Source: Paraburkholderia phenazinium | GTDB taxonomy: Bacteria > Pseudomonadota > Gammaproteobacteria > Burkholderiales > Burkholderiaceae | Direction: 5' to 3' | Length of the DNA stretch: 64,000 bases | Assembly: GCF_900142845.1 (NCBI RefSeq) | Contig: NZ_FSRU01000002.1 | Span: 2,976,001 to 3,040,000, forward strand | Part shown: positions 1 through 64,000 of the stretch, in pieces | Numbering within the stretch: the stretch's first letter is position 1 | Layout: every line of letters starts with the position of its first letter | Position numbers and translations under genes: made by a program | The notes under the pieces: generated by a model | What the model saw: only the letters and a program-made list of their open reading frames with translations | Database searches by the model: none | Told to the model about the DNA's origin: nothing

Positions 1-1068
1 GCCGTGCGAATCGAACGTCGTTTCGCCAATCACGCCCTTGTAGTCCGTCGTCGGCATGGCTGCCAGGATCTTTGCCGGATCCGTCGAGTTAGCACGCTTC
101 ATAGCGTCGACGATGATGTACACAGCGTCATACGTGAACGGAGCGTAGATCTGGATCGGTTGGCCAAAACGCTTTTCGTACTTGGCTTCGAACGCCTTGC
201 CGCCAGCCATCTTCTCGAGCGCCATACCGGCTTCCGAGCAGACGATGTTGTCGGTTGCGTCGCCAGCCAGGTCCGACAGCTTGTCGGTACACACGCCGTC
301 ACCCGCCAGAACCTTCGCACGCAGGCCGAGCTGCTTGGCTTGCTTAGCGAACGGGCCGCCGGTTGCGTCCATGCCGCCGTACATGATCGCGTCAGGGTTT
401 TCGCCCTTGATCTTCGTCAGAATGGCGCGGAAGTCGACAGCCTTGTCGTTAGTCGCGTCATGCGACATCACGTTCATGCCGAGCGACTTGGCGGTCTTCT
501 CGAACTCGTTTGCCAGACCCTGGCCGTAAGCCGTCGAGTCGTCGACAATCGCGACGCTCTTCACCTTCAGGTCCTTGGATGCGTAGTTAGCCAGTGCCGG
601 GCCTTGTTGCGCATCGGTCGCGACGACGCGGTACGTCGTCTTGAAGCCCTGTTGCGTATAGGCCGGGTTCGTTGCCGACGGCGAGATCTGCACGATGCCT
701 GCATCGCTATAGATCTTCGAAGCCGGAATCGAAGTGCCCGAGTTCAAGTGGCCGACCACTGCAACCACCTTATCGTCGACCAGCTTCTGCGCAACTTGCG
801 TTGCCGTACGCGGGTCAGCTGCGTCGTCTTGTGCGTCCAGTTCCAGCGTAACCTTCTGGCCGCCAATCGTCAGACCCTTGGCGTTGATCTCTTCAACTGC
901 CAGACGAGCGCCGTTTTCGTTGTCCTTACCCAGGTGAGCAATACCGCCAGTAAGCGGTGCGACGTGGCCGATCTTGACGACCTCGTCCGCCACCGCGCCC
1001 GTTGCCAACGACGCAAACAACATGGCCGCAGCGCTGATCGGCAACAGCTTTTGAATCTTGATGTTCAT
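1..1068 (-). CDS. Branched-chain amino acid ABC transporter substrate-binding protein (LivK type), 3' end cut by window
   Basis: Periplasmic binding protein of the Leu/Ile/Val family that would deliver substrate to a Liv-type ABC importer. The visible 356 residues begin with a Sec signal peptide (MNIKIQKLL, hydrophobic core, cleavage likely after GAVA near residue 27), followed by VVKIGHVAPLTGG and NGARLAVEEIN, typical of the type I periplasmic binding fold. The later segments VAIVDDSTAYGQGLANEF and DAIMYGGMDATGG also fit LivK. Start ATG at 1068 is preceded by a GGAG-type ribosome site (ACTGGAGACTTAC). The reading frame is still open at base 1, so about the last 20 residues are missing. No transporter partner is visible. 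Family call is secure; the exact ligand is not known from sequence. Confidence 0.93.
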   Translation of the reverse strand, partial: MNIKIQKLLPISAAAMLFASLATGAVADEVVKIGHVAPLTGGIAHLGKDNENGARLAVEEINAKGLTIGGQKVTLELDAQDDAADPRTATQVAQKLVDDKVVAVVGHLNSGTSIPASKIYSDAGIVQISPSATNPAYTQQGFKTTYRVVATDAQQGPALANYASKDLKVKSVAIVDDSTAYGQGLANEFEKTAKSLGMNVMSHDATNDKAVDFRAILTKIKGENPDAIMYGGMDATGGPFAKQAKQLGLRAKVLAGDGVCTDKLSDLAGDATDNIVCSEAGMALEKMAGGKAFEAKYEKRFGQPIQIYAPFTYDAVYIIVDAMKRANSTDPAKILAAMPTTDYKGVIGETTFDSHG

Positions 1069-1577
1069 GTAAGTCTCCAGTTTCGGTCCCAAAAACAACG
1101 TAATCGCCCTGTGCCCCGCTTCCTTCTCGTGTCGCTCAATCCCGTGGACGACCACGCCGGTTGCATCGTTATGCACTTGGCCAGCACGTGAACCAGTCTG
1201 TTTGTGGCAGGCGGCTATGCGTACTTGCGCGCAAGTGTAGGCTATCAAATTAATTTGTGGGATTTTTTTGAGGAAGTGGGATGAACACCAATAGCGTTTA
1301 TCCCATGAGGTTGAATGGAGAACCGGTGGCCACCCCGGAAAGCACCAGCCCATGCGGGTTTCCGCTAAGCGAGGCGAATTTTTCGGCGCGCCTGCCTAAA
1401 GGGTTTTTCGCGCATAAACCGTTAATTGGCCGAATAAGGATTGCGTGGCGGAAACAAATCCGCCACATGCGCCGCGCCGCCTCCAGCCTCGCTGCACGGC
1501 CTTTCTTTTAGTGGCAAACTGACCGCCCGCTGCGGGCATTGCCCGCCTGCACCCATAGTCATTTGAAGGAGAGCAAC
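1069..1577. other. Intergenic region between livK-type gene and dienelactone hydrolase, with two palindromes
   Basis: About 500 bases between two divergently oriented genes. It holds two perfect palindromes (1223-1236 and 1246-1257) whose centres are 22 bp apart, close to two helical turns. A 76-codon frame at 1281-1511 has a passable ribosome site but no recognisable protein character and is not called. Confidence 0.5.
1223..1257. promoter_or_regulatory. Paired palindromes, possible operators upstream of the livK-type gene
   Basis: ACTTGCGCGCAAGT (1223-1236) and CAAATTAATTTG (1246-1257) are each perfectly self-complementary. They lie about 155-190 bases upstream of the livK-type start. Palindromes this exact are typical of dimeric regulator sites, but no regulator is encoded nearby, so the role is an inference. 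Confidence 0.35.
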
Positions 1578-2276
1578 GTGAGCGTGACTTCCCGATGGAT
1601 CGACATTCCGGCCGGCAATGAAAGCTTCCAGGGCTATCTCGCGCTGCCCAAAGGCGGCAAGGGTCCGGCCGTCATCATCATTCAGGAAATCTTCGGCGTG
1701 AACAGCCATATCCGCGCGGTCGCCGACCAGTACGCGCAAGATGGCTACGTGGCGCTCGCGCCGGACATCTTCTGGCGCACCCAGCCGCGCGTCGAGCTGA
1801 CCTATGCCGGCGCCGACCGCGACAAGGGCATCGAAATCCTGCAGAAGACCGACGTGGGTCTTGCCGTGGCCGACATCGGCGCCACCGCCGCTGCGCTGCG
1901 CGCCCTGCCGGAAGTCACCGGCAAGGTGGCGGCAATCGGCTACTGCTTCGGCGGCCGCCTTGCCTACCTGACCGCCGCGCAAAACACGATCGACCTCGGC
2001 GTGAGCTACTACGGCGGCGGCATCCAGAACCTGCTCGACGAAGCAGCGAAGATCAAGGTGCCGATGCAGTTCCACTACGGCGAACTCGATCACGGCATTC
2101 CGCTGGAAGCGGTGGGACAGGTGCAGGAACGTTTCGCCGGTCGCGGCGACGCGGAATTCCACATCTATGCGAATGCCGATCACGGCTTCAACTGCACCGA
2201 CCGTGCGTCGTACAACCAGCATGCCGCCGCGCTCGCACACGGCCGTACGCTGACGTTCCTCGGCGAGCGTCTCTAA
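1578..2276 (+). CDS. Dienelactone hydrolase family protein
   Basis: Alpha/beta hydrolase of the dienelactone hydrolase family (232 aa), a cytoplasmic enzyme class that opens lactones such as dienelactone in chloroaromatic breakdown; many chromosomal members have unknown substrates. The Cys-Asp-His triad is visible and falls at Cys123 (in GYCFGG), Asp171 (GELDHG) and His202 (ADHGFNC), the same numbering as the classical enzyme. The GTG start at 1578 was chosen because AAGGAG lies just upstream; the frame extends back to 1539 but that stretch has no protein character. An amidase follows 36 bases downstream on the same strand, so the two may be cotranscribed. Actual substrate unknown. Confidence 0.9.
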   Translation: MSVTSRWIDIPAGNESFQGYLALPKGGKGPAVIIIQEIFGVNSHIRAVADQYAQDGYVALAPDIFWRTQPRVELTYAGADRDKGIEILQKTDVGLAVADIGATAAALRALPEVTGKVAAIGYCFGGRLAYLTAAQNTIDLGVSYYGGGIQNLLDEAAKIKVPMQFHYGELDHGIPLEAVGQVQERFAGRGDAEFHIYANADHGFNCTDRASYNQHAAALAHGRTLTFLGERL

Positions 2277-2312
2277 GTCAGTTACGCTAGCGATACGCGA
2301 GGCTCATCCGGC

Positions 2313-3806
2313 GTGCTATCCGACTACCTGGCCCATGACGCAATCGGCCTCGCCACGCTGGTCCGCACCCGCGAAGCCAGCGCGCGCGAATTGCTCGACA
2401 TCGCGATCGCGCGCGCCGAAGCAGCCAATCCCGCCATCAATGCCATCGTCCTCAAGGACTACGACGCGGCACGCCAACGCGCGTCACGCAGCGATGCTGC
2501 GCGGACGCCCGGCGACGGCCCGTTCGCAGGCGTGCCCTATCTGATCAAGGATCTGGGTGCGCCGGTTGCGGGTTTACGGATGTCGATGGGCAGCCGCCAC
2601 TACCGCCACTTCGTGCCCACCGAAGACGCGCCGGTCGTCGCCCTGGCGCGCGCCGCCGGCCTCAATATCTTCGCCAAGACAAGTACCTCGGAACTGGGCC
2701 AGATGCCCTACACCGAGCCTGAACTGTTCGGCCCGTGCCGCAATCCGTGGAGCCTCGACCACACGCCAGGCGGCTCGAGCGGCGGTGCCGGAGCCGCGGT
2801 CGCCGCCGGCATCGTGCCGCTCGCGCATGCTTCCGACGGCGGCGGCTCGATCCGCATCCCCGCCTCCTGCTGCGGTCTGTTCGGCCTCAAGCCATCGCGT
2901 GGACGCGTTCCGGGTCTCTACGCTCCCAGCGCCGGCGAGCTAGGCGTCGATCATGCCGTCTCGCGCAGCGTGCGCGACAGCGCCCTGCTGCTCGATTTCA
3001 TGACCGGACACACGCAGCATCAAGCCGTGGGCGCACCCGGCACGTTTCTCGGCGCGCTCAGCGAACCATGCGCGCCGCTGGCGATTGCCTACGTGACGGA
3101 CCCGATGCTCGCGCCCACGCTGTCCGCCGATGCTCGCGCCGCGCTCGACGACGCGGCGCAGCTCGCGGCATCGCTCGGACATCATGTCGAACCGGTCACG
3201 CTCGGCATCGACTTCGAAGCGGTGCGCCATGCCTTCCTGATGCTGTGTTCGGTGACAACGCGCGACATGGTGCTGAACGCCGAGCGCATCACCGGCCGCA
3301 AGCCCTCGCGCGACGAGTTCGAAATTGCGACGTGGGCGATGGCGCAAATCGGCCGCAAACTCGGCGAACGTGCGTTGCCCGCCGCCCTCGAGGAACAACG
3401 CCGCATCACCGTCAAGCTCACCGATCTGCTGTCGCGCTACGACGTGATCCTGTGCGCGACGCTGGCCTCTGCGCCGATCAAGATCGGCGAGATGCAGCCG
3501 ACCCAGAGCGAGCGCATGCAGATGCGCGCGGTCACCGCGATGCCGATCGAACCGCTGTTGCGAAAGATGCTGGCGGAAGCCGCCGACAAGGCATTCGCCT
3601 GGGCCGGTTGCACGGAGGTGTTCAATCTGAGCGGACAGCCGGCGATGTCGGTGCCGCTGTACTGGAATGCACGCGGCCTGCCGGTGGGCGTGCAGTTCGC
3701 GGCCCGCGAGGGCGGCGAGGCCACATTGTTGCGGCTCGCTGCGCAACTGGAAGCGGCGCGTCCCTGGTTCTCCAGAAGACCGCCCTTGATGCCGGCGCGC
3801 TTCTGA
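2313..3806 (+). CDS. Amidase (amidase signature family)
   Basis: Hydrolase of carboxamides, 497 aa, cytoplasmic (no signal peptide). The amidase-signature Ser-cisSer-Lys triad can be placed at Lys79 (LIKDLG), Ser155 (in GGSSGGAG) and Ser179 (in [10 protein letters not shown]), with the usual 24-residue gap between the two serines and the glycine-rich signature around them. Later motifs [12 protein letters not shown] and [12 protein letters not shown] are also typical. Translation starts at GTG 2313; no strong ribosome site is seen, so an internal start remains possible. The substrate cannot be told from sequence; gatA is unlikely because no gatB or gatC neighbour is present. Confidence 0.9.
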
Positions 3807-3836
3807 ACGCAGCACGCGCCAAAGCGTGCGCTCAGC

Positions 3837-5126
3837 TCAGGCGTGTTTGCGGCGCGCGTCGAGATCGGCGTGACGCATGCCGGGAATACAGGCGAGCGCG
3901 ACGGTCGATAGCGCGAGTCCAGCCATCACGTAGTAGATAGGCGCGAGCGGCGAGCCGGTAGTTTTGGTGAGCCAGGTAACGATGAACTGACCAAAGCCGC
4001 CGAACACCATCACCGCAATGTTGTATGCGAGCGAGAGTCCCGTAGAGCGCACGTTGGCCGGAAACAGCTCGGCAATCAGCGCACCGAATGGACCGTAGTA
4101 GCCGGACAGCGTGATCGAGAGAAGGGCCTGCACCAGAATCAGTTTGGACACACTCGGTGCCGCCGCAAGCCACGAGAACAGCGGATAGATGATCGCGAGG
4201 GTCAGCACCAGCGACCACATCGACAGTCCCTTACGGCCGATGCGGTCCGACCATGCACCGGTCAGCGGCGAGAGCACCATCAGCAGCAGGTTGCCGGCAA
4301 TCACCGCATAGAACGACTGCGCATACGGCAGCTTCAGTTGCTTCACTGCGAAGGTGGGCAGATAGCTGATCAATACGTAAATGGTGACCGTCAAGGCGAT
4401 GACGGTGCCCAGTCCGCACACCACTTCGCGACTATGGTTCGTGAACACTTCACGCAGCGTCGCGCGACGGGCGGTCTGTTGGGCATGCAAAAACGCTTCG
4501 GAATCAGCAAGGTGGCGGCGGATATAAAAGCCGATCGGGCCGATTACGAGCCCAAGCACGAAGGGCACGCGCCAGCCCCACGACTTGAGAGCTTCCGGCG
4601 ACAGTCCATGCGTAATCAGTGCGCCCACCACCGCGCCGAGCAGCAAGGCGGCCGCCTGGCTCGCCATCTGCCAACTGCCGTAAAAGCCGCGCTTCGAGAA
4701 CGGTGCGGCTTCGATCAGGAGTGCAGTTGAACTGCCGAATTCGCCGCCGGCCGAGAAGCCCTGCAGCAGACGGCCGAACACGATCATCAGCGGCGCGCCG
4801 ATGCCGATGGCGGAATACGGCGGCGCAATCGCCAGCAGCAGGATGCCGAGGGTCATCAGCGCAATCACCAGCGACAAGGCCGCCTTGCGTCCCGCACGAT
4901 CCGCGTAAAGTCCCAGCACGATGCCGCCGACCGGCCGCATGACGAACGCGACACCGAAACTGGCGGTGGTGAGAAGCAGCGACGAATAATCGCTGCTGGT
5001 GGGGAAGAAGAGCCCGGCGATCACCACGGTCATCAGACCGAATACGGTGAAGTCGTACCACTCGAGCGCGTTGCCGATAACCGCTGCTGTCACCGCTCGC
5101 GTGTTGAGGCTCCTGGATGCCGCCAT
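3837..5126 (-). CDS. MFS transporter, metabolite:H+ symporter (MHS) family
   Basis: Twelve-helix inner-membrane transporter of 429 aa. The N-terminal motif GNALEWYDFTVFG marks the MHS branch (citrate, alpha-ketoglutarate, proline/betaine and shikimate type symporters), and DRAGRKAAL and SDRIGRKGLS are the two MFS loop motifs. ATG 5126 (MAASRSL) was chosen because GGAGATTCTG precedes it; the open frame runs back to 5255 without membrane or family character. It is convergent with the amidase (30-base gap). Likely substrate is a carboxylate or small organic acid, but this is inference only. Confidence 0.88.
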   Translation of the reverse strand: MAASRSLNTRAVTAAVIGNALEWYDFTVFGLMTVVIAGLFFPTSSDYSSLLLTTASFGVAFVMRPVGGIVLGLYADRAGRKAALSLVIALMTLGILLLAIAPPYSAIGIGAPLMIVFGRLLQGFSAGGEFGSSTALLIEAAPFSKRGFYGSWQMASQAAALLLGAVVGALITHGLSPEALKSWGWRVPFVLGLVIGPIGFYIRRHLADSEAFLHAQQTARRATLREVFTNHSREVVCGLGTVIALTVTIYVLISYLPTFAVKQLKLPYAQSFYAVIAGNLLLMVLSPLTGAWSDRIGRKGLSMWSLVLTLAIIYPLFSWLAAAPSVSKLILVQALLSITLSGYYGPFGALIAELFPANVRSTGLSLAYNIAVMVFGGFGQFIVTWLTKTTGSPLAPIYYVMAGLALSTVALACIPGMRHADLDARRKHA

Positions 5127-5370
5127 CAGAATCTCCAGCCTTCGAAAAGTATCGCGCGCGGTGTTGAAGATGGGCCGCTCGACGCAACGACGCGCTGCTG
5201 CCATGCCAAATGCATTGCGAGTGTAAAGATCGCTGTAACGGTTTTCAAGCTGCAAAAAGGCGCCGGCCGCTCGCTGCGGCCGGCGCCTTCATCCATCAGC
5301 GGGAGAACCGTGCCGTCATGCTGCAGCGCGTTTCGCGCGACAGGTCCGACACGCGGCCCTCAACGGCATC

Positions 5371-5682
5371 TCATGCCTTCTTGTTGTATGCACTGCACCA
5401 ACCCTTGGCCGACACCTGCTTGCCGCCGAACATCGGGCAGCCGCCCCACGGATCGGCGGCCTTGCCCTGATAGAAGCTGCAGTTGCCGCAGTCCTGGCCG
5501 GCGGCGTACTTGGCGTATTTGGCCTTGTCGACCTGGGCGGCGTCCTGCTTGTAGCCGAGCGCCTGAGCGGTCGGATCGGCTTCGGTGACTTTGGGAGCGT
5601 CGGCAAAGGCCTGGCGCGACAATGCAAGCGTCGACGCGACGCCGATGCTCGTAATCAGGAAACTACGACGGGATGACTTCAT
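5371..5682 (-). CDS. High-potential iron-sulfur protein (HiPIP)
   Basis: Small periplasmic electron carrier with one [4Fe-4S] cluster, 103 aa. A twin-arginine signal (SSRRSFLIT, cleavage near AFA-DAP) starts the protein. The four cluster cysteines are Cys65, Cys68 (CGNC), Cys82 (GGCPMF) and Cys96 (KGWCSAY), matching the HiPIP spacing. Members shuttle electrons from cytochrome bc1 to terminal oxidases or photosynthetic centres; in Burkholderia the partner is usually unknown. It stands alone between the MHS transporter and an FAD oxidoreductase. Confidence 0.93.
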   Translation of the reverse strand: MKSSRRSFLITSIGVASTLALSRQAFADAPKVTEADPTAQALGYKQDAAQVDKAKYAKYAAGQDCGNCSFYQGKAADPWGGCPMFGGKQVSAKGWCSAYNKKA

Positions 5683-5880
5683 GGGGACTCACTCCATTTT
5701 GTATTGGGCTCAACGCCGTTCTGACGACAGCGGTCCTCAAGCATAGCAATGAAGCCCCCACGCGTGACGGCTCAAATGATAGAGATAAGCGAATGGGTAG
5801 TTCGGCGCATGACCGTGTCATAGGCGCTGCCCGCGCCGACTGCGCGTGTTGCGCGCTCCGGGCCGCAGGCCGCGATCGGT

Positions 5881-6987
5881 TCAGGTGCGGCCCACCAGTT
5901 CGCAGACGCGCTGCGCGATCGCCAGACACGCGGTTAGCCCCGGCGATTCGATCCCGAACAGGTTGACGAGGCCACGCACGCCGTGTGCAGCGGGGCCCTG
6001 AATCACGAAGTCGGCGGCGGGTTCGCCCGGACCGGAGAGCTTGGGACGAATGCCGGCATAGGCCGGTTGCAAGGCGCCGTCGGGCAGCGCGGGCCAGTAG
6101 GCGCGAATCGCCGCATAGAAGGAATCCGCCCGATGCGGATCGACGTCGTAGTTGATCGCGTCGACCCATTCGACGTCCGGACCGAAACGCGCCTGGCCGC
6201 CGAGATCGATGGTCAGATGCACGCCGAGACCCGCCTCGTTCGGCATCGGATAGATCAGGCGGCTAAACGGCGCGCGCCCCGAGATGCTGAAGTAGTTGCC
6301 GCGCGCCAGATAGAGCGGCGGCACATGGCGGGCATCGAGTCCTCGAATCTGCCGGGCCAGCGCATTGGCCTGCAGCCCCGCACTGTTGATCACGCACGCC
6401 GCGCTGATCGTCGTGGGCGCCGCGCCGCCTACCTTCACGACGAAGCGTCCGTTGCTCGACGTGATCGCTTCGACCGGCGCGTGGAACGCGCACACTGCGC
6501 CATCGCGTTCGGCGTCGCCCTGAATCGCCAGCATCAGTTGATGACTGTCGACAATGCCGGTGCGCGGCGAGAACACCGCCTCGACGCATTCGAGCGCCGG
6601 CTCCAGCGCCTGCGCCTCAGCGCCGCCAATGCGCATCAGGTCGAGCACGCCGTTTTCCTTGCCGCGCGCCATGATGCTTTCGAGCTGCGGAATCTGGTTG
6701 CGCGAAGTGGCCACGAGCAGCTTGCCGCAACGCGAATGCGGCACGCCGTGTTGCTCGCAGTACTCGTACAGCATCTCGCGGCCGCGCACGCAGAGTGCTG
6801 CCTTCACCGAGCCGCGCGGATAGTAGATGCCCGCGTGAATCACTTCGCTATTGCGCGAGCTGGTGCCTACGCCGATGGCTTCGGCCGCCTCCAGCACGAT
6901 CACTTCGTGGCCGCGCGCCGCGAGAGCACGCGCCACCGCCAGGCCCACGACACCGGCGCCAATCACTACACACTCGATCTGATCCAT
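5881..6987 (-). CDS. FAD-dependent oxidoreductase, L-2-hydroxyglutarate oxidase-like
   Basis: DAO-type flavoprotein of 368 aa. The dinucleotide-binding motif GAGVVG is at residues 10-15, followed by the acidic end of the second strand (VIVLEAAE) and the family signature [15 protein letters not shown], which is strongly characteristic of the LhgO / L-2-hydroxyglutarate dehydrogenase group. The C-terminal [14 protein letters not shown] closes the FAD site. It probably oxidises L-2-hydroxyglutarate or a related 2-hydroxyacid. Single gene; the closest neighbours are not functionally linked. Substrate assignment is from family resemblance. Confidence 0.85.
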
Positions 6988-7135
6988 GTCCCTTGACGCG
7001 GCCTACCGCACCGCGCGCTGCCTCGTCCACCTGATGAAGATGAAGACAGGATGTGGCCGTTTGATAAGGCTCGCCGCTCGCTGCCGAACGCATCCTGCAC
7101 ACATGACAAAATTGTACGGTGCGGTACAGAAACGA

Positions 7136-7164
7136 ATGCCCGCAGTCGCGACGACTGCGGGCAT
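7136..7164 (-). terminator. Long perfect hairpin, probable terminator of the DUF4148 gene
   Basis: ATGCCCGCAGTCG and its exact complement (13-bp arms) flank a 3-base centre. It lies 130 bases beyond the DUF4148 gene stop on the minus strand; the following T stretch is broken (TCGTTTCTG), so termination strength is uncertain. Confidence 0.5.
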
Positions 7165-7293
7165 CGGATCGGGAACCAGCCCTGATTCTGCGTGTTGATT
7201 CTGTGTGCCGCACGGCTTCAGTGTACGCCGTCGAGGGACGAGGCGCTCGCTTGATACGAGCAGACGGCGGGTTCAGGTGGTTTTTACGGCGCC

Positions 7294-7602
7294 TCAGTTC
7301 TGCACGGCGGCGCGATTGAGCGAGGCATCGCGCTCGGCACTGGTTCGCACCGTATTGATCTGCACACGCGGCACGGTATAGCCGCCGGTGGCGAACTGTG
7401 CGGGATATGCGGGCGCGTTCGGATTCATGCTCAGTTCGCCGTCGGCGCGCGCCTGCGCCAGTTCGGCCCGAACCTCGGCACGGGTCTTCGGGGCATTGTT
7501 CGCAGCGGCGGTGTCCTCGCCGGCGAAGGCGGGCACCGCAACGGCGGCGGAAATCAGCAAGGCAGCGAAGGGAGCAAAGCGAGCAAAGGGGGCGAGTTTC
7601 AT
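7294..7602 (-). CDS. DUF4148 domain exported protein
   Basis: Small exported protein, 102 aa, of a type abundant in Burkholderiales and of unknown function. It has a Sec signal peptide (MKLAPFARF, hydrophobic stretch, AFA-GED) and the DUF4148 core KTRAEVRAELAQARADGEL. ATG 7602 was chosen because it opens the signal peptide; the frame continues upstream to 7821 over sequence that includes the neighbouring terminator. DUF4148 proteins are often stress-induced or cell-envelope associated, but nothing here shows that directly. Confidence 0.85.
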   Translation of the reverse strand: MKLAPFARFAPFAALLISAAVAVPAFAGEDTAAANNAPKTRAEVRAELAQARADGELSMNPNAPAYPAQFATGGYTVPRVQINTVRTSAERDASLNRAAVQN

Positions 7603-7818
7603 GATGGGTTCCAGATTCGTCAGTACCGTTGAATCGACTGAGATGCCGCGCCGCCGTTTGCGCACCGCTGCATGTCGGGACAACCCAGTGTAGGCCACGA
7701 CTATCAAAAATTTATTCTGATTGGGCCAATTAACAGTTACATCCAGGACAACAATCGTGGCGCCCGTGTGGTCGATTGCGCTCAGGATGGGCACGCCGCG
7801 CGCGGTCCCTCCGACCAA

Positions 7819-7843
7819 CAAAAAACCGCCCGAAGGCGGTTGT
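7819..7843 (-). terminator. Rho-independent terminator of the AAA+ ATPase gene
   Basis: On the minus strand AACCGCC-TTCG-GGCGGTT is followed by a run of T (the complementary strand shows CAAAAAACCGCC). It lies 25 bases after the ATPase stop codon. Confidence 0.85.
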
Positions 7844-7867
7844 TCGCGGTGGAGCGGTGAGCCTCGC

Positions 7868-8845
7868 TCAAAAGCCGATCGGTTTGCGGCGGTTGCCGTA
7901 GTCGAGCCGGATATCGTCCGCGCCGATCCAGTCGCGGCCGTCGATCCGTGCCGCCCCGAAGCCGTTCAGAATCGCGCGGCGCATTTCCCGCGGCGAGGCA
8001 TGTTTCAACGCATCGAGCGCGGCATCGCCCAGTTCGCCGGGAAAGCGCAATCCCCAGCCATGGGCCGTGCGGATTTCATCGTAGATGGATTGGGCGATGC
8101 GCCGCGCACCGTCGCGATCCGGCGGCGGGATCTCGTAGACGTTCATGCGGTTGAGGATCGGCTCGGGGATCGAGCGCTCGTCGTTGGCCGTCGCGATCCA
8201 GATGACGTGACCCGCGTTGATCGGGATCTCGGCGAATTCATCGATGAAGGTTTGCGCCGTGTCGTGCTCCAGCAGCGCATACAGCGCGCCGAGCGGATCG
8301 TATTGCGAGTCGCCGGTGGCCTTGTCGATTTCGTCGACGGCAATCACGGGGTTCGCGTAGCTGCCATGCACGAGTGCATCGAAGACCTTGCCGGGCTTGG
8401 CGTTCTTCCATTGCGACGACGCCCCCGAGAGAATCCAGCCCGCCGTCAGCGAACTCATCGCCACGTAGTGATACGACGTGCCCAGAAGCCGCGCGAGCTG
8501 CTTCGCAAAATGCGTCTTGCCGATGCCAGGGTCGCCGAGCAGCAGGATCGGCATCAGTTCCAGCCGATCCTCGGTCTCGAGGCACAGCGCGACCTGCTTG
8601 CGCACGTCGTCGAGCGGTTCGCTGAAGTTGGGCAGCGCCTCGACCAGATCGTCGATAGAGGGCATCCGGTTCGGCTTCACGCAGAAGCGCAGATTGCCGA
8701 TCTTCAGCATCTTTTCGTAGGTAGTGCGCAGCGCGTCGTTGGCGCCGTCGCCGAGATCGTTCAGCGCGGTTTCAACCCGCTCGAGGTCATAGACCTTGCT
8801 GAACGACGCCACCGCGATTTCCTGTTTGACCATTGCTGTTGTCAT
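7868..8845 (-). CDS. AAA+ ATPase, Lon-like ATPase module without protease domain
   Basis: Cytoplasmic ATPase of 325 aa. Walker A GDPGIGKT is at residues 104-111, Walker B IAVDEID at about 168-174, and a sensor-1 like ATAND follows. The sequence from LMPILLLGDPGIGKT onward resembles the ATPase core of Lon, but there is no Lon protease domain and no LAN substrate domain, so it is a stand-alone ATPase. It has its own terminator and no operon partner. Function unknown; a chaperone or regulator role is guesswork. Confidence 0.8.
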   Translation of the reverse strand: MTTAMVKQEIAVASFSKVYDLERVETALNDLGDGANDALRTTYEKMLKIGNLRFCVKPNRMPSIDDLVEALPNFSEPLDDVRKQVALCLETEDRLELMPILLLGDPGIGKTHFAKQLARLLGTSYHYVAMSSLTAGWILSGASSQWKNAKPGKVFDALVHGSYANPVIAVDEIDKATGDSQYDPLGALYALLEHDTAQTFIDEFAEIPINAGHVIWIATANDERSIPEPILNRMNVYEIPPPDRDGARRIAQSIYDEIRTAHGWGLRFPGELGDAALDALKHASPREMRRAILNGFGAARIDGRDWIGADDIRLDYGNRRKPIGF

Positions 8846-9143
8846 AGCTCACCCCGTCGTGCTGGTCTTGCCGCTACGGCACCGGTGAGGCGCCGTTTCA
8901 AGTCCAGTGTAACGAGGCCATATTCGTGCGCAAGCCAGCAGCCATGCGGGTCTGCTGCTAACACGCGCAGTGGGCTATCGGCACAGCCTGGTTGAATGGG
9001 CCGAACTCATCCTCATCTGATACGAAACGCATTGTTGCTGAACCCGGTCCCGACATTCGTGTCAGAAAGACGTTATGCCCATCAGGCGTAAGATGGGCGC
9101 CTGTCACCCAGCCGGACACAGCGCTCCCGGAGAGCCGTCAACC

Positions 9144-9635
9144 ATGTGGAAATCCAGTCTCGTCGCCGTGCTGTTCGGCACATCGTTATTCGCTCAGGCC
9201 CAGCAACCGGCCGACCAGCAGGTCGTGCAGTGGCAGTTGCAGGTGATGCGCGACGGCCAGCAGATCGATGCGTTCGAGGGTGAGACGACGGTCGGCCAGG
9301 CGCGCACCGACACGCATCATCAGGTGGTGCAGCACAACGTCGGCTGCAAGGATGCGCCCGCCGGCAGTATCGATCTGACGCGCACGCTCACGGTCTCGCC
9401 GATCCAGGCCGACGCGAATCAGGTCACGCTCGCCATCGACGCGCAGGAAACCCTTGAAGATGACAGCGCCCAGAAAACCGATACCGGTTGCAAGCTGCCG
9501 CCGCAGCCGCGCCAGGTGAGCGCCAATCATCCGGGTCTGCAAGTGGCTGCCGGCCAATGGGCCACCTGGCAGATCGTCGACAAGAATCCGAACCTGGTGT
9601 ACCGAATCCGTGCGAGCCTTGCCCATCACTCCTGA
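9144..9635 (+). CDS. Exported hypothetical protein
   Basis: 163-aa protein beginning with a Sec signal peptide (MWKSSLVAVLFGTSLFAQA, cleavage before QQPAD). The mature part has two cysteines (VGCKDAP and DTGCKLP) that could form a disulfide, and no recognisable domain. ATG 9144 was chosen because the signal peptide begins there; the frame extends to 9075 without such features. It is followed at once, with a possible small overlap, by the EEP-family gene. Function not known. Confidence 0.75.
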   Translation: MWKSSLVAVLFGTSLFAQAQQPADQQVVQWQLQVMRDGQQIDAFEGETTVGQARTDTHHQVVQHNVGCKDAPAGSIDLTRTLTVSPIQADANQVTLAIDAQETLEDDSAQKTDTGCKLPPQPRQVSANHPGLQVAAGQWATWQIVDKNPNLVYRIRASLAHHS

Positions 9636-9663
9636 TATCAACGAACACCGTGGACCACGCGGT

Positions 9664-10461
9664 ATGCGAAACCCCGAAGAACTGATCCGCCCAGGCGTGC
9701 AGCCCAAGGACTTCATTGCGGTCAGCTGGAACCTGCACAAAGGGCGCACGCCGCTCGGCTTTCAGGCCTGGCAGGCAATGCAGCGCTGGGTGCAGTCGAC
9801 CCCCGCCGACGCCTTCTTCCTGCAGGAAGCGATGGCGCGGCGCATGCCGGCGCCGGTGCTCTCAGGCGGGTTCGGCGCACCGCTGCGCGATCCGCTCGAC
9901 GATGTCTGGCATTGCCAGGCCACTGAAATCGCCCGCTCGGCGGAATTGCAGATTGCGCTAGGGCCGAACGTGTTCAAGCCGTCGTGGCGGCATGGCAATG
10001 CGATCCTGTCGCCGCATCCGCTCGATCTCGGCGGCCGTTGGGACATCTCTGCCCACCGCTTCGAAAAACGCGGCCTGCTGGTGGCGCGGGCCACCTTCGC
10101 CGGCCATTCCGTGACGCTGCTGTGCGCGCATCTCGCGCTCACGCGGGCGGCCCGTCTGCGGCAGATGACGTGGATTGCTCACTGGATTGCGAAGGAAGCG
10201 CCAGAGGGGCCACTCGTGCTCGCCGGCGACTTCAACGACTGGCGCAACGACTCGGTGCCGCTGTTCGGCGAACACGGTCTGTATGAGGTGGCGACATTGC
10301 TGGGGGAGTCCGGACGGACCTTCCCGGCGTTCTCACCGGCGCTCGCGCTCGACAAGATGTTCGTGCGCGGCATGAAGCCGGTCGAGTGGATCCAGCCAAC
10401 GCAGGAGACCGCGTGGCTGTCGGATCATTTGCCGTACATGGCGCGCTTGCGGGTGGAGTAA
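9664..10461 (+). CDS. Endonuclease/exonuclease/phosphatase (EEP) family protein
   Basis: Metal-dependent phosphodiesterase fold, 265 aa. Conserved pieces appear in order: VSWNLHKGR (Asn metal ligand region), FLQEAM (Glu ligand), HGNAILS, CAHLALT, LAGDFNDWR (Asp/Asn pair) and the terminal SDHLPYMAR (Asp-His pair). These residues form the catalytic centre of DNase I and exonuclease III relatives. Family members include nucleases, lipid phosphatases and sphingomyelinases; the target here is unknown. ATG 9664 gives a normal length; a GTG at 9610 in the same frame would overlap the preceding gene and cannot be excluded. Confidence 0.87.
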   Translation: MRNPEELIRPGVQPKDFIAVSWNLHKGRTPLGFQAWQAMQRWVQSTPADAFFLQEAMARRMPAPVLSGGFGAPLRDPLDDVWHCQATEIARSAELQIALGPNVFKPSWRHGNAILSPHPLDLGGRWDISAHRFEKRGLLVARATFAGHSVTLLCAHLALTRAARLRQMTWIAHWIAKEAPEGPLVLAGDFNDWRNDSVPLFGEHGLYEVATLLGESGRTFPAFSPALALDKMFVRGMKPVEWIQPTQETAWLSDHLPYMARLRVE

Positions 10462-10516
10462 CGCTGCGCGTAGCAGCTTGCGCGCGGATCGACAGCCGTC
10501 GCGCTTCGCTTGCGGG

Positions 10517-11485
10517 TTAGACCCGCTGCGGCGTCCAGTGCACGGTCGCGGCGATCTGCTCATCCGGCATCAGCACGCAGCCGCCTACATGGTCGCGCGT
10601 GTCGTCGGCGTTGAAGCAATCGGTGGTGTTGGTCACCGGTTCGACGCACAACAGCGCTTCGCTCGCAGGCGCAAACACCACCAGATGATCGAACGGCGCT
10701 TGCGCCGTCAACGTCAGTTGACGGCCTTCGTCCGGCCACGCAATCGTCGCGCTGCGCGACCAGCCGGCGAAGTTGTTGTCGAGATCGAACGCATCGGCGG
10801 CCATCCCTTCGCGCATGGCATCGACCGCGGGATGCGGGCCCAGGTGGGTCGGCAGCACCTCGCCGTCCGCGTGCCACATGCCCTGCACCTGCGCATGCAC
10901 GCGCGTGCTGGCGGTACGCGGGTAATACGGATGATGCCCCATGCCGAACGGCATTGGCCGCTCAGCCAGGTTGTGCGCAGACAACGTCACCCGTAGCGCA
11001 TCCCCCGCCAGTTCGATGCGCTGCATCGCGCGATAGCGAAACGGCCAGTCGCCTGGCGCGTGCGGATCGGGCTCGTGATCGAAGTGCAGCTCCACCGAAC
11101 TCGCGGTGCGCGCGCCCACCCGCCACGCGCGACGCCACGCATGACCATGCAGCGCGTGGGCGAACAGGTTGCCGTCGCCGGCGAGATCGACGGTGCGTCC
11201 GTCGAACTCGAAACGCGCATCGCGAATGCGGTTGCAATACGGCAGTAGCGGGAAGCTCCCCATGCGCAGCGGATCGCGTGCGGCGAGCGCCGCCTCGGTG
11301 GCGGGCCGCAACCAGTGCACTGGCCCAGTGGCCGCCGCCTCGTAGTACGCAGCAATCGAACCGCCGACGTGCGGCGCAACCAGCAGACGCATGGTGCCGC
11401 TCGCCAACGCGATCAAGGCGGGATCGTCGAGCTGGAACGCCTCTGTCGCGGCTGGCCGGATCGGATTCAAGGAAACATCGCGCAT
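10517..11485 (-). CDS. Aldose 1-epimerase (galactose mutarotase family)
   Basis: Interconverts alpha and beta anomers of a free sugar; 322 aa, cytoplasmic. Visible family features are NRIRDARFEFDG, the catalytic-site HALHGHAW and GMGHHPYYPR histidines and the late acidic ligand in LCVEPVTNTTD. ATG 11485 (MRDVSLNPI) is preferred to the frame start at 11551 because the upstream part has no family similarity. It is divergent from a LacI-type regulator whose downstream genes form a furanose-sugar importer, and an operator-like palindrome lies in the shared intergenic region, so it probably serves that sugar pathway. Confidence 0.9.
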   Translation of the reverse strand: MRDVSLNPIRPAATEAFQLDDPALIALASGTMRLLVAPHVGGSIAAYYEAAATGPVHWLRPATEAALAARDPLRMGSFPLLPYCNRIRDARFEFDGRTVDLAGDGNLFAHALHGHAWRRAWRVGARTASSVELHFDHEPDPHAPGDWPFRYRAMQRIELAGDALRVTLSAHNLAERPMPFGMGHHPYYPRTASTRVHAQVQGMWHADGEVLPTHLGPHPAVDAMREGMAADAFDLDNNFAGWSRSATIAWPDEGRQLTLTAQAPFDHLVVFAPASEALLCVEPVTNTTDCFNADDTRDHVGGCVLMPDEQIAATVHWTPQRV

Positions 11486-11568
11486 GGTGAGGATAGGAAA
11501 GGCCCTGGGCGGAACGCGGCCGACATGGCCCCGCGCGACCGAGAATCGCACGTCGCAACTCTCAGGTC

Positions 11569-11586
11569 AATATTATTAGTAATATT
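11569..11586. promoter_or_regulatory. Operator-like inverted repeat 1 (LacI-type)
   Basis: AATATTATTAGTAATATT is an inverted repeat with 7-base arms (AATATTA / TAATATT) around TTAG. The AT-rich motif stands out in GC-rich DNA and recurs at 11660 and 12804. It sits in the divergent region between the epimerase and regulator genes. Confidence 0.7.
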
Positions 11587-11659
11587 TAGTTCAAAATTGC
11601 ACCAATAGAAAGCCCCGCCAGACGTCCCAAATGACGGGTTTTTGCGCGTTGCCGTCCGC

Positions 11660-11670
11660 ATATTATTAGT
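11660..11670 (+). promoter_or_regulatory. Operator-like site 2 (ATATTATTAGT)
   Basis: Second copy of the motif core, about 70 bases before the regulator start codon. Here the second half is changed (GGTACC), so only one half-site is conserved. Position suits autoregulation of the LacI-type gene. Confidence 0.55.
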
Positions 11671-11738
11671 GGTACCGTCAGCACGATCGTGCCCTTGGCA
11701 TTCCCTGTTTTCGCCGCCGCTTCGGCGCGGCCCGCTCA

Positions 11739-12821
11739 ATGAAAAAATCGACTCAACGCCGTCCCACGATGACCGACATCGCCAAGCTCACCGGCGTGTC
11801 GCAATCGACGGTCTCGCTTGTCCTGAACAACGCGACCGGCGCGAAATTCTCCGAGGCCACCCGCAACAAGGTGCTCAAGGCCGCCCACGATCTCGGCTAC
11901 CGGCTCTCGGCGCGCGAACCGGTGCTCGCGTCCAAGGACGAGCGCAACCTGATCGTCTATCTCGCCGACGAAATCTCGACGAGTCCGCACCCGGTCGTCA
12001 ACATCGACGGAGCACGCGACGCCGCCTACGCGAGCGGCAAGATGCTCGCGGTCTACTCGACCCACGGCAACGCGGACATCGAACAACAGGTGCTCGAAAC
12101 CACGCTGTCGAATCCGCACCTGTTCGGCGTGATCTACGCCACCGTCTACACGCGCAAGGTGAGCCTGCCGGCCGCGCTGTCGCGCGTGCCGACCGTGCTG
12201 CTCAACTGCTACACGAGCGAAGGCGGCCAGTCGTCGGTGGTGCCCGCCGAAGTGGCGGGCGGCCATATCGCCACCGAGTACCTGCTCAACGCCGGCCACC
12301 GGCGCATCGGCTACATCAACGGCGAGCCGTGGCAGGACGCCTCGAAGGACCGCCTGAAGGGCTACCGCACCGCGCTCGCCACCGCCGACCTGCCGTTCGC
12401 CCCGGAACTCGTGCGCGAAGGCGACTGGAGCTCGGGCGTGGGCTTCGAGCACACGCTCTCGCTGATGCGCGAGGCGCATCCGCCCACCGCCATCTTCTGC
12501 GCCAACGACCTGACCGCGCTCGGCGCGATCGAGGCGCTCAAGCAGCTTGGCCTGCGGGTGCCCGAAGACATCTCCGTGCTCGGCTACGACGACCAGGAAA
12601 TTGCCCGCCACACCCATCCGCCGCTCTCGACGGTCGTGCTGCCGAACTACGAGCTGGGCCGCTGGGCAGTGGAAACCTTGCTGCAGGAAGAACAGAACCG
12701 CGCCGCGGGCGCGCCGGTGCGGCACCGCATGGTGAAGCTCGACGGTCCGCTCGTCGAACGCGCCTCAGTGAGGGTAATTACCGAGGCAAAATCGCCCATA
12801 ATTAATATTATTAGTGATTGA
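11739..12821 (+). CDS. LacI-family transcriptional regulator
   Basis: DNA-binding sugar sensor of 360 aa. The N-terminal helix-turn-helix reads TMTDIAKLTGVSQSTVSLVLNN (about residues 10-31), followed by hinge and a periplasmic-binding-like ligand domain (NLIVYLADEI, DGARDAAYASGK, FCANDLTALGAIEALK, SVLGYDDQEIA). It lies between the epimerase (divergent) and the YtfQRT-YjfF-type importer (downstream, same strand), and is the likely repressor of both. Three copies of AATATTATTAGT surround the gene; the third is inside its last codons, an arrangement that places an operator just before the transporter promoter. Confidence 0.93.
   Translation: MKKSTQRRPTMTDIAKLTGVSQSTVSLVLNNATGAKFSEATRNKVLKAAHDLGYRLSAREPVLASKDERNLIVYLADEISTSPHPVVNIDGARDAAYASGKMLAVYSTHGNADIEQQVLETTLSNPHLFGVIYATVYTRKVSLPAALSRVPTVLLNCYTSEGGQSSVVPAEVAGGHIATEYLLNAGHRRIGYINGEPWQDASKDRLKGYRTALATADLPFAPELVREGDWSSGVGFEHTLSLMREAHPPTAIFCANDLTALGAIEALKQLGLRVPEDISVLGYDDQEIARHTHPPLSTVVLPNYELGRWAVETLLQEEQNRAAGAPVRHRMVKLDGPLVERASVRVITEAKSPIINIISD
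12804..12815 (+). promoter_or_regulatory. Operator-like site 3 (AATATTATTAGT) inside the 3' end of the regulator gene
   Basis: Exact third copy of the 12-base motif, encoding part of the final INIIS residues of the regulator. It lies about 125 bases upstream of the sugar-binding protein gene. Just after the stop codon an imperfect AT-rich inverted repeat (12822-12850, CCGATAATAATTCC / GGAATAATCGG) may be a further site or the transporter promoter region. Confidence 0.6.
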
Positions 12822-12939
12822 CCGATAATAATTCCGAGTGGAATAATCGGCACGTCCGGTCAACGGTGCGCAGGTGCCGACCGGCAGGAGAAACACCAAA
12901 AAGCAAATACACCTACCTCACCAGGTACTGGAGGAAGAC

Positions 12940-13959
12940 ATGGCATCGCTCGAACGGCAATTGCGTGGTCAAAGTCGTCGGCTGACCGCATCCCCGCTGG
13001 CTGCATCGCTTGTGGCCCTGACACTCGGTTTTGGCGTCGCAACGGCTCACGCCGACGATGCCCTGCCCAAGATACCCAGCAAGACTCCGCTGAAGGTCGG
13101 CTTCGCGCAGACCGAAAGCAACAATCCGTGGCGGCTCGCGGAAACCAAGAGCATGAAGGACATCGCCGCCAAGTGCGGCTGGCAACTGGTCGTCACCGAC
13201 GCCAACGGCTCCAACGCCAAGCAGGTCTCGGACATCCAGAACATGATCGCGCAGCACGTCGATCTGCTGGTGTTCCCGCCGCGTGAAGAAAAGCCGCTCT
13301 CGCCGGTTGTGCTGCAGGCGAAGAAGGCCGGCATTCCAGTGATCCTGGTGGACCGCGACGTCGATCACTCGGTCGCCAAGCCGGGCACGGACTACATCAC
13401 CTTCATCGGCTCCGACTTTATCAACCAGGGCCAGCGCGCCGCCGACTGGCTGGTGAAGGCCACCAACGGCAAGGCCAAGATCATCGAACTCGAAGGCACC
13501 ACGGGCGCCTCGGCTGCGAACGATCGCAAGAAGGGCTTCGACGACGTGATCGCGAAGCATCCGGACATGCAGATCATTGCTTCGCAGGACGGCGATTTCT
13601 CGCGCGACAAGGGTCGTCAGGTGATGGAAACGCTGCTGCAGGCGCACCCGGACGTGACCGCGGTCTACGCGCATAACGACGAAATGGCGCTGGGCGCGAT
13701 CGCTGCGATCAAGGCGGCCGGCAAGCAACCGGGCAAGGACATCCAGATCGTGACGATCGACGGCACCAAGGGCGGCATGGACGCCATCGCCGCCGGCGAA
13801 CTGGGCGCCAGCGTGCAGTCGAGCCCGTTCTTCGGCCCGCTCGCCTGCGATGTCGCGCAGAAATTCGCCAAGGGCGAAACGATCCCGACCTGGGTGAAAG
13901 TCTCCGACCGCTTCTACGACAAGAGCAACGTGCAGCAGAGCATGCAGTACGGCTATTGA
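12940..13959 (+). CDS. ytfQ: Sugar ABC transporter substrate-binding protein, YtfQ (galactofuranose) type
   Basis: Periplasmic sugar-binding protein, 339 aa, with a Sec signal peptide ending at VATAHA-DDA. Sequence blocks LKVGFAQTESNNPWR, ELEGTTGASAANDRKKGF, DGDFSRDKGRQVME and YAHNDEMALGAIAAIKAAG follow E. coli YtfQ closely, which binds galactofuranose. ATG 12940 is set by a strong GGAGGAAGAC ribosome site; the longer frame from 12874 is unlikely. It opens a four-gene transporter block with one ATPase and two different permeases, the layout of ytfQ-ytfR-ytfT-yjfF. A pentofuranose ligand such as arabinofuranose is an alternative. Confidence 0.88.
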   Translation: MASLERQLRGQSRRLTASPLAASLVALTLGFGVATAHADDALPKIPSKTPLKVGFAQTESNNPWRLAETKSMKDIAAKCGWQLVVTDANGSNAKQVSDIQNMIAQHVDLLVFPPREEKPLSPVVLQAKKAGIPVILVDRDVDHSVAKPGTDYITFIGSDFINQGQRAADWLVKATNGKAKIIELEGTTGASAANDRKKGFDDVIAKHPDMQIIASQDGDFSRDKGRQVMETLLQAHPDVTAVYAHNDEMALGAIAAIKAAGKQPGKDIQIVTIDGTKGGMDAIAAGELGASVQSSPFFGPLACDVAQKFAKGETIPTWVKVSDRFYDKSNVQQSMQYGY

Positions 13960-14245
13960 TGTCGCCCCGGCCGTCGGCACGCCGGATCCGGCGTCATAGC
14001 TGATCCGGCGCTGCCGATGGCGACGCGCAGTCAGTCTTCTACCCTCGGAGGCGGTCACCTCTGAGGATTGGGAGGCGCCCCGCAGGACGTCCCCTTTATG
14101 TCTCCGGGGGGACGGGAAGGGTTCGGAGCGACGCGCCCGTGCCACGACGGGCCGTCGCTTCGCTTTGTCTTACGGACTACTATGGGAAGGTGGCGCGAGC
14201 CGCTCCGCCGCCCCGCCGCACAGTATCTGCAGCAGGAGAATAGAC

Positions 14246-15874
14246 GTGACGCAATCCGGCAGCCCCACGCCGCCGTCTCCCAGCGCCGGACGTTCGCCGC
14301 TCCTGGAGATGCAGGACATCCAGATCAGTTTCGGCGGCGTGCCCGCCCTGCGCAACGCCAATCTGAGCGTCGCCGCAGGCGAAGTGCATGCGCTGATCGG
14401 CCAGAACGGCGCCGGCAAATCCACCATGATCAAGATCCTCACCGGCGCCTATCGGCGCGCCGGTGGGAGCGTGCGTTTCGAAGGCCGCGAGATCGATTTC
14501 CGCACGCCGAAGGAAGCGCGTGAAGCGGGCATCAGCACGATCTACCAGGAGATCAATCTGGTGCCGTTCCGCTCCGTGGCGGAAAACATTTTTCTCGGCC
14601 GTGAGCCGCGCCGCTACGGTTTGATCGACTGGCGCGCGGTGCAGCGGCGCGCAGCTGCGCTGCTTGAGTCGTTCGGCCTGCAGATCGACGTGAAGAAACC
14701 CGTGCGCAGCTATTCAACCGCCATCCAGCAGATGGTGGCGCTCGCGCGCGCGGTGTCGTCCGACGCGAAGATGGTGATCATGGACGAATCCACCTCGTCG
14801 CTCGACGAACGCGAAGTGGAACTGCTGTTCAGCGTGGTGCGCAAGCTGCGCGACGACGGCCGCGCGGTGATTTTCGTCTCGCACCGCCTCGACGAACTCT
14901 ACGCGCTGTGCGACCGCGTCACGGTGATGCGCGACGGCCAGACCGTCGCCCAAAGCTCGATGGCGGAGATGGACAAACTGCAGCTCGTCACGACGATGCT
15001 CGGCCGCACGCTGGCCGCCGTCGTTCAGGACGACAGCACCGCGCGCGAGGCCAATCTCGCGCGCCGCGGCGCGCAGGTGATGGCGGCGCACAACCTCAGC
15101 GCCCATCCGAAGGTGAGCGACGTCTCGCTCGAAGTGCATGCGGGCGAAGCGGTAGGGCTCGCCGGCCTGCTCGGCTCGGGCCGCACGGAGACGATGCGTC
15201 TGATGTTCGGCGCCGACCCGCTCGAACACGGCACGCTCGCCGTGGGCGGCGAAACCGTGACGCTCAAGTCGCCGCAAGATGCGATTGCACGCGGCTTCGC
15301 CTACCTCACCGAAGACCGCAAAGGCGACGGCATCGTCCCTGAACTGTCGGTGCGCGACAACCTCACGCTGGTGTGCCTGCGCACGCTGGCCAAACATGGT
15401 GTGGTGGACGTGAAAAAGCAGCAGGCCATCGTGGAGCGCTTTATCGCCTCGCTCGGCATCAAGTTGCGCTCGCCGGATCAACCGATCCGCGAACTGTCCG
15501 GCGGCAATCAGCAAAAGGTGTTGCTGGCGCGCTGGCTCGCCGCCGAGCCGTCGCTGCTGCTGCTCGACGAGCCGACCCGCGGCATCGACGTCGGCGCCAA
15601 GGCGGACGTCGCGAAGATCGTGCGCGAACTGCGCGACGCCGGGCTTGCCGTGCTGCTGTCCGCGTCGGAACTGGAAGAGCTCACTGCTGTGGCGGACCGC
15701 GCCGTGGTGATCCGCGACGGCCGCACCGTCGCCGAACTGAACGGCGCTCAAATGAGCGAGAGCAGCATCATGGACGCCATCGCCTATGGCAGCGACGGCC
15801 CCTCGCAACTGGTCGAAGCCGCCCACACGGCCCATATCGAAGACGCGCTGGAGGGCGACCGTCATGGCGCTTAA
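14246..15874 (+). CDS. ytfR: Sugar ABC transporter ATP-binding protein, YtfR type
   Basis: ATPase of the importer, 542 aa, made of two fused nucleotide-binding domains as in RbsA/AraG. Domain 1 has Walker A GQNGAGKST, a degenerate signature (SYSTAIQQMVALARA) and Walker B MVIMDESTSS. Domain 2 has a degenerate P-loop (GLLGSGRTE) and a full signature ELSGGNQQKVLLARWL with Walker B LLLLDEPTRGID. GTG 14246 was chosen for its AGGAGAA ribosome site; the frame start at 14165 lacks protein character. Its end overlaps the next gene by 11 bases, indicating translational coupling. Confidence 0.92.
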   Translation: MTQSGSPTPPSPSAGRSPLLEMQDIQISFGGVPALRNANLSVAAGEVHALIGQNGAGKSTMIKILTGAYRRAGGSVRFEGREIDFRTPKEAREAGISTIYQEINLVPFRSVAENIFLGREPRRYGLIDWRAVQRRAAALLESFGLQIDVKKPVRSYSTAIQQMVALARAVSSDAKMVIMDESTSSLDEREVELLFSVVRKLRDDGRAVIFVSHRLDELYALCDRVTVMRDGQTVAQSSMAEMDKLQLVTTMLGRTLAAVVQDDSTAREANLARRGAQVMAAHNLSAHPKVSDVSLEVHAGEAVGLAGLLGSGRTETMRLMFGADPLEHGTLAVGGETVTLKSPQDAIARGFAYLTEDRKGDGIVPELSVRDNLTLVCLRTLAKHGVVDVKKQQAIVERFIASLGIKLRSPDQPIRELSGGNQQKVLLARWLAAEPSLLLLDEPTRGIDVGAKADVAKIVRELRDAGLAVLLSASELEELTAVADRAVVIRDGRTVAELNGAQMSESSIMDAIAYGSDGPSQLVEAAHTAHIEDALEGDRHGA

Positions 15875-16898
15875 GTCGCTTAAACCACTAGGCAATCAGG
15901 CTGCGCAGCCGCTGGCCGCGCAAACCCCGCTGTCCGCCCCGGATAGCGCAGCACAACAACAGGCGAAGAAGCGGCACCGCGTCACGATCCAGCGCGAAGT
16001 CATCGTGCTGCTGGCGATGCTGGTGTTCAATCTGCTGTTCACGCAGCACTTCTGGTCGCTGCAAACCTTCAACGTCAATCTGACACAGGTGGTGACGATC
16101 GTGATCGTCGGCATCGGCATGACGCTGGTGGTGGCGACGGGCGGCATCGATCTGTCGGTGGGCGCGTCCATGGCGATTTCCGGCGCGCTGGCGCCGATGC
16201 TGTTCATGAATATCCCGGGCCCCGGCGGCATCGCCCTCGCGTTCGTCCTGCCGGTGATCGCCGCGGCGGCATGCGGCGTCTTCAACGGCTTGCTGGTGAC
16301 GAAGCTCTCGGTGCAGCCGATCGTCGCCACGCTGGTGCTGTTCATTGCCGGTCGCGGCATCGCCCAGGTGGTCACCGACGGCAGCCTGCAGGCCTTCGAC
16401 AACCCCGCGTTCCAGTGGATCGCCCTCGGCAAGGTAGGCGGCGTGCCGTTCCAGGTGCTGCTGATGTTCGCACTGGTCGCGCTGTTCGTCTGGGTCGTGC
16501 GCAAGACGCTGTTCGGCCAGTACCTGCTGATCACCGGCGGCAACGAAAAGGCCGCCTATCTGTGCGGCGTGCCGACCGCACGCGTCAAGCTGATCGCCTA
16601 CACGATATGCGCGGCGCTGGCGGGTCTCGCAGGGTTGATCTCGATTTCGGTGAACTCGTCGTCGGACGCGAATGTGGTCGGCCTCGGCATCGAACTCGAT
16701 GCGATCGCCGCGGTGGCGGTCGGCGGTACGGCGCTGACGGGCGGCAAGGCGTATATCGGCGGCACGCTGATCGGTGCGCTGATCATCCAGTTGCTGCGCT
16801 TTACCCTGCTCGCGCACGGCATTCCCGACGCGGCGGCGCTGGTCGTCAAGGCCGCGATCATCGTCGCAGCGGTGTACGTGCAACGGCGCTCGCGCTGA
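15864..16898 (+). CDS. ytfT: Sugar ABC transporter permease, YtfT type
   Basis: First membrane subunit of the importer, 344 aa, of the RbsC-like permease family. A hydrophilic N-terminus of about 45 residues is followed by eight to ten hydrophobic helices. The signature GMTLVVATGGIDLSVGASMA and the cytoplasmic loop GGNEKAAYLCGVPTARVK (ATPase contact) are visible. ATG 15864 overlaps the end of the ATPase gene; longer upstream starts would run far into that gene. Confidence 0.92.
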   Translation: MALKSLKPLGNQAAQPLAAQTPLSAPDSAAQQQAKKRHRVTIQREVIVLLAMLVFNLLFTQHFWSLQTFNVNLTQVVTIVIVGIGMTLVVATGGIDLSVGASMAISGALAPMLFMNIPGPGGIALAFVLPVIAAAACGVFNGLLVTKLSVQPIVATLVLFIAGRGIAQVVTDGSLQAFDNPAFQWIALGKVGGVPFQVLLMFALVALFVWVVRKTLFGQYLLITGGNEKAAYLCGVPTARVKLIAYTICAALAGLAGLISISVNSSSDANVVGLGIELDAIAAVAVGGTALTGGKAYIGGTLIGALIIQLLRFTLLAHGIPDAAALVVKAAIIVAAVYVQRRSR

Positions 16899-16958
16899 TC
16901 CCGAACCGCCCATGTCGACCCTGCTGCCCGTGCTCTCCAAGACTCCGGACCCGATGCG

Positions 16959-17921
16959 ATGAAAAAGAATCTCCCCATCCTGCTCGCGCTCGTCGCCCTC
17001 GTGGTGTTCGGGCTCGTGCGTTACGACCACTTCGGCTCGGCCTACAACATCAATTCGTTCTGGCGCTACAACTCGATGTTCGCGCTGATCTCGGTGGGCA
17101 TGGCCTTCGTGATTATCACGGGCGGCATCGACCTTTCGGTGGGCACGGTAGCGGCCATGTCGAGCGTCGTGGCCGCGCTCACCAGCACCTATGGCGGTTG
17201 GGTCGCCGTACTGGCCGGCTCCTTGGCAGGGTTAATCGTGGGTGTGCTGAATGGCATCATCATCACGCGTCTGAAGATCCTGCCGTTCATCACGACGCTC
17301 GCCACCAGTCTCGGCGCGCACGGCGTCGGGCTGCTGCTCGGCAAGAACGACGCGGTGTCGATCGCCCCCGACTCGAATTTCGGCGCCTTCGGTCAAGGCG
17401 ATCTGTTCGGCCTGCCGATCCCCGGCATCGTCGCGGTGGTGGCGGCGCTGGCCGGGTGGCTCGCGCTGCGCAGCACGCGCTTTGGACGGCATTCGCTCGC
17501 CATCGGCGGCAGTGAGGAAGCGGCGCGCCTGATGGGACTGAATGTGGACCGCACGCTGGTCACGGCCTATGCCGTAAGCGGCCTGCTGGCCGGCATGGCC
17601 GGCGTGATCCTCGCGGCCCAGTTCGGCGCGGGGCAGCCGAACGAAGGGGTGGGCTGGGAGCTGTTCGCGATCTCCGCCGTGGTGCTGGGCGGCACCCTGC
17701 TGACCGGCGGCGAGGGCTCGATTGCGATGACGATTGCCGGCGTCCTGCTGCTCGGCCTGGTGTTCAACCTGCTCAACTTCGAAAACGGCCTTGGCTTCAT
17801 CAGCCTGTCGGCGTACTGGCAATCGGTGATTCGCGGCGTGTTCCTGCTGGCCGTCATCGTGATGCAGGCGCGCGTGCTGAAACAGCGGGGGCGCAAGCGC
17901 ACGGCTGCCGTGGCGGGCTAA
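16959..17921 (+). CDS. yjfF: Sugar ABC transporter permease, YjfF type
   Basis: Second, distinct membrane subunit, 320 aa. It shares the family signature (GMAFVIITGGIDLSVGTVAAMS) and loop (GGSEEAARLMGLNVDR) but is clearly diverged from the preceding permease, so the pair would form a heterodimeric channel as in YtfT/YjfF. The gene is 60 bases after ytfT on the same strand and ends the transporter block; a short GC hairpin with T run follows. Confidence 0.92.
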   Translation: MKKNLPILLALVALVVFGLVRYDHFGSAYNINSFWRYNSMFALISVGMAFVIITGGIDLSVGTVAAMSSVVAALTSTYGGWVAVLAGSLAGLIVGVLNGIIITRLKILPFITTLATSLGAHGVGLLLGKNDAVSIAPDSNFGAFGQGDLFGLPIPGIVAVVAALAGWLALRSTRFGRHSLAIGGSEEAARLMGLNVDRTLVTAYAVSGLLAGMAGVILAAQFGAGQPNEGVGWELFAISAVVLGGTLLTGGEGSIAMTIAGVLLLGLVFNLLNFENGLGFISLSAYWQSVIRGVFLLAVIVMQARVLKQRGRKRTAAVAG

Positions 17922-18482
17922 AGGCGGCCTCGCAGGGAATTCGGGCCACGCGCACTGACGCGCGGCGCCCCGGCGCCGTTTTGCCGGCGGCAGCAGCCCC
18001 GCTTGTGGTGGCTAAAGACGGCACTTGCGCCGCTTTCCCGGCGCTTTTTCGCCACTTTTGCGGCATTTTTGCCCCTTTTGCCGTCCCGCTAGCAGGGTCA
18101 ATGCTGCGCTGCGCGACGGCTTTCTGTATCATCCCAAAAACTTGTTGTGAGGACGTATGCCTACCGGCACGCGATCCGGTCACCGGACGGCGCAACGCAC
18201 CACGCGAATTTGCCCATCGCCGTACCGCTGCTGAACCCCGGCTGTACCCCCGCCGACGTGCTCCACCGCGTGCCGTTCCGACGCCGAAGCCGCAAGTCCG
18301 GCAAACCGCTTGACCACGCTCGACGCCGTGCCGATACCCTCAGGTGGCAAGCGCGGTAAAATAGCGGATTGCGCATCATTTCCCTGGCCCCGGATCAGCA
18401 GCGGGGTTAGCGCAGCATCGCCCTTGCCGTGCCGGCCGGCTAGTCGTCTGGCCGTCTTTGTTTTCGCACCATCCAAGAAGCC
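17922..18482. other. Intergenic region before ferredoxin-NADP reductase
   Basis: About 560 bases without a convincing gene. A small GC hairpin near the start may end the sugar-transport transcript. A short frame at 18157 has TTGTGAGGACG before its ATG but stops after about 25 codons of no recognisable character. The last 100 bases presumably carry the reductase promoter; no clear -35/-10 pair was found. Confidence 0.4.
17963..17982 (+). terminator. Probable terminator of the sugar-transport operon
   Basis: CGGCGC-CCCG-GCGCCG stem-loop followed by TTTT, about 40 bases after the YjfF-type stop codon. Six-pair stem with a short T run, so moderate confidence. Confidence 0.5.
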
Positions 18483-19253
18483 ATGAGCAACCTGAATTCA
18501 CAAACCGTCCTGAGCGTCCATCACTGGACCGATACGCTGTTCAGCTTCACCTGCACGCGCGACCCGTCATTTCGCTTCGAAAACGGCCAGTTCACGATGG
18601 TGGGCCTCGAAGTCGACGGCAAGCCGCTGATCCGCGCCTACAGCCTCGCGAGCGCGAACTACGAAGAGCACCTCGAATTCCTGAGCATCAAGGTTCAGGA
18701 CGGCCCGCTCACCTCGCGCCTGCAGCACCTGAAGGTCGGCGACGAAGTCCTGATCGGCAAGAAGCCGGTCGGCACGCTGATGGCCGACAACCTGTTGCCG
18801 GGCAAGACGCTGTGGCTGCTGTCCACCGGCACGGGCCTCGCGCCGTTCATGTCCATCATTAAAGATCCGGACATCTACGACCGTTACGAGCGCGTGGTGC
18901 TCACGCACACCTGCCGTTTCGTCGACGAGCTGGCGTACAAGGAATACATCACGGACCACCTGCCGGCGCACGAGCACCTCGGCGAACTGGTTCAGGAAAA
19001 GCTGCTGTATTACCCCACCGTCACGCGCGAAGCGTTCCAGAACCGTGGCCGGATCACCGAGCTGATCGAAACCGAAAAGCTGTTCGCCGACCTCGGCGTG
19101 CCGGGCTTCTCGCTGGAAAACGACCGCGTCATGCTGTGCGGCAGCCCGCACATGCTGCGCGACACGCGCAAGCTGCTCGACGACGCGGGCTTCCAGGAAG
19201 GCAGCAACAATGCGCCGGGGCACTACGTCGTCGAAAAGGCGTTCGTGGGCTAA
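18483..19253 (+). CDS. fpr: Ferredoxin--NADP+ reductase
   Basis: Cytoplasmic flavoenzyme of 256 aa moving electrons between NADPH and ferredoxin or flavodoxin. FAD contacts are in RAYSLASANYEEHLEF, the nucleotide site in LLSTGTGLAPFMSII, and the NADP site in VMLCGSPHMLRDT. The protein ends in VVEKAFVG, the C-terminal tail characteristic of bacterial-type reductases where a Phe-Val-Gly tail follows the flavin-stacking region. Length and motifs fit the family throughout. Single gene with its own strong terminator. Confidence 0.94.
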   Translation: MSNLNSQTVLSVHHWTDTLFSFTCTRDPSFRFENGQFTMVGLEVDGKPLIRAYSLASANYEEHLEFLSIKVQDGPLTSRLQHLKVGDEVLIGKKPVGTLMADNLLPGKTLWLLSTGTGLAPFMSIIKDPDIYDRYERVVLTHTCRFVDELAYKEYITDHLPAHEHLGELVQEKLLYYPTVTREAFQNRGRITELIETEKLFADLGVPGFSLENDRVMLCGSPHMLRDTRKLLDDAGFQEGSNNAPGHYVVEKAFVG

Positions 19254-19824
19254 GCCTAAGCCGCGCGTTACGCGGACGTACCCGGCTCGCCGCCCGCCGG
19301 CTGAGCCGCGAAAAACCGGAGCCTTCGCGCTCCGGTTTTGCTTTTTGCGCGCTCGCCGCGAACGCTCGCCGGGTGTTTTTCTGCGCCCGGCAAACCCTCT
19401 GCGAAGACATGACCGGCTCACCGCCGACGCCGGAATCCTCGCCCGCTCATCCAGTTACAATTCCGACACACGGCCTCACCTTCAATGTCAGCATTTTTCC
19501 TACATGCAAAATGCATATGACAAGTCAACCTCAATAAATTCCTGCCGCAAAAAACCCACGCTGAGCCTTGTCCTATCTGCTTCTTTTCTTTTTTTTGGGA
19601 TATGATCGCGGCGCATCACCGGTTGCCGTAAGACCCCACCAGGGTTACAGCCGATTTGTTACTGAATGTAAATTTCGTTACGCTACCTCGTAGCGATTTG
19701 TCCGTCATGCCGGGGTGCGCAGCGGACACTTCTTGAGGCCAGAGATTCGCATGCGTTCCCTTGTCTTCGCGCCGTCGAAGCGCACCCGGTTTGCTGTGCG
19801 AGCAGCATCCTAAGCGGGAGAGTC
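19254..19824. other. Intergenic region between fpr and the histidine kinase gene
   Basis: About 570 bases. The first 95 contain the fpr terminator. Around 19580-19600 is a T-rich tract followed by a -10-like TATGAT (about 19600), a possible promoter for the downstream two-component genes with a leader of about 220 bases. No reading frame of protein character was seen. Confidence 0.4.
19312..19346 (+). terminator. Rho-independent terminator of fpr
   Basis: AAAACCGGAGC and GCTCCGGTTTT form an 11-pair stem with a 6-base loop, followed by a GCTTTTTG tract. Confidence 0.88.
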
Positions 19825-20676
19825 ATGGATACGTCGATTGTCGTACCGATCACCGCGCATGTGCCCACTTCCATCGCCCGCGAAGGCCTCGATGGGGCGA
19901 GCGCCAGCAGCCCTGCCGAGCGCGAGATCGCGCGTCTGCGCGCCCGCGTGCGCGAACTGTCCGCTGAACTCGTCCATGCCCAGGAAGCCGCCTGCCAGCG
20001 CGTCGCGCGCGAGTTGCACGACAGCGTCGGCGCCGAACTGACCGCGACGCACTTCGCGCTCGCCGGCGTCGAAACCTGGCTGCCCGCCGATGCGCCGCCG
20101 CAGTGCGCCGCCGCGCTCACGGTTGCCCAGCGCTCGCTCGACGCCGTCGGCGAAGCCACCCGCCATGCGGTCGCCGAATTGCACGCGCCTTCGCTCGACG
20201 CCGGTATCGTGGGCGCGCTGTCGCAATGGACCGGCGACTTCGCCGCCCGCACGCAATTGCGCACCAGCTTCGTGTGCGCTGCCGACGTCCGCCTCACGCG
20301 CTTGCCGGCGGATGCCGCGCTCGCGATCTTCCGGGTCGCCCAGGAAGCGCTCAACAACACCGCCAAGCATGCCCGCGCCAGCGCGGCGGACGTGCGCATC
20401 GAAGCGAGCCGCCGCCACCTGACGCTCGTCGTCAGTGACGACGGCATTGGCCTCGCACCGCGCGCCCGCACGCGCCGCGGCCATTTCGGCCTCGCCGGCA
20501 TGCGCGCCCGCTGCGCGGCCTTCGACGGCAGCCTGCAGATCGGCGCCAGCCGCCCCGACGCCAGTACGCACGCGCGCGGCACCACGGTGCGTGCGCGTTT
20601 TGCGTGGGATGCGATGCTCGCCGGCGCTGCGTGCGCCGAACGCCTCGCGGCCGGCGCCGCGTCTTTCTCTTCCTGA
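19825..20676 (+). CDS. Soluble sensor histidine kinase, NarX/UhpB (HisKA_3) type
   Basis: Two-component kinase of 283 aa with no signal peptide or membrane helix. A short coiled coil (EREIARLRARVRELSAELVHAQE) leads into the phosphoacceptor helix RVARELHDSVGAELTATHFAL, whose His is the phosphorylation site. The ATPase domain shows FRVAQEALNNTAKHARAS (N box) and DDGIGL (D box). No sensory domain is recognisable in the first 50 residues, so the input signal is unknown and is presumably cytoplasmic or from a partner protein. Ten bases separate its stop from the response regulator gene. Confidence 0.88.
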   Translation: MDTSIVVPITAHVPTSIAREGLDGASASSPAEREIARLRARVRELSAELVHAQEAACQRVARELHDSVGAELTATHFALAGVETWLPADAPPQCAAALTVAQRSLDAVGEATRHAVAELHAPSLDAGIVGALSQWTGDFAARTQLRTSFVCAADVRLTRLPADAALAIFRVAQEALNNTAKHARASAADVRIEASRRHLTLVVSDDGIGLAPRARTRRGHFGLAGMRARCAAFDGSLQIGASRPDASTHARGTTVRARFAWDAMLAGAACAERLAAGAASFSS

Positions 20677-20686
20677 GCGCGCCGTC

Positions 20687-21343
20687 ATGAGCCTGCGCAT
20701 CCTGCTCGTCGACGACCACGCCGTGGTCCGCCAGGGCGTCCGGCAACTGTTGATGGACCGTGGCGTGGCGCTCGAAGTCGACGAAGCGGAAACCGGCGCC
20801 GATGCGCTCGTTGCGGTGGCGAAGCACGTCTACGACGTCGTCCTGCTCGACATCTCGCTGCCCGACATGAATGGCGTCGAAGCGCTCAAGCGCCTCAAGC
20901 GCAAGGCGCCGCGCGCGGCGGTGCTGATGTTCTCCATGTATCGCGAAGACCAGTATGCAGTCCGGGCGTTGAAGGCCGGCGCGGCCGGTTACCTCTCGAA
21001 GACCGTCGACGCCGCGCAGATGATCGGCGCGATCCAGCAGGTCGCGGCGGGCCGCAAGTACGTCAGCCCGGCGATGGCCGAGGCGCTCGCCGATTACGTT
21101 TCGTTCGACGGCGAGCAGTTGCCGCACGAAAAGCTCTCCGACCGCGAATATCAGACGCTCTGCATGCTCGCCTCCGGCAAGCGGCTGACGGATATCGCCA
21201 ATGCGCTGTCTTTGTCGGTTAAGACCGTGAGCGTGTACCGCACGCGGCTGCTGGAAAAGATGAAGCTGCGCAACAACGCCGAACTCACCTTCTATGTGAT
21301 GAGCAACCGCCTCGTCGACCTGAATCCGGCCATGGCCGGCTAG
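20687..21343 (+). CDS. Response regulator, NarL/FixJ family
   Basis: DNA-binding partner of the preceding kinase, 218 aa. The receiver domain starts MSLRILLVDDHAVVRQGV and has the phosphorylated Asp in DVVLLDISLPDMNG and the Lys in GYLSKTVDAA. The C-terminal LuxR-type HTH reads LSDREYQTLCMLASGKRLTDIANALSLSVKTVSVYR. ATG 20687 follows the kinase stop by 10 bases; the frame continues upstream inside the kinase gene and is not used. Target genes are unknown. Confidence 0.92.
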   Translation: MSLRILLVDDHAVVRQGVRQLLMDRGVALEVDEAETGADALVAVAKHVYDVVLLDISLPDMNGVEALKRLKRKAPRAAVLMFSMYREDQYAVRALKAGAAGYLSKTVDAAQMIGAIQQVAAGRKYVSPAMAEALADYVSFDGEQLPHEKLSDREYQTLCMLASGKRLTDIANALSLSVKTVSVYRTRLLEKMKLRNNAELTFYVMSNRLVDLNPAMAG

Positions 21344-21503
21344 GGTTAAGGGCACCGCAGCGGGGCGCGGCACGACGGCGCGCGTCCTGTCCTGCGTCAT
21401 CCGCCTGCTATCCCGGAAAAGTAAGGGGTCGCACATCCGCTAAAATCCTGGGTTTCCCGACATTCGGCGCGCAAGACGCGTGCACTACTGGAGACCCACG
21501 CCA

Positions 21504-22907
21504 ATGTCCCTGTTTCGCAAGAAAAGCGTCGAGCACATGCTCGCCGCCAGCAGCAAAAGCGGCGGCCTGAAGAAAACCCTCGGCGCGCTCGACCTCACTT
21601 TCCTCGGTGTCGGCGCCATCATCGGCACCGGCATTTTCGTCCTGACCGGCACCGGCGCCGTACAAGCCGGCCCGGCGCTGATGCTGTCGTTCATCATCGC
21701 GGCCATTGCCTGCGGTTTCGCGGCGCTGGCTTATGCTGAGTTCGCCTCCACCATTCCGGTCGCCGGCTCGATCTACACCTACTCGTACGCCACCCTCGGC
21801 GAACTGGCCGCGTGGATCATCGGCTGGGACCTGATGCTCGAATACGGGCTCGCCACCTCGGCCGTGTCGGTCGGCTGGTCGGGCTATCTGCAGTCGCTGC
21901 TGTCGGGTTTCGGCGTGACGCTGCCGGTCGCCCTGTCGGCCGCGCCCGGCGCGCTGCCCGGCCATACCACCCTGTTCAACCTGCCCGCCTTCGTCGTGAT
22001 GATGGCGATCACCGCGCTGCTGTCGGTCGGCATCCGCGAATCCGCGCGCATCAACAACATCATGGTGGCGATCAAGGTGATCGTCGTGCTGCTGGTGATC
22101 GGCGTCGGCGTGTTTCACGTCACGCCCGCTAACTGGCATCCGTTCATGCCGAACGGCTGGAACGGCGTGTTCGGCGCGGCGGCGGTGATGTTCTTTGCGT
22201 TTATCGGCTTCGATTCCGTTTCGTCGGCGGCCGAAGAGGTGAAGAATCCGAAGCGCGATCTGCCGGTCGGCATCATTGCCTCGCTTGGTGTGTGCGCCGT
22301 GCTGTACGTGGCGGTGGCGGCGGTCGTGACGGGCATCGTGCCGTCGGCGCAGTTCGCCAGCATCTCGCACCCGGTGTCGTACGCACTGCAGGTGGCCGGC
22401 GAGAAATGGGTAGCTGGCTTCATCGATCTGGGCGCCGTGCTCGGCATGCTGACGGTGATTCTGGTGATGGCCTACGGCCAGACGCGTGTGATCTTCGCCA
22501 TGTCGCGCGACGGACTGCTGCCCGCCGCGCTTTCGCACGTGCATCCGCGTTTTGCGACGCCGTTCCTGACCACCTGGCTCGTCGGCATCTTCTTCGGCCT
22601 GATCGGCGCGCTGGTGCCGCTCAACGTGCTCGCGGAGTTGATCAACATCGGCACGCTGGCGGCGTTTTCGATGGTGTCGATCGCCGTGCTGATCCTGCGC
22701 AGGACGCATCCGGACCTGCCGCGCGCCTTCCGCTGTCCAGGCGTGCCGGTGGTGCCGGTGCTCGCCGTGGCGTCGTGCCTGTTCCTGATGGTGAACCTGA
22801 AGGCGGTCACGTGGATGGCCTTCGTGATCTGGCTGCTGATCGGCATGGTGATCTATTTCGGTTACTCGCGCCGCCATTCCAAACTCGCGCACGGCTCGCA
22901 GCATTGA
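21504..22907 (+). CDS. Amino acid permease, APC superfamily (cationic amino acid transporter-like)
   Basis: Inner-membrane transporter of 467 aa with about twelve helices. The N-terminal GVGAIIGTGIFVLTG unwound-helix motif and FIGFDSVSSAAEEVKNP are hallmarks of the CAT/YfnA branch of the APC superfamily, and the C-terminal region carries AFRCPGVPVVPVLAV. ATG 21504 has GGAG ten bases upstream; the frame start at 21480 would add eight residues. Substrate likely an amino acid, possibly cationic, by family only. A strong terminator lies 125 bases after the stop. Confidence 0.9.
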   Translation: MSLFRKKSVEHMLAASSKSGGLKKTLGALDLTFLGVGAIIGTGIFVLTGTGAVQAGPALMLSFIIAAIACGFAALAYAEFASTIPVAGSIYTYSYATLGELAAWIIGWDLMLEYGLATSAVSVGWSGYLQSLLSGFGVTLPVALSAAPGALPGHTTLFNLPAFVVMMAITALLSVGIRESARINNIMVAIKVIVVLLVIGVGVFHVTPANWHPFMPNGWNGVFGAAAVMFFAFIGFDSVSSAAEEVKNPKRDLPVGIIASLGVCAVLYVAVAAVVTGIVPSAQFASISHPVSYALQVAGEKWVAGFIDLGAVLGMLTVILVMAYGQTRVIFAMSRDGLLPAALSHVHPRFATPFLTTWLVGIFFGLIGALVPLNVLAELINIGTLAAFSMVSIAVLILRRTHPDLPRAFRCPGVPVVPVLAVASCLFLMVNLKAVTWMAFVIWLLIGMVIYFGYSRRHSKLAHGSQH

Positions 22908-23032
22908 TAGAGGAGCGCCGCGAAACTGAGCGTTGCCCGCCGGCGTTCTGAGGCGCTCAGCGGTATGCATAGGCCTTCATGGGCCTTCAGCAACGCCCAA
23001 CGGCCTTCCCTGCCGCCTCAAAATGGCTTCAG

Positions 23033-23067
23033 AACGGCACGCCTGCCCACGCAGCGTGCCGTTTTTT
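23033..23067 (+). terminator. Rho-independent terminator of the amino acid permease
   Basis: AACGGCACGC and GCGTGCCGTT pair perfectly (10 bp) around an 11-base loop and run into GTTTTTTC. Confidence 0.85.
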
Positions 23068-23141
23068 CTTGTCCGGGCCGACACCGCCGCGCGCGCCGTG
23101 CCAGCCTCCGGACGATTTCCCCCGATAGCAGCCCTGCCCGA

Positions 23142-23181
23142 TTTGTGCTTTACTTTTCGGTGGAACCATAAAAAGCACAAA
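23142..23181. promoter_or_regulatory. Inverted repeat upstream of the molybdo-flavoenzyme operon
   Basis: TTTGTGCTTT (23142-23151) and AAAGCACAAA (23172-23181) are exact complements separated by 20 bases. The repeat lies about 140 bases before the operon's first start codon and could be a regulator site or an mRNA hairpin; no T run follows, so it is not a terminator. Confidence 0.5.
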
Positions 23182-23320
23182 CCGAAGCGAGCCCTCACAG
23201 CAGGCAGGCGGAAGGTAGTGAACGTGGGCCCGCGCCGGTCTCGATCCCTCTCGCAACCATGTTGCATGGGACCAGAGTAAGCGCCAAAGCGCTAGCTCTG
23301 GCCGACAAAGGAGACAGTTC

Positions 23321-23827
23321 ATGGCGATCAGCATCAGTCTGACGGTGAACGGCACGCCCGTTACCGCCGAAATCGAGCCCCACACCCTGCTTGTCCAGTT
23401 CCTGCGCGATCAACTCCGGCTCACCGGCACGCATATCGGCTGCGACACCGCCCAATGCGGCGCGTGCACGGTGCATCTGAACGGACGCGCGATCAAATCG
23501 TGCAACATTCTCGCCGTGCAGGCCGAAGGTGCGCAGATCACCACCATCGAAGGTCTCGCCAAAGACGGCGAACTGCATCCCATGCAGGCGGCGTTCCGCC
23601 ACTGCCACGGCCTGCAGTGCGGCTTCTGCACGCCGGGCATGGTGATGAGCGCGACCTCGCTGGCGCAGCGTCAGCCCGATCTCACCGAAGCGGACGTGCG
23701 CGCCCAGCTCGACGGCAATCTGTGCCGCTGTACGGGGTATCACAACATCGTCAAGGCCGTGCTCGAAGGCGCTGCCGGCATGAAGTCCGGCGCCGCCGCT
23801 CAGGCGAGCGCGCAAGTCACGGTCTGA
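23321..23827 (+). CDS. [2Fe-2S] small subunit, CO dehydrogenase/xanthine dehydrogenase family (CoxS-like)
   Basis: Electron-transfer subunit of a molybdenum hydroxylase, 168 aa. The plant-type [2Fe-2S] cluster cysteines are in [12 protein letters not shown] and the second cluster in [10 protein letters not shown] and [10 protein letters not shown], exactly the CoxS arrangement. A strong AAAGGAGAC ribosome site precedes ATG 23321. It is the first gene of a seven-gene operon whose order (small, large, medium, MoxR, VWA, CoxG, XdhC) is that of form II CO-dehydrogenase-like enzymes. Confidence 0.93.
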
Positions 23828-23837
23828 GGAGACGACG

Positions 23838-26219
23838 ATGAACGCACCCGACCCGCATCCGCTGATTGGCGCCTCCGTCCAGCGCAAGGAAGACTACCGG
23901 TTCCTGACCGGCAATGGTCAGTACACCGACGATATCGTGCTGCCCCAGCAAACCTATGCCGTGTTCCTGCGCTCGCCGTACGCGCATGCGCGGATCAAAA
24001 GCATCGACACGGCCGCGGCGAAGCAATCGCCTGGCGTGGTGGCGATTTTCACCGGCGCGGATATGGCCGCTGACAGCGTGGGCGGCCTGCCCTGCGGCTG
24101 GCTGATCCACAGCGTCGACGGCAAACCGATGAACGAGCCGCCACATCCGGTGATCGCGCATACCAAGGCGCGCCACGTCGGCGACCAGGTGGCGCTGGTG
24201 ATCGCCCGCTCGGTGAAAGAGGCGAAAGACGCCGCCGAGTTGATCGAAGTCGATTACGACGTGCTGCCCGCCGTGGTGGATACGGCGCACGCCGCCGATC
24301 CGGGCCAGCCCGCCGTGCACGACGAAGTGCCGGACAACGTCTGCTACACGTGGGGTCACGGCGACAAGGCGGCCACCGACGCCGCCTTCGCCAAAGCCGC
24401 GCACGTCACGACGCTCGATATCGTCAACAACCGCCTGATCCCGAACGCGATCGAACCGCGAGCGGTGAACGCCAGCTGGTCGCCGCAGGACGACAGCTAC
24501 ACGGTATATGTCGCGAACCAGAATCCGCACGTCGAACGGCTGCTGATGGCGGCGTTCGTGCTGTCGCTGCCGGAATCGAAGCTGCGCGTGATTGCGCCGG
24601 ACGTCGGCGGCGGCTTTGGTTCGAAGATCTTTTTATATGCCGAAGATGTGGCGCTCACCTGGGCGTCGAAGAAAATCCGCCGGCCGGTGAAATGGACTGC
24701 AGAACGTTCGGAGGCCTTCATTTCGGATGCACATGGCCGCGACCATGTGACGAAGGCCGAGCTGGCCATGGACGCCAACGGCACTTTCCTCGCCATGCGC
24801 GTGCACACCATCGCCAACATGGGCGCGTACCTGTCGACCTTCGCCTCGAGCGTGCCCACCATCCTCTACGCGACGCTGCTGGCGGGTCAGTACGCCACGC
24901 CCGCGATCTACGCCGAGGTGAAGGCGGTCTTCACCAATACGGTCCCCGTCGATGCATACCGTGGCGCGGGCCGGCCTGAAGCCACCTATGTGGTCGAACG
25001 GCTGGTCGAAACCGCGGCGCGCGAAATGAACCTCGATCCGGCGGAGATCCGCCGCCGCAACTTCATTCGCACGTTTCCGTATGCGACACCGGTAGGCCTC
25101 ACTTACGACACCGGCGATTACGAAACCACGCTGGCCCGCGCGCTGGAACTCGCCGACGTGAAAGGCTTCGCGGCCCGCAAGCAGGCCTCGGAGCGAAACG
25201 GCAAGCGGCGTGGACTTGGATACTCGTGCTACATCGAAGCCTGTGGACTCGCACCGTCGAATATCGCCGGCGCGCTCGGCGCTCGAGCCGGCCTGTTCGA
25301 AGCGGGTGAGGTACGCGTGCACCCCACCGGTTCGGTGACGGTGTTCACCGGCTCGCACAGTCACGGCCAAGGGCATGAGACGACGTTCGCCCAGGTCGTG
25401 GCGGACCGGCTCGGCATTCCGATTGAGAACGTCGAAATCGTGCATGGCGATACCGGTCGCATTCCGTTCGGCATGGGCACATATGGCTCACGCTCGATTG
25501 CGGTGGGCGGCTCGGCGATCATGAAGGCGCTCGACAAGATCGAAGCAAAGGCGAAGAAAATCGCCGCGCATCTGCTGGAAGCGGCGGCCGAAGACATCGA
25601 GTTCAAGAACGGCGTGTTCCGCGTCGCCGGCACCGACCGCACCAAGGCTTTTGCCGACATCTCGCTCGCCGCCTACGTGCCGCACAACTATCCGCTCGAC
25701 AAGCTCGAACCGGGACTCGACGAAAGCGCCTTCTACGATCCGACCAACTTCACCTATCCGGCCGGCTCGTATATCTGCGAAGTGGAGGTGGATCCGGATA
25801 CCGGCGAGTGCCGCATCCAGCAATTCACCGCGGTCGACGATTTCGGCAACGTGATCAATCCGATGATCGTCGAAGGCCAGGTGCATGGCGGCCTGGGTCA
25901 GGGGATCGGCCAGGCGATGCTCGAGCGCTGCGTGTACGACAACGACAGCGGCCAGTTGCTGTCCGGCTCGTACATGGACTACGCGATGCCGCGCGCCTCC
26001 GACCTGCCGAGCTTCACGGTGGAAACCGCCAAAGGCACGCCGTGCACGCACAATCCGCTCGGCGTGAAGGGCTGCGGCGAAGCGGGCGCAATCGGTTCGC
26101 CGCCGGCGGTGATCAACGCGATTCTCGATGCGCTGGCGCCGCTCGGCGTGAAGGATCTGCAAATGCCCGCCACGCCGCATCGTGTGTGGTCCGCGATCCG
26201 CGCTGCGCAACAACCCTGA
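23838..26219 (+). CDS. Molybdopterin-binding large subunit, form II CO dehydrogenase-like (CoxL family)
   Basis: Catalytic subunit, 793 aa, binding the Mo-cytosine-dinucleotide cofactor. The loop that differs between enzyme forms reads AYRGAGR (residues 373-379), the form II signature, and not the AYXCSFR of true aerobic CO dehydrogenase. The general-base Glu748 lies in [10 protein letters not shown]. Other cofactor contacts are visible in GGGFGSK and [13 protein letters not shown]. The gene starts 10 bases after the small subunit. Form II enzymes often oxidise aldehydes, purines or aromatic heterocycles, so CO oxidation should not be assumed. Confidence 0.92.
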
Positions 26220-26234
26220 CCGGAGCAAGCCGAC

Positions 26235-27032
26235 ATGTACACCTTCGACTATCAACGCGCGGCCGATCCCAAAGCGGCGGTCGCCGCGCTCGCCGGCGAC
26301 AGCGACGCAAAATTCCTCGCCGGCGGCCAAAGCCTGCTGCCGACCATGCGCCTGCGCCTCGCGCAGCCATCGAAGCTGATCGACGTCACGCGGATTGCCG
26401 CGCTCAAGGAGATTCGCGTCGACGCCAACAGCGTGACCATCGGCGCGGCCGTCTGTCATGCGGACGTCGCCGATCACGCCGACATCCGCCGCGTCCTGCC
26501 TGGGCTTGCCAGCCTCGCGAGCCATATCGGCGACCGTCAGGTGCGCGCGCTCGGCACGATCGGCGGCTCGCTCGCCAACAACGATCCCGCCGCCTGCTAT
26601 CCGGCCGCGGTGCTGGCGCTCGGCGCCACGATCGTGACGGACCGGCGGCGCATCGCCGCCGACGACTTCTTTGTCGGCATGTACGAGACTGCGCTCGCGC
26701 CCGACGAGCTGATCACCGCCGTCGAATTTCCGCTCGCCGAGCGCAGCGCCTACGAGAAATTCCGCAATCCGGCTTCGCACTTTGCGCTGGTTGGCGTGTT
26801 TGTCGCGAAACGGGCGGATGGGGTGCGGGTGGCGGTGACGGGCGCGGGGGCATCCGTGTTTCGCTCTCCTGATCTGGAGAGCGCGCTCACCGCGAACTTT
26901 ACGCCAGCGGCGGCGCAAGCCGTCACGGTGTCCGCAGACGACCTGAACACGGATATGCACGCCAGCGCCGAGTACCGGGCGCATCTGATTCCGCTGCTGA
27001 CTGCACGGGCGGTGACCACCGCGAATGGTTAG
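26235..27032 (+). CDS. FAD-binding medium subunit, CO dehydrogenase/xanthine dehydrogenase family (CoxM-like)
   Basis: Flavin subunit, 265 aa, passing electrons from the iron-sulfur clusters to an external acceptor. FAD motifs AGGQSLLPTMRLR (about residues 32-44) and TIGGSLANNDPAACYP are intact. GGAGCAAGCCGAC precedes the ATG. Its last codons overlap the start of the MoxR-type ATPase gene by 8 bases. Confidence 0.92.
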   Translation: MYTFDYQRAADPKAAVAALAGDSDAKFLAGGQSLLPTMRLRLAQPSKLIDVTRIAALKEIRVDANSVTIGAAVCHADVADHADIRRVLPGLASLASHIGDRQVRALGTIGGSLANNDPAACYPAAVLALGATIVTDRRRIAADDFFVGMYETALAPDELITAVEFPLAERSAYEKFRNPASHFALVGVFVAKRADGVRVAVTGAGASVFRSPDLESALTANFTPAAAQAVTVSADDLNTDMHASAEYRAHLIPLLTARAVTTANG

Positions 27033-27909
27033 TTCAATTGACGACACCCTTGCCCAGCTCGGCGCTCAAGGCTATTTCGCGAGCCGCGAGCTGGCGACCG
27101 CGCTGTTCCTTGCGCTGCGCATGGAACGGCCGTTGTTTGTCGAGGGCGAGCCGGGAGTCGGCAAGACCGAACTGGCCAAGGCAGCCGCGGGCCTGCTCGG
27201 CACGTCGATGCTGCGGCTGCAATGCTACGAAGGGCTCGACACGGCCAGCGCGCTCTACGAGTGGGACTATCCGCGGCAGATCATGGCGCTGCGGCTGGCA
27301 GAAGCGGCCGGTGAGCGGCCCGGCAACGACACGCTATATCGCAGCGAATTTCTCCTCAAGCGCCCGCTGTTGCAGGCGCTGATGCCGGACGAACTGCATC
27401 CCGGCGCGCGTCGTGTGCTGCTGATCGACGAGATCGACCGCGCCGACGAGCCGTTCGAGGCGTTTCTGCTCGAACTGCTGTCGGACTTTCAGGTGTCGAT
27501 TCCGGAATACGGCACGGTGCGCGCCGAGCAACCGCCGCTCGTCGTGATGACCTCGAACCGCACCCGCGAGGTACACGACGCATTAAAGCGCCGCTGCCTG
27601 TATCAATGGATCGACTATCCGGAGCGCGATCGCGAACTGGCGATCGTCGCGGCGCGCGCCCCGCAGACGAGCGCCGAGTTGCAACGGCGTGCCGTCGATT
27701 TCGTGCATCAGTTGCGCGGCATGGATCTGTTCAAGGCCCCGGGGATCGCGGAGACAATCGACTGGTGCCGCGCGCTGGCCGCGTTGAGCGTGACCGAACT
27801 CGATCCGCAGTCGGTGCAGGACACGCTCGGCGTGCTGCTGAAGTATCAGGACGATCTGGCGCGGGTGGACGCAGCGCAGATCGGGCAGTGCCTGGCAGCG
27901 AAGGAATGA
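27025..27909 (+). CDS. MoxR-type AAA+ ATPase (CoxD-like)
   Basis: AAA+ ATPase of 294 aa, a maturation factor. Walker A GEPGVGKTE and Walker B LLIDEIDRAD are intact, and the VMTSNRTREVHDALKRRC segment is typical of MoxR proteins. In studied CO dehydrogenases CoxD works with the VWA protein CoxE to assemble the bimetallic active site; in form II relatives the same pair may insert sulfur or cofactor. Overlaps both neighbours (8 bases upstream, ATGA downstream). Confidence 0.92.
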   Translation: MVSSIDDTLAQLGAQGYFASRELATALFLALRMERPLFVEGEPGVGKTELAKAAAGLLGTSMLRLQCYEGLDTASALYEWDYPRQIMALRLAEAAGERPGNDTLYRSEFLLKRPLLQALMPDELHPGARRVLLIDEIDRADEPFEAFLLELLSDFQVSIPEYGTVRAEQPPLVVMTSNRTREVHDALKRRCLYQWIDYPERDRELAIVAARAPQTSAELQRRAVDFVHQLRGMDLFKAPGIAETIDWCRALAALSVTELDPQSVQDTLGVLLKYQDDLARVDAAQIGQCLAAKE

Positions 27910-29165
27910 CGGCGGGTATGACAGTCATGCCAAGTGCTCCCGATGACGAACTGCCTCCCACACTCGCGCACAATGTCGTCCATTTCGTGCGCGTGCTGCG
28001 CGGCGCGGGCTTGCCGATGTCGCCGTCGCACGCGGTGGATGCACTCGATGCGTTGCGCTGGATCGACCTCGGCCGCCGCGATGACGTATGCGCCGCACTG
28101 GCCGCGCTGCTGATCTCCGCCCCCGACGAACGCGAGATCTTCAACACGGCCTTCAACCTGTTCTGGCGCGATCCCGACTGGGAAAGCAAGCTGCGCGCGC
28201 TGCTGCTGCCGAAGGTGCGCAACGGTCTGCCGCCGCCCAGGCGCAACAACCGTCTCGCCGACGCGCTTGCCGCGCGTCCGGCCGGCTCACGCAACGCCCA
28301 GACCGCACCCGAAACCGAGCAACACGAACTGCGCGCGCACGTCACGTTCAGCGCCGAAGAGCGTCTGCGTCACCGCGACTTCGACACCCTCAGCGCCGAC
28401 GAATGGCGCACGCTGCGTCATGTGATCCGCGGTCACCGCCTGCCGCTCGCCACCGAACCGACGCGCCGCCTCAAGGCCGCCTCGCGCGGCACCCATGCGG
28501 ACCTGCGGGCGAGCGCGCGTCACGCGGTACGCTCGGGCGGCGACTGGACCGTGTGGAAGTACCGCGCTGTCATCGAACGCAAGCCGCCGCTCGTGCTGCT
28601 GCTCGATATCTCCGGATCGATGAGCGCCTATTCGCGCGCGGTACTGTATTTCTGTCACGCATTATTGCAATCGCGAGAACGGCTGCAGGTATTCTTGTTC
28701 GGCACGCGCCTCACCCATGCGACGCGCGCGCTGCGCGAGCGCGACCCCGACGTGGCGATCGCCGCGCTGGCCGATCAGGTGGTGGACTGGTCGGGCGGCA
28801 CACGCATCGGCGCGGCGCTCGCCGAGTTCAACCGGCGCTGGGCGCGGCGCGTGCTGTCCGGCAGGGCAACCGTACTGCTCGTCACCGACGGCCTCGACCA
28901 CGAGGCCATTGACATGCTCGACACCGAAATGGCGCGTCTGCGCCGCTTCGCCCATCGCATCATCTGGCTCAACCCGCTGCTGCGGTATAGCGGCTTCTCA
29001 GCGAAGGCGCGCGGCGTGCAGGCGATCCTGCCCTATGTCGACGCGCACCGGCCAGTTCATAATCTCGATAGTCTGGCTGCATTCGGCCGCGATCTGGCGC
29101 AACTGACGCGCGCCCCTCGCGCCGATGCCGCGGCCGGAACACAAGGAGTCACGCGATGGAACTGA
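27906..29165 (+). CDS. VWA domain-containing protein (CoxE-like)
   Basis: Partner of the MoxR ATPase, 419 aa. The C-terminal half is a von Willebrand A domain with the metal-ion site DISGSMSAYS and later LLVTDGLDHE; the N-terminal half is the conserved CoxE helical region (FVRVLRGAGLPMSPSHAVDAL). Start is uncertain: ATG 27906 forms an ATGA overlap with the previous stop, while ATG 27918 has a better-spaced AAGGA. The end overlaps the CoxG-like gene by 10 bases. Confidence 0.9.
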   Translation: MTAGMTVMPSAPDDELPPTLAHNVVHFVRVLRGAGLPMSPSHAVDALDALRWIDLGRRDDVCAALAALLISAPDEREIFNTAFNLFWRDPDWESKLRALLLPKVRNGLPPPRRNNRLADALAARPAGSRNAQTAPETEQHELRAHVTFSAEERLRHRDFDTLSADEWRTLRHVIRGHRLPLATEPTRRLKAASRGTHADLRASARHAVRSGGDWTVWKYRAVIERKPPLVLLLDISGSMSAYSRAVLYFCHALLQSRERLQVFLFGTRLTHATRALRERDPDVAIAALADQVVDWSGGTRIGAALAEFNRRWARRVLSGRATVLLVTDGLDHEAIDMLDTEMARLRRFAHRIIWLNPLLRYSGFSAKARGVQAILPYVDAHRPVHNLDSLAAFGRDLAQLTRAPRADAAAGTQGVTRWN

Positions 29166-29734
29166 CCGAAAGCTACACGCTGCCCGTCTCGCAGCAGCGC
29201 ACGTGGGAGGCGCTGAACGACACCGCGATCCTGCGCGCGTCGATCCCCGGCTGCGAGAGCATCGAAGCGGACGGCGAGAACGCGTTTGCGCTGTCGATGG
29301 CCGCCTCGGTAGGTCCCGTGAAGGCGCGCTTCAAAGGGCGTATGCTGCTGACCGATATCAACGCGCCGCAGACCTACACCATCGTCTTCGAAGGCCAGGG
29401 CGGGGTGGCCGGGTTCGGCTCCGGCAATGCCCGCGTCACGTTGGAACCGGAGGGCCCCGAAGCGACCAGGCTGACGTACACGGCGAGCGCGCAGGTCGGC
29501 GGCAAACTGGCGCAAATCGGCTCGCGGCTCGTCGACGGCGCGGCACGCAAGCTGGCCGGCGAATTTTTCAAGCGCTTCAGCGCTCAGGTGACCGATGAAG
29601 GCGGCGCGGATGCAGCGGCCGACACCGCGGCGCCAGCAGACGACACAGCATCAACCGACGGCGCGGATTCCGAATCCGGCGACGCTCAAGCGAAAAGGAA
29701 GAAATCATGGACAGCGTGGATCTCGAAGTCCTGA
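29156..29734 (+). CDS. CoxG-like SRPBCC protein (CO dehydrogenase subunit G family)
   Basis: SRPBCC-fold protein, 192 aa, with the family opening ELTESYTLPVSQQRTWEALND and GCESIEADGENAF. CoxG helps anchor the CO dehydrogenase to the membrane in Oligotropha. The final 35 residues are a low-complexity Ala/Asp/Thr tail ending in a short basic-hydrophobic piece (KRKKSWTAWISKS) that could touch the membrane. It overlaps the next gene by 28 bases. Confidence 0.88.
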   Translation: MELTESYTLPVSQQRTWEALNDTAILRASIPGCESIEADGENAFALSMAASVGPVKARFKGRMLLTDINAPQTYTIVFEGQGGVAGFGSGNARVTLEPEGPEATRLTYTASAQVGGKLAQIGSRLVDGAARKLAGEFFKRFSAQVTDEGGADAAADTAAPADDTASTDGADSESGDAQAKRKKSWTAWISKS

Positions 29735-30729
29735 AGTCCAGTGCACGCTGGCTCGAACTGGGACATCGCGCGCTACTCGTCACCGTGGTCAAGACGTGGG
29801 GCTCGTCGCCACGTCCGGAAGGCGCAATGCTGGCGGTGCGCGACGATGGTCTCGTGGTGGGATCGGTGTCGGGCGGCTGCATCGAAGACGACCTGATCGA
29901 CCGGGTGCGGCAACGCGGCATCGAGCAAACCTTGCCGGAGGCGGTCAAGTACGGCATCACGGCGGAAGAAGCGCATCGTTTCGGGCTGCCCTGCGGCGGC
30001 ACCATCCAGTTGGTGCTCGAGCCGTTGAACGAGGCAAGCGGCATCGCCGAACTGTGTGAAGCGGTCGAAGACGGCAAGCTGATTGCACGCCGGGTCGAGA
30101 TGGCGACGGGCGGGGTGCAACTGGGCGCCGCGCAGGCGACGGACGGCGTCGACTTCGACGGCGAGCGCCTGCTGACGATCCACGGACCGCGCTACCGGAT
30201 GCTGGTGATCGGCGCGGGGCAATTGTCGCGCTATCTCTGCCATATCGCGGTGGGGCTCGACTACCAGGTGACCGTCTGCGATCCGCGCGAAGAGTACACC
30301 GACGAATGGGATATCCCCGGCACAAGGATCGTACGCACGATGCCCGACGATACGGTGCTCGACATGAAGCTCGACGAGCGCTGCGCGGTGATCGCGCTGA
30401 CGCACGACCCGAAGCTCGACGATCTTGCCTTGATGGAAGCACTGAAGACGCCCGCGTTCTATGTCGGCGCGCTGGGATCGCGGCGCAACAATGCCGCCCG
30501 GCGCGAGCGGCTCAAGGAGTTCGACCTGAACGATACCGAACTGGCGAGGCTGCATGGGCCGGTCGGCATTTATATCGGCAGCAGAACGCCGCCGGAGATC
30601 GCCGTGTCGATTCTGGCGGAAGTGACGGCGGCAAAGAACGGCGTATCGCTGCCGACCTTGCTGCAGGTTGAAGGCGCGAAAGCCGCACGGGAAATTGCCG
30701 CGAGCGGCGGCGCGACCTGTAACGTCTAA
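29707..30729 (+). CDS. XdhC/CoxI family molybdenum cofactor maturation protein
   Basis: Accessory protein of 340 aa that in relatives binds and sulfurates the molybdenum cofactor before insertion into the hydroxylase. The N-terminal XdhC domain shows VVKTWGSSPRPEGAML and GSVSGGCIEDDL; the C-terminal Rossmann domain shows MLVIGAGQLSRYL, YVGALGSRRNN and the terminal GPVGIYIGSRTPPEIAVSI. Last gene of the operon; no clear hairpin follows it. Confidence 0.92.
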   Translation: MDSVDLEVLKSSARWLELGHRALLVTVVKTWGSSPRPEGAMLAVRDDGLVVGSVSGGCIEDDLIDRVRQRGIEQTLPEAVKYGITAEEAHRFGLPCGGTIQLVLEPLNEASGIAELCEAVEDGKLIARRVEMATGGVQLGAAQATDGVDFDGERLLTIHGPRYRMLVIGAGQLSRYLCHIAVGLDYQVTVCDPREEYTDEWDIPGTRIVRTMPDDTVLDMKLDERCAVIALTHDPKLDDLALMEALKTPAFYVGALGSRRNNAARRERLKEFDLNDTELARLHGPVGIYIGSRTPPEIAVSILAEVTAAKNGVSLPTLLQVEGAKAAREIAASGGATCNV

Positions 30730-30909
30730 CGCGTTTCCTCTACACCTTTTCCTCCACAACGTTAGCCATCCGGCTGACTGGTTTCTCTCCCCCAAATCCC
30801 TAGCATGACCTCATGCGCGGCGCCCCGTCGCCGCGCACATGCGTTCGTCGCGCGAGGCGCTGCGAGGTCGCTTGCGATCTCTGCGTATCGCACGCGCAAC
30901 GGCGTCGTT

Positions 30910-30925
30910 ATTCCGTTGACGGAAT
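30910..30925. promoter_or_regulatory. Palindromic operator candidate of the toxin-antitoxin pair
   Basis: ATTCCGT-TG-ACGGAAT is a perfect 16-base palindrome ending 24 bases before the toxin start. A nearby third half-site (ATTCC, 30926-30930) follows. The position fits autorepression by the HTH antitoxin. Confidence 0.65.
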
Positions 30926-30949
30926 ATTCCATGGAGGGTATATTTATCT

Positions 30950-31327
30950 ATGAGTTGGGAAATCGAGTACACCGATCTCTTCGGTGCATGGTGGGAAGAT
31001 TTGACGGAAGCAGAGCAGGTGTCGGTCAAGGCATCGGTTGATTTGCTTGAGCAGGTTGGCCCGGAATTGCCGCACCCGTATTGCAGCCAGGTCAAGGGCT
31101 CGAAGTACGGTCGTATGCGCGAATTGAGAGTCCAGCATGCGGGCAAACCTTATCGCGTGCTTTATGCATTTGACCCATTCCGCACGGGCATTCTGCTGCT
31201 CGGCGGCAACAAGACCGGTAACGATCGCTGGTATGCAGTCAATGTGCCACGTGCCGATGCGTTATTTGGCGAGCATCTGGCACAACTGGAACAGAAAGGA
31301 GGCCGTAATGGCAAAGAAGTTCTCTGA
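30950..31327 (+). CDS. Type II toxin, RelE/HigB superfamily (phage Gp49-like)
   Basis: Probable mRNA-cleaving toxin of 125 aa. The sequence PHPYCSQVKGSKYGRMRELRVQHAGKPYRVLYAFDP followed by GILLLGGNKTGNDRWY is the HigB/Gp49 pattern, with basic and aromatic residues expected for the ribosome-dependent RNase. The toxin comes first and overlaps the HTH antitoxin gene by 20 bases, the inverted order usual for HigBA. A GGAGGGTATATTTATCT leader gives the ribosome site. Confidence 0.88.
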   Translation: MSWEIEYTDLFGAWWEDLTEAEQVSVKASVDLLEQVGPELPHPYCSQVKGSKYGRMRELRVQHAGKPYRVLYAFDPFRTGILLLGGNKTGNDRWYAVNVPRADALFGEHLAQLEQKGGRNGKEVL

Positions 31328-31640
31328 ACTCGCAGCAAAGATGTCACCCGAGTTGCGTGCCGAGGCAGCGCAACGGACCAACGCAATGCTCGCCGAAATG
31401 GCGCTCGCGGAATTACGCCGTGCTCTTGGCTTCTCGCAGGAGGAGCTGGCCGGCTTGCTGGATGTGAAGCAACCCAGTATCGCCAAGCTCGAGCAGCGAA
31501 CGGACATGTACATCTCCACGTTGCGTGACCATATTCATGCACTGGGCGGCGAGCTGGTCATGATCGCGCGCTTCCCGGATCGCGACGTCAAACTGAGTTC
31601 GCTAGGGGAGAGGCCTGCGGCCCGGGGCGCGGCCGCCTGA
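31308..31640 (+). CDS. XRE-family antitoxin (HigA-like)
   Basis: DNA-binding antitoxin of 110 aa. The helix-turn-helix reads LRRALGFSQEELAGLLDVKQPSIAKLEQRTDMYISTLR, preceded by an Ala-rich helix that probably covers the toxin. ATG 31308 follows the strong AAGGAGG site; the longer frame from 31137 lies inside the toxin gene. Expected to bind its toxin and the palindrome upstream of the pair. Confidence 0.88.
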   Translation: MAKKFSELAAKMSPELRAEAAQRTNAMLAEMALAELRRALGFSQEELAGLLDVKQPSIAKLEQRTDMYISTLRDHIHALGGELVMIARFPDRDVKLSSLGERPAARGAAA

Positions 31641-31767
31641 CTCGTCGGCACAGTGTAGAGGCGAAAACCGGGCTTATGCGCGCCGCCCGCTTGACAAGCG
31701 GCTTCTGTGAACCGACTCTGAGCGACGCAGCCCCGTCAACGTATCCGTTCGGACACCTGAACCCGCC

Positions 31768-33711
31768 ATGCGCCTCGCCCCTTTCGCCTATATCGCGACT
31801 GCCAGCTGGCTCTTGAGCGCCTGCGCCGCCAGCGCGAGCGTTGCGGTCGCGGTCGGCCCGGACGATCCCTACACCAACGAGGGCGAAACCCAGACCTACA
31901 CCGTCAACGCGGACGGCTCGTACAGCAAGCTCGACAGCATGACGCTGCACGTGAACAACGAGGCGGGCGTGGCGCGCGTGGCCCAGCAATACATCTGGTT
32001 CAACCGCAACATGGCGGATGTGCAGATCATCGAGGCTTATACGACCGGTGCGGACGGAGTGCGCCATGACGTCCAGCCCGACGAGATCCGCGACGTGCAG
32101 GAAGCTCGCTCGTTCGACGCCCCAATGTTCCAGGACATCCAGGAAAAGGTGATCGTGTTCCCTGCGGTCGAACCAGGCTCGCGCGTTCACCTGACTTACC
32201 GCAAGACGCAAAAGGTGCCGATCGTAGCGGGTGAATTCAGCGATTTCACGCCGCCCGATCTCGCACCCACTCACAACTTCCGCCTGATCTACGACCTCCC
32301 CGCCGACAAGCCGCTTTACGCCGACGCCCGCGGCTTCACGGTCGAGCCGCCGGTCACGCACGACGGCCGCACACGTTACGAATTCCGCTATGACCGGGCG
32401 CATTTCAGCCGCCTCGAGCATGGTTCGGTGGCGTATGTGTCCTACGGCGACCGCTTGATGGTGTCCACCTTCGCGGACTACGCGGCATTCGCCGCGACGT
32501 ATCGCGCGTCGGCGGCCGACCCGAGCGCGCATGACGCCGCGCTGGTCCAGCTCGCGCAATCGGTCGCTGCGCACCAGAGCTCGCCACGGGCGAAAGCCAA
32601 GGCGCTCTACGACTGGGTCCGCCGCAATGTGCGCTACGTCGCCATCAACGTGGGGCGCGGCGCGGTGGTGCCGCATCCGGCGAGCGCCATCCTCGCGGAC
32701 CGCTATGGCGACTGCAAGGACCACGTCGCGCTATACGGCGCGTTGCTCGACGCGGTGGGCATCCGCAACGAGCCGGCGCTGATCAGCAGCGGCACGATCT
32801 ACACGCTGCCGAGCGTGCCCGGCTACGGCGTGATCAATCACGTGATCACCTGGCTGCCCGACTTGCAGATGTACGCCGACTCCACAGCATCGAATGTGGA
32901 ATTCGGCTTTCTGCCGTCCACCGACATGGACCGGCCCGCGTTACTCGTCGACCAGGGCAAGCTGGCGCAAACGCCGGCGACTGCCACCATGGCGCATCGT
33001 TCCGAGTTGTCGATCACGGTCGCGCCCGATGGCTCGGCGAGTTTCGTCTATCAGGTGCAGGCGTCCGGCTGGCCGGCGGAACAGGGACGCGCAATGCTGC
33101 GCATGCAGACACCGGCGCAGCGTGAGGAATCGATTCAGGCCGAACTGCGCAGTGCCAACCTGAACGGCACGGCCACGCTATCCACAAGCGACCTCGCCGC
33201 CACCGACGGCCCCTTGACGATCACAATGAAAGGCACGTTGGAGAGCCTCGTGGTGCCGGGCACCGCGGCCTCCATTCCCGCACTGACGAGCTTTGCGGGC
33301 GGCTTCAGTGCGGATGCGCAGTACTGGTTAGGCGAACGTCAGCGCACCCAGCCGTTCGTCTGCCGCAACCTCGAGTTGCACGAACACGCGCGCATTTCGC
33401 TGCCACCCAACTTCAGCGTGCTCGACATGCCGGAGGCGACGCAAGCGCAGGATCGCTTCATCGATTTCCACTCGCAGTACCGCTTCGATCCGCTTACCAA
33501 CATCGTGACGATGACGCGCGACGGCGTCACGCATTTCGACAGCGAAGTCTGCACTCCCGACGAGTTCGCGCAGATGCGTCCCACCATCGAGCGGGTCGGG
33601 CGCGACGTGCGGGCCGAGGTGATCGTTAAGTCGACGCTGGTCGAGTCGTCGCACGTGGCGGCGTTCTCACCCTCTACGCCGTCCTCGTCGCTCTCGCCGT
33701 TCGCGCCATGA
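31768..33711 (+). CDS. DUF3857 and transglutaminase-like domain protein, exported
   Basis: Envelope protein of 647 aa. A signal region (MRLAPFAYIATASWLLSACAAS) includes a possible lipobox (LLSACA). DUF3857 covers roughly residues 60-240. A transglutaminase-like core follows with Cys in YGDCKDHVALYGALLDAVGI, His in VINHVITW and Asp in MYADSTAS, so the triad is intact. The C-terminal third is beta-rich with no assigned role. Members of this family are widespread and uncharacterised. Ends in a Ser-rich tail. Confidence 0.85.
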   Translation: MRLAPFAYIATASWLLSACAASASVAVAVGPDDPYTNEGETQTYTVNADGSYSKLDSMTLHVNNEAGVARVAQQYIWFNRNMADVQIIEAYTTGADGVRHDVQPDEIRDVQEARSFDAPMFQDIQEKVIVFPAVEPGSRVHLTYRKTQKVPIVAGEFSDFTPPDLAPTHNFRLIYDLPADKPLYADARGFTVEPPVTHDGRTRYEFRYDRAHFSRLEHGSVAYVSYGDRLMVSTFADYAAFAATYRASAADPSAHDAALVQLAQSVAAHQSSPRAKAKALYDWVRRNVRYVAINVGRGAVVPHPASAILADRYGDCKDHVALYGALLDAVGIRNEPALISSGTIYTLPSVPGYGVINHVITWLPDLQMYADSTASNVEFGFLPSTDMDRPALLVDQGKLAQTPATATMAHRSELSITVAPDGSASFVYQVQASGWPAEQGRAMLRMQTPAQREESIQAELRSANLNGTATLSTSDLAATDGPLTITMKGTLESLVVPGTAASIPALTSFAGGFSADAQYWLGERQRTQPFVCRNLELHEHARISLPPNFSVLDMPEATQAQDRFIDFHSQYRFDPLTNIVTMTRDGVTHFDSEVCTPDEFAQMRPTIERVGRDVRAEVIVKSTLVESSHVAAFSPSTPSSSLSPFAP

Positions 33712-33751
33712 TAAGGCCGCCCTACGGCCGCAATACCGCCTCAACCGAAGG

Positions 33752-34780
33752 CTAAACCGGCCAGAGCGGCCCTTCCTGCATGGCGCCGAGTTGCTCGCGC
33801 ATTTCGAGAATGCGGTCTTCCCAGTAGCGCTGCGTGTTGAACCACGGAAACGCCGCAGGAAAAGCCGGATCGTTCCAGCGGCGCGCAAGCCATGCCTGGT
33901 AATGAATCAGACGCAACGTGCGCAAGGCTTCGATCAGATGCAGTTCGCGCGGCTCGAACTCGCAGAAGTCTTCGTAGCCCGCGAGCAGATCGGTGAGCGC
34001 GCGCGACGCTTCGGCCCGCTCGCCCGGCAACAGCAACCACAGATCCTGCACCGCCGGCCCCATGCGGCTATCGTCGAAGTCGACGAAATGCGGGCCGGCA
34101 TCGGTCCATAGCACGTTGCTCGGATGGCAGTCGCCATGCATGCGCAAAGGGCGAATGTCGCCGGCCCGCTCGAACGCCTGTTCGACGCCTTGCAGCGCGA
34201 GATTCACCACGGTTTCCCATGCGGTGCGTACGTTGTCGGGCACGAAGTGCTGCGACAGCAGGAAGTCGCGCGGCTCATAGCCGAAGGTCTGGATGTCGAG
34301 CGTGGGACGCGCCGTGTAGTCCTCGGTCTGGCCCACGGCGTGGATGCGGCCGATAAAACGGCCGAGCCATTCGAGCGTGTCGGGCCGGTCCAGGTCGGGC
34401 GCGCGACCGCCGCGCCGCTCGAAGATCGAGAAGCGGAAGCCATCGAATGCATGCAGTGTGCGGCCTTCGAAGACGCGCGCGGGCACCGCCGGAATCTCGC
34501 GCGCGGCGAGCTCGGCGACAAACGCGTGCTCTTCGAGAATCGCCTCGTCCGTCCAGCGCTCGGGCCGGTAGAACTTCGCGACGACGGGCGGGCCGTCCTC
34601 GACGCCGATCTGATAGACGCGGTTTTCGTAGCTGTTGAGCGGCAGCATGCGTCCATCGGTGCGAACGCCGACCGTGCTCAACACGCTGTCGATTGCGTCG
34701 AGCACACATTCCGGCGTCAGCCGGGTAAAAGGCACAGCGCCGGAGACGCTGTCCTGCGAATCGTGAGTGTCTGGGTTCAT
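33752..34780 (-). CDS. srkA: Serine/threonine protein kinase, SrkA/RdoA type
   Basis: Aminoglycoside-phosphotransferase-fold kinase, 342 aa. The Brenner-type catalytic loop MHGDCHPSNVLW and metal-binding FVDFDDSRMGPAVQDLW are intact, and the N-terminal SYENRVYQIGVEDGPPVVAKFYRPERW matches E. coli SrkA (YihE), which protects cells from programmed death under stress. ATG 34780 (MNPDTH) is the likely start; the open frame extends 20 codons further. Convergent with the transglutaminase-like gene. Confidence 0.9.
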   Translation of the reverse strand: MNPDTHDSQDSVSGAVPFTRLTPECVLDAIDSVLSTVGVRTDGRMLPLNSYENRVYQIGVEDGPPVVAKFYRPERWTDEAILEEHAFVAELAAREIPAVPARVFEGRTLHAFDGFRFSIFERRGGRAPDLDRPDTLEWLGRFIGRIHAVGQTEDYTARPTLDIQTFGYEPRDFLLSQHFVPDNVRTAWETVVNLALQGVEQAFERAGDIRPLRMHGDCHPSNVLWTDAGPHFVDFDDSRMGPAVQDLWLLLPGERAEASRALTDLLAGYEDFCEFEPRELHLIEALRTLRLIHYQAWLARRWNDPAFPAAFPWFNTQRYWEDRILEMREQLGAMQEGPLWPV

Positions 34781-34849
34781 GCCCGCATTGTGCGCCGCGA
34801 CGCCGTCAAAGACGAGCGCTGCAGCGACACGCGCGGACACGCGCCGCGT

Positions 34850-35062
34850 TCAGTGCATCTGCGCACTGGCCGGGCGCACGAGCTCGCCCGTATCGATCAG
34901 GTCTTCGAGGAAGAAGGGTTCTGTATTCAACTGGAGCGATGTGCCGGGTTCGCCGGCATACCACGCCACCATCGCCATATCGCCAAGAATGCGCATGACA
35001 ATCCCGCGCGCGCCCTGCGGCACGGCGATATGCACGGATCGGACAATAGAACCGACTTGCAT
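34850..35062 (-). CDS. Hypothetical small protein
   Basis: A 70-aa protein with no recognised domain (begins MQVGSIVRSVHIAVPQGARG, contains MVAWYAGEPGTSLQLNTEPFF). ATG 35062 has GGGGAAATATC upstream; an in-frame ATG at 35083 adds seven residues. The pattern of short beta strands suggests a small folded domain, but function is unknown. It precedes srkA on the same strand by 69 bases and may be cotranscribed. Confidence 0.6.
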   Translation of the reverse strand: MQVGSIVRSVHIAVPQGARGIVMRILGDMAMVAWYAGEPGTSLQLNTEPFFLEDLIDTGELVRPASAQMH

Positions 35063-35664
35063 GATATTTCCCCGTTCTCCCATTGCCGGCTATATGACGA
35101 TCGTGCCGGTCGAGGTGATGATAAAAGCGCCGCTTCGCCGAACACGTTGCGCACGCACCTGATTGTCTCCGCGTCGCACGCGGTGGTGGACCGGCAAAAA
35201 AACCAAGCCGATGGCCCTACTCTACCGCATGCTGATGACCCATCATAAACCCTGCGGCACTGATATCTCAAAAACGTGCGTGCTGGGCGGCGGCATCGTC
35301 GTCATGTTGAACAACCTCGGACCGACGATGCTGAAGACAATCGTGGTCATCGCAGACGGTGTCGCTTCTGTCGCGTTTGGTTTTTTCCTGGGCCGTGCAC
35401 GAGCGGGCGAGGCACCGGGTGCCCCATCATCCAGAAAGGACAATGTAAGCGGCCGCTACACTGCCTGGCGCGTCAACGACGCCTGGTGAAAACCCGCGCA
35501 GCCCCGCCAGGCAAGACTTCCACGCACTGCGAAGCCTCGCTGCAGCGCCGCAAACAGGTCCCCCATCGCCCAAGGGGTGGCCTATACTCACATCAAGCGT
35601 GGCAGCCGCATCAAGCCTAAAAATACAGGGCTGAACCCGCGAGCAACACCATAAGGAGACGAGC
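35063..35664. other. Intergenic region without a convincing gene
   Basis: About 600 bases. A plus-strand frame at 35163-35489 includes one hydrophobic stretch but no good start signal and is not called. The last 20 bases hold the ribosome site of the small membrane protein. Confidence 0.4.
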
Positions 35665-35850
35665 ATGACGACCTACTTCACGATCGCCGATTTCATCCTG
35701 ATCATTCCGATGGCGCTAGCCGGTGCGTTGTTTGTCGGCGCCCTACCGTGCAAGACGGAGTTGAGGCACAACATCTTCCGCCTGATTGGCGCGCTGATGG
35801 GTGTGGGCGTCGCCGTGCTGCTAGTCGAAGGACTACCCGCGCTAGTCTAG
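35665..35850 (+). CDS. Small membrane protein, hypothetical
   Basis: 61-aa protein with two predicted membrane helices (FILIIPMALAGALFVGAL and LIGALMGVGVAVLLVEGL) joined by a short polar loop. A good ribosome site (AAGGAGACGAGC) directly precedes the ATG. No family recognised; similar small double-helix proteins are common in Burkholderia. Confidence 0.65.
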   Translation: MTTYFTIADFILIIPMALAGALFVGALPCKTELRHNIFRLIGALMGVGVAVLLVEGLPALV

Positions 35851-35876
35851 CCGCGCGGCCGCGGCCGGGGCGCCAG

Positions 35877-36917
35877 TCAATGCGCCGTCGCCGCGTCCAG
35901 CGCTCCGGGTCCCCTGAACTGGCGTAACGCGCTGCGGAAATAGGCGGGGTCGATCGCGTCCGTTTGTGCGTCCGCTTTTGCGTCCGTTCCTGCGTTTTTT
36001 TCGCCGCGCGTTTCAAGCGCGAGCGCCGGCAACGCCGTCCACGGCAACGTGGGATGCTGATGATGCAAACGATGCAGATGGTGATTCATCAGCACACCTT
36101 GCCATACCCGCGCCACGCGAAAGTTGCGCGAACGTCCGGGTACGTCGAGCGCCACGCCATGGTGCGGCAGGTTGTCCGCGAGCGACAGCCACACGCCGCG
36201 CAAATACATCGACACGGCCAGCACCGGCCACCACGTCCCATACAGATAGAAGGCAAGCGCGAACAACGCAAGGCTCAATAGCCAGTCGCGGCGGATGCGT
36301 GCGCGCCGCGCGGGATCGGCCGCGAAACTCGCGAACAGACGCTGCACGTCGGCACCGGCGGGCCCCTCCGCTCCGATTGCGCGGGACACCAGCGAGCGCG
36401 CCAACTTGGCCGGCGCAAAGGCGAGCAGCGGCAACACCAGTTCGCCCGCATACAGACCGCCCAGCAAACGTCCGTAGTAACCGGGCAGCACCTGCCACAG
36501 CGGCCGGCTTGCGTCGAGCACGTCCGGGCGATCGAACGGTTCGCGGGTAAAGCGATGATGCATCAGGTGTCCGAAGCGTACGGCGTCGAACGGCAGCGCG
36601 AAGGCGATCGCCAGGGTGCGCGCCACACCTTCGTTCAGATGCCGTGCGGCAAACAGTTGTCCGTGAATCGCTTCGTGAATCAAACCCCAGTGCATGGGAG
36701 TCGACACCACCAGCGGCACGATCAGCAGCAACGCCGGCATCCCCCATTCACGTAGCAGGAACGGCAAGCCGAAAAGCTGCAGCGCCGTCGCCAGCGTGAC
36801 CACCGCAAGCAGCGTGAGATTGGCGCGTACGTCGATGGCCGCGCGTCGCGGGGTGCGTCGCGCGTTTGCCGTAGTCGGCGTTGCCGGTCCAGCCTGAGCG
36901 GCCGCACGTGGGTCCAT
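35877..36917 (-). CDS. Fatty acid desaturase family protein
   Basis: Membrane di-iron enzyme of 346 aa. Three histidine boxes are visible: HEAIH (in WGLIHEAIHGQLF), HLMHHR and HHLHRLHHQHP, placed between hydrophobic helices as in desaturases. The substrate may be a fatty acyl chain or a carotenoid/alkane relative; this cannot be resolved. ATG 36917 was chosen for GGAGGGAAA upstream. The C-terminal tail before the last 25 residues is rich in Asp/Ala/Thr. Confidence 0.85.
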   Translation of the reverse strand: MDPRAAAQAGPATPTTANARRTPRRAAIDVRANLTLLAVVTLATALQLFGLPFLLREWGMPALLLIVPLVVSTPMHWGLIHEAIHGQLFAARHLNEGVARTLAIAFALPFDAVRFGHLMHHRFTREPFDRPDVLDASRPLWQVLPGYYGRLLGGLYAGELVLPLLAFAPAKLARSLVSRAIGAEGPAGADVQRLFASFAADPARRARIRRDWLLSLALFALAFYLYGTWWPVLAVSMYLRGVWLSLADNLPHHGVALDVPGRSRNFRVARVWQGVLMNHHLHRLHHQHPTLPWTALPALALETRGEKNAGTDAKADAQTDAIDPAYFRSALRQFRGPGALDAATAH

Positions 36918-37020
36918 TTTCCCTCCGTCGAGACGAGATCGCCGCGACCTTAGCAGCGCTCTGTGACAGCGGGAAGAACGGCCTCGGCGTGGCACAACGG
37001 GTGACGCGAGACCCACGCCC

Positions 37021-37051
37021 AAAAAGGAAAGCCGCCTTACGGCGGCTTTCC
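37021..37051 (-). terminator. Rho-independent terminator of the aldo/keto reductase gene
   Basis: GGAAAGCCGCC and GGCGGCTTTCC form an 11-pair stem with a 4-base loop. On the minus strand five T follow. It lies just past the reductase stop. Confidence 0.88.
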
Positions 37052-37082
37052 TGACATCGCTCCGACGGGTACGCCGTCAGCT

Positions 37083-38126
37083 TTAGATGGCCTGATCCGT
37101 GGACGGCTTCTCCCACAGGTTGACGCCGCCTTCGGTCGCATAGCGGTCGATCTCCGCCAGCTCTTCCTTCGAGAACTCGAGGTTCTTCAACGCACCGACG
37201 TTTTCACGTACCTGCTCGGCCTTGCTCGCGCCGATCAGCGCCGAAGTAATGCGTCCACCACGCAGCGTCCACGCGAGCGCCATCTGCGCGAGACTCTGAC
37301 CGCGACGTTGGGCAATCTCGTTGAGCTTGCGCACATGCTCGATGTTCTGCGCGCTGAGGTGGTCCTGCTTCAGCGAACCGCCGCCCGGCTTGTTGACGCG
37401 CGCATCGTCCGGTACGCCGTTCAGATACTTGCCGGTCAACAGGCCTTGCGCGAGCGGCGTGAAGGCGATGCTGCCCGTGCCGAGATCTTCGAGCGTGTCG
37501 AGCAGCTCGTGCTCGACCCAGCGGTTCAGCAGGTTGTAGGCCGGCTGATGGATCAGCAGCGGCACTTTGTATTCGGCGAGCAGCTTCGCCATCTCGCGCG
37601 TCTTGGCGGCCGAGTACGACGAGATGCCGATGTACAGCGCCTTGCCCTGCTGCACGGCGCTCGCCAGTGCGCCGGCGGTTTCTTCGAGCGGCGTGTCGGC
37701 GTCGAAACGATGCGAATAGAAGATGTCCACGTACTCGAGCCCCATGCGTTGCAGGCTCTGATCCAGACTCGCGAGGATGTACTTGCGCGAGCCGCCGCCC
37801 TGGCCGTACGGACCCGGCCACATGTCCCAACCGGCCTTCGACGAGATCAGCAGTTCGTCGCGGTACGGCTTGAAGTCGTCCTTGAACAGACGTCCGAAGT
37901 TCGTTTCAGCACTGCCGTACGGCGGCCCGTAGTTGTTCGCCAGGTCGAAGTGCGTGATGCCGAGATCGAACGCGGTACGCAGGATTTCGCGTTGCGTGGA
38001 GAGCGGTGTCGTATCGCCGAAGTTGTGCCACAGGCCCAGTGAGAGCGCCGGTAGTTTGAGGCCCGACTTGCCGCAAACGCGGTACTGCATGTCCGAATAG
38101 CGTGCTGAAGCTGCTTCGTAAGCCAT
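37083..38126 (-). CDS. yghZ: Aldo/keto reductase, YghZ type (L-glyceraldehyde 3-phosphate reductase)
   Basis: NADPH-dependent reductase of 347 aa. The sequence YRVCGKSGLKLPALSLGLWHNFGD, ANNYGPPYGSAETNFGR and SSKAGWDMWPGPYG follows YghZ closely, and the AKR tetrad members Asp (FDLANNYG) and Lys (SSKAGW) are present. YghZ detoxifies L-glyceraldehyde 3-phosphate and methylglyoxal. ATG 38126 (MAYEAAS) has AAGGGA upstream; the frame starts 24 codons earlier without support. Own terminator. Confidence 0.9.
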   Translation of the reverse strand: MAYEAASARYSDMQYRVCGKSGLKLPALSLGLWHNFGDTTPLSTQREILRTAFDLGITHFDLANNYGPPYGSAETNFGRLFKDDFKPYRDELLISSKAGWDMWPGPYGQGGGSRKYILASLDQSLQRMGLEYVDIFYSHRFDADTPLEETAGALASAVQQGKALYIGISSYSAAKTREMAKLLAEYKVPLLIHQPAYNLLNRWVEHELLDTLEDLGTGSIAFTPLAQGLLTGKYLNGVPDDARVNKPGGGSLKQDHLSAQNIEHVRKLNEIAQRRGQSLAQMALAWTLRGGRITSALIGASKAEQVRENVGALKNLEFSKEELAEIDRYATEGGVNLWEKPSTDQAI

Positions 38127-38406
38127 TGCTTGAATCCCTTGATGAAAACGGAAGGAAGAGTCGTCAGGCAGCCGCTGCGCCGATTGCTCGGGCGGCACGG
38201 CCGCGTGCGGTTCAGTGCGGGGTGAGACGAACTCACTATCTTAGCGAATCGTCGAAAGACTTGCTGAGGCCCATTATGCGGGACAGAAGCGAGCGGCGAA
38301 GAGGCCTGCCAGGCGATTGAAGCGGCGGCTGGCAACACGGCTGACGCATGGACGCGGCAGCAACCCTCCCCTACACTTCGACGACCCTGTTTATAGGAGG
38401 TTTTTC

Positions 38407-38613
38407 ATGACCAAAGCGATTTCGCTCGCATTGATTGTCGGCGGCGTGGTGCTGCTGTACTTCGGCGGCGAGGCGTACCACTCGCTCAGCAGCGACGTGT
38501 CGCGCGTGTTCACCGGCTCGCCCTCCAACAAGGCGATTTACCTGATTGCAGGCGGCGTGGTGGCGACGCTCGCAGGCCTGATTGGGATGGCCACATCGAG
38601 CGGCAAGCGCTAG
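38407..38613 (+). CDS. DUF3185 family small membrane protein
   Basis: 68-aa protein with two membrane helices (ISLALIVGGVVLLYFGG and AIYLIAGGVVATLAGLIG) separated by a polar segment, the DUF3185 pattern. Ribosome site TAGGAGG directly upstream. Function unknown; often found as a single gene in betaproteobacteria. Confidence 0.82.
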   Translation: MTKAISLALIVGGVVLLYFGGEAYHSLSSDVSRVFTGSPSNKAIYLIAGGVVATLAGLIGMATSSGKR

Positions 38614-38658
38614 GACGCGCGGCAGAGGGCACCCGCCCGGCGGGTGCCCGGCCTTGGT

Positions 38659-39420
38659 TCAGAAGGCCACTTCGGGCTTCGACGCGGAGCGCGAACCCGG
38701 CAGCGGCACGTTGCTCGCGCCGTGATAGGTGTACACCAGCGAAAACTTCACGTCGTCGCTGATGTTCTTGCCGGCCGAATGCAGCGTATTGCAGTGGAAA
38801 AACACCACATCGCCGGCCTTGAGCTCCGGGGACACAGCCGTCTGGATCAGCGCCTGATTCTCGGGCAAATCGGAGCGGAAGAACTTCGCGTCGTCGAAAC
38901 GCTCGGACGTGAACGTCGCACTGTGCGACTGCGGCACGAGCCACAGCGCGCCGTTATCGACGGTTTCCGGGCCGAGCGCGAGCCACACGGAGACCAGATC
39001 GTCCCGCTCGAACGACCAGTAACGCACGTCGCGATGCCAGCCGGTCAGACTGCCATAGGCAGGATGCTTGGTCATCATGCAGTTGTGATGGGCGCGCGAC
39101 AGGCGCGGTTCCTCACCGAAATAGGTTTCCATCCAGCCGCGGATTTCCGGCGCCGTGGCCCACTCGGCGAAGCGCGGGTGGCGCGCATAGGCATCGAGCA
39201 GCCGGCGCACCGTATGGCCGCCAGGCGCATGCTTGGACTCCGGCGCGCCCGGATAGCGCAGATCCGCCTCGAACTCGACCGGCGTGGCCGCTTCCTGCAA
39301 TTGCTGCAGGGCGATCTGCTTCAGTTCGCTGCAGCGCTCGGGCGAAACCAGCCCCGGCACGACGACGAAGCCCCGTTCCCGCAACATCTGAACCTGTTCT
39401 TTCTTCGAATGAACTGACAT
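38659..39420 (-). CDS. Phytanoyl-CoA dioxygenase (PhyH) family protein
   Basis: Fe(II)/2-oxoglutarate oxygenase of 253 aa. The metal-binding facial triad can be placed at His129 and Asp131 (WHRDVRYW) and His214 (CNTLHSAGKN). The start MSVHSKKEQVQMLRERGFVVVPGLVSPE is typical of the family. Substrate unknown; bacterial members hydroxylate diverse small molecules. Single gene. Confidence 0.88.
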   Translation of the reverse strand: MSVHSKKEQVQMLRERGFVVVPGLVSPERCSELKQIALQQLQEAATPVEFEADLRYPGAPESKHAPGGHTVRRLLDAYARHPRFAEWATAPEIRGWMETYFGEEPRLSRAHHNCMMTKHPAYGSLTGWHRDVRYWSFERDDLVSVWLALGPETVDNGALWLVPQSHSATFTSERFDDAKFFRSDLPENQALIQTAVSPELKAGDVVFFHCNTLHSAGKNISDDVKFSLVYTYHGASNVPLPGSRSASKPEVAF

Positions 39421-39825
39421 GGGGTATTCCGTTACTTTCTACTGGCTGATGCTCGATTGTAAAACGTGCGCGATCAGCGTGCGGCCTTTGCGGTGCGACA
39501 AAGGGGCCGGGTGCACGCGGCAAGGGCGGACATGCACATTTTTCGACCGTCAAGGGACGGATTTCATCTGCGCCGGCGACGGATCTGCCCCGTAAAAACC
39601 CGTAAGCCCGAGGGTTAAAACGGACTTTCTGACGTCACGATTCGCGTGTAGCCTGCTCGCATGTTGATTGCAATTCCCGCTGCTTTCCTTAGCGCACGGC
39701 CTTTCCAGGCCGCTGCCGCCACTTTCCGGTCCATTTCCGGGCTTGCGCGCCGCTCCCGCTGGCATAGTTGGTGCTGCTTTTTCTAGCACCTCCCGTCGCG
39801 CGACACGCTGCCCACCTTTGAAGCC
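39421..39825. other. Intergenic region
   Basis: About 400 bases between divergent genes. No convincing protein or RNA feature was found. Confidence 0.3.
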
Positions 39826-40179
39826 ATGCACACTCTCCTGAGCACCCGTCTTACCCGCGCCGCCCTCAAGGCAGCGCGTCCCGCGCGCCGCCATGTCGTG
39901 CGCGCGCTGCGCCACCACGCAACCCGTACCCGCGCGCTCGCCGGGCAATGGCGCGACGCCAAACCGGTGGACGGCATCCGCACCTGGTTCCAGACGTTCT
40001 TCATCGCACTGCGCACGCAAGCCGGCTCGCGCCGCTTTTCGCTGCGCACGCTGCTGCGCAAGCCGACGCCGTTGCGCGCGCTGCCCGCGCCACGCGTCGC
40101 CGCGCCACGCAGCACCAGCCGTCGGCCGCGCCGGATGTCGTTTAGCAGTGAAGGGTGGTTTGGGTTCGCAAGCCGCTGA
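39826..40179 (+). CDS. Arginine-rich hypothetical protein
   Basis: Possible 117-aa protein, extremely rich in Arg and Ala, with one hydrophobic stretch (WFQTFFIALR). No domain recognised and no clear ribosome site. The frame on the opposite strand is also open, so coding status is uncertain. If real, the strong positive charge would suit nucleic acid or membrane binding. Confidence 0.35.
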   Translation: MHTLLSTRLTRAALKAARPARRHVVRALRHHATRTRALAGQWRDAKPVDGIRTWFQTFFIALRTQAGSRRFSLRTLLRKPTPLRALPAPRVAAPRSTSRRPRRMSFSSEGWFGFASR

Positions 40180-40390
40180 GGCATGCGTTTAGTGCGATTT
40201 TTTGTACTACCCAGTGGCAACCATTGCTTAGAGCTCTCCGATACACCCTCCTATGGCGTCCGCCACGCTAAATAAGCTCGTTCGCGACAAAATCGCGTCC
40301 AGCTTAGCGCTTCGGCGACATTTCTCGTCCAGAATCCCAGTTCTTTAGCGGGAAAGCGACGGACCATGTGCCTCAGCACGCCTCGGATTT

Positions 40391-40478
40391 AGCTGAAAAA
40401 CGACAAAAGCACTATAATAAAAGCTGAAATACGACACGCGCGGGCGAAAATGAGCGGCTTAAAAGCGGAAAAACGACA
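40391..40478 (+). promoter_or_regulatory. Repeated 15-base motif around the promoter of the AbiEi/Fic gene
   Basis: AGCTGAAAAACGACA (40391-40405) and AGCTGAAATACGACA (40422-40436) differ at one base and are 31 bp apart, about three helical turns. Between them lies TATAAT (40413-40418). A third copy, AGCGGAAAAACGACA (40464-40478), is inside the first codons. Likely binding sites for the protein's own winged-helix domain. Confidence 0.65.
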
Positions 40479-41952
40479 GTTCGATGAAGTGCTGTTTGCG
40501 ACCGGCGACGCTGCATTCGACCGCGACCTCCAGCGGCGCGCCAAGAGCGGACTCTTGACGCGAGTCGCCCCGGGTGTCTACGTCGAAGCTGGAGTCGATG
40601 AAGAAATCGCAGGGCGAGTTCAGCGGAACTGGCAAAAGCTTGCCGCGCACGCCGTCCCTGGCGGCGTCGTTTCGCATCTCAGCGCGTTCACGCGCGGTAT
40701 CACAGCGACCAACGAGGTCGTGATATCGCATCCCACGCGCTTCAACCGGCGCATCCGCTATCCCGGCCTCACTCTGGTCTTGCTTAAGGGCCCCGGCCGC
40801 CAGCCCGGAGATTTTCCACTTGGATCATTTGACCTGTATTGGTCTTCTTTCGAACGCGCTCTGCTCGAAAATCTAAGCCGTGGCTCTGCGACGACCCGCG
40901 CGTCGCACGAGGAGGTGGAGGAGCGCCTCATCAACTGCCTGAACGCAAACAAGGAAACTGGGCTAAACCGGATTCGCGACCGCGCTCGGGAATTGTCCGT
41001 TCCATTGGCCGCCGGGGCCAGTTTTGATGTACTCAACAGTATGATCGGGGCGCTGCTGAGCACTCACTCGAAAGGGACGCTCAAAACCAAGACAGGATTG
41101 GCCATCGCTAACGGCACGCCCATTGATACGAACCGCATCAACCTCTTCGGTACCCTCGCGACCGCGCTACGCGTCGCAGTGCTGCCGGATATTGCCGAGG
41201 TCGCTGCGCCAGGCAGCGGCCGAATCAATTTCGCGTTCTTCGAGTCGTACTTTTCCAACTACGTAGAGGGGACCAAATTCTCCGTGGAGGAAGCCGAAGG
41301 GATCGTCCTGCGCAATAAGATCGTTCCTCAACGACCTAAGGATTCTCACGACATTTTGGGAGTGTTCAATCTCGCCAACAGTACCGACACCAGGGCAGCC
41401 GTACCTCCGGTCGGTGACGACTTCGTCGATGTCCTTCAGGAGCGGCATCTGAGAATGCTTGAGCGACGCCCCGAGGCTCGTCCTGGGCAGCTGAAACTCG
41501 AATCGAACTATGCGGGCACGACGCAATTCGTACAGCCTTCGCACGTACGCGGAACCCTTGCAGAAGGGTCCCGCCTGGCGCTTGCAGTTCCCGAGGGACT
41601 TGCTCGGGCCATCTACTATCTTTTCCTGATTGCCGAAGTTCATCCGTTCGAGGACGGTAACGGCCGCTTGTCGCGATTGATCATGAACGCCGAGCTATCC
41701 AGAGTCGAGCGCTGTCGCATCATCATCCCGACGCTGTTCCACCCTCAGTTTGTCGACTGCCTTCGAGTGCTGACACAAGGGCAGCACACGGAGCCGCTAA
41801 TCAAGGCAATGTCCCGAATGGCAAAGTGGTGCGCCCAATTCGACTACTCGGGCCTTGCCAACCTAATACTGCAAATCAGGGCCACGAACTCGCTGGAAGA
41901 ATCGCCTGCGGAGTTTCGTCTGTTGAATGCCGACGGTTCCCGGGCAACGTAG
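40450..41952 (+). CDS. AbiEi-like antitoxin domain fused to Fic AMP-transferase domain
   Basis: 500-aa fusion. Residues 1-190 resemble the AbiEi/DUF6088 antitoxin: a winged helix (DRDLQRRAKSGLLTRVAPGVYV) then VSHLSAFTRGI and FERALLENL, the usual end of that module. The C-terminal half is a Fic domain with the intact motif HPFEDGNGRLSR at residues 398-409 and the autoinhibitory motif SNYVEG at 269-274 on the N-terminal side (class II arrangement). Fic enzymes transfer AMP to target proteins and can block growth. Base composition is less GC-rich than the flanks, suggesting transfer. Which part controls which is not known. Confidence 0.85.
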   Translation: MSGLKAEKRQFDEVLFATGDAAFDRDLQRRAKSGLLTRVAPGVYVEAGVDEEIAGRVQRNWQKLAAHAVPGGVVSHLSAFTRGITATNEVVISHPTRFNRRIRYPGLTLVLLKGPGRQPGDFPLGSFDLYWSSFERALLENLSRGSATTRASHEEVEERLINCLNANKETGLNRIRDRARELSVPLAAGASFDVLNSMIGALLSTHSKGTLKTKTGLAIANGTPIDTNRINLFGTLATALRVAVLPDIAEVAAPGSGRINFAFFESYFSNYVEGTKFSVEEAEGIVLRNKIVPQRPKDSHDILGVFNLANSTDTRAAVPPVGDDFVDVLQERHLRMLERRPEARPGQLKLESNYAGTTQFVQPSHVRGTLAEGSRLALAVPEGLARAIYYLFLIAEVHPFEDGNGRLSRLIMNAELSRVERCRIIIPTLFHPQFVDCLRVLTQGQHTEPLIKAMSRMAKWCAQFDYSGLANLILQIRATNSLEESPAEFRLLNADGSRAT

Positions 41953-42020
41953 CCGGCCTGTCACAGACAACCCGCCGCTCGGCTCAAGCACGTATTCCCG
42001 CGACGAAACACGCGTTTCAA

Positions 42021-42052
42021 ATAAAAAAGGACAGGGATTCGCGTCCCTGTCC
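42021..42052 (-). terminator. Rho-independent terminator of metK
   Basis: GGACAGGGA and TCCCTGTCC form a 9-pair stem; on the minus strand TTTTTTAT follows. It lies 30 bases past the metK stop codon. Confidence 0.9.
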
Positions 42053-42081
42053 TTCATTCAAAACCGCCAGACAAACGTGGC

Positions 42082-43269
42082 TTAAGCCAGCGCAGCCACC
42101 GGCTCCGTGCCTGCGGCCTCAGCGAGGACCAGCGCCTTGTCGGTCGCCTCCCACGTGAATTCCGGCTCTTCGCGGCCGAAGTGGCCGTAAGCGGCGCTCT
42201 TTTCGTAGATCGGACGCAGCAGGTCCAGCATCTGGATGATGCCCTTCGGACGCAGGTCGAAGTGTTCCTGAACGAGGCGCGTGATCGTTGCATCCGACAC
42301 GCGGCCCGTACCGAACGTGTTGACCATCACCGACGTAGGCTGCGCCACGCCGATCGCATACGACACCTGAATCAGGCAGCGCGACGCGAGACCCGCAGCC
42401 ACGATGTTCTTCGCGACATAGCGGCCGGCGTAAGCCGCCGAACGGTCGACCTTCGACGGATCCTTGCCCGAGAACGCGCCGCCGCCGTGCGGAGCCGCGC
42501 CACCGTACGTGTCGACGATGATCTTGCGGCCGGTCAAGCCGCAATCGCCTTGCGGGCCGCCAATCACGAACCGGCCGGTCGGGTTGACCAGGAACTTGAT
42601 GTCGCCCTTGATCAGCTCAGCCGGCAGCGTCGGCTTGATGACTTCTTCGATCACGGCTTCGCGCAGTGTGGACAGCTCGATGTCCGGCGAATGCTGCGTG
42701 GACAGCACGACCGTGTCGATTGAATGCGGCTTGCCGTCGACGTAGCGCACGGTGACCTGCGACTTCGCATCCGGACGCAGCCAGGGCAGACGGCCGTCGC
42801 GGCGCAGGTTAGCCTGGCGTTCGACCAGACGGTGCGAGAGGTGGATGGGCAGCGGCATCAACTCCGGTGTTTCTTCGCACGCAAAGCCGAACATCAGACC
42901 CTGGTCGCCCGCCCCCTGGTCGAGGTTGTTGTCGTGCGCACGGTCCACGCCCTGGGCGATGTCCGGCGACTGCTTGTCGTACGCGACCAGCACCGCGCAA
43001 CCGCGGTAGTCGATGCCGTAATCGGTGTTGTCGTAGCCGATGCGCTTGATCGTATTGCGCGCGACCTGGATGTAATCGACGTTGGCGGTGGTGGTGATTT
43101 CACCGGCCAGCACGACCAGACCCGTGTTGCACAGCGTTTCAGCGGCGACGCGGGAATATTTGTCCTGAGCCAGGATGGCGTCGAGAATCGCGTCCGAGAT
43201 CTGGTCCGCGACCTTGTCCGGATGGCCTTCGGAAACGGATTCTGAGGTGAAGAGATAGTCGTTTGCCAC
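42082..43269 (-). CDS. metK: S-adenosylmethionine synthase
   Basis: Makes S-adenosylmethionine from ATP and methionine; 395 aa, full length. Signature pieces: [24 protein letters not shown] (N-terminal ATP site), [41 protein letters not shown]. The GTG start at 43269 is preceded by CAGGAGTCTGCAAC and gives the canonical [10 protein letters not shown] start. The frame runs on upstream far into the divergent lpxL gene and is not used. The leader of about 165 bases may contain a SAM-responsive element. Confidence 0.97.
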
Positions 43270-43334
43270 GTTGCAGACTCCTGTTATGTGGTTACGGTTG
43301 AGTTTCACGTAGCCAGCTTCGGAGGCCTGAAGCG

Positions 43335-43430
43335 GCGACGCTTTAGCGGATTTCCTGACTAGCGGGCGCGTATCGCGTGGATCGCACCTGCCAGCTTCGC
43401 CCCGCAAGTTGTCTATTAACTCGGCGAAGC
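43335..43430 (-). ncRNA. SAM-II-like riboswitch candidate in the metK leader
   Basis: Minus-strand RNA of the metK leader. A P1-like stem CUUCGCC / GGCGAAG (43423-43429 with 43395-43401) encloses GAGUU...ACUUGC, followed by an insert that can fold as a hairpin (CUGGC / GUCAG and GGUGCG / CGCGCC), then AAAUCCGCUAAAGCG. The order stem, GA-UU, CUUGC, AAAU, GCUAAAG matches the SAM-II core, but GAUUU is altered to GAGUU and the last GG is changed. It lies about 70 bases before metK. Degenerate match; treat as candidate. Confidence 0.45.
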
Positions 43431-43434
43431 CCTT

Positions 43435-43462
43435 ATTATAGCGACTTCCTACATTTGTCACA
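43435..43462 (-). promoter_or_regulatory. metK promoter
   Basis: On the minus strand TGTGAC (43457-43462) and a consensus TATAAT (43435-43440) with 16 bases between them. Transcription would start near 43428 and give a leader of about 160 bases. Confidence 0.65.
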
Positions 43463-43545
43463 GAGTACCCACGCGTGTTGTATTTCGACTCGTTTTCGGT
43501 TTCCTTGAGCGCCGCGTCCTCAGGTGCCCGCCGTGGAGCGGCGAC

Positions 43546-44430
43546 ATGCTGAGCCGCTTCGGAGCCAAACTCGCCATCGGACTGCTGAAACTGTTTGCGC
43601 TTTTGCCCTACGGCCTCATCGCCCGCATCGGCGACGGCCTGGGCTGGCTGCTCTATCAGATCCCCAGCCGGCGCAAGCGCATCGTCCATATCAACCTGAA
43701 GCTGTGCTTCCCCGAATGGAGCGACGAGCGCCGTGAAGACGTCGCGCAGAAGCATTTCCGCCACGCCATCCGCAGCTATGTGGAGCGCAGCGTCCAGTGG
43801 TTCGGCTCGGCCAGGAAGCTCGAAAAGCTGATCCAGCTCGACAGCGCGATCGACCTCACCGACCCCAACCTGCCGCCCACGCTGTTTCTCGGCTTTCACT
43901 TCGTCGGTATCGAGGCGGGCTCGATCTTCCTGAACTATTCGCTCAGGCGCCAATGCGGCTCGCTGTATCAGCCCATGTCGAACCCGGAACTCGAGGCCGT
44001 CGCCAAGGCGGCGCGCGCCCGCTTCGGCGCGGACATGGCAAGCCGCGCCGACAGCGCCCGCATGGTGCTGCGCTGGCTGCGCGACAAAAAGCCGGTGATG
44101 CTCGGCGCCGACATGGACTACGGCATGCGCAATTCGGCCTTCGTGCCGTTTTTCGGCGTGCCGGCCTGCACGCTGACCGCCGTCGGGCGGCTTGCCAAGG
44201 TCGGCCAGGCGCAGGTGGTGCCGTTCATCGGCGAAGTGCTGCCGAACTACAAAGGCTATCGTCTCAAGGTGTTCAAGCCGTGGGACCACTACCCCACCGG
44301 CGACGACGAAGCCGACGCGCGCCGCATGAACGCGTTCCTGGAAGAGCAGATTCCGCTGATGCCGGAACAATATTATTGGGTGCACAAGCGCTTCAAGACG
44401 CGGCCGCCGGGCGAGCCGAGCGTGTACTGA
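43546..44430 (+). CDS. lpxL: Lipid A biosynthesis lauroyl acyltransferase (LpxL/HtrB family)
   Basis: Inner-membrane enzyme of 294 aa that adds a secondary acyl chain to lipid A. An N-terminal hydrophobic helix ([25 protein letters not shown]) anchors it; the catalytic HX4E motif is in [12 protein letters not shown], and the second motif [13 protein letters not shown] and DMDYG follow. ATG 43546 begins the expected sequence. Divergent from metK. The acyl chain used (laurate, myristate) cannot be read from sequence. Confidence 0.9.
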
Positions 44431-44542
44431 ACGCAACGCGGGAGCCGCCTGGCGGAAATGGCGAGCCCCGCAACACGAAGGATCCCGGCGCAATAAAAAC
44501 GGCGTTCGGCGCACGTCCGCGCGCGTCCCTTACAATAGCGAC

Positions 44543-45406
44543 ATGAGACTGAAATTCACCAAGATGCACGGCGCGGGTAACGACTTTGTCGTGCTCGACG
44601 GCTTTACGCAGCCGCTCAAGCTGAGCGCGGAGCAAGTGCGCGCGCTCGCGGACCGGCACTTCGGCGTCGGCGCCGATCAGCTCCTGCTGGTCGAAAAGCC
44701 CACCATCGAGGGCGTGGATTTCAGGTACCGCATTTTCAATTGCGACGGCGGCGAGGTCGAGCACTGCGGCAACGGCGCGCGCTGCTTCGTCAAGTTCGTG
44801 CGCGACACGCGCCTGACCGACAAGCGCAGCGTGCGGGTCCAGGTGCAAAACGGCGTCATCACGCTGACCATGCAGGACAACGGCGAAGTCACGGTGGATA
44901 TGGGCGTGCCTGTGTTCGAACCGGCCCGCGTGCCGTTCGACGCAAGCCGCCTCGACGGACGCCGCGAGGGTGGCGACACGCTCTGGCCGCTCGAGGTGAA
45001 CGGCGTCGAACGCTGGATCTCGGTCGTCTCGATGGGCAATCCGCACGCCGTGCAGGTGGTCGAGGACGTCGAGGCGTTTCCGGTGCTGATCGAAGGGCCC
45101 ATCATTGAACATCATCCGCGCTTCCCGCAACGGGTGAACGCCGGCTTCATGCAGATCGTCGCGCGCAACGAGATCAACCTGCGCGTCTACGAGCGCGGCG
45201 CCGGCGAGACACTGGCATGCGGCACGGGCGCCTGTGCGGCGGTCGCCGCCGGGATCCGCCGCGGGCTGCTCGATTCGCCGGTGAAGGTGCATACCCATGG
45301 CGGCGCGCTGACAATTTCCTGGAATGGCGAACACGACGATGCGCCGCTCCTGATGGCCGGGCCCGCTGCGACCGTATTCGAAGGTGAAATCGAACTGGCC
45401 GACTAA
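44543..45406 (+). CDS. dapF: Diaminopimelate epimerase
   Basis: Converts LL- to meso-diaminopimelate for lysine and peptidoglycan; 287 aa, cytoplasmic. The two catalytic cysteines are in EHCGNGARC and LACGTGAC, and the opening [14 protein letters not shown] is the family signature. Followed by the DUF484 and xerC genes, a conserved proteobacterial order. Confidence 0.97.
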
Positions 45407-45515
45407 GCGGCCACGACGCGTGGCCCGAGGCATGGCCGTACCCAACCAGACACGTGACCGACTGACCCCATTGACCGATGCGCCCGCGTGAGGGCGTAGT
45501 CCTTTAGCCGAAACC

Positions 45516-46229
45516 ATGAACGATCGCGAAGTCGCTGAATACCTGCTCGCCAACCCCGAATTCTTCGCCGAACACGCGGAAATGCTCGCGACCATCAAGC
45601 TCGCGAATCCGCACGGCAAAGCCGCGGTCTCGCTGCAGGAACGGCAGATGGAAATGCTGCGCGAGAAGAACAAGCATCTCGAACGGCGCCTCGCCGAACT
45701 GCTGCGCTACGGGCACGAGAACGACAGCATTGCGTCGAAGTTCAACCGCTGGACCATCCGCGTGATGTCCGAGCGCGATCCGTACGCACTGCCGCGCACC
45801 ATCGCCAACGGCCTGCGCGATGTGTTCGACGTGCCGCAGGCGGCGCTGCGCGTGTGGGACGTCGCCGAGCCCTACACCCAGGCCGACTTCGCGCGTCAGG
45901 TTGGCGAGGAAGTGCGGATCTTCGCGAACAGCCTCACCACACCGTATTGCGGCGCCAATTCCGGCTTCGAAGCGGCGCAATGGCTCGTGCCGGCGGTGAC
46001 GTCCGTGCCCGCTGAAGGCGCCGAGCCGCAGGAAGGCGGGCATGCCACGGAATCGATCGCGCTGCTCGCGCTGCGCGACCCCGAGGGCAAGGAAGAGACG
46101 CCGACTTTCGGCTTGCTGGTGATGGGCTCGTCCGACCCGCGGCGCTTCCACGACGGCATGGCGACCGACTTCCTGACGCAGATCGGCGCCTTGGCCAGCG
46201 CGGCGCTCAGCCGCCTGCTGCCGCGCTGA
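45516..46229 (+). CDS. DUF484 family protein
   Basis: 237-aa cytoplasmic protein, GAF-like DUF484 family. The start MNDREVAEYLLANPEFFAEHAEML and the following helix VSLQERQMEMLREKNKHLERRL (coiled coil) are diagnostic; the C-terminal part forms the GAF-like region ending LTQIGALASAALSRLL. Always found between dapF and xerC in many proteobacteria; function not known. Confidence 0.92.
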   Translation: MNDREVAEYLLANPEFFAEHAEMLATIKLANPHGKAAVSLQERQMEMLREKNKHLERRLAELLRYGHENDSIASKFNRWTIRVMSERDPYALPRTIANGLRDVFDVPQAALRVWDVAEPYTQADFARQVGEEVRIFANSLTTPYCGANSGFEAAQWLVPAVTSVPAEGAEPQEGGHATESIALLALRDPEGKEETPTFGLLVMGSSDPRRFHDGMATDFLTQIGALASAALSRLLPR

Positions 46230-46261
46230 ACGGCCGATCCGCCACCCGCCGCCGACCCACT

Positions 46262-47185
46262 GTGACCACCGCCGATCCGATCGCCGACTACCTGTCGAAT
46301 CTCGAGCACGAGCGGCGGCTATCGGCGCATACGTTGCGCGGCTACACCCATGAACTGGACGAACTGAAGCGGCTGGCCAAAGGCCGGCCGCTCGAAAGCC
46401 TGACCGCCATCGACATCCGCGGCGCGGTTTCGAGAGCCCACGCGGCCGGCATGACGGCGCGTTCGATCAGTCACCGGCTGTCGGCATGGCGGGCCTTCTA
46501 CCGCTGGCTCGCCGGGCGGGTCGACCTGCCGGCCAATCCGGTTGCGACAGTGCGCGCACCGAAGCAGGCGAAAACGCTGCCCAAGGCGCTCTCGGTCGAC
46601 GATGCCAACCGGCTGATGGAAGCGCCCGCCGCCGGCACGGCAGAAGGGCTGCGCGATCACGCGATCCTCGAACTGTTCTATTCGTCCGGCTTGCGCCTCG
46701 CGGAACTGGTCGGGCTCGACGCCCGCTTCGCCGACACCGGCGGCTACCGTTCCGCCGGCTGGCTCAAGCTCGATTCCGCCGAAGTCGAAGTGCTCGGCAA
46801 GGGCAACCGGCGCCGCATTGTGCCCGTGGGCAGCAAGGCGCTCGATGCGCTCAACGCGTGGCTCGCGGTGCGCGGCGAATTCGTCAAGCAAGACCCGCAT
46901 CCGCTGTTTCTGTCGGCGCGCGGCAACCGGATGTCGCCGAACGTCGTGCGCGAGCGCGTCAAGCGCATGGCGCTGGTCGCCGGCATTCCCGCCAATGTCC
47001 ATCCGCACGTGCTGCGCCACTCGTTCGCCACCCATGTGCTGCAGTCGAGCGGCGATCTGCGCGCCGTGCAGGAACTGCTGGGGCACGCCAGCATCACCGC
47101 CACGCAGGTGTACACCGCGCTCGATTTCCAGCACCTCGCGCACGTCTACGACCAGGCGCATCCGCGCGCCAAAAAACGCGACTGA
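46262..47185 (+). CDS. xerC: Tyrosine recombinase XerC
   Basis: Site-specific recombinase that resolves chromosome dimers at dif together with XerD; 307 aa. The N-terminal SAM-like domain is followed by the catalytic residues: Arg in SSGLRLAELVG, Lys in VLGKGNRRR, the HVLRHSFATH box, LLGHASITATQ, and the nucleophile Tyr in QVYTALDF. The start is GTG 46262, 32 bases after the DUF484 stop. Position after dapF-DUF484 supports XerC and not XerD or a phage integrase. Confidence 0.95.
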   Translation: MTTADPIADYLSNLEHERRLSAHTLRGYTHELDELKRLAKGRPLESLTAIDIRGAVSRAHAAGMTARSISHRLSAWRAFYRWLAGRVDLPANPVATVRAPKQAKTLPKALSVDDANRLMEAPAAGTAEGLRDHAILELFYSSGLRLAELVGLDARFADTGGYRSAGWLKLDSAEVEVLGKGNRRRIVPVGSKALDALNAWLAVRGEFVKQDPHPLFLSARGNRMSPNVVRERVKRMALVAGIPANVHPHVLRHSFATHVLQSSGDLRAVQELLGHASITATQVYTALDFQHLAHVYDQAHPRAKKRD

Positions 47186-47276
47186 GACGAACGCTTCTGG
47201 TGGGCGTTCGGCGCCCGCTCTCGCCAGTTTCGCCGCCTCGAGCGGCCTATTGTTCTGCTGAATACCTCACGAAGTC

Positions 47277-48479
47277 ATGAATACCGTTACGCTCAAACCG
47301 TCGAAAGAAAAGTCGCTGCTGCGCCGCCATCCGTGGGTCTACGCGACCGCCATCGACCGCGTCGACGGGAAGCCGGCCGCCGGCGCTACCGTGCTGGTCC
47401 GCTCGCATGACGGCCGTTTTCTGGCGCGCGCCGCCTACAGCCCGCATTCGCAGATTCGCGCGCGGGTCTGGAGCTTCGACGAAGCGGAGCCGATCGACCA
47501 CGCGTTCTTCAAGCGCCGCGTGCAGCGCGCCATCGAGCATCGTCAGGCGATGGTGCACAACACCGGCGCCGTGCGCCTGATCTTCGGCGAAGCGGATGGC
47601 CTGCCGGGCCTGATCGTGGATCACTACGTCGCCGACGACGCCGGCCAGCGCAGCCAGCTCGTCTGCCAGTTCATGGCCGCCGGGGTCGAGGCGTGGAAGG
47701 AGGCGATCGTCGCGGCCTTAAGCGCCGCCACCGGCTGCCCGAACGTCTATGAGCGCTCGGACGTGTCGATCCGCGAGAAGGAAGGCCTGGAACAGATCAC
47801 CGGCGTGCTGGCGGGCGAGCCGCCGTCCGACCCGCTGATCGCCAGCGAAAACGGCGTGCGCTACCACGTCGACGTGCGTAACGGCCACAAGACCGGCTTT
47901 TACGTCGATCAGCGCGACAACCGCGCCCTCGTGCAGGAGCTCGCCCAGGATCGCGACGTGCTGAACTGCTTCTGCTACACCGGCGGCTTCTCGCTGGCGG
48001 CGCTCAAGGGCGGGGCAAAACGGGTGGTGTCGATCGACTCCTCCGGCGAGGCTCTGGCGCTCGCGCAACAGAACGTCACCGCCAACGGCTTCGACGCCGC
48101 CCGCGCCACCTGGCTCGACGCCGACGCGTTCAAGACGCTGCGCCGGCTCCACGAAGAAGGCGAGCGCTTCGACCTGATCGTGCTCGATCCGCCCAAATTC
48201 GCGCCGTCGCGCGAACACGTGGACCGCGCCGCGCGGGCCTACAAGGACATCAACCTGACCGGCCTCAAGCTGCTGCGCCCGGGCGGCCTGCTGTTCACCT
48301 ATTCGTGTTCCGGCGCCATCGACGCGGAGCTGTTCCAGAAGATCGTTGCCGGCGCGGCCGCGGATGCCCGCGTCGACGCCCGCATCCTCAAGCGCCTCGG
48401 GGCCGGCGTCGACCATCCGCTGCTCACGGCTTTCCCGGAAGGCGAGTATCTGAAAGGCCTATTGTTGCAAATCGCCTGA
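47277..48479 (+). CDS. rlmI: Class I SAM-dependent rRNA methyltransferase, RlmI type
   Basis: 400-aa protein with an N-terminal PUA domain (VTLKPSKEKSLLRRHPWVYATAI, GATVLVRSHDGRFLARAAYS), a middle region with the conserved IREKEGLEQITGVLAGE and a Rossmann methyltransferase domain (VLNCFCYTGGFSLAAL, DLIVLDPPKFAPSREH). This is the layout of RlmI, which makes 5-methylcytosine 1962 in 23S rRNA. The DPPKFA motif fits the family. Symbol is by homology. Confidence 0.88.
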   Translation: MNTVTLKPSKEKSLLRRHPWVYATAIDRVDGKPAAGATVLVRSHDGRFLARAAYSPHSQIRARVWSFDEAEPIDHAFFKRRVQRAIEHRQAMVHNTGAVRLIFGEADGLPGLIVDHYVADDAGQRSQLVCQFMAAGVEAWKEAIVAALSAATGCPNVYERSDVSIREKEGLEQITGVLAGEPPSDPLIASENGVRYHVDVRNGHKTGFYVDQRDNRALVQELAQDRDVLNCFCYTGGFSLAALKGGAKRVVSIDSSGEALALAQQNVTANGFDAARATWLDADAFKTLRRLHEEGERFDLIVLDPPKFAPSREHVDRAARAYKDINLTGLKLLRPGGLLFTYSCSGAIDAELFQKIVAGAAADARVDARILKRLGAGVDHPLLTAFPEGEYLKGLLLQIA

Positions 48480-48672
48480 TCGCCCATAGTTTGAGGGTTA
48501 TTTCCCGCGCGGCGGGCGGACCGGGTGCCTGAGTGCCCGAAGGCCCGCCGTCTGCAGCGGCTTGACAGATATGTTTCAATAACCGATTAGCTCGAACGGC
48601 GCAGGCTTATGTCTGCCGCCGCTCCAGGCATTCCGATTCACGCACAGATTCACGCACAAACAGGCGACCACC

Positions 48673-49761
48673 ATGATTCCCGTCACTATCCTGACCGGCT
48701 TCCTCGGCAGCGGCAAAACCACCCTGCTCAAGCGCATCCTGAACGAAAAGCACGGCATGAAGATCGCCGTGATCGAGAACGAGTTCGGCGAAGAGAATAT
48801 CGACAACGAAATCCTCGTGCAGGACGCGAACGAGCAGATCATCCAGATGAGCAACGGCTGCATCTGCTGCACGATCCGCGGCGACCTGGCGCGCGTGCTC
48901 GGCGACCTGGCGGCGAAAAAGCGCGCCGGCGAGCTGGATTTCGACCGCGTCGTGATCGAAACCACAGGTCTCGCGAATCCGGGTCCGGTCGCGCAGACGT
49001 TCTTCATGGATAACGAGATCGCCGACGAATTCCTGCTCGACGCGATCATCACGCTGGTCGACGCCAAGCACGCCAACCACCAGCTCGACGAGCACGAAGT
49101 GGTGCAGCGCCAGGTCGGTTTCGCCGATCGCCTGTTCATCACCAAGGCCGATCTGGTCGACGAAGCCGCGCTGGACGCGCTGCGTCATCGCCTGCTGCAC
49201 ATGAACCCGCGCGCGGCGATCAAGATGGTGAATTTCGGCGAAGCGGACATCAAGGAAATCTTCGACCTGCGCGGCTTCAACCTGAATTCGAAGCTGGAAA
49301 TCGACCCGGACTTCCTGGCTGAAGACGAGCACGCGCACAGCCACGCCCACGCGCACGACGAGCACGGCCATACGCATGACGACCACGCGAATTGCGACCA
49401 CGATCACGGCCACTGCGATCACGAAGGCCACGACCACGGCCATCACCACCACGCGCATCACGACGACAAGATCAAGTCGTTCGTCTTCCGCAGCGACCGC
49501 CCGTTCGATCCGAACAAGCTCGAGGACTTCCTGGGCGGCATCCTGCAGATCTACGGCGAGCGGCTGCTGCGCTATAAAGGCGTGTTGTACATGAAGGGCG
49601 TCGACCGCAAGGTGGTGTTCCAGGGCGTGCATCAGATGATGGGCAGCGATCTGGCCGCCAAATGGCAACCGGTCGAAAAGAAAAACAGCAAGATGGTCTT
49701 TATCGGCATCGAATTGCCGCAAGACCTGATTACCGACGGCCTGAGCGCTTGCCTCGTCTGA
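48673..49761 (+). CDS. CobW/COG0523-family GTPase, putative metal chaperone
   Basis: 362-aa G3E GTPase. Walker A GFLGSGKTT and the metal-binding motif CICC (in SNGCICCTIRGD) are intact, with ENEFGEENID and TKADL as other GTPase elements. Residues about 220-265 are a stretch dominated by His and Asp, separating the GTPase from the C-terminal CobW domain; it could hold several zinc ions. COG0523 proteins near dksA-type genes have been linked to zinc homeostasis (Haas et al. 2009). Its neighbour here is a DksA with a degenerate zinc finger. Confidence 0.9.
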   Translation: MIPVTILTGFLGSGKTTLLKRILNEKHGMKIAVIENEFGEENIDNEILVQDANEQIIQMSNGCICCTIRGDLARVLGDLAAKKRAGELDFDRVVIETTGLANPGPVAQTFFMDNEIADEFLLDAIITLVDAKHANHQLDEHEVVQRQVGFADRLFITKADLVDEAALDALRHRLLHMNPRAAIKMVNFGEADIKEIFDLRGFNLNSKLEIDPDFLAEDEHAHSHAHAHDEHGHTHDDHANCDHDHGHCDHEGHDHGHHHHAHHDDKIKSFVFRSDRPFDPNKLEDFLGGILQIYGERLLRYKGVLYMKGVDRKVVFQGVHQMMGSDLAAKWQPVEKKNSKMVFIGIELPQDLITDGLSACLV

Positions 49762-50372
49762 ACGGCCGCCGGCAGGGGCGGCAGGGGTCGCAGAGCCGGG
49801 AACGAAGAATGCGTGGGGCTCGAAAAGCCCCCGGTTCTGCCCAAAAGCACCCAGGAAGCACGCAACCTGTGAAAAACGCGTGAAAACCCTGTTGCAGGAA
49901 TCGTGCACGGGCATCGCTTTTTAGGCGTTCGCGCGTTATATTTTCGGGATAATGGCGTGCCGCGGCCCGGAATAATCCCGGTTGCGGTGACGGATTGTGA
50001 TTCAGTTACAATACGTGCCCACTGGAGAATGAGAACGATTGCCCGGTCAGCGCGTATCCCGCGCCGGGCCTGACACGGCGCCGGAAAATCTTGTCCGGGA
50101 AGCAGCACGCCGACAAGCTGGCTGGCCCACCGCCGCAACAGGCACGCCGCCGGTAAGCAATGCCTCAGGAGCATTTGAAGATCGTTTCCAGAGGAGTTCG
50201 GCCCCGCATCGACGCCAGGGCGCCCAGCGCTTAGGCGTCCGGCGCTTCGGCGTCACGACAGCCCACCGTCCGTGTTCGCCGGCGCTCATTGAGCGTTTCA
50301 CCGCCTTTGCGGGCAACACGAAAGTGCGGGCAACATGTACGAGTTTTGCCTCACATTGAAGAAGCAAGCCAG
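49762..50372. other. Long intergenic region before dksA
   Basis: About 610 bases. A -10-like TACAAT is at 50007-50012. The remaining DNA is an unusually long apparent leader for dksA (about 350 bases) with no coding character. No clear zinc-regulator (Zur) box could be assigned. Confidence 0.4.
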
Positions 50373-50792
50373 ATGACGACGAAACGACTCTTGACCGAAG
50401 CCGAAATCCTGAAGATGAGCGACAAGGATTACATGAATGAGGATCAGCTCGCTTTCTTCAAGAACAAGCTTGAACAGCTGCAGGCGGAGATTCTCCGCAA
50501 TGCCGGCCAGACGACCGAAAACCTGCGCGAAACCGTGATCGTGCCGGACCCGGCCGATCGCGCGACGATCGAGGAAGAGCATGCGCTGGAACTGCGCACG
50601 CGCGACCGCGAACGCAAGCTGCTGAAGAAGGTGCAGCAATCGCTCGCGCGCATCGAATCGGGCGACTACGGCTGGTGCGAAGAAACCGGCGAGCCGATCG
50701 GCATTCCGCGTATGCTGGCCCGGCCCACAGCTACCCTGTCGCTCGAAGCGCAGGAACGCCGCGAACTGCGCCAGAAGCTGTTCGGCGACTGA
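50373..50792 (+). CDS. dksA: RNA polymerase-binding transcription factor DksA, degenerate zinc finger
   Basis: 139-aa regulator that acts with ppGpp at RNA polymerase. The coiled-coil tip is intact (VPDPADRATIEEEHALELRTRDRERKLLKK, with the Asp-Asp-Ala tip residues), so activity is expected. The zinc finger is not: E. coli has four cysteines, here only one remains (YGWCEETGEPIGIPRM) and the last pair is replaced by Ser/Ala (TLSLEAQE). ATG 50373 gives the standard DksA start; the frame begins upstream at 50289. Precedes hslVU as in related genomes. Confidence 0.93.
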   Translation: MTTKRLLTEAEILKMSDKDYMNEDQLAFFKNKLEQLQAEILRNAGQTTENLRETVIVPDPADRATIEEEHALELRTRDRERKLLKKVQQSLARIESGDYGWCEETGEPIGIPRMLARPTATLSLEAQERRELRQKLFGD

Positions 50793-50841
50793 ACGCCTGC
50801 GGCGCGGCCTACGGCCCGCCCTGACACGCTGCTTCGTTGAG

Positions 50842-50870
50842 AGGCGCACGGTGAGCTGTGCGCCTTTTTC
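50842..50870 (+). terminator. Rho-independent terminator of dksA
   Basis: AGGCGCAC and GTGCGCCT form an 8-pair stem with an 8-base loop followed by TTTTTC. Confidence 0.88.
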
Positions 50871-51082
50871 TTTGCGGCCAGTGGGGGCTGGCGCCCGGCG
50901 TCCCGCTTTACGCCGCATACCCGCCCCGCCTGTGCCCCGGTCACCAGCATCTTTTACCGCTCCGGGCACCGCGCCCGCCGCGCACCAGTCATTTGGTCGC
51001 CGCGGCTCCCATCCCCTCGCGTCCTACCCCGTCTCTGCCGCTTTTTTCCGGCGTTTTTCCGCCCTATGCCGTTCGGCTGGCT

Positions 51083-51110
51083 CTTGATATGACAGCGCCC
51101 GCCCTAAAAT
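51083..51110 (+). promoter_or_regulatory. Putative sigma-32 (heat-shock) promoter of hslVU
   Basis: CTTGATA and CCTAAAAT separated by 13 bases, close to the sigma-32 pattern (CTTGAA / CCCCAT-T with 13-14 bases). It lies about 160 bases before hslV, a heat-shock operon in most proteobacteria. Confidence 0.55.
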
Positions 51111-51267
51111 AAACCCGACATGCGTCGTACGAGCGCGCGGGCCGCCCTTTGCTGGCTTGACGTCGCGCGCCGTGCGCTCTATCGGCTTCAGGCGGTAGCG
51201 CCCGGCGCATCGGCGCGATGGCGTGCGAGCGCTGCCGCGTCCTACCCGTTTTGCAAAAGGAACGCAT

Positions 51268-51804
51268 ATGGAGCAATTTCACGGCACGACGATCGTATCC
51301 GTGCGCCGCGGCGACAAGGTAGCCCTCGGGGGCGACGGACAGGTCACGCTGGGCAACATCGTCATGAAGGGCGGTGCCAAAAAAGTCCGGCGCATCTATA
51401 ACGGCCAGGTGCTGGTCGGCTTCGCCGGCGGCACAGCCGACGCCTTTTCGCTGCTCGACCGCTTCGAAGCCAAACTTGAAAAACACCAGGGCAACCTGAC
51501 CCGCTCGGCCGTCGAGCTTGCCAAAGACTGGCGCACCGACCGCATGCTGCGCCGGCTCGAAGCCATGCTGATCGCGGCCGACGCGCACACCACCCTCGTC
51601 ATCACCGGCAACGGCGACGTGCTGGACCCGGAAGGCGGCATCTGCGCAATCGGCTCGGGCGGCGCGTATGCGCAGGCGGCGGCCAAGGCGCTCGCCGACA
51701 ACACGGAGCTGTCGCCGCGCGAGATCGTCGAGAAGTCGCTGCAGATTGCCGGCGACATGTGCATCTACACGAATCACAACCGCGTTATCGAGACGATCGA
51801 GTAA
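51268..51804 (+). CDS. hslV: ATP-dependent protease subunit HslV
   Basis: Threonine peptidase subunit of the HslVU (ClpYQ) protease, 178 aa. Mature N-terminus is probably Thr7 ([11 protein letters not shown]), so the gene encodes a six-residue propeptide (MEQFHG) that must be removed. Signature pieces: [43 protein letters not shown] 51268 follows AAAAGGAACGC; earlier GTG 51223 is rejected. Operon with hslU, 9 bases apart. Confidence 0.96.
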
Positions 51805-51813
51805 GGACCCACG

Positions 51814-53160
51814 ATGAGCACCATGACCCCTGCCGAGATCGTCTCGGAACTCGACAAGCACATCATCGGCCAAGGCCGCGCGAAGAAAGCGGTCGCGGTG
51901 GCGCTGCGCAACCGCTGGCGCCGTCAGCAGGTGGGCGAGCCGCTGCGCCAGGAAATCACGCCGAAGAACATTCTGATGATCGGACCGACGGGCGTCGGCA
52001 AGACGGAAATCGCCCGGCGTCTCGCCAAGCTCGCTGACGCACCGTTCATCAAGATCGAAGCCACCAAGTTCACCGAAGTGGGTTACGTGGGCCGCGACGT
52101 GGACAGCATCGTGCGCGACCTGATCGAAATTTCGGTGAAGCAGACCCGCGAAACGGAAATGCGCAAGGTGCGCACCAAGGCTGAAGACCAGGCCGAAGAC
52201 CGCATCCTCGAGATCCTGCTGCCAAGCGCGCGGCCGGTCGGATTCGGCGCCAGTTCGAGCCCCGCCGACACCGTCGACGAAGGCAGCACGACCCGCCAGA
52301 CCTTCCGCAAGCGCCTGCGCGAAGGCCTGCTCGACGACAAGGAAATCGAGCTCGACGTCGAGCAGCCGCAAGCGGGCATGGACATCATGGGTCCTCCGGG
52401 CATGGAAGACATGACCGAGCAGATCCGGTCGATGTTCGCCAATCTCGGCGGCGGCAAGAAGACCCGCCGCAAGCTCAAGGTGAAGGAAGCGTTGAAGCTG
52501 CTGACCGACGAGGAAGCGTCGAAGATGCTCAACGACGAGGAAGTGAAAACCAAGGCGGTGCAGAACGTCGAGCAGAACGGCATCGTGTTTCTCGATGAAA
52601 TCGACAAGATCGCCTCGCGCAGCGAAGCCGGCGGCGGCGAGGTCTCACGTCAGGGAGTGCAGCGCGATTTGCTGCCGCTCGTCGAAGGCACGACGATCAA
52701 TACCAAGTACGGGATGGTCAAGACCGATCACATCCTGTTTATCGCCAGCGGGGCGTTTCATCTCGCGAAGCCGAGCGATCTGATCCCCGAGTTGCAGGGC
52801 CGTTTCCCGATTCGCGTCGAGCTGGATTCGCTGTCCGTGAACGACTTCGAATCGATCCTCGTCTCCACCGACGCGAGCCTCGTGAAGCAATACCAGGCTT
52901 TGCTCGCCACGGAAGACGTGCATCTCGACTTCGCCGAAGACGGCATTCGCCGCCTGGCGGAGATCGCCTTCTCGGTGAACGAGAAGACCGAGAATATCGG
53001 TGCACGCCGGCTGTACACGGTGATCGAAAAGCTGCTCGAAGAGGTGTCGTTTGCGGCCGGCAATCATGCCGGCACCAACGTGCGGATCGATGCGGCCTAT
53101 GTCGACCGCGCGCTGAACGAAGTCGCGGATGACGAAGATCTGTCGCGCTACGTGCTGTAA
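51814..53160 (+). CDS. hslU: ATP-dependent protease ATPase subunit HslU
   Basis: AAA+ unfoldase partner of HslV, 448 aa. Walker [14 protein letters not shown] and Walker [11 protein letters not shown] flank the long inserted I-domain (about residues 100-240). Sensor and C-terminal parts ending DEDLSRYVL match HslU. Follows hslV directly; a shared bidirectional terminator separates it from the convergent RegA-type gene. Confidence 0.97.
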
Positions 53161-53236
53161 CGCCGCAGCGCTTGCAGGACGGCTTTGCGCATGATGTGCC
53201 TGGCGGACCTCCGCTCCGGCAAAAGCGCAACGCAAT

Positions 53237-53273
53237 AAAAGACGGGCGGTCTCTCGCGAGGCCGCCCGTTTTT
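53237..53273. terminator. Bidirectional terminator between hslU and the RegA-type gene
   Basis: ACGGGCGG and CCGCCCGT stem with A4 on the left and T5 on the right, so it can stop transcripts from either side (hslU on plus, regA-type on minus). Confidence 0.85.
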
Positions 53274-53344
53274 CATTGAAGCGGTGTGACCACGGGCGAC
53301 GCATCGCCCATGGCTGCACTGACTGACTACTCGCGCGGCAACGC

Positions 53345-53887
53345 CTACTGCTTCACCGGCCGTTTCGCCAGCTTGCGTTGCAACGTGCGCCGGTGCATGT
53401 TCAACGCACGAGCGGTTGCGGAAATATTGCCGCCATGCTCGGCCAGCACCCGCTGGATGTGCTCCCATTCGAGGCGCGCCACCGAAAGCGGCGTGGGATG
53501 CTCGATTGCCTCCTCCGCCTGCAGCGCACTCGCTTCGCTTTGGAGTGCCGAGAGAATTGTCTCCACGTTGGCCGGCTTGGCCAGATAGTTATCGGCGCCG
53601 TCCTTCACCGCCTGAACAGCCGTCGCGATACTCGCATAACCGGTCAGCACCAGCATCCGCGCGTCCGGTTGCAGTTCGCGCAGCGGCGCCACCAGCGTGA
53701 GGCCCGAATCGTTGCCCAGGTGCAAGTCCACCGTGATCTGGCCGAACTTCTGCTGATTCGCGAGCTTGATCGCTTCCTCGGCGTTATGCGCTTCGGCCAC
53801 CGTAAAACCGCGCCGCGTCAGACCGCGCGCGAGGATGCCGGAGAACACTTCGTCGTCGTCGATCACCAGAAAATTCATGTCGCTCAT
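53345..53887 (-). CDS. Response regulator, RegA/PrrA/RoxR family
   Basis: Redox-response regulator of 180 aa. Receiver: NFLVIDDDEVFSGILARGL with phosphoacceptor Asp54 (ITVDLHLGNDSGL) and Lys in YLAKPANVE. C-terminus is a Fis-type helix-turn-helix, EHGGNISATARALNMHRRTLQRKLAKRP, the hallmark of RegA. ATG 53887 overlaps the kinase stop (ATGA), so they are translated together. RegA proteins control respiratory and redox genes, in related bacteria including cytochrome oxidases. Confidence 0.9.
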   Translation of the reverse strand: MSDMNFLVIDDDEVFSGILARGLTRRGFTVAEAHNAEEAIKLANQQKFGQITVDLHLGNDSGLTLVAPLRELQPDARMLVLTGYASIATAVQAVKDGADNYLAKPANVETILSALQSEASALQAEEAIEHPTPLSVARLEWEHIQRVLAEHGGNISATARALNMHRRTLQRKLAKRPVKQ

Positions 53888-55194
53888 GCCTGTTTCTCCG
53901 TATTGGATGGCGCGGCGCCTGTAGGGCCCACACCGGATGATTGTCGACCCGCCACGGGCAGCCGCAGCACTGCACGCGTGCCGCGCGGTCTGGTCTCCTT
54001 GACGTCGGTCAGCTCGATCGAACCGCGAAGCCGTGCCGCCGCCGAAAACGCCAGATACAGGCCCACGCCATGGCCGCCTTGGGTGCTGTCGACCGGCATC
54101 GCCCCAAGCGAGCCGCGCAACGACGCCGGAATACCCGGCCCGGCGTCGCAAACTTCAAATTCGATCCGCTCGTCCTGCTGCGACAGCGTGGCCGCCAGCG
54201 TCACGTGATCACGGCTCGCTCGCGCTGCATTGTCCAGCAGGATCGTGAGAATCTGGCTGACCGCGACCGTATCGTCAAGGTCGACTCCGGCCGGCGGCGT
54301 ACCCAGGCGCTCGAATTTGACGTGCGGATGGCGCAAACGCCACTGCTGCGCGAACGACTCGAGCCATTCGCCGACCGGCTGCCGGCTCCCGGGCGTCGAT
54401 GCGCGCGAGCGTAGGCGTGCCAGCGCCGACGTGCACAGCGTCATCTGCTGCTCGAGCAATTCCAGGTCGGCGCTATAGGGGGCAAGGCCCGCGTCGCTGC
54501 GCGCCGCATCGCGCAACTCTTCGGACAGCATAGCAATGGTCGACAACGGCGTACCGATCTCGTGGGCGACCGTCGCCGCCTGCACGCCGAGGGCCACCGC
54601 GCGTTCGTCGCGCAGCAGGCGTTGCTGGGCGTCGCCGAGCGCTGCGTCACGTTGACGCAGCGCTCGCGACATCCGCGCGACGAACCATGCAATCAGGCCG
54701 ACACTCACCGTGAAGTTCACCCACATGCCGGCGCGGTAGTAGTCGAACAGGTTGGCGGGATTGTCGAGATTCAGCGGCACGGAATCGAAGCCGAGCACGG
54801 CATAGCAGGCCACCGCGAAGCCGGCGAGCCACAACATCAGGTGCCACGGCAGCACGGCGGCGGCGATCGCCAGCGAGGGCAGATAAAGCGAGACGAACGG
54901 ATTGGTCGTGCCGCCCGAGAGAAACAGCAGTGCCGACAGCGCGCCGAGATCGACCCAGAGTTGGCCGAACAATTCGAGATTGGACTCGGGCCGTTGCTTC
55001 GAGACGCGCAGCCAGGTGAGGCCGTTGAATACCGTTTCGAGGCCGATGACGAGCAGCATGGCCGGCAGCGGCAAATGCACGCCGACAAAGGTCTGCACGA
55101 CCGCGATGGTCACCAGTTGGCCGATAATCGCGAGACTGCGCAGCCAGAACAGATGTCCCAGGTTGACCCGGCCGGTGTTGGTTATACGATGCAT
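53884..55194 (-). CDS. Sensor histidine kinase, RegB/PrrB/RoxS type
   Basis: Membrane redox sensor of 436 aa with six N-terminal helices (about residues 15-175). The quinone-binding motif GGTTNPF is at residues 94-100, as in RegB; the phosphoacceptor His211 is in VAHEIGTPLSTIAML, and a cysteine (Cys254, in QQMTLCTSALARL) sits where the redox-active Cys of RegB lies. The ATPase end has CDAGPGIP and GGHGVGLYLA. Overlaps the RegA-type gene by an ATGA. The three RegB features together make the call strong. Confidence 0.9.
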   Translation of the reverse strand: MHRITNTGRVNLGHLFWLRSLAIIGQLVTIAVVQTFVGVHLPLPAMLLVIGLETVFNGLTWLRVSKQRPESNLELFGQLWVDLGALSALLFLSGGTTNPFVSLYLPSLAIAAAVLPWHLMLWLAGFAVACYAVLGFDSVPLNLDNPANLFDYYRAGMWVNFTVSVGLIAWFVARMSRALRQRDAALGDAQQRLLRDERAVALGVQAATVAHEIGTPLSTIAMLSEELRDAARSDAGLAPYSADLELLEQQMTLCTSALARLRSRASTPGSRQPVGEWLESFAQQWRLRHPHVKFERLGTPPAGVDLDDTVAVSQILTILLDNAARASRDHVTLAATLSQQDERIEFEVCDAGPGIPASLRGSLGAMPVDSTQGGHGVGLYLAFSAAARLRGSIELTDVKETRPRGTRAVLRLPVAGRQSSGVGPTGAAPSNTEKQA

Positions 55195-55296
55195 GACGCC
55201 AGTTTACCTGTTCGGAGTTGTCCGACCCACTGCGTTGGGGTTCGACGGTACCATCGACCGCTTGACAAAAAATCGCGACAGCGCCTGGACCGATTC

Positions 55297-56931
55297 ATGC
55301 CGCCTATGATTTCCGACTCCGGCCACCCTGCGTGGCCCGCGTTTCTCACTTTCCTGCAGCGTGCCGCGCTGGCACAGCACAACGGCCAGGCCGAAGCGCG
55401 CGCTATCTGGCTCGAAGCCGCGGCGCTCCTGCAAGCCGTCGACCACGACGCGACCGAGCGCATCACCCGCGGTTTGCTTGAGCAACGCCGGCATGAGGAC
55501 GCCGTCGCATTCGCCGCCATTATTGCGCAACTGCGGCCCGATGAAGCCATCGCCAGCTTCCGCCTCGGCTACGCGCTGCAGTTGGCGAACCGGCACCGCG
55601 ACGCACTCGCGCCGTATCGCCATGCGCTCGCTCTCGATCCACAACTGCCGCAACTGCGCACCAATCTGGCTGGCGCGCTCTCGCTTGCCGGAGGCGACCT
55701 CACCGAGCAGGTCGCGCTGCTGGAAAGCGCGCTCCAGGCCGACCCGCTCGACAGCAACGCCTGGACCAATCTCGCCCAGGCGAGCCGCTTCGCGATGGAC
55801 TTGCCGCGCGCGCTGGAAGCGGGCGCCCGCGCCGTCGAACTGGCGCCCGACAGTCCGCTCGCGCTGAACAACTATGCGCTGGCGCTCAAGGAAGCGCAAC
55901 GCTGGGACGAGGCCGTCGGGCACACGCAAGCCGCCTGCGAGCACGCCCCTGGCGACCCCACGATGCGCTCGAACCTGGCAATGCTGCAGCTCGTGCGTGG
56001 CGACTACGTCAATGGCTGGCCGGCTCACGAAGCGCGCTGGCAGGGTTCTCAGGAACTGGGCGGCAACCGGCCGGCAATGCCGGCGCCGCAATGGCAGGGC
56101 GAGCCGCTCGCCGGCAAGACACTGCTGGTGTGGGGCGAACAGGGCATGGGCGATCTCCTGCAGTGCTGCCGCTACATCCCACTGCTGGCGGCGCGCGTGC
56201 ATGCGCAAGGGGGCCGTGTCGTCTGGAACTCGTTCCCGCAGATGGGGGCGCTCCTCGCGCGCAGCCTCGGCGGCCACGTGGACGATTACTCGGCGGGCGG
56301 CGGCGTCGAGACGCTGCCCGCATTCGACTACGAGATCCCGCTGATGAGCGTGCCGCTCGTGCTCGGCACGCTCGACGACACCCTTCCCGGCATGGTGCCC
56401 TACCTGCAGCCGGATGCCGCCGCCAGCGCCGCCTGGCAGGCGCGCCTCGCCGGCGAAAAGCGGCTCAAGGTGGGACTGGCGTGGACCGGCAGCCTCAATC
56501 ACCAGCGCAATCCGTTCCGGGCGGTGGGCTGGGAGCGCTTTGCAACGGCCTTTCGTGGCATCGGCGGCGCGGCGTTCTATTCGCTGCAGCCGGGCGCCAC
56601 GGCCGATGTGGCCGCCGCGCAAACAGCCGGCCTGCCGATGATCGATTACACCGCCGAGCTGAAAAGTTTCGACGACACCGCGGCCTTCGTCAGCGCGCTC
56701 GATCTGGTGATTACGGTCTGCACCTCGGTCGCCCATCTGGGTGGCGCGATCGGCCAGCGCACCTGGGTGCTGCTCGACGTCAATCCGCACTGGACATGGC
56801 TGCTGGAACGGCGCGACAACCCGTGGTATCCCACCGCGACGCTGTACCGCCAGCGCCAGTTCGGCGAGTGGGCGCCGGTGCTGGACGAGGTGACGCGCGA
56901 TCTGGCGGCGCTCGCCGGCCAGCCTCGGTAG
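55297..56931 (+). CDS. TPR-repeat protein with glycosyltransferase-9-like C-terminal domain
   Basis: 544-aa cytoplasmic protein. About residues 50-240 are tetratricopeptide repeats (FRLGYALQLANRHRDALAPYRHALALDP, NLAQASRFAMDLPRALEAGARAVELAPD and so on). The C-terminal half resembles heptosyltransferase/GT-B folds (LLVWGEQGMGDLLQCCRYIPLL, LKVGLAWTGSLNHQRN, LVITVCTSVAHLGGAIG). ATG 55297 is set 102 bases after the divergent kinase gene; 55306 is also possible. Target unknown; such proteins are common in Burkholderia and may glycosylate proteins. Confidence 0.82.
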   Translation: MPPMISDSGHPAWPAFLTFLQRAALAQHNGQAEARAIWLEAAALLQAVDHDATERITRGLLEQRRHEDAVAFAAIIAQLRPDEAIASFRLGYALQLANRHRDALAPYRHALALDPQLPQLRTNLAGALSLAGGDLTEQVALLESALQADPLDSNAWTNLAQASRFAMDLPRALEAGARAVELAPDSPLALNNYALALKEAQRWDEAVGHTQAACEHAPGDPTMRSNLAMLQLVRGDYVNGWPAHEARWQGSQELGGNRPAMPAPQWQGEPLAGKTLLVWGEQGMGDLLQCCRYIPLLAARVHAQGGRVVWNSFPQMGALLARSLGGHVDDYSAGGGVETLPAFDYEIPLMSVPLVLGTLDDTLPGMVPYLQPDAAASAAWQARLAGEKRLKVGLAWTGSLNHQRNPFRAVGWERFATAFRGIGGAAFYSLQPGATADVAAAQTAGLPMIDYTAELKSFDDTAAFVSALDLVITVCTSVAHLGGAIGQRTWVLLDVNPHWTWLLERRDNPWYPTATLYRQRQFGEWAPVLDEVTRDLAALAGQPR

Positions 56932-57062
56932 GGCCGAGCGGTACATGGTGCCGCGTTAGTGCCAGCAACGAAGCACGCGACGCGCCGACCGGCATAGGCA
57001 AAGCGCAGGCAAACTCACGCCGGGCCTCGCGCCCCTCAGGCCCTTCACGTCCCTTAAGCCCC

Positions 57063-57293
57063 TCAGCCCGCTTCACCCCCAACCACACGTCCCGCCTGCA
57101 CGCGGGCAATCTCAGCCGCAAGGCACTCCGGGCACAGGCAGCGGCCGCCCGGCTCCAGCCGGTCTGCGGGCAACGCCGGCATCGCCTTGCACCAGCAGTC
57201 GAACGGCTGCCCGTGCATGGCGCAGTCGAACACACTGGCGCAACGCGGGCAGCGCGCGCTCGTCGCATGCGTCGGGTCAACGGGCGGATTCAT
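57063..57293 (-). CDS. Cysteine-rich CWC family protein
   Basis: 76-aa protein with two Cys clusters (ARCPRCASVFDCAM and CWCKAMP) and a third (GRCLCPECLAAEI), the pattern of the small CWC family. Probably a zinc or iron-binding small protein of unknown role. No obvious operon partner. Confidence 0.85.
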   Translation of the reverse strand: MNPPVDPTHATSARCPRCASVFDCAMHGQPFDCWCKAMPALPADRLEPGGRCLCPECLAAEIARVQAGRVVGGEAG

Positions 57294-57361
57294 GGCACAT
57301 CCCGAATGGAGTTACCGGACATCCGGTCAGGAAATAATGCCACGTCTGGCGAGCCGCCTGA

Positions 57362-58474
<1,113 letters not shown>

Positions 58475-58711
58475 GCATGTTTGGCCAGGCAGCGCGTCCC
58501 GTGGATGAGCTGCCTGTTTCGCCTGGCAGGCTACCGCCTGGCGCTTCGCTTGACCTCACCACAGCAGTCTCGGCATCAGGCGCCAGGCCCCGCATCCGCC
58601 GTGGCGCCCTGCCCTTCCTTTTTTCTCCCGCCGCACGCATGATGGACCGCAGGCCACCGCTCGTTCATTGCAAACCGCGGCGGCACGAACCCGGTCCGGT
58701 TTCCCGTCATC

Positions 58712-59512
58712 ATGCGCACCTTCCCCTCGAGCCACGCTAAACGCCGCCGGCCCCACATCGCAGGCGGCAGTCCGGTGTGGCTGTTCGATCTCGACAACAC
58801 GCTGCACCACGCATCGCACTCGATCTTTCCGCAGATCAACCGGGCGATGACGCAGTACATCATCGACACCCTGCAGGTGGACCGCGACGAAGCCAACCGC
58901 ATGCGCGTCGGCTACACCGAACGCTACGGCGCGACGCTGCTCGGTCTCGCCCGTCACACCCCGATCGACCCGCATGACTTCCTGAAGGTCGTGCACACCT
59001 TCGCCGACCTGCCGTCGATGGTACACAGCGAACGCGGCCTCGCCCGCCTGGTCGCCGCCCTGCCCGGCCGCAAGATCGTGCTGACCAACGCCCCGGAACA
59101 ATACGCGCGGGCGGTGCTGGCCGAACTGCGCGTCGAGCGGCTGTTCGAGCGCGTGATCGCCATCGAACACATGCGCGACCGGCGCGGCTGGCGCGCCAAG
59201 CCCGACGCCGGCATGCTGCGCCGGGCAATGCGCGACGCCCACGTGCCGCTGGCGGACGCCATCCTGGTCGAAGACACGCGCTCGCATCTGAAGAACTACC
59301 GCAGGCTCGGCATCCGCACCGTGTGGATCGTCGGTCATCTGCCGGGCCACACGGGCGCCAGCGGCATTCCGGGCCGCTTGCCGGGCACGGGCCGGCCGCA
59401 CTATGTCGACAAGCGCATCCGTTCGTTAAAATCACTCCGATTGGGCACCCGCTCAGTGCGACTGAAGGGACGACAGACATGCAACCGATTCACAAGCATG
59501 ACGAAGCCGTAA
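58712..59512 (+). CDS. HAD-family pyrimidine 5'-nucleotidase
   Basis: Haloacid dehalogenase phosphatase of 266 aa. Motif I FDLDNTLHH, motif II KIVLTNAPEQ and motif III/IV in LVEDTRSHLKNYRRLG are all visible, and the long cap helix with HSIFPQINRAMTQYI fits the SDT1/pyrimidine nucleotidase branch. The C-terminal 30 residues overlap the slmA start by 34 bases and are basic. Activity on UMP/CMP is inferred from family. Confidence 0.85.
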   Translation: MRTFPSSHAKRRRPHIAGGSPVWLFDLDNTLHHASHSIFPQINRAMTQYIIDTLQVDRDEANRMRVGYTERYGATLLGLARHTPIDPHDFLKVVHTFADLPSMVHSERGLARLVAALPGRKIVLTNAPEQYARAVLAELRVERLFERVIAIEHMRDRRGWRAKPDAGMLRRAMRDAHVPLADAILVEDTRSHLKNYRRLGIRTVWIVGHLPGHTGASGIPGRLPGTGRPHYVDKRIRSLKSLRLGTRSVRLKGRQTCNRFTSMTKP

Positions 59513-60165
59513 CCGAAGAACCGCCAGCCACGGGCAGTACCCGCGCGGCCCGCCTGAAACCGGGCGAACGCCGCGTGCATATCCTCCAGACTCTCGCCAC
59601 CATGCTGGAGGCGCCGAAGAACGAGAAGATCACCACCGCGGCGCTCGCCGCGCGGCTCGGCGTCTCGGAAGCCGCGCTGTACCGGCATTTCGCCAGCAAG
59701 GCGCAAATGTTCGAAGCCCTGATCGAATTCATCGAGCAATCCATCTTCGGGCTGATCAACCAGATCGCAACGAAAGAGCCCAATGGCGTGCTGCAGGCAC
59801 GAACCATCGCCTTGATGCTGCTCAACTTTTCCGCGAAAAATCCCGGCATGACGCGCGTGCTGACCTGCGAGGCGCTGGTGGGCGAGCATGAACGGCTAAC
59901 CGAGCGCGTCAACCAGATGCTCGAACGGGTCGAAGCGTCGCTCAAGCAATGCCTGCGGCTCGCCCTGATGGACGCCAATGTGCAGAGCGAGGCACACGCG
60001 CACAATCCGGCAACCGTGCCGCTGCCGGCCGACTACGACCCCGCCGTGCGGGCCAACCTGCTGCTCAGCTATATCGTCGGGCGCTGGCACCGCTATGTGC
60101 GCAGCGGCTTTGCCCGCAATCCGGCCGAACATGCCGACGCTCAGTTAAGACTGATTCTTCAGTAG
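59479..60165 (+). CDS. slmA: Nucleoid occlusion factor SlmA (TetR family)
   Basis: TetR-type DNA-binding protein of 228 aa that keeps FtsZ rings off the nucleoid. The helix-turn-helix reads KITTAALAARLGVSEAALYRHFASKAQMF, the diagnostic SlmA sequence. The body is all helical. ATG 59479 (MQPIHKHDE) follows GAAGGGACGAC and overlaps the nucleotidase gene; the frame start at 59323 lies inside it. Position after argB-nucleotidase is conserved. Confidence 0.92.
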   Translation: MQPIHKHDEAVTEEPPATGSTRAARLKPGERRVHILQTLATMLEAPKNEKITTAALAARLGVSEAALYRHFASKAQMFEALIEFIEQSIFGLINQIATKEPNGVLQARTIALMLLNFSAKNPGMTRVLTCEALVGEHERLTERVNQMLERVEASLKQCLRLALMDANVQSEAHAHNPATVPLPADYDPAVRANLLLSYIVGRWHRYVRSGFARNPAEHADAQLRLILQ

Positions 60166-60534
60166 TCCAAGGCAGTCGTACACATCGCGCAGGTGGCGGC
60201 ACGTCGTGTCGAAACTCCGAATACCACGGTAAGCGCTGTGCGGGACGCCCTTGCGTTCGTATACGGCGTGCGCAGCGGCGGTTCACGCACCGGGCCGCGC
60301 CCCGGCGCGCCCGGCGTTGCCACGCTGAATTTTCCGCTATACTTTGCGCCTGACTGTTGTCACCAACGGTCGTAGACGCGCCGATTTGCTGACTCGATTG
60401 CGGGCGCGCGAACCTGCCGGAATTCCATCCGGCGGTTCACTATAAATGCGGCTAAAGAGGTCGTCAGCCGCGCACATCGTCCTTTTCCGTGCCTTGCCGA
60501 CACCATTTAGCCGTCCCTGTTGAAGGCGGAATGA
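60166..60534. other. metX leader and promoter region
   Basis: About 370 bases between slmA and metX. A -10-like TATACT is at 60338-60343, with TTGCCA 15 bases before it. About 30 bases downstream begins the SAM-II riboswitch at 60376. From its end to the metX start are about 75 bases with no clear terminator. Confidence 0.6.
60376..60460 (+). ncRNA. SAM-II riboswitch (metX leader)
   Basis: Matches the SAM-II core in order: stem strand CGCGCC (60377-60382), GAUUU, loop with GACUC and UUGC, complementary GGCGCG (60403-60408), then AUAAAUGCGGCUAAAGAGG (60442-60460). GACUC and GAGG-UC can pair to make the pseudoknot. A hairpin (GAACC-U-GCCGGA / UCCGGC-GGUUC, 60410-60438, 11 bp) is inserted between the two halves; minimal SAM-II lacks this stem. 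SAM-II is known mostly from alphaproteobacteria, upstream of metA/metX. The ribosome site is not in the aptamer, so the control step may differ. Confidence 0.75.
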
Positions 60535-61680
60535 ATGGATTCAATCGGTATCGTCGCTCCCCAGAAAATGCATTTCTCCGAGCCGCTGCTCATGCAGAAC
60601 GGTAGCTCGTTGGCCGGTTTCGACCTGATGGTGGAAACCTACGGCACGCTCAACGCTGCGCGCAGCAATGCCGTGCTGGTCTGTCACGCGCTGAACGCCT
60701 CGCACCATGTGGCGGGCGTCTATGCGGACGACCCGAAGAATGTGGGCTGGTGGGACAATATGGTGGGCCCGGGCAAGCCGCTCGACACGAACAGGTTCTT
60801 CGTCATTGGCGTGAACAACCTCGGTTCGTGTTTCGGCTCGACCGGTCCGATGAGCCTCAATCCCGCCACGGGCGTTCCGTACGGCGCGAGCTTCCCGGTC
60901 GTCACCGTGGAAGACTGGGTGAACGCGCAGACGCGCGTCGCCGACGCGTTCGGCATCGAGCGTTTCGCCGCGGTGATGGGCGGCAGCCTCGGCGGCATGC
61001 AGGCGCTCGCGTGGAGCATGATGTATCCGGAGCGCGTCGGCCATTGCATCGTGGTGGCATCCACGCCGAAGCTGTCCGCGCAGAACATCGCGTTCAACGA
61101 GGTGGCGCGCTCGGCGATCCTCTCCGATCCCGACTTCCACGGCGGCAACTACTACGCGCATGGCGTAAAGCCGAAGCGCGGGCTGCGCGTGGCGCGCATG
61201 ATCGGCCACATCACGTATCTGTCGGACGACGACATGGCGGAGAAATTCGGCCGCTCGCTGCGTCGCGCGGAAGGCGCCGTCGATGCCTACAACTTCAACT
61301 TCGACGTCGAATTCGAAGTGGAATCGTATCTGCGCTATCAGGGCGACAAGTTCGCCGATTACTTCGACGCCAACACCTATCTGCTGATCACGCGCGCGCT
61401 CGACTATTTCGATCCGGCCAAGGCCTTCGACGGCGACCTGACGAAAGCCGTCGCCCACACCACGGCGAAATACCTGATCGCCAGCTTCACGACCGACTGG
61501 CGTTTTGCGCCAGCACGCTCGCGCGAACTGGTGAAGGCGCTGCTCGATCACAAACGCACGGTGACCTACGCGGAAATCGACGCGCCGCACGGCCACGACG
61601 CCTTCCTGCTCGACGACGCGCGTTATCACAACCTGATGCGCGCCTATTACGAACGTATTGCCACCGAGGTGAACGCATGA
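60535..61680 (+). CDS. metX: Homoserine O-acetyltransferase/O-succinyltransferase
   Basis: First committed step of methionine synthesis, acylating homoserine; 381 aa alpha/beta hydrolase fold. The nucleophile Ser151 is in [10 protein letters not shown] and the His in [11 protein letters not shown]; the motif [13 protein letters not shown] and [11 protein letters not shown] are typical of MetX. Whether acetyl- or succinyl-CoA is used cannot be told from sequence. ATG 60535 (MDSIGIV) is favoured with GAAGGCGGA upstream; the ATG at 60531 is out of frame. Overlaps metW by ATGA. Confidence 0.94.
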
Positions 61681-62285
61681 ACCAGCGCGCTCTCGATTAT
61701 CTTGCGCTGCGCCCCGACTTCCGCGCCATCGCCCGCTGGGTCGAACCGCGCGCGACGGTGCTCGATCTGGGCTGCGGCGACGGCTCGCTGCTCTCGACGC
61801 TGACCGAGGAGCTCGAAGTGTCGGGCTACGGCATCGAGATCAACGACGCCGGAGTGCTGGCCGCCACGAAGAACGGCGTGAACGTGATCCAGCAGAATCT
61901 CGAAGACGGCCTGCGCCTGTTCGAAGACGGCAGTTTCGACTTCGCCATCCTCTCGCAGACACTGCAGACCATCCACCAGACCGCCGCGATCCTGCGCGAG
62001 ACGGTGCGGGTCGGCAAGGAATGCATCGTCTCGTTCCCGAACTTCGGCTACTGGGCCCACCGGCTTTCGGTCTTGCGAGGCCGCATGCCGGTGTCGAAAT
62101 CGCTGCCGTATCAGTGGCACAACACGCCGAACGTGCGGGTGCTGACCATCAAGGATTTCGAGGCGCTGGCGCCGGAGGTGGGCATCGAGATTCTCGACCG
62201 GGTCGTGCTGCATGGCGGCCAGGCGGTGCGGTGGGGGGTGAACTGGCGTGGTAGTCTTGCGGTCTATCGCGTCAAGAAAAGCTAA
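61677..62285 (+). CDS. metW: Methionine biosynthesis protein MetW
   Basis: SAM-methyltransferase-fold protein of 202 aa that pairs with MetX (in some bacteria a MetX-MetW complex is the active acyltransferase). Motif I is [12 protein letters not shown]; later [13 protein letters not shown] and [14 protein letters not shown] are characteristic. The start ATG overlaps the metX stop (ATGA), so both are made from one message. Confidence 0.93.
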
Positions 62286-62299
62286 CGCCACTCACCCAA

Positions 62300-63694
62300 A
62301 TGTCGAACCCGCCGCACGAGGCGCCCGCACTTACCGCTCACGTCGAACACACCGGCTGGCGCGCGTTTCTCAACACGCATATGCTGATCTGCGTCTTTCT
62401 CGGCTTTACGTCGGGATTGCCGCTCTTCACGCTCGTCTATCTGGTGCAGGCATGGCTGCGGTCCGAAGGCGTCAATCTGAAGGAAATCGGCCTGTTTGCG
62501 CTGATCCAGTTTCCCTATACGTGGAAATTCGTCTGGGCGCCGCTGATGGACCGCTACGTGCCGCGCCTGCCGGGCTGGCGGCCGGGACGCCGGCGCGGCT
62601 GGATGCTGGTCACGCAAGTCCTGGTGGCCGGCGCGATCGCCGCGCTCGGTTTCGTGTCGCCGCGCGATTCGATCTGGACGGTCGCGGCGCTCACCGCGCT
62701 GGTGGCGTTTTTCGGCGCCAGCCAGGACATTTCCATTGATGCCTACCGGCGCGAGTTGCTCACCGATACCGAGCAGGGTCTCGGCAACGCGGTGCATGTC
62801 AACGCTTACAAGATTGCGGCGCTGGTGCCGGGCTCGCTCGCACTGATTCTGTCCGACCATTTGCCGTGGACCACCGTCTTCATGGTGACGGCCGCGTTCA
62901 TGGTGCCGGGCATGATCATGACGCTCGTGGTGCGCGAACCGAAGGTGCACGGCGCGCCGCCGCGCAACCTGCGTGAAGCGATCGTCGAACCGTTCCGCGA
63001 ATTCATCCTGCGCGACGGCTGGCGCGGCGCACTGTTCGTGCTCGGCTTTATCTTCCTGTACAAGCTCGGCGACACGATGGCGACCAACCTGTCGACGTCG
63101 TTCTTTCTGGACATCGGCTACTCGCGCACGCAGATCGGCGTGATCGCCAAGACCACCGCGTTCGGCGCGAGCCTCGCGGGGGGGATCGTCGGCGGACTCT
63201 GGATGATGCGCATCGGCATCGGCCGCGGGCTGTGGGTGTTCGGCGTGCTGCAGATGGTGTCGACGCTCGGCTTTGCCTGGCTTGCGCATCTCGGACCGGC
63301 GTCGCCGGGACTCACGGCCATCTACGATTTCGCCGTGTTCGCGAGCCACGCCGTGACGCGGCTGCTGTCCGTGTTCGGCATCGACTGGACGGTGCTGCTT
63401 GATCCACGCTCGGTCGCGCTTGCGCTCGTCTACGGCCTCGAAACCTTTGCGACCGGCCTGACGATGGCGGCATTCACCGCGTACATCGCCAGTACCACCG
63501 ATCCGCGCTACACCGCCACCCAGTTCGCGCTCTTCACGAGTCTTGCTTCGGTGCCGCGCACGCTGGCCTCTGCGGCAAGCGGCTACGTGGTCGCGCAGAT
63601 CGGCTGGTTCGACTACTTCCTCGCCTGTACCGCACTGGCGCTGCCCGGCATGCTGCTGTTGCTGCGCATCGCGCCGTGGAGGCTGCGCTCGTGA
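62300..63694 (+). CDS. ampG: AmpG family muropeptide MFS transporter
   Basis: Inner-membrane permease of 464 aa with twelve or more helices. Signature pieces GFTSGLPLFTLVYLVQAWLRSEGV, PLMDRYVPR and FGASQDISIDAYRRELL fit AmpG, which imports cell-wall muropeptides (GlcNAc-anhMurNAc peptides) for recycling. It follows metW by 14 bases and its stop overlaps the next gene's GTG start. Confidence 0.88.
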   Translation: MSNPPHEAPALTAHVEHTGWRAFLNTHMLICVFLGFTSGLPLFTLVYLVQAWLRSEGVNLKEIGLFALIQFPYTWKFVWAPLMDRYVPRLPGWRPGRRRGWMLVTQVLVAGAIAALGFVSPRDSIWTVAALTALVAFFGASQDISIDAYRRELLTDTEQGLGNAVHVNAYKIAALVPGSLALILSDHLPWTTVFMVTAAFMVPGMIMTLVVREPKVHGAPPRNLREAIVEPFREFILRDGWRGALFVLGFIFLYKLGDTMATNLSTSFFLDIGYSRTQIGVIAKTTAFGASLAGGIVGGLWMMRIGIGRGLWVFGVLQMVSTLGFAWLAHLGPASPGLTAIYDFAVFASHAVTRLLSVFGIDWTVLLDPRSVALALVYGLETFATGLTMAAFTAYIASTTDPRYTATQFALFTSLASVPRTLASAASGYVVAQIGWFDYFLACTALALPGMLLLLRIAPWRLRS

Positions 63695-64000
63695 GCGGGC
63701 CTGCGGCACGGCACAAGGCCGCTGCGAAACCGCCCCACGGGATCGCGGCCGCCGCGCGTCGCGCACTGCGTGCGGCGCTCGCGTTGCTCTGCGCGGGCAG
63801 TGTGCTTGCGGCGCCATGGAGCGCCTACGCGAGCGCAATGCCTGCCGCGCAGGCGAGCAGCGCGGCCACGCCGGCGAGCGCGCCCGCCGCGAAGTCGGCA
63901 CCGGCCGCGGCGCCGGCTGCAGCGCCTGCCGAAAGCCCCTCTGCCGCGACATCAGGCGCTGCGAGTGCAGCGAGCGGAGCCAGCGCCGGCAGCACGCCCG
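63691..64000 (+). CDS. Exported Ala/Pro-rich protein, cut by the window end
   Basis: Partial, 103 residues visible, open at the right edge. GTG 63691 overlaps the ampG stop codon (GTGA). A basic N-terminus leads into a signal-like stretch (RALRAALALLCAGSVLAAPW, cleavage near AYA-SAM), then a repetitive Ala/Pro/Ser linker. The main domain is beyond the window; in related genomes an M48-type metallopeptidase often follows ampG, but nothing here proves it. Confidence 0.6.
   Translation, partial: MSGPAARHKAAAKPPHGIAAAARRALRAALALLCAGSVLAAPWSAYASAMPAAQASSAATPASAPAAKSAPAAAPAAAPAESPSAATSGAASAASGASAGSTP

Follow-up and report, generated by a model that had tools for sequence, protein, structure and literature searches.

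The metX leader of the soil bacterium Paraburkholderia phenazinium carries, 5' of the gene at positions 60377-60462 of the 64,000-nucleotide stretch of DNA analysed here (the window), a SAM-II-type pseudoknot with an 11-bp hairpin inserted between its two halves. Homology, co-variation of the pseudoknot and of the insert, the near absence of intrinsic terminators in its clade and a pair of alternative downstream folds lead us to read this element as a variant of SAM-II whose output is probably a relayed translational OFF switch. We give a chance of roughly three in four to the full model, in which a SAM-II-class riboswitch bears a hairpin at its P1/L3 junction and would switch off translation from a distance. 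Judged from its sequence, the element very probably belongs to the SAM-II class, and given that membership a relayed translational output is likely.

Architecture of the metX leader

All leader features given here lie on the forward strand. The core segments can be read directly from the sequence in the order that the initial annotation gave them, CGCGCC/GGCGCG, GAUUU, UUGC, AUAAAUG and GCUAAAGAGG. Helix P1 joins CGCGCC (60377-60382) to GGCGCG (60403-60408), both strands being evident in the sequence and in the minimum-energy fold and the 3' strand being marked by co-variation as well. It encloses L1, which runs from GAUUU (60383-60387) through the 5' strand of the P2 pseudoknot, GACU (60391-60394), and UUGC (60398-60401) to a last base G at 60402. 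Beyond the inserted hairpin (60410-60438), L3 occupies 60439-60450 and includes both AUAAAUG (60442-60448) and C60449, the partner of G60402. The final conserved core segment, GCUAAAGAGG (60451-60460), is recognised by sequence and contains the pocket strand GCUAAA (60451-60456), and the 3' strand of P2, GGUC, lies at 60459-60462. A loop-tail pairing, which had been proposed as GACUC with GAGgUC, does exist, but that version needs a bulge, and the fixed SAM-II register, in which GACU and GGUC form four contiguous pairs, one of them U-G, is better. P1 and the inserted hairpin are both present in the minimum-energy fold. The folding energy of 60370-60480 is unexceptional (z -1.1, with 28/200 shuffles equally stable), as is that of the downstream half of the leader (z -1.5), and the leader as a whole reaches z -2.8 (3/200 shuffles equally stable).

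Downstream of the element, the frame at 60535-61680 encodes a homoserine O-succinyl/acetyltransferase of 381 residues, identified as MetX by NCBIfam NF047916 (686.8 bits, cutoff 560), and the protein after it is MetW (TIGR02081, 264 bits, cutoff 189.5), so that the methionine-gene context of the SAM-II class is present. The metX Shine-Dalgarno sequence is AAGGCGG at 60523-60529, of which GGCGGR is found in 70/70 leaders of Burkholderia sensu lato (Burkholderia, Paraburkholderia, Caballeronia and Trinickia, assigned by record title). The ribosome site had been placed about 75 bases downstream of the aptamer; it does lie outside the aptamer, but 75 nt is the distance to the start codon (60535), and the Shine-Dalgarno sequence is 63 nt past the core. 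An out-of-frame ATG stands four bases 5' of the metX start (60531-60537, AATGAATGG), and TGAATGG occurs at this place in 52/70 relatives. Upstream, TATACT (60338-60343) is a possible but weak -10 box, with a poor -35 sequence, TTGCCA, at 60317-60322 and a spacer of 15; a scan for consensus promoters called a site on the opposite strand only, and not the TATACT at 60338. Among the records fetched, the closest named one compared over leader and metX is from Paraburkholderia sp. BCC1885, at 92.7% identity.

Homology to SAM-II

Rfam models run over the whole 64-kb window at curated cutoffs gave zero matches. The covariance search that had been suggested as a check gave a divided answer: the Rfam SAM-II model (RF00521) reaches only 13.6 bits on the metX leader (E 0.93, cutoff 36), in a partial match to the 5' half alone, but the same model finds 20/20 of the homologous insert-free metX leaders tested, 8 of them over the cutoff (best 52.0 bits, worst E 0.09). 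At E <= 0.5 RF00521 listed none of the five other insert-bearing leaders on which it was run. The insert, together with sequence divergence, would account for the failure of the Rfam model on this leader, and the Rfam cutoff is a detection limit rather than a defining property of SAM-II RNA.

The leaders come from a survey in which metX was sought in 200 genomes across Burkholderiales, 176 of them positive at the threshold used, and 110 leaders from these 176 were examined (30 loci given and 80 fetched, one of the 80, L230, having only 68 bases). A strict core pattern is found in 45/110, 36 insert-free (the source of the 20 tested with RF00521) and 9 with an insert (P1-L3 gap of 19-40 nt); in the remaining 65 the core is absent or more diverged by this pattern. 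From the 36 insert-free leaders, none of which belongs to this bacterium's family, we built a covariance model, R1. In the window R1 recovers each half of the element by itself, 60377-60411 with 28.2 bits and 60412-60470 with 21.6 bits; nowhere else in the 64 kb does it score above 10.5 bits. Across the 8.5-Mb genome the element is a single match of 33.7 bits with a rough E-value of 3.2e-6; only the metZ leader scores above it, and the next match below has E 0.08.

Outside Burkholderiales, R1 finds 17/18 SAM-II loci at E <= 0.01, 15 of them with at least 24 bits, the 18 being the Rfam-SAM-II-matched subset of 30 loci returned (16 over the Rfam cutoff and 2 just below it) and several being near-identical to one another. 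Because one of four control loci hit by the pattern, a presumably chance one from Peribacillus, obtained 17.3 bits (E 0.003) with R1, scores near 17 carry little weight and only the 15 loci are counted. Pattern matches in Bacillus relatives, Clostridium, Flavobacteria and others were put down to chance, and a stricter pattern that also demanded the P1 letters ahead of GATTT removed them. Within the order, R1 finds 28 of the 80 fetched leaders, including two (L257 and L260) outside the retrieval pattern, in which P1 is changed and the GATTT and TTGC segments, which R1 itself favours, are kept. Matches at E <= 0.01 occur in 146/200 Burkholderiales genomes, often at 2-4 places each.

Co-variation of the pseudoknot, and the letters of the putative pocket

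The outer pair of P1 co-varies among 35 distinct relatives (CG 14, AU 9, GC 7, 5 unpaired), the inner pairs being fixed by the retrieval pattern. The last L1 base (G60402) and its L3 partner (C60449), whose letters were free in the retrieval patterns, are paired in 122/122 distinct cores, most of them from close relatives (GC 118, AU 2, CG 2). For P2, free-form duplex energies were unsupportive, matched pairs coming out slightly worse (-3.20 kcal/mol) than mismatched ones (-3.63 kcal/mol), and this test gave way to one in the fixed register of the RF00521 consensus. In that register 159/220 cells are paired, against 131.2 +- 5.5 when partners are shuffled (0/2000 as high) and 86-113 when the register is slid by 1 or 2; the test is not blind, since the register was picked after the sequences and the SAM-II consensus had been viewed, and the slides and shuffles serve as its controls. 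The constancy of GATTT and TTGC in the alignments is no independent evidence because the retrieval patterns required both. Of the features by which SAM-II membership was judged, the leader contains P1 enclosing L1, P2 between L1 and the 3' tail, and the Watson-Crick pair that Barrick & Breaker 2007 predicted for SAM-II, in which the base that ends L1 is joined to one further downstream. The initial annotation's expectation of a core conserved in related metX leaders is borne out by the recovery of the element with a model trained outside its family and by co-variation in P1, P2 and the L1-L3 pair. That the element might be a decayed or coincidental remnant without function is suggested by its Rfam score below the cutoff and by a core that folds no more stably than many shuffles, and by nothing further; with helices and single pairs that co-vary across families, and with the E-value that R1 assigns in the genome, we regard this reading as scarcely credible.

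The letters of the pocket are compared through a mapping of the SAM-II crystal numbering onto the leader that we take to be correct. On this mapping GAUUU is G8-U12 by alignment and includes U11 and U12 of the pocket triples, and the sequence and the triples of PMC3764141 place UUGC at U20, U21, G22 and C23 and the pocket strand GCUAAA at G42-A47. The solved SAM-II pocket contains the triples G8-G42-C23, U11-A45-U21 and U12-A46-U20, and two of its uracils face the sulfonium of SAM (PMC3764141). By letters, all three triples are present here, at 60383/60451/60401, 60386/60454/60399 and 60387/60455/60398. Other riboswitch classes have come to recognise different ligands through minor changes, and the element has diverged enough to miss the Rfam cutoff, which could be taken to mean that a SAM-II-shaped RNA here senses a related metabolite other than SAM, or is read by a protein. 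The complete set of triple letters, including the uracils that read the sulfonium, and a downstream gene in the methionine pathway argue against this and make it very unlikely; SAM remains the ligand that we infer.

The inserted hairpin

The initial annotation had described an 11-bp hairpin between the core halves and had asked whether it co-varies; it proves to be a genuine and conserved helix. The hairpin, evident in the fold and in compensatory changes over 78 distinct inserts, stacks GAACC/GGUUC (60410-60414/60434-60438) and GCCGGA/UCCGGC (60416-60421/60428-60433) around one bulged U (60415) and closes on a loop at 60422-60427. Across these inserts the five basal pairs are standard in 371/390 cells, against 289.6 +- 8.2 (maximum 319) in 1000 shuffles. 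Compensatory types are found at pair 2 (AU 63, GC 14, GU 1) and at pair 4 (CG 58, AU 10, GC 4, UA 2, 4 unpaired). The inserts span 20-43 in length, with an upper part that is variable in length and less regular in its pairing, and their mean folding z is -3.5 (92/4680 shuffles equally stable). Inserts are found both with and without downstream terminators, and the hairpin therefore does not go with any single output. If the pseudoknot is of the H type, the hairpin would be expected to project from P1 at its open end and to point away from the pocket, and it may well be a passive arm or one that tunes folding.

Proposed output of the riboswitch

It had been assumed that the known SAM-II mechanism is masking of the ribosome site, but this does not hold as put. 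Corbino 2005, with Bordetella bronchiseptica among the SAM-II representatives, reported putative intrinsic terminators after many of the aptamers, and Barrick & Breaker 2007 describe SAM-II as mostly terminator-associated in alpha- and beta-Proteobacteria. Since many SAM-II aptamers are reported to be associated with terminators, the distance between aptamer and ribosome site is not odd in itself; what appears unusual in Burkholderia s.l. is that no intrinsic terminator is present and that a relayed translational switch stands in its place. A scan for an intrinsic terminator within 190 nt finds one in 32/36 insert-free leaders, in 26/30 other insert-bearing leaders and in 1/71 leaders of Burkholderia s.l., that one using the anti-sequestor helix described below. 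The four terminator-free leaders among the 30 are L048, L045, L079 and L137, of which L048 is a Burkholderia leader outside the start-codon pattern that was counted with the 30. An intrinsic terminator for metX in Burkholderia s.l. was accordingly rejected as a candidate on the count of one in 71. In L081, L155 and other Cupriavidus/Ralstonia leaders, an insert-bearing aptamer is combined with an intrinsic terminator, CCCGACTTGG..GTCGGGTTTTTT, and by eye the P2 3' strand of these leaders, GGTTGGGTCGG, looks complementary to the 5' arm of the terminator, making it a possible antiterminator.

The region between aptamer and start codon in Burkholderia s.l. can adopt two mutually exclusive folds, and both are retained in 70/70 distinct leaders. 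In the predicted minimum-energy fold of the free leader, the aptamer strand GCGGCUAAA (60448-60456), which overlaps the core, lies within an anti-sequestor helix with UUUAGCCGU (60506-60514), a strand supported by this fold and by conservation. When the aptamer strand is held, a sequestor is predicted in which an outer 5' strand, CCAUUUA (60503-60509), pairs with 60532-60538 over the start codon and an inner 5' strand, CCGUC (60511-60515), pairs with 60525-60529 of the Shine-Dalgarno sequence. The anti-sequestor helix has 9/9 pairs in 52 and 8/9 in 18 of the 70 leaders, the outer sequestor stem 7/7 in 36, 6/7 in 25 and 5 or fewer in 9, and the inner stem 5/5 in 69 and 4/5 in one, counts that are not independent because the leaders are close relatives. 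The anti-sequestor strand is invariant and for that reason cannot co-vary.

Calculated opening costs of the ribosome site follow the two folds. Averaged over the 70 leaders, the cost is 4.68 kcal/mol in the free leader and 10.77 kcal/mol with the aptamer strand held (+6.1); it rises by more than 2 kcal/mol in 70/70 leaders, and 1/700 shuffled linkers does as much. For the P. phenazinium leader the corresponding change is from 4.87 to 8.96. The unpaired probability of the site is 0.11 in the free leader and 0.00 with the strand held; the switch appears in opening energy rather than in accessibility because the site is already mostly paired in the free leader. In the mechanism that we propose, scarcity of SAM would let GCGGCUAAA (60448-60456) pair with UUUAGCCGU (60506-60514), so that the Shine-Dalgarno sequence and start codon of metX could be opened at a comparatively low cost. 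Abundant SAM would bind the pseudoknot, the pseudoknot would capture the strand GCGGCUAAA, and the freed CCAUUUAGCCGUC would fold onto GGCGG and UGAAUGG and close the ribosome site, which would make the switch an OFF switch.

The same SAM-II aptamer might instead control transcription, through termination without a U-run or through Rho. Intrinsic terminators occur in 58/66 leaders outside Burkholderia s.l., with and without the insert, and a terminator/antiterminator arrangement was proposed by Leyn et al. (PMC4239095) for the metXZ element as a whole. We nevertheless consider termination unlikely here, with the sole terminator-like site among the Burkholderia s.l. leaders formed by the anti-sequestor helix itself and with a conserved downstream strand whose letters complement those of the ribosome site and the start codon. 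In textbook SAM-II a ribosome site lying within the aptamer is masked directly, and GAGG (60457-60460) could be imagined in that role. In two leaders of one Burkholderiales family (f4; L021 and L025), an ATG 9 nt past GCUAAA opens the MetX frame, as in textbook SAM-II. Here, no ATG, GTG or TTG falls within 15 nt after GAGG, and metX starts 75 nt on with a Shine-Dalgarno sequence of its own, so that direct masking is most improbable and the relayed sequestor remains the output that we favour.

Related elements in the genome and the order

A second SAM-II-type element lies before metZ (identified by NCBIfam) in the same genome, at 557746-557814 of contig C1 (L271:1501-1569), and R1 scores it at 41.1 bits. 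It has a short insert, GGG-GCAA-CCC, and an apparent intrinsic terminator. The opposite strand at this place matches RF02424, the Bp2_287 'sRNA' of Burkholderia (L271:1469-1648 minus, 159.5 bits). RF02424 matches occur in 21 genomes, and in 4/4 loci compared, that of P. phenazinium included, they stand opposite an R1 match (L297, L298, L299 and L300, the last being the L271 place). Because of this consistent opposite-strand placement RF02424 may be a SAM-II riboswitch annotated on the wrong strand; the alternative is a true antisense transcript.

Twenty further R1 places were fetched, and among them are leaders of metK and metH. At the metK locus (L284, 25-97 and 1440-1518), a SAM-II element over the Rfam cutoff (41.7 bits) precedes the gene and a SAH riboswitch (61.2 bits) follows it. 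At the metH locus (L286, which holds only the first part of metH), a SAM-II element on the minus strand at 1653-1730 scores 37.9 bits, also over the Rfam cutoff. A variant motif with GAGUU for GAUUU, sought by a pattern with up to 2 mismatches, occurs in 32/300 genomes and lies before metK-like genes in 9/20 loci returned (L303-L311, at about 1481-1558; metK confirmed in L303). Over 23 copies from these and other loci, the position that follows UUGC and the one that precedes GCUAAA read A-U (13), G-C (9) or G-U (1), the pattern having permitted only A/G and C/T there, and P2 is paired in 79/92 cells. RF00521 did not list the motif in the GAGUU loci scanned. On its sequence, the GAGUU form before metK is a candidate SAM-II-like subclass, perhaps with an altered choice of ligand. 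In six tandem arrangements (L287, which is the same as L320, and L289, L294, L296, L318 and L319) a canonical SAM-II is followed 115-159 nt on by the variant motif; by eye, the genes downstream have no evident common function. At L312 (1587-1710, minus strand) a SAM-I/IV riboswitch match of 45.6 bits (cutoff 41.1) lies just upstream of the motif. These observations suggest that RF02424 may have been assigned to the wrong strand, and they bring out a SAM-II-like metK leader that the Rfam scans run here did not list.

More speculatively, and with considerable doubt, the SAM-II fold may have diversified within Burkholderiales into several switch designs as yet unrecognised by databases, among them a relayed-sequestor metX form with a working hairpin and a metK sister form, its pocket strand altered (GAGUU for GAUUU), that is possibly a distinct ligand class. 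On that tentative reading, a sequestor would have replaced the terminator, and the hairpin might, for example, time the co-transcriptional choice of fold.

Comparison with known systems

With SAM-II RF00521 (SAM_alpha) the metX-leader element shares P1, the GAUUU/UUGC segments, GCUAAA, the P2 register, the L1-L3 pair and a methionine gene; it differs in the extra hairpin between P1 and L3 and in having neither an in-aptamer Shine-Dalgarno sequence nor an intrinsic terminator. If our reading is right, the small SAM-II pseudoknot tolerates an entire hairpin at the P1/L3 junction, and a single aptamer is joined to three outputs within one order (a terminator, a Shine-Dalgarno sequence in the aptamer and a relayed sequestor), a good natural series for studying the evolutionary exchange of riboswitch outputs. 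SAM-V, as described, has the pocket and pseudoknot architecture of the same family but lacks the last 3' pairing element, which most SAM-II RNAs possess and which the metX-leader element has. The SAM-II long loops family RF01726 comes from a collection (Weinberg et al. 2010, PMC2864571) that widened SAM-II past the reach of previous homology searches, and is listed there from Bacteroidetes and marine samples. Neither SAM-V nor RF01726 matches 60300-60560 at E <= 5, RF00521 alone being listed from an Rfam copy of 4227 families that is presumed to include both; the comparison with RF01726 is one of model match. A literature search that had most subscription journals outside its reach returned no paper joining the metXZ element with SAM-II, and no description of the insert or of the relayed output.

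The metX-leader element was described by Leyn et al. 2014 (PMC4239095) under the name 'metXZ element', and their paper reports it from 35 beta-proteobacterial genomes, including 8/8 Burkholderia, with a pseudoknot and a terminator. As there, it lies before metX(W) and has conserved regions able to form a pseudoknot. Where Leyn et al. report potential terminators consistently downstream, the Burkholderia s.l. form is without an intrinsic terminator. They present the metXZ element as new beside SAM_alpha, which they report only in Rhizobiales and Rhodobacterales, whereas here it is aligned with SAM-II; our reading would place this RNA, described as a separate one, inside the SAM-II class.
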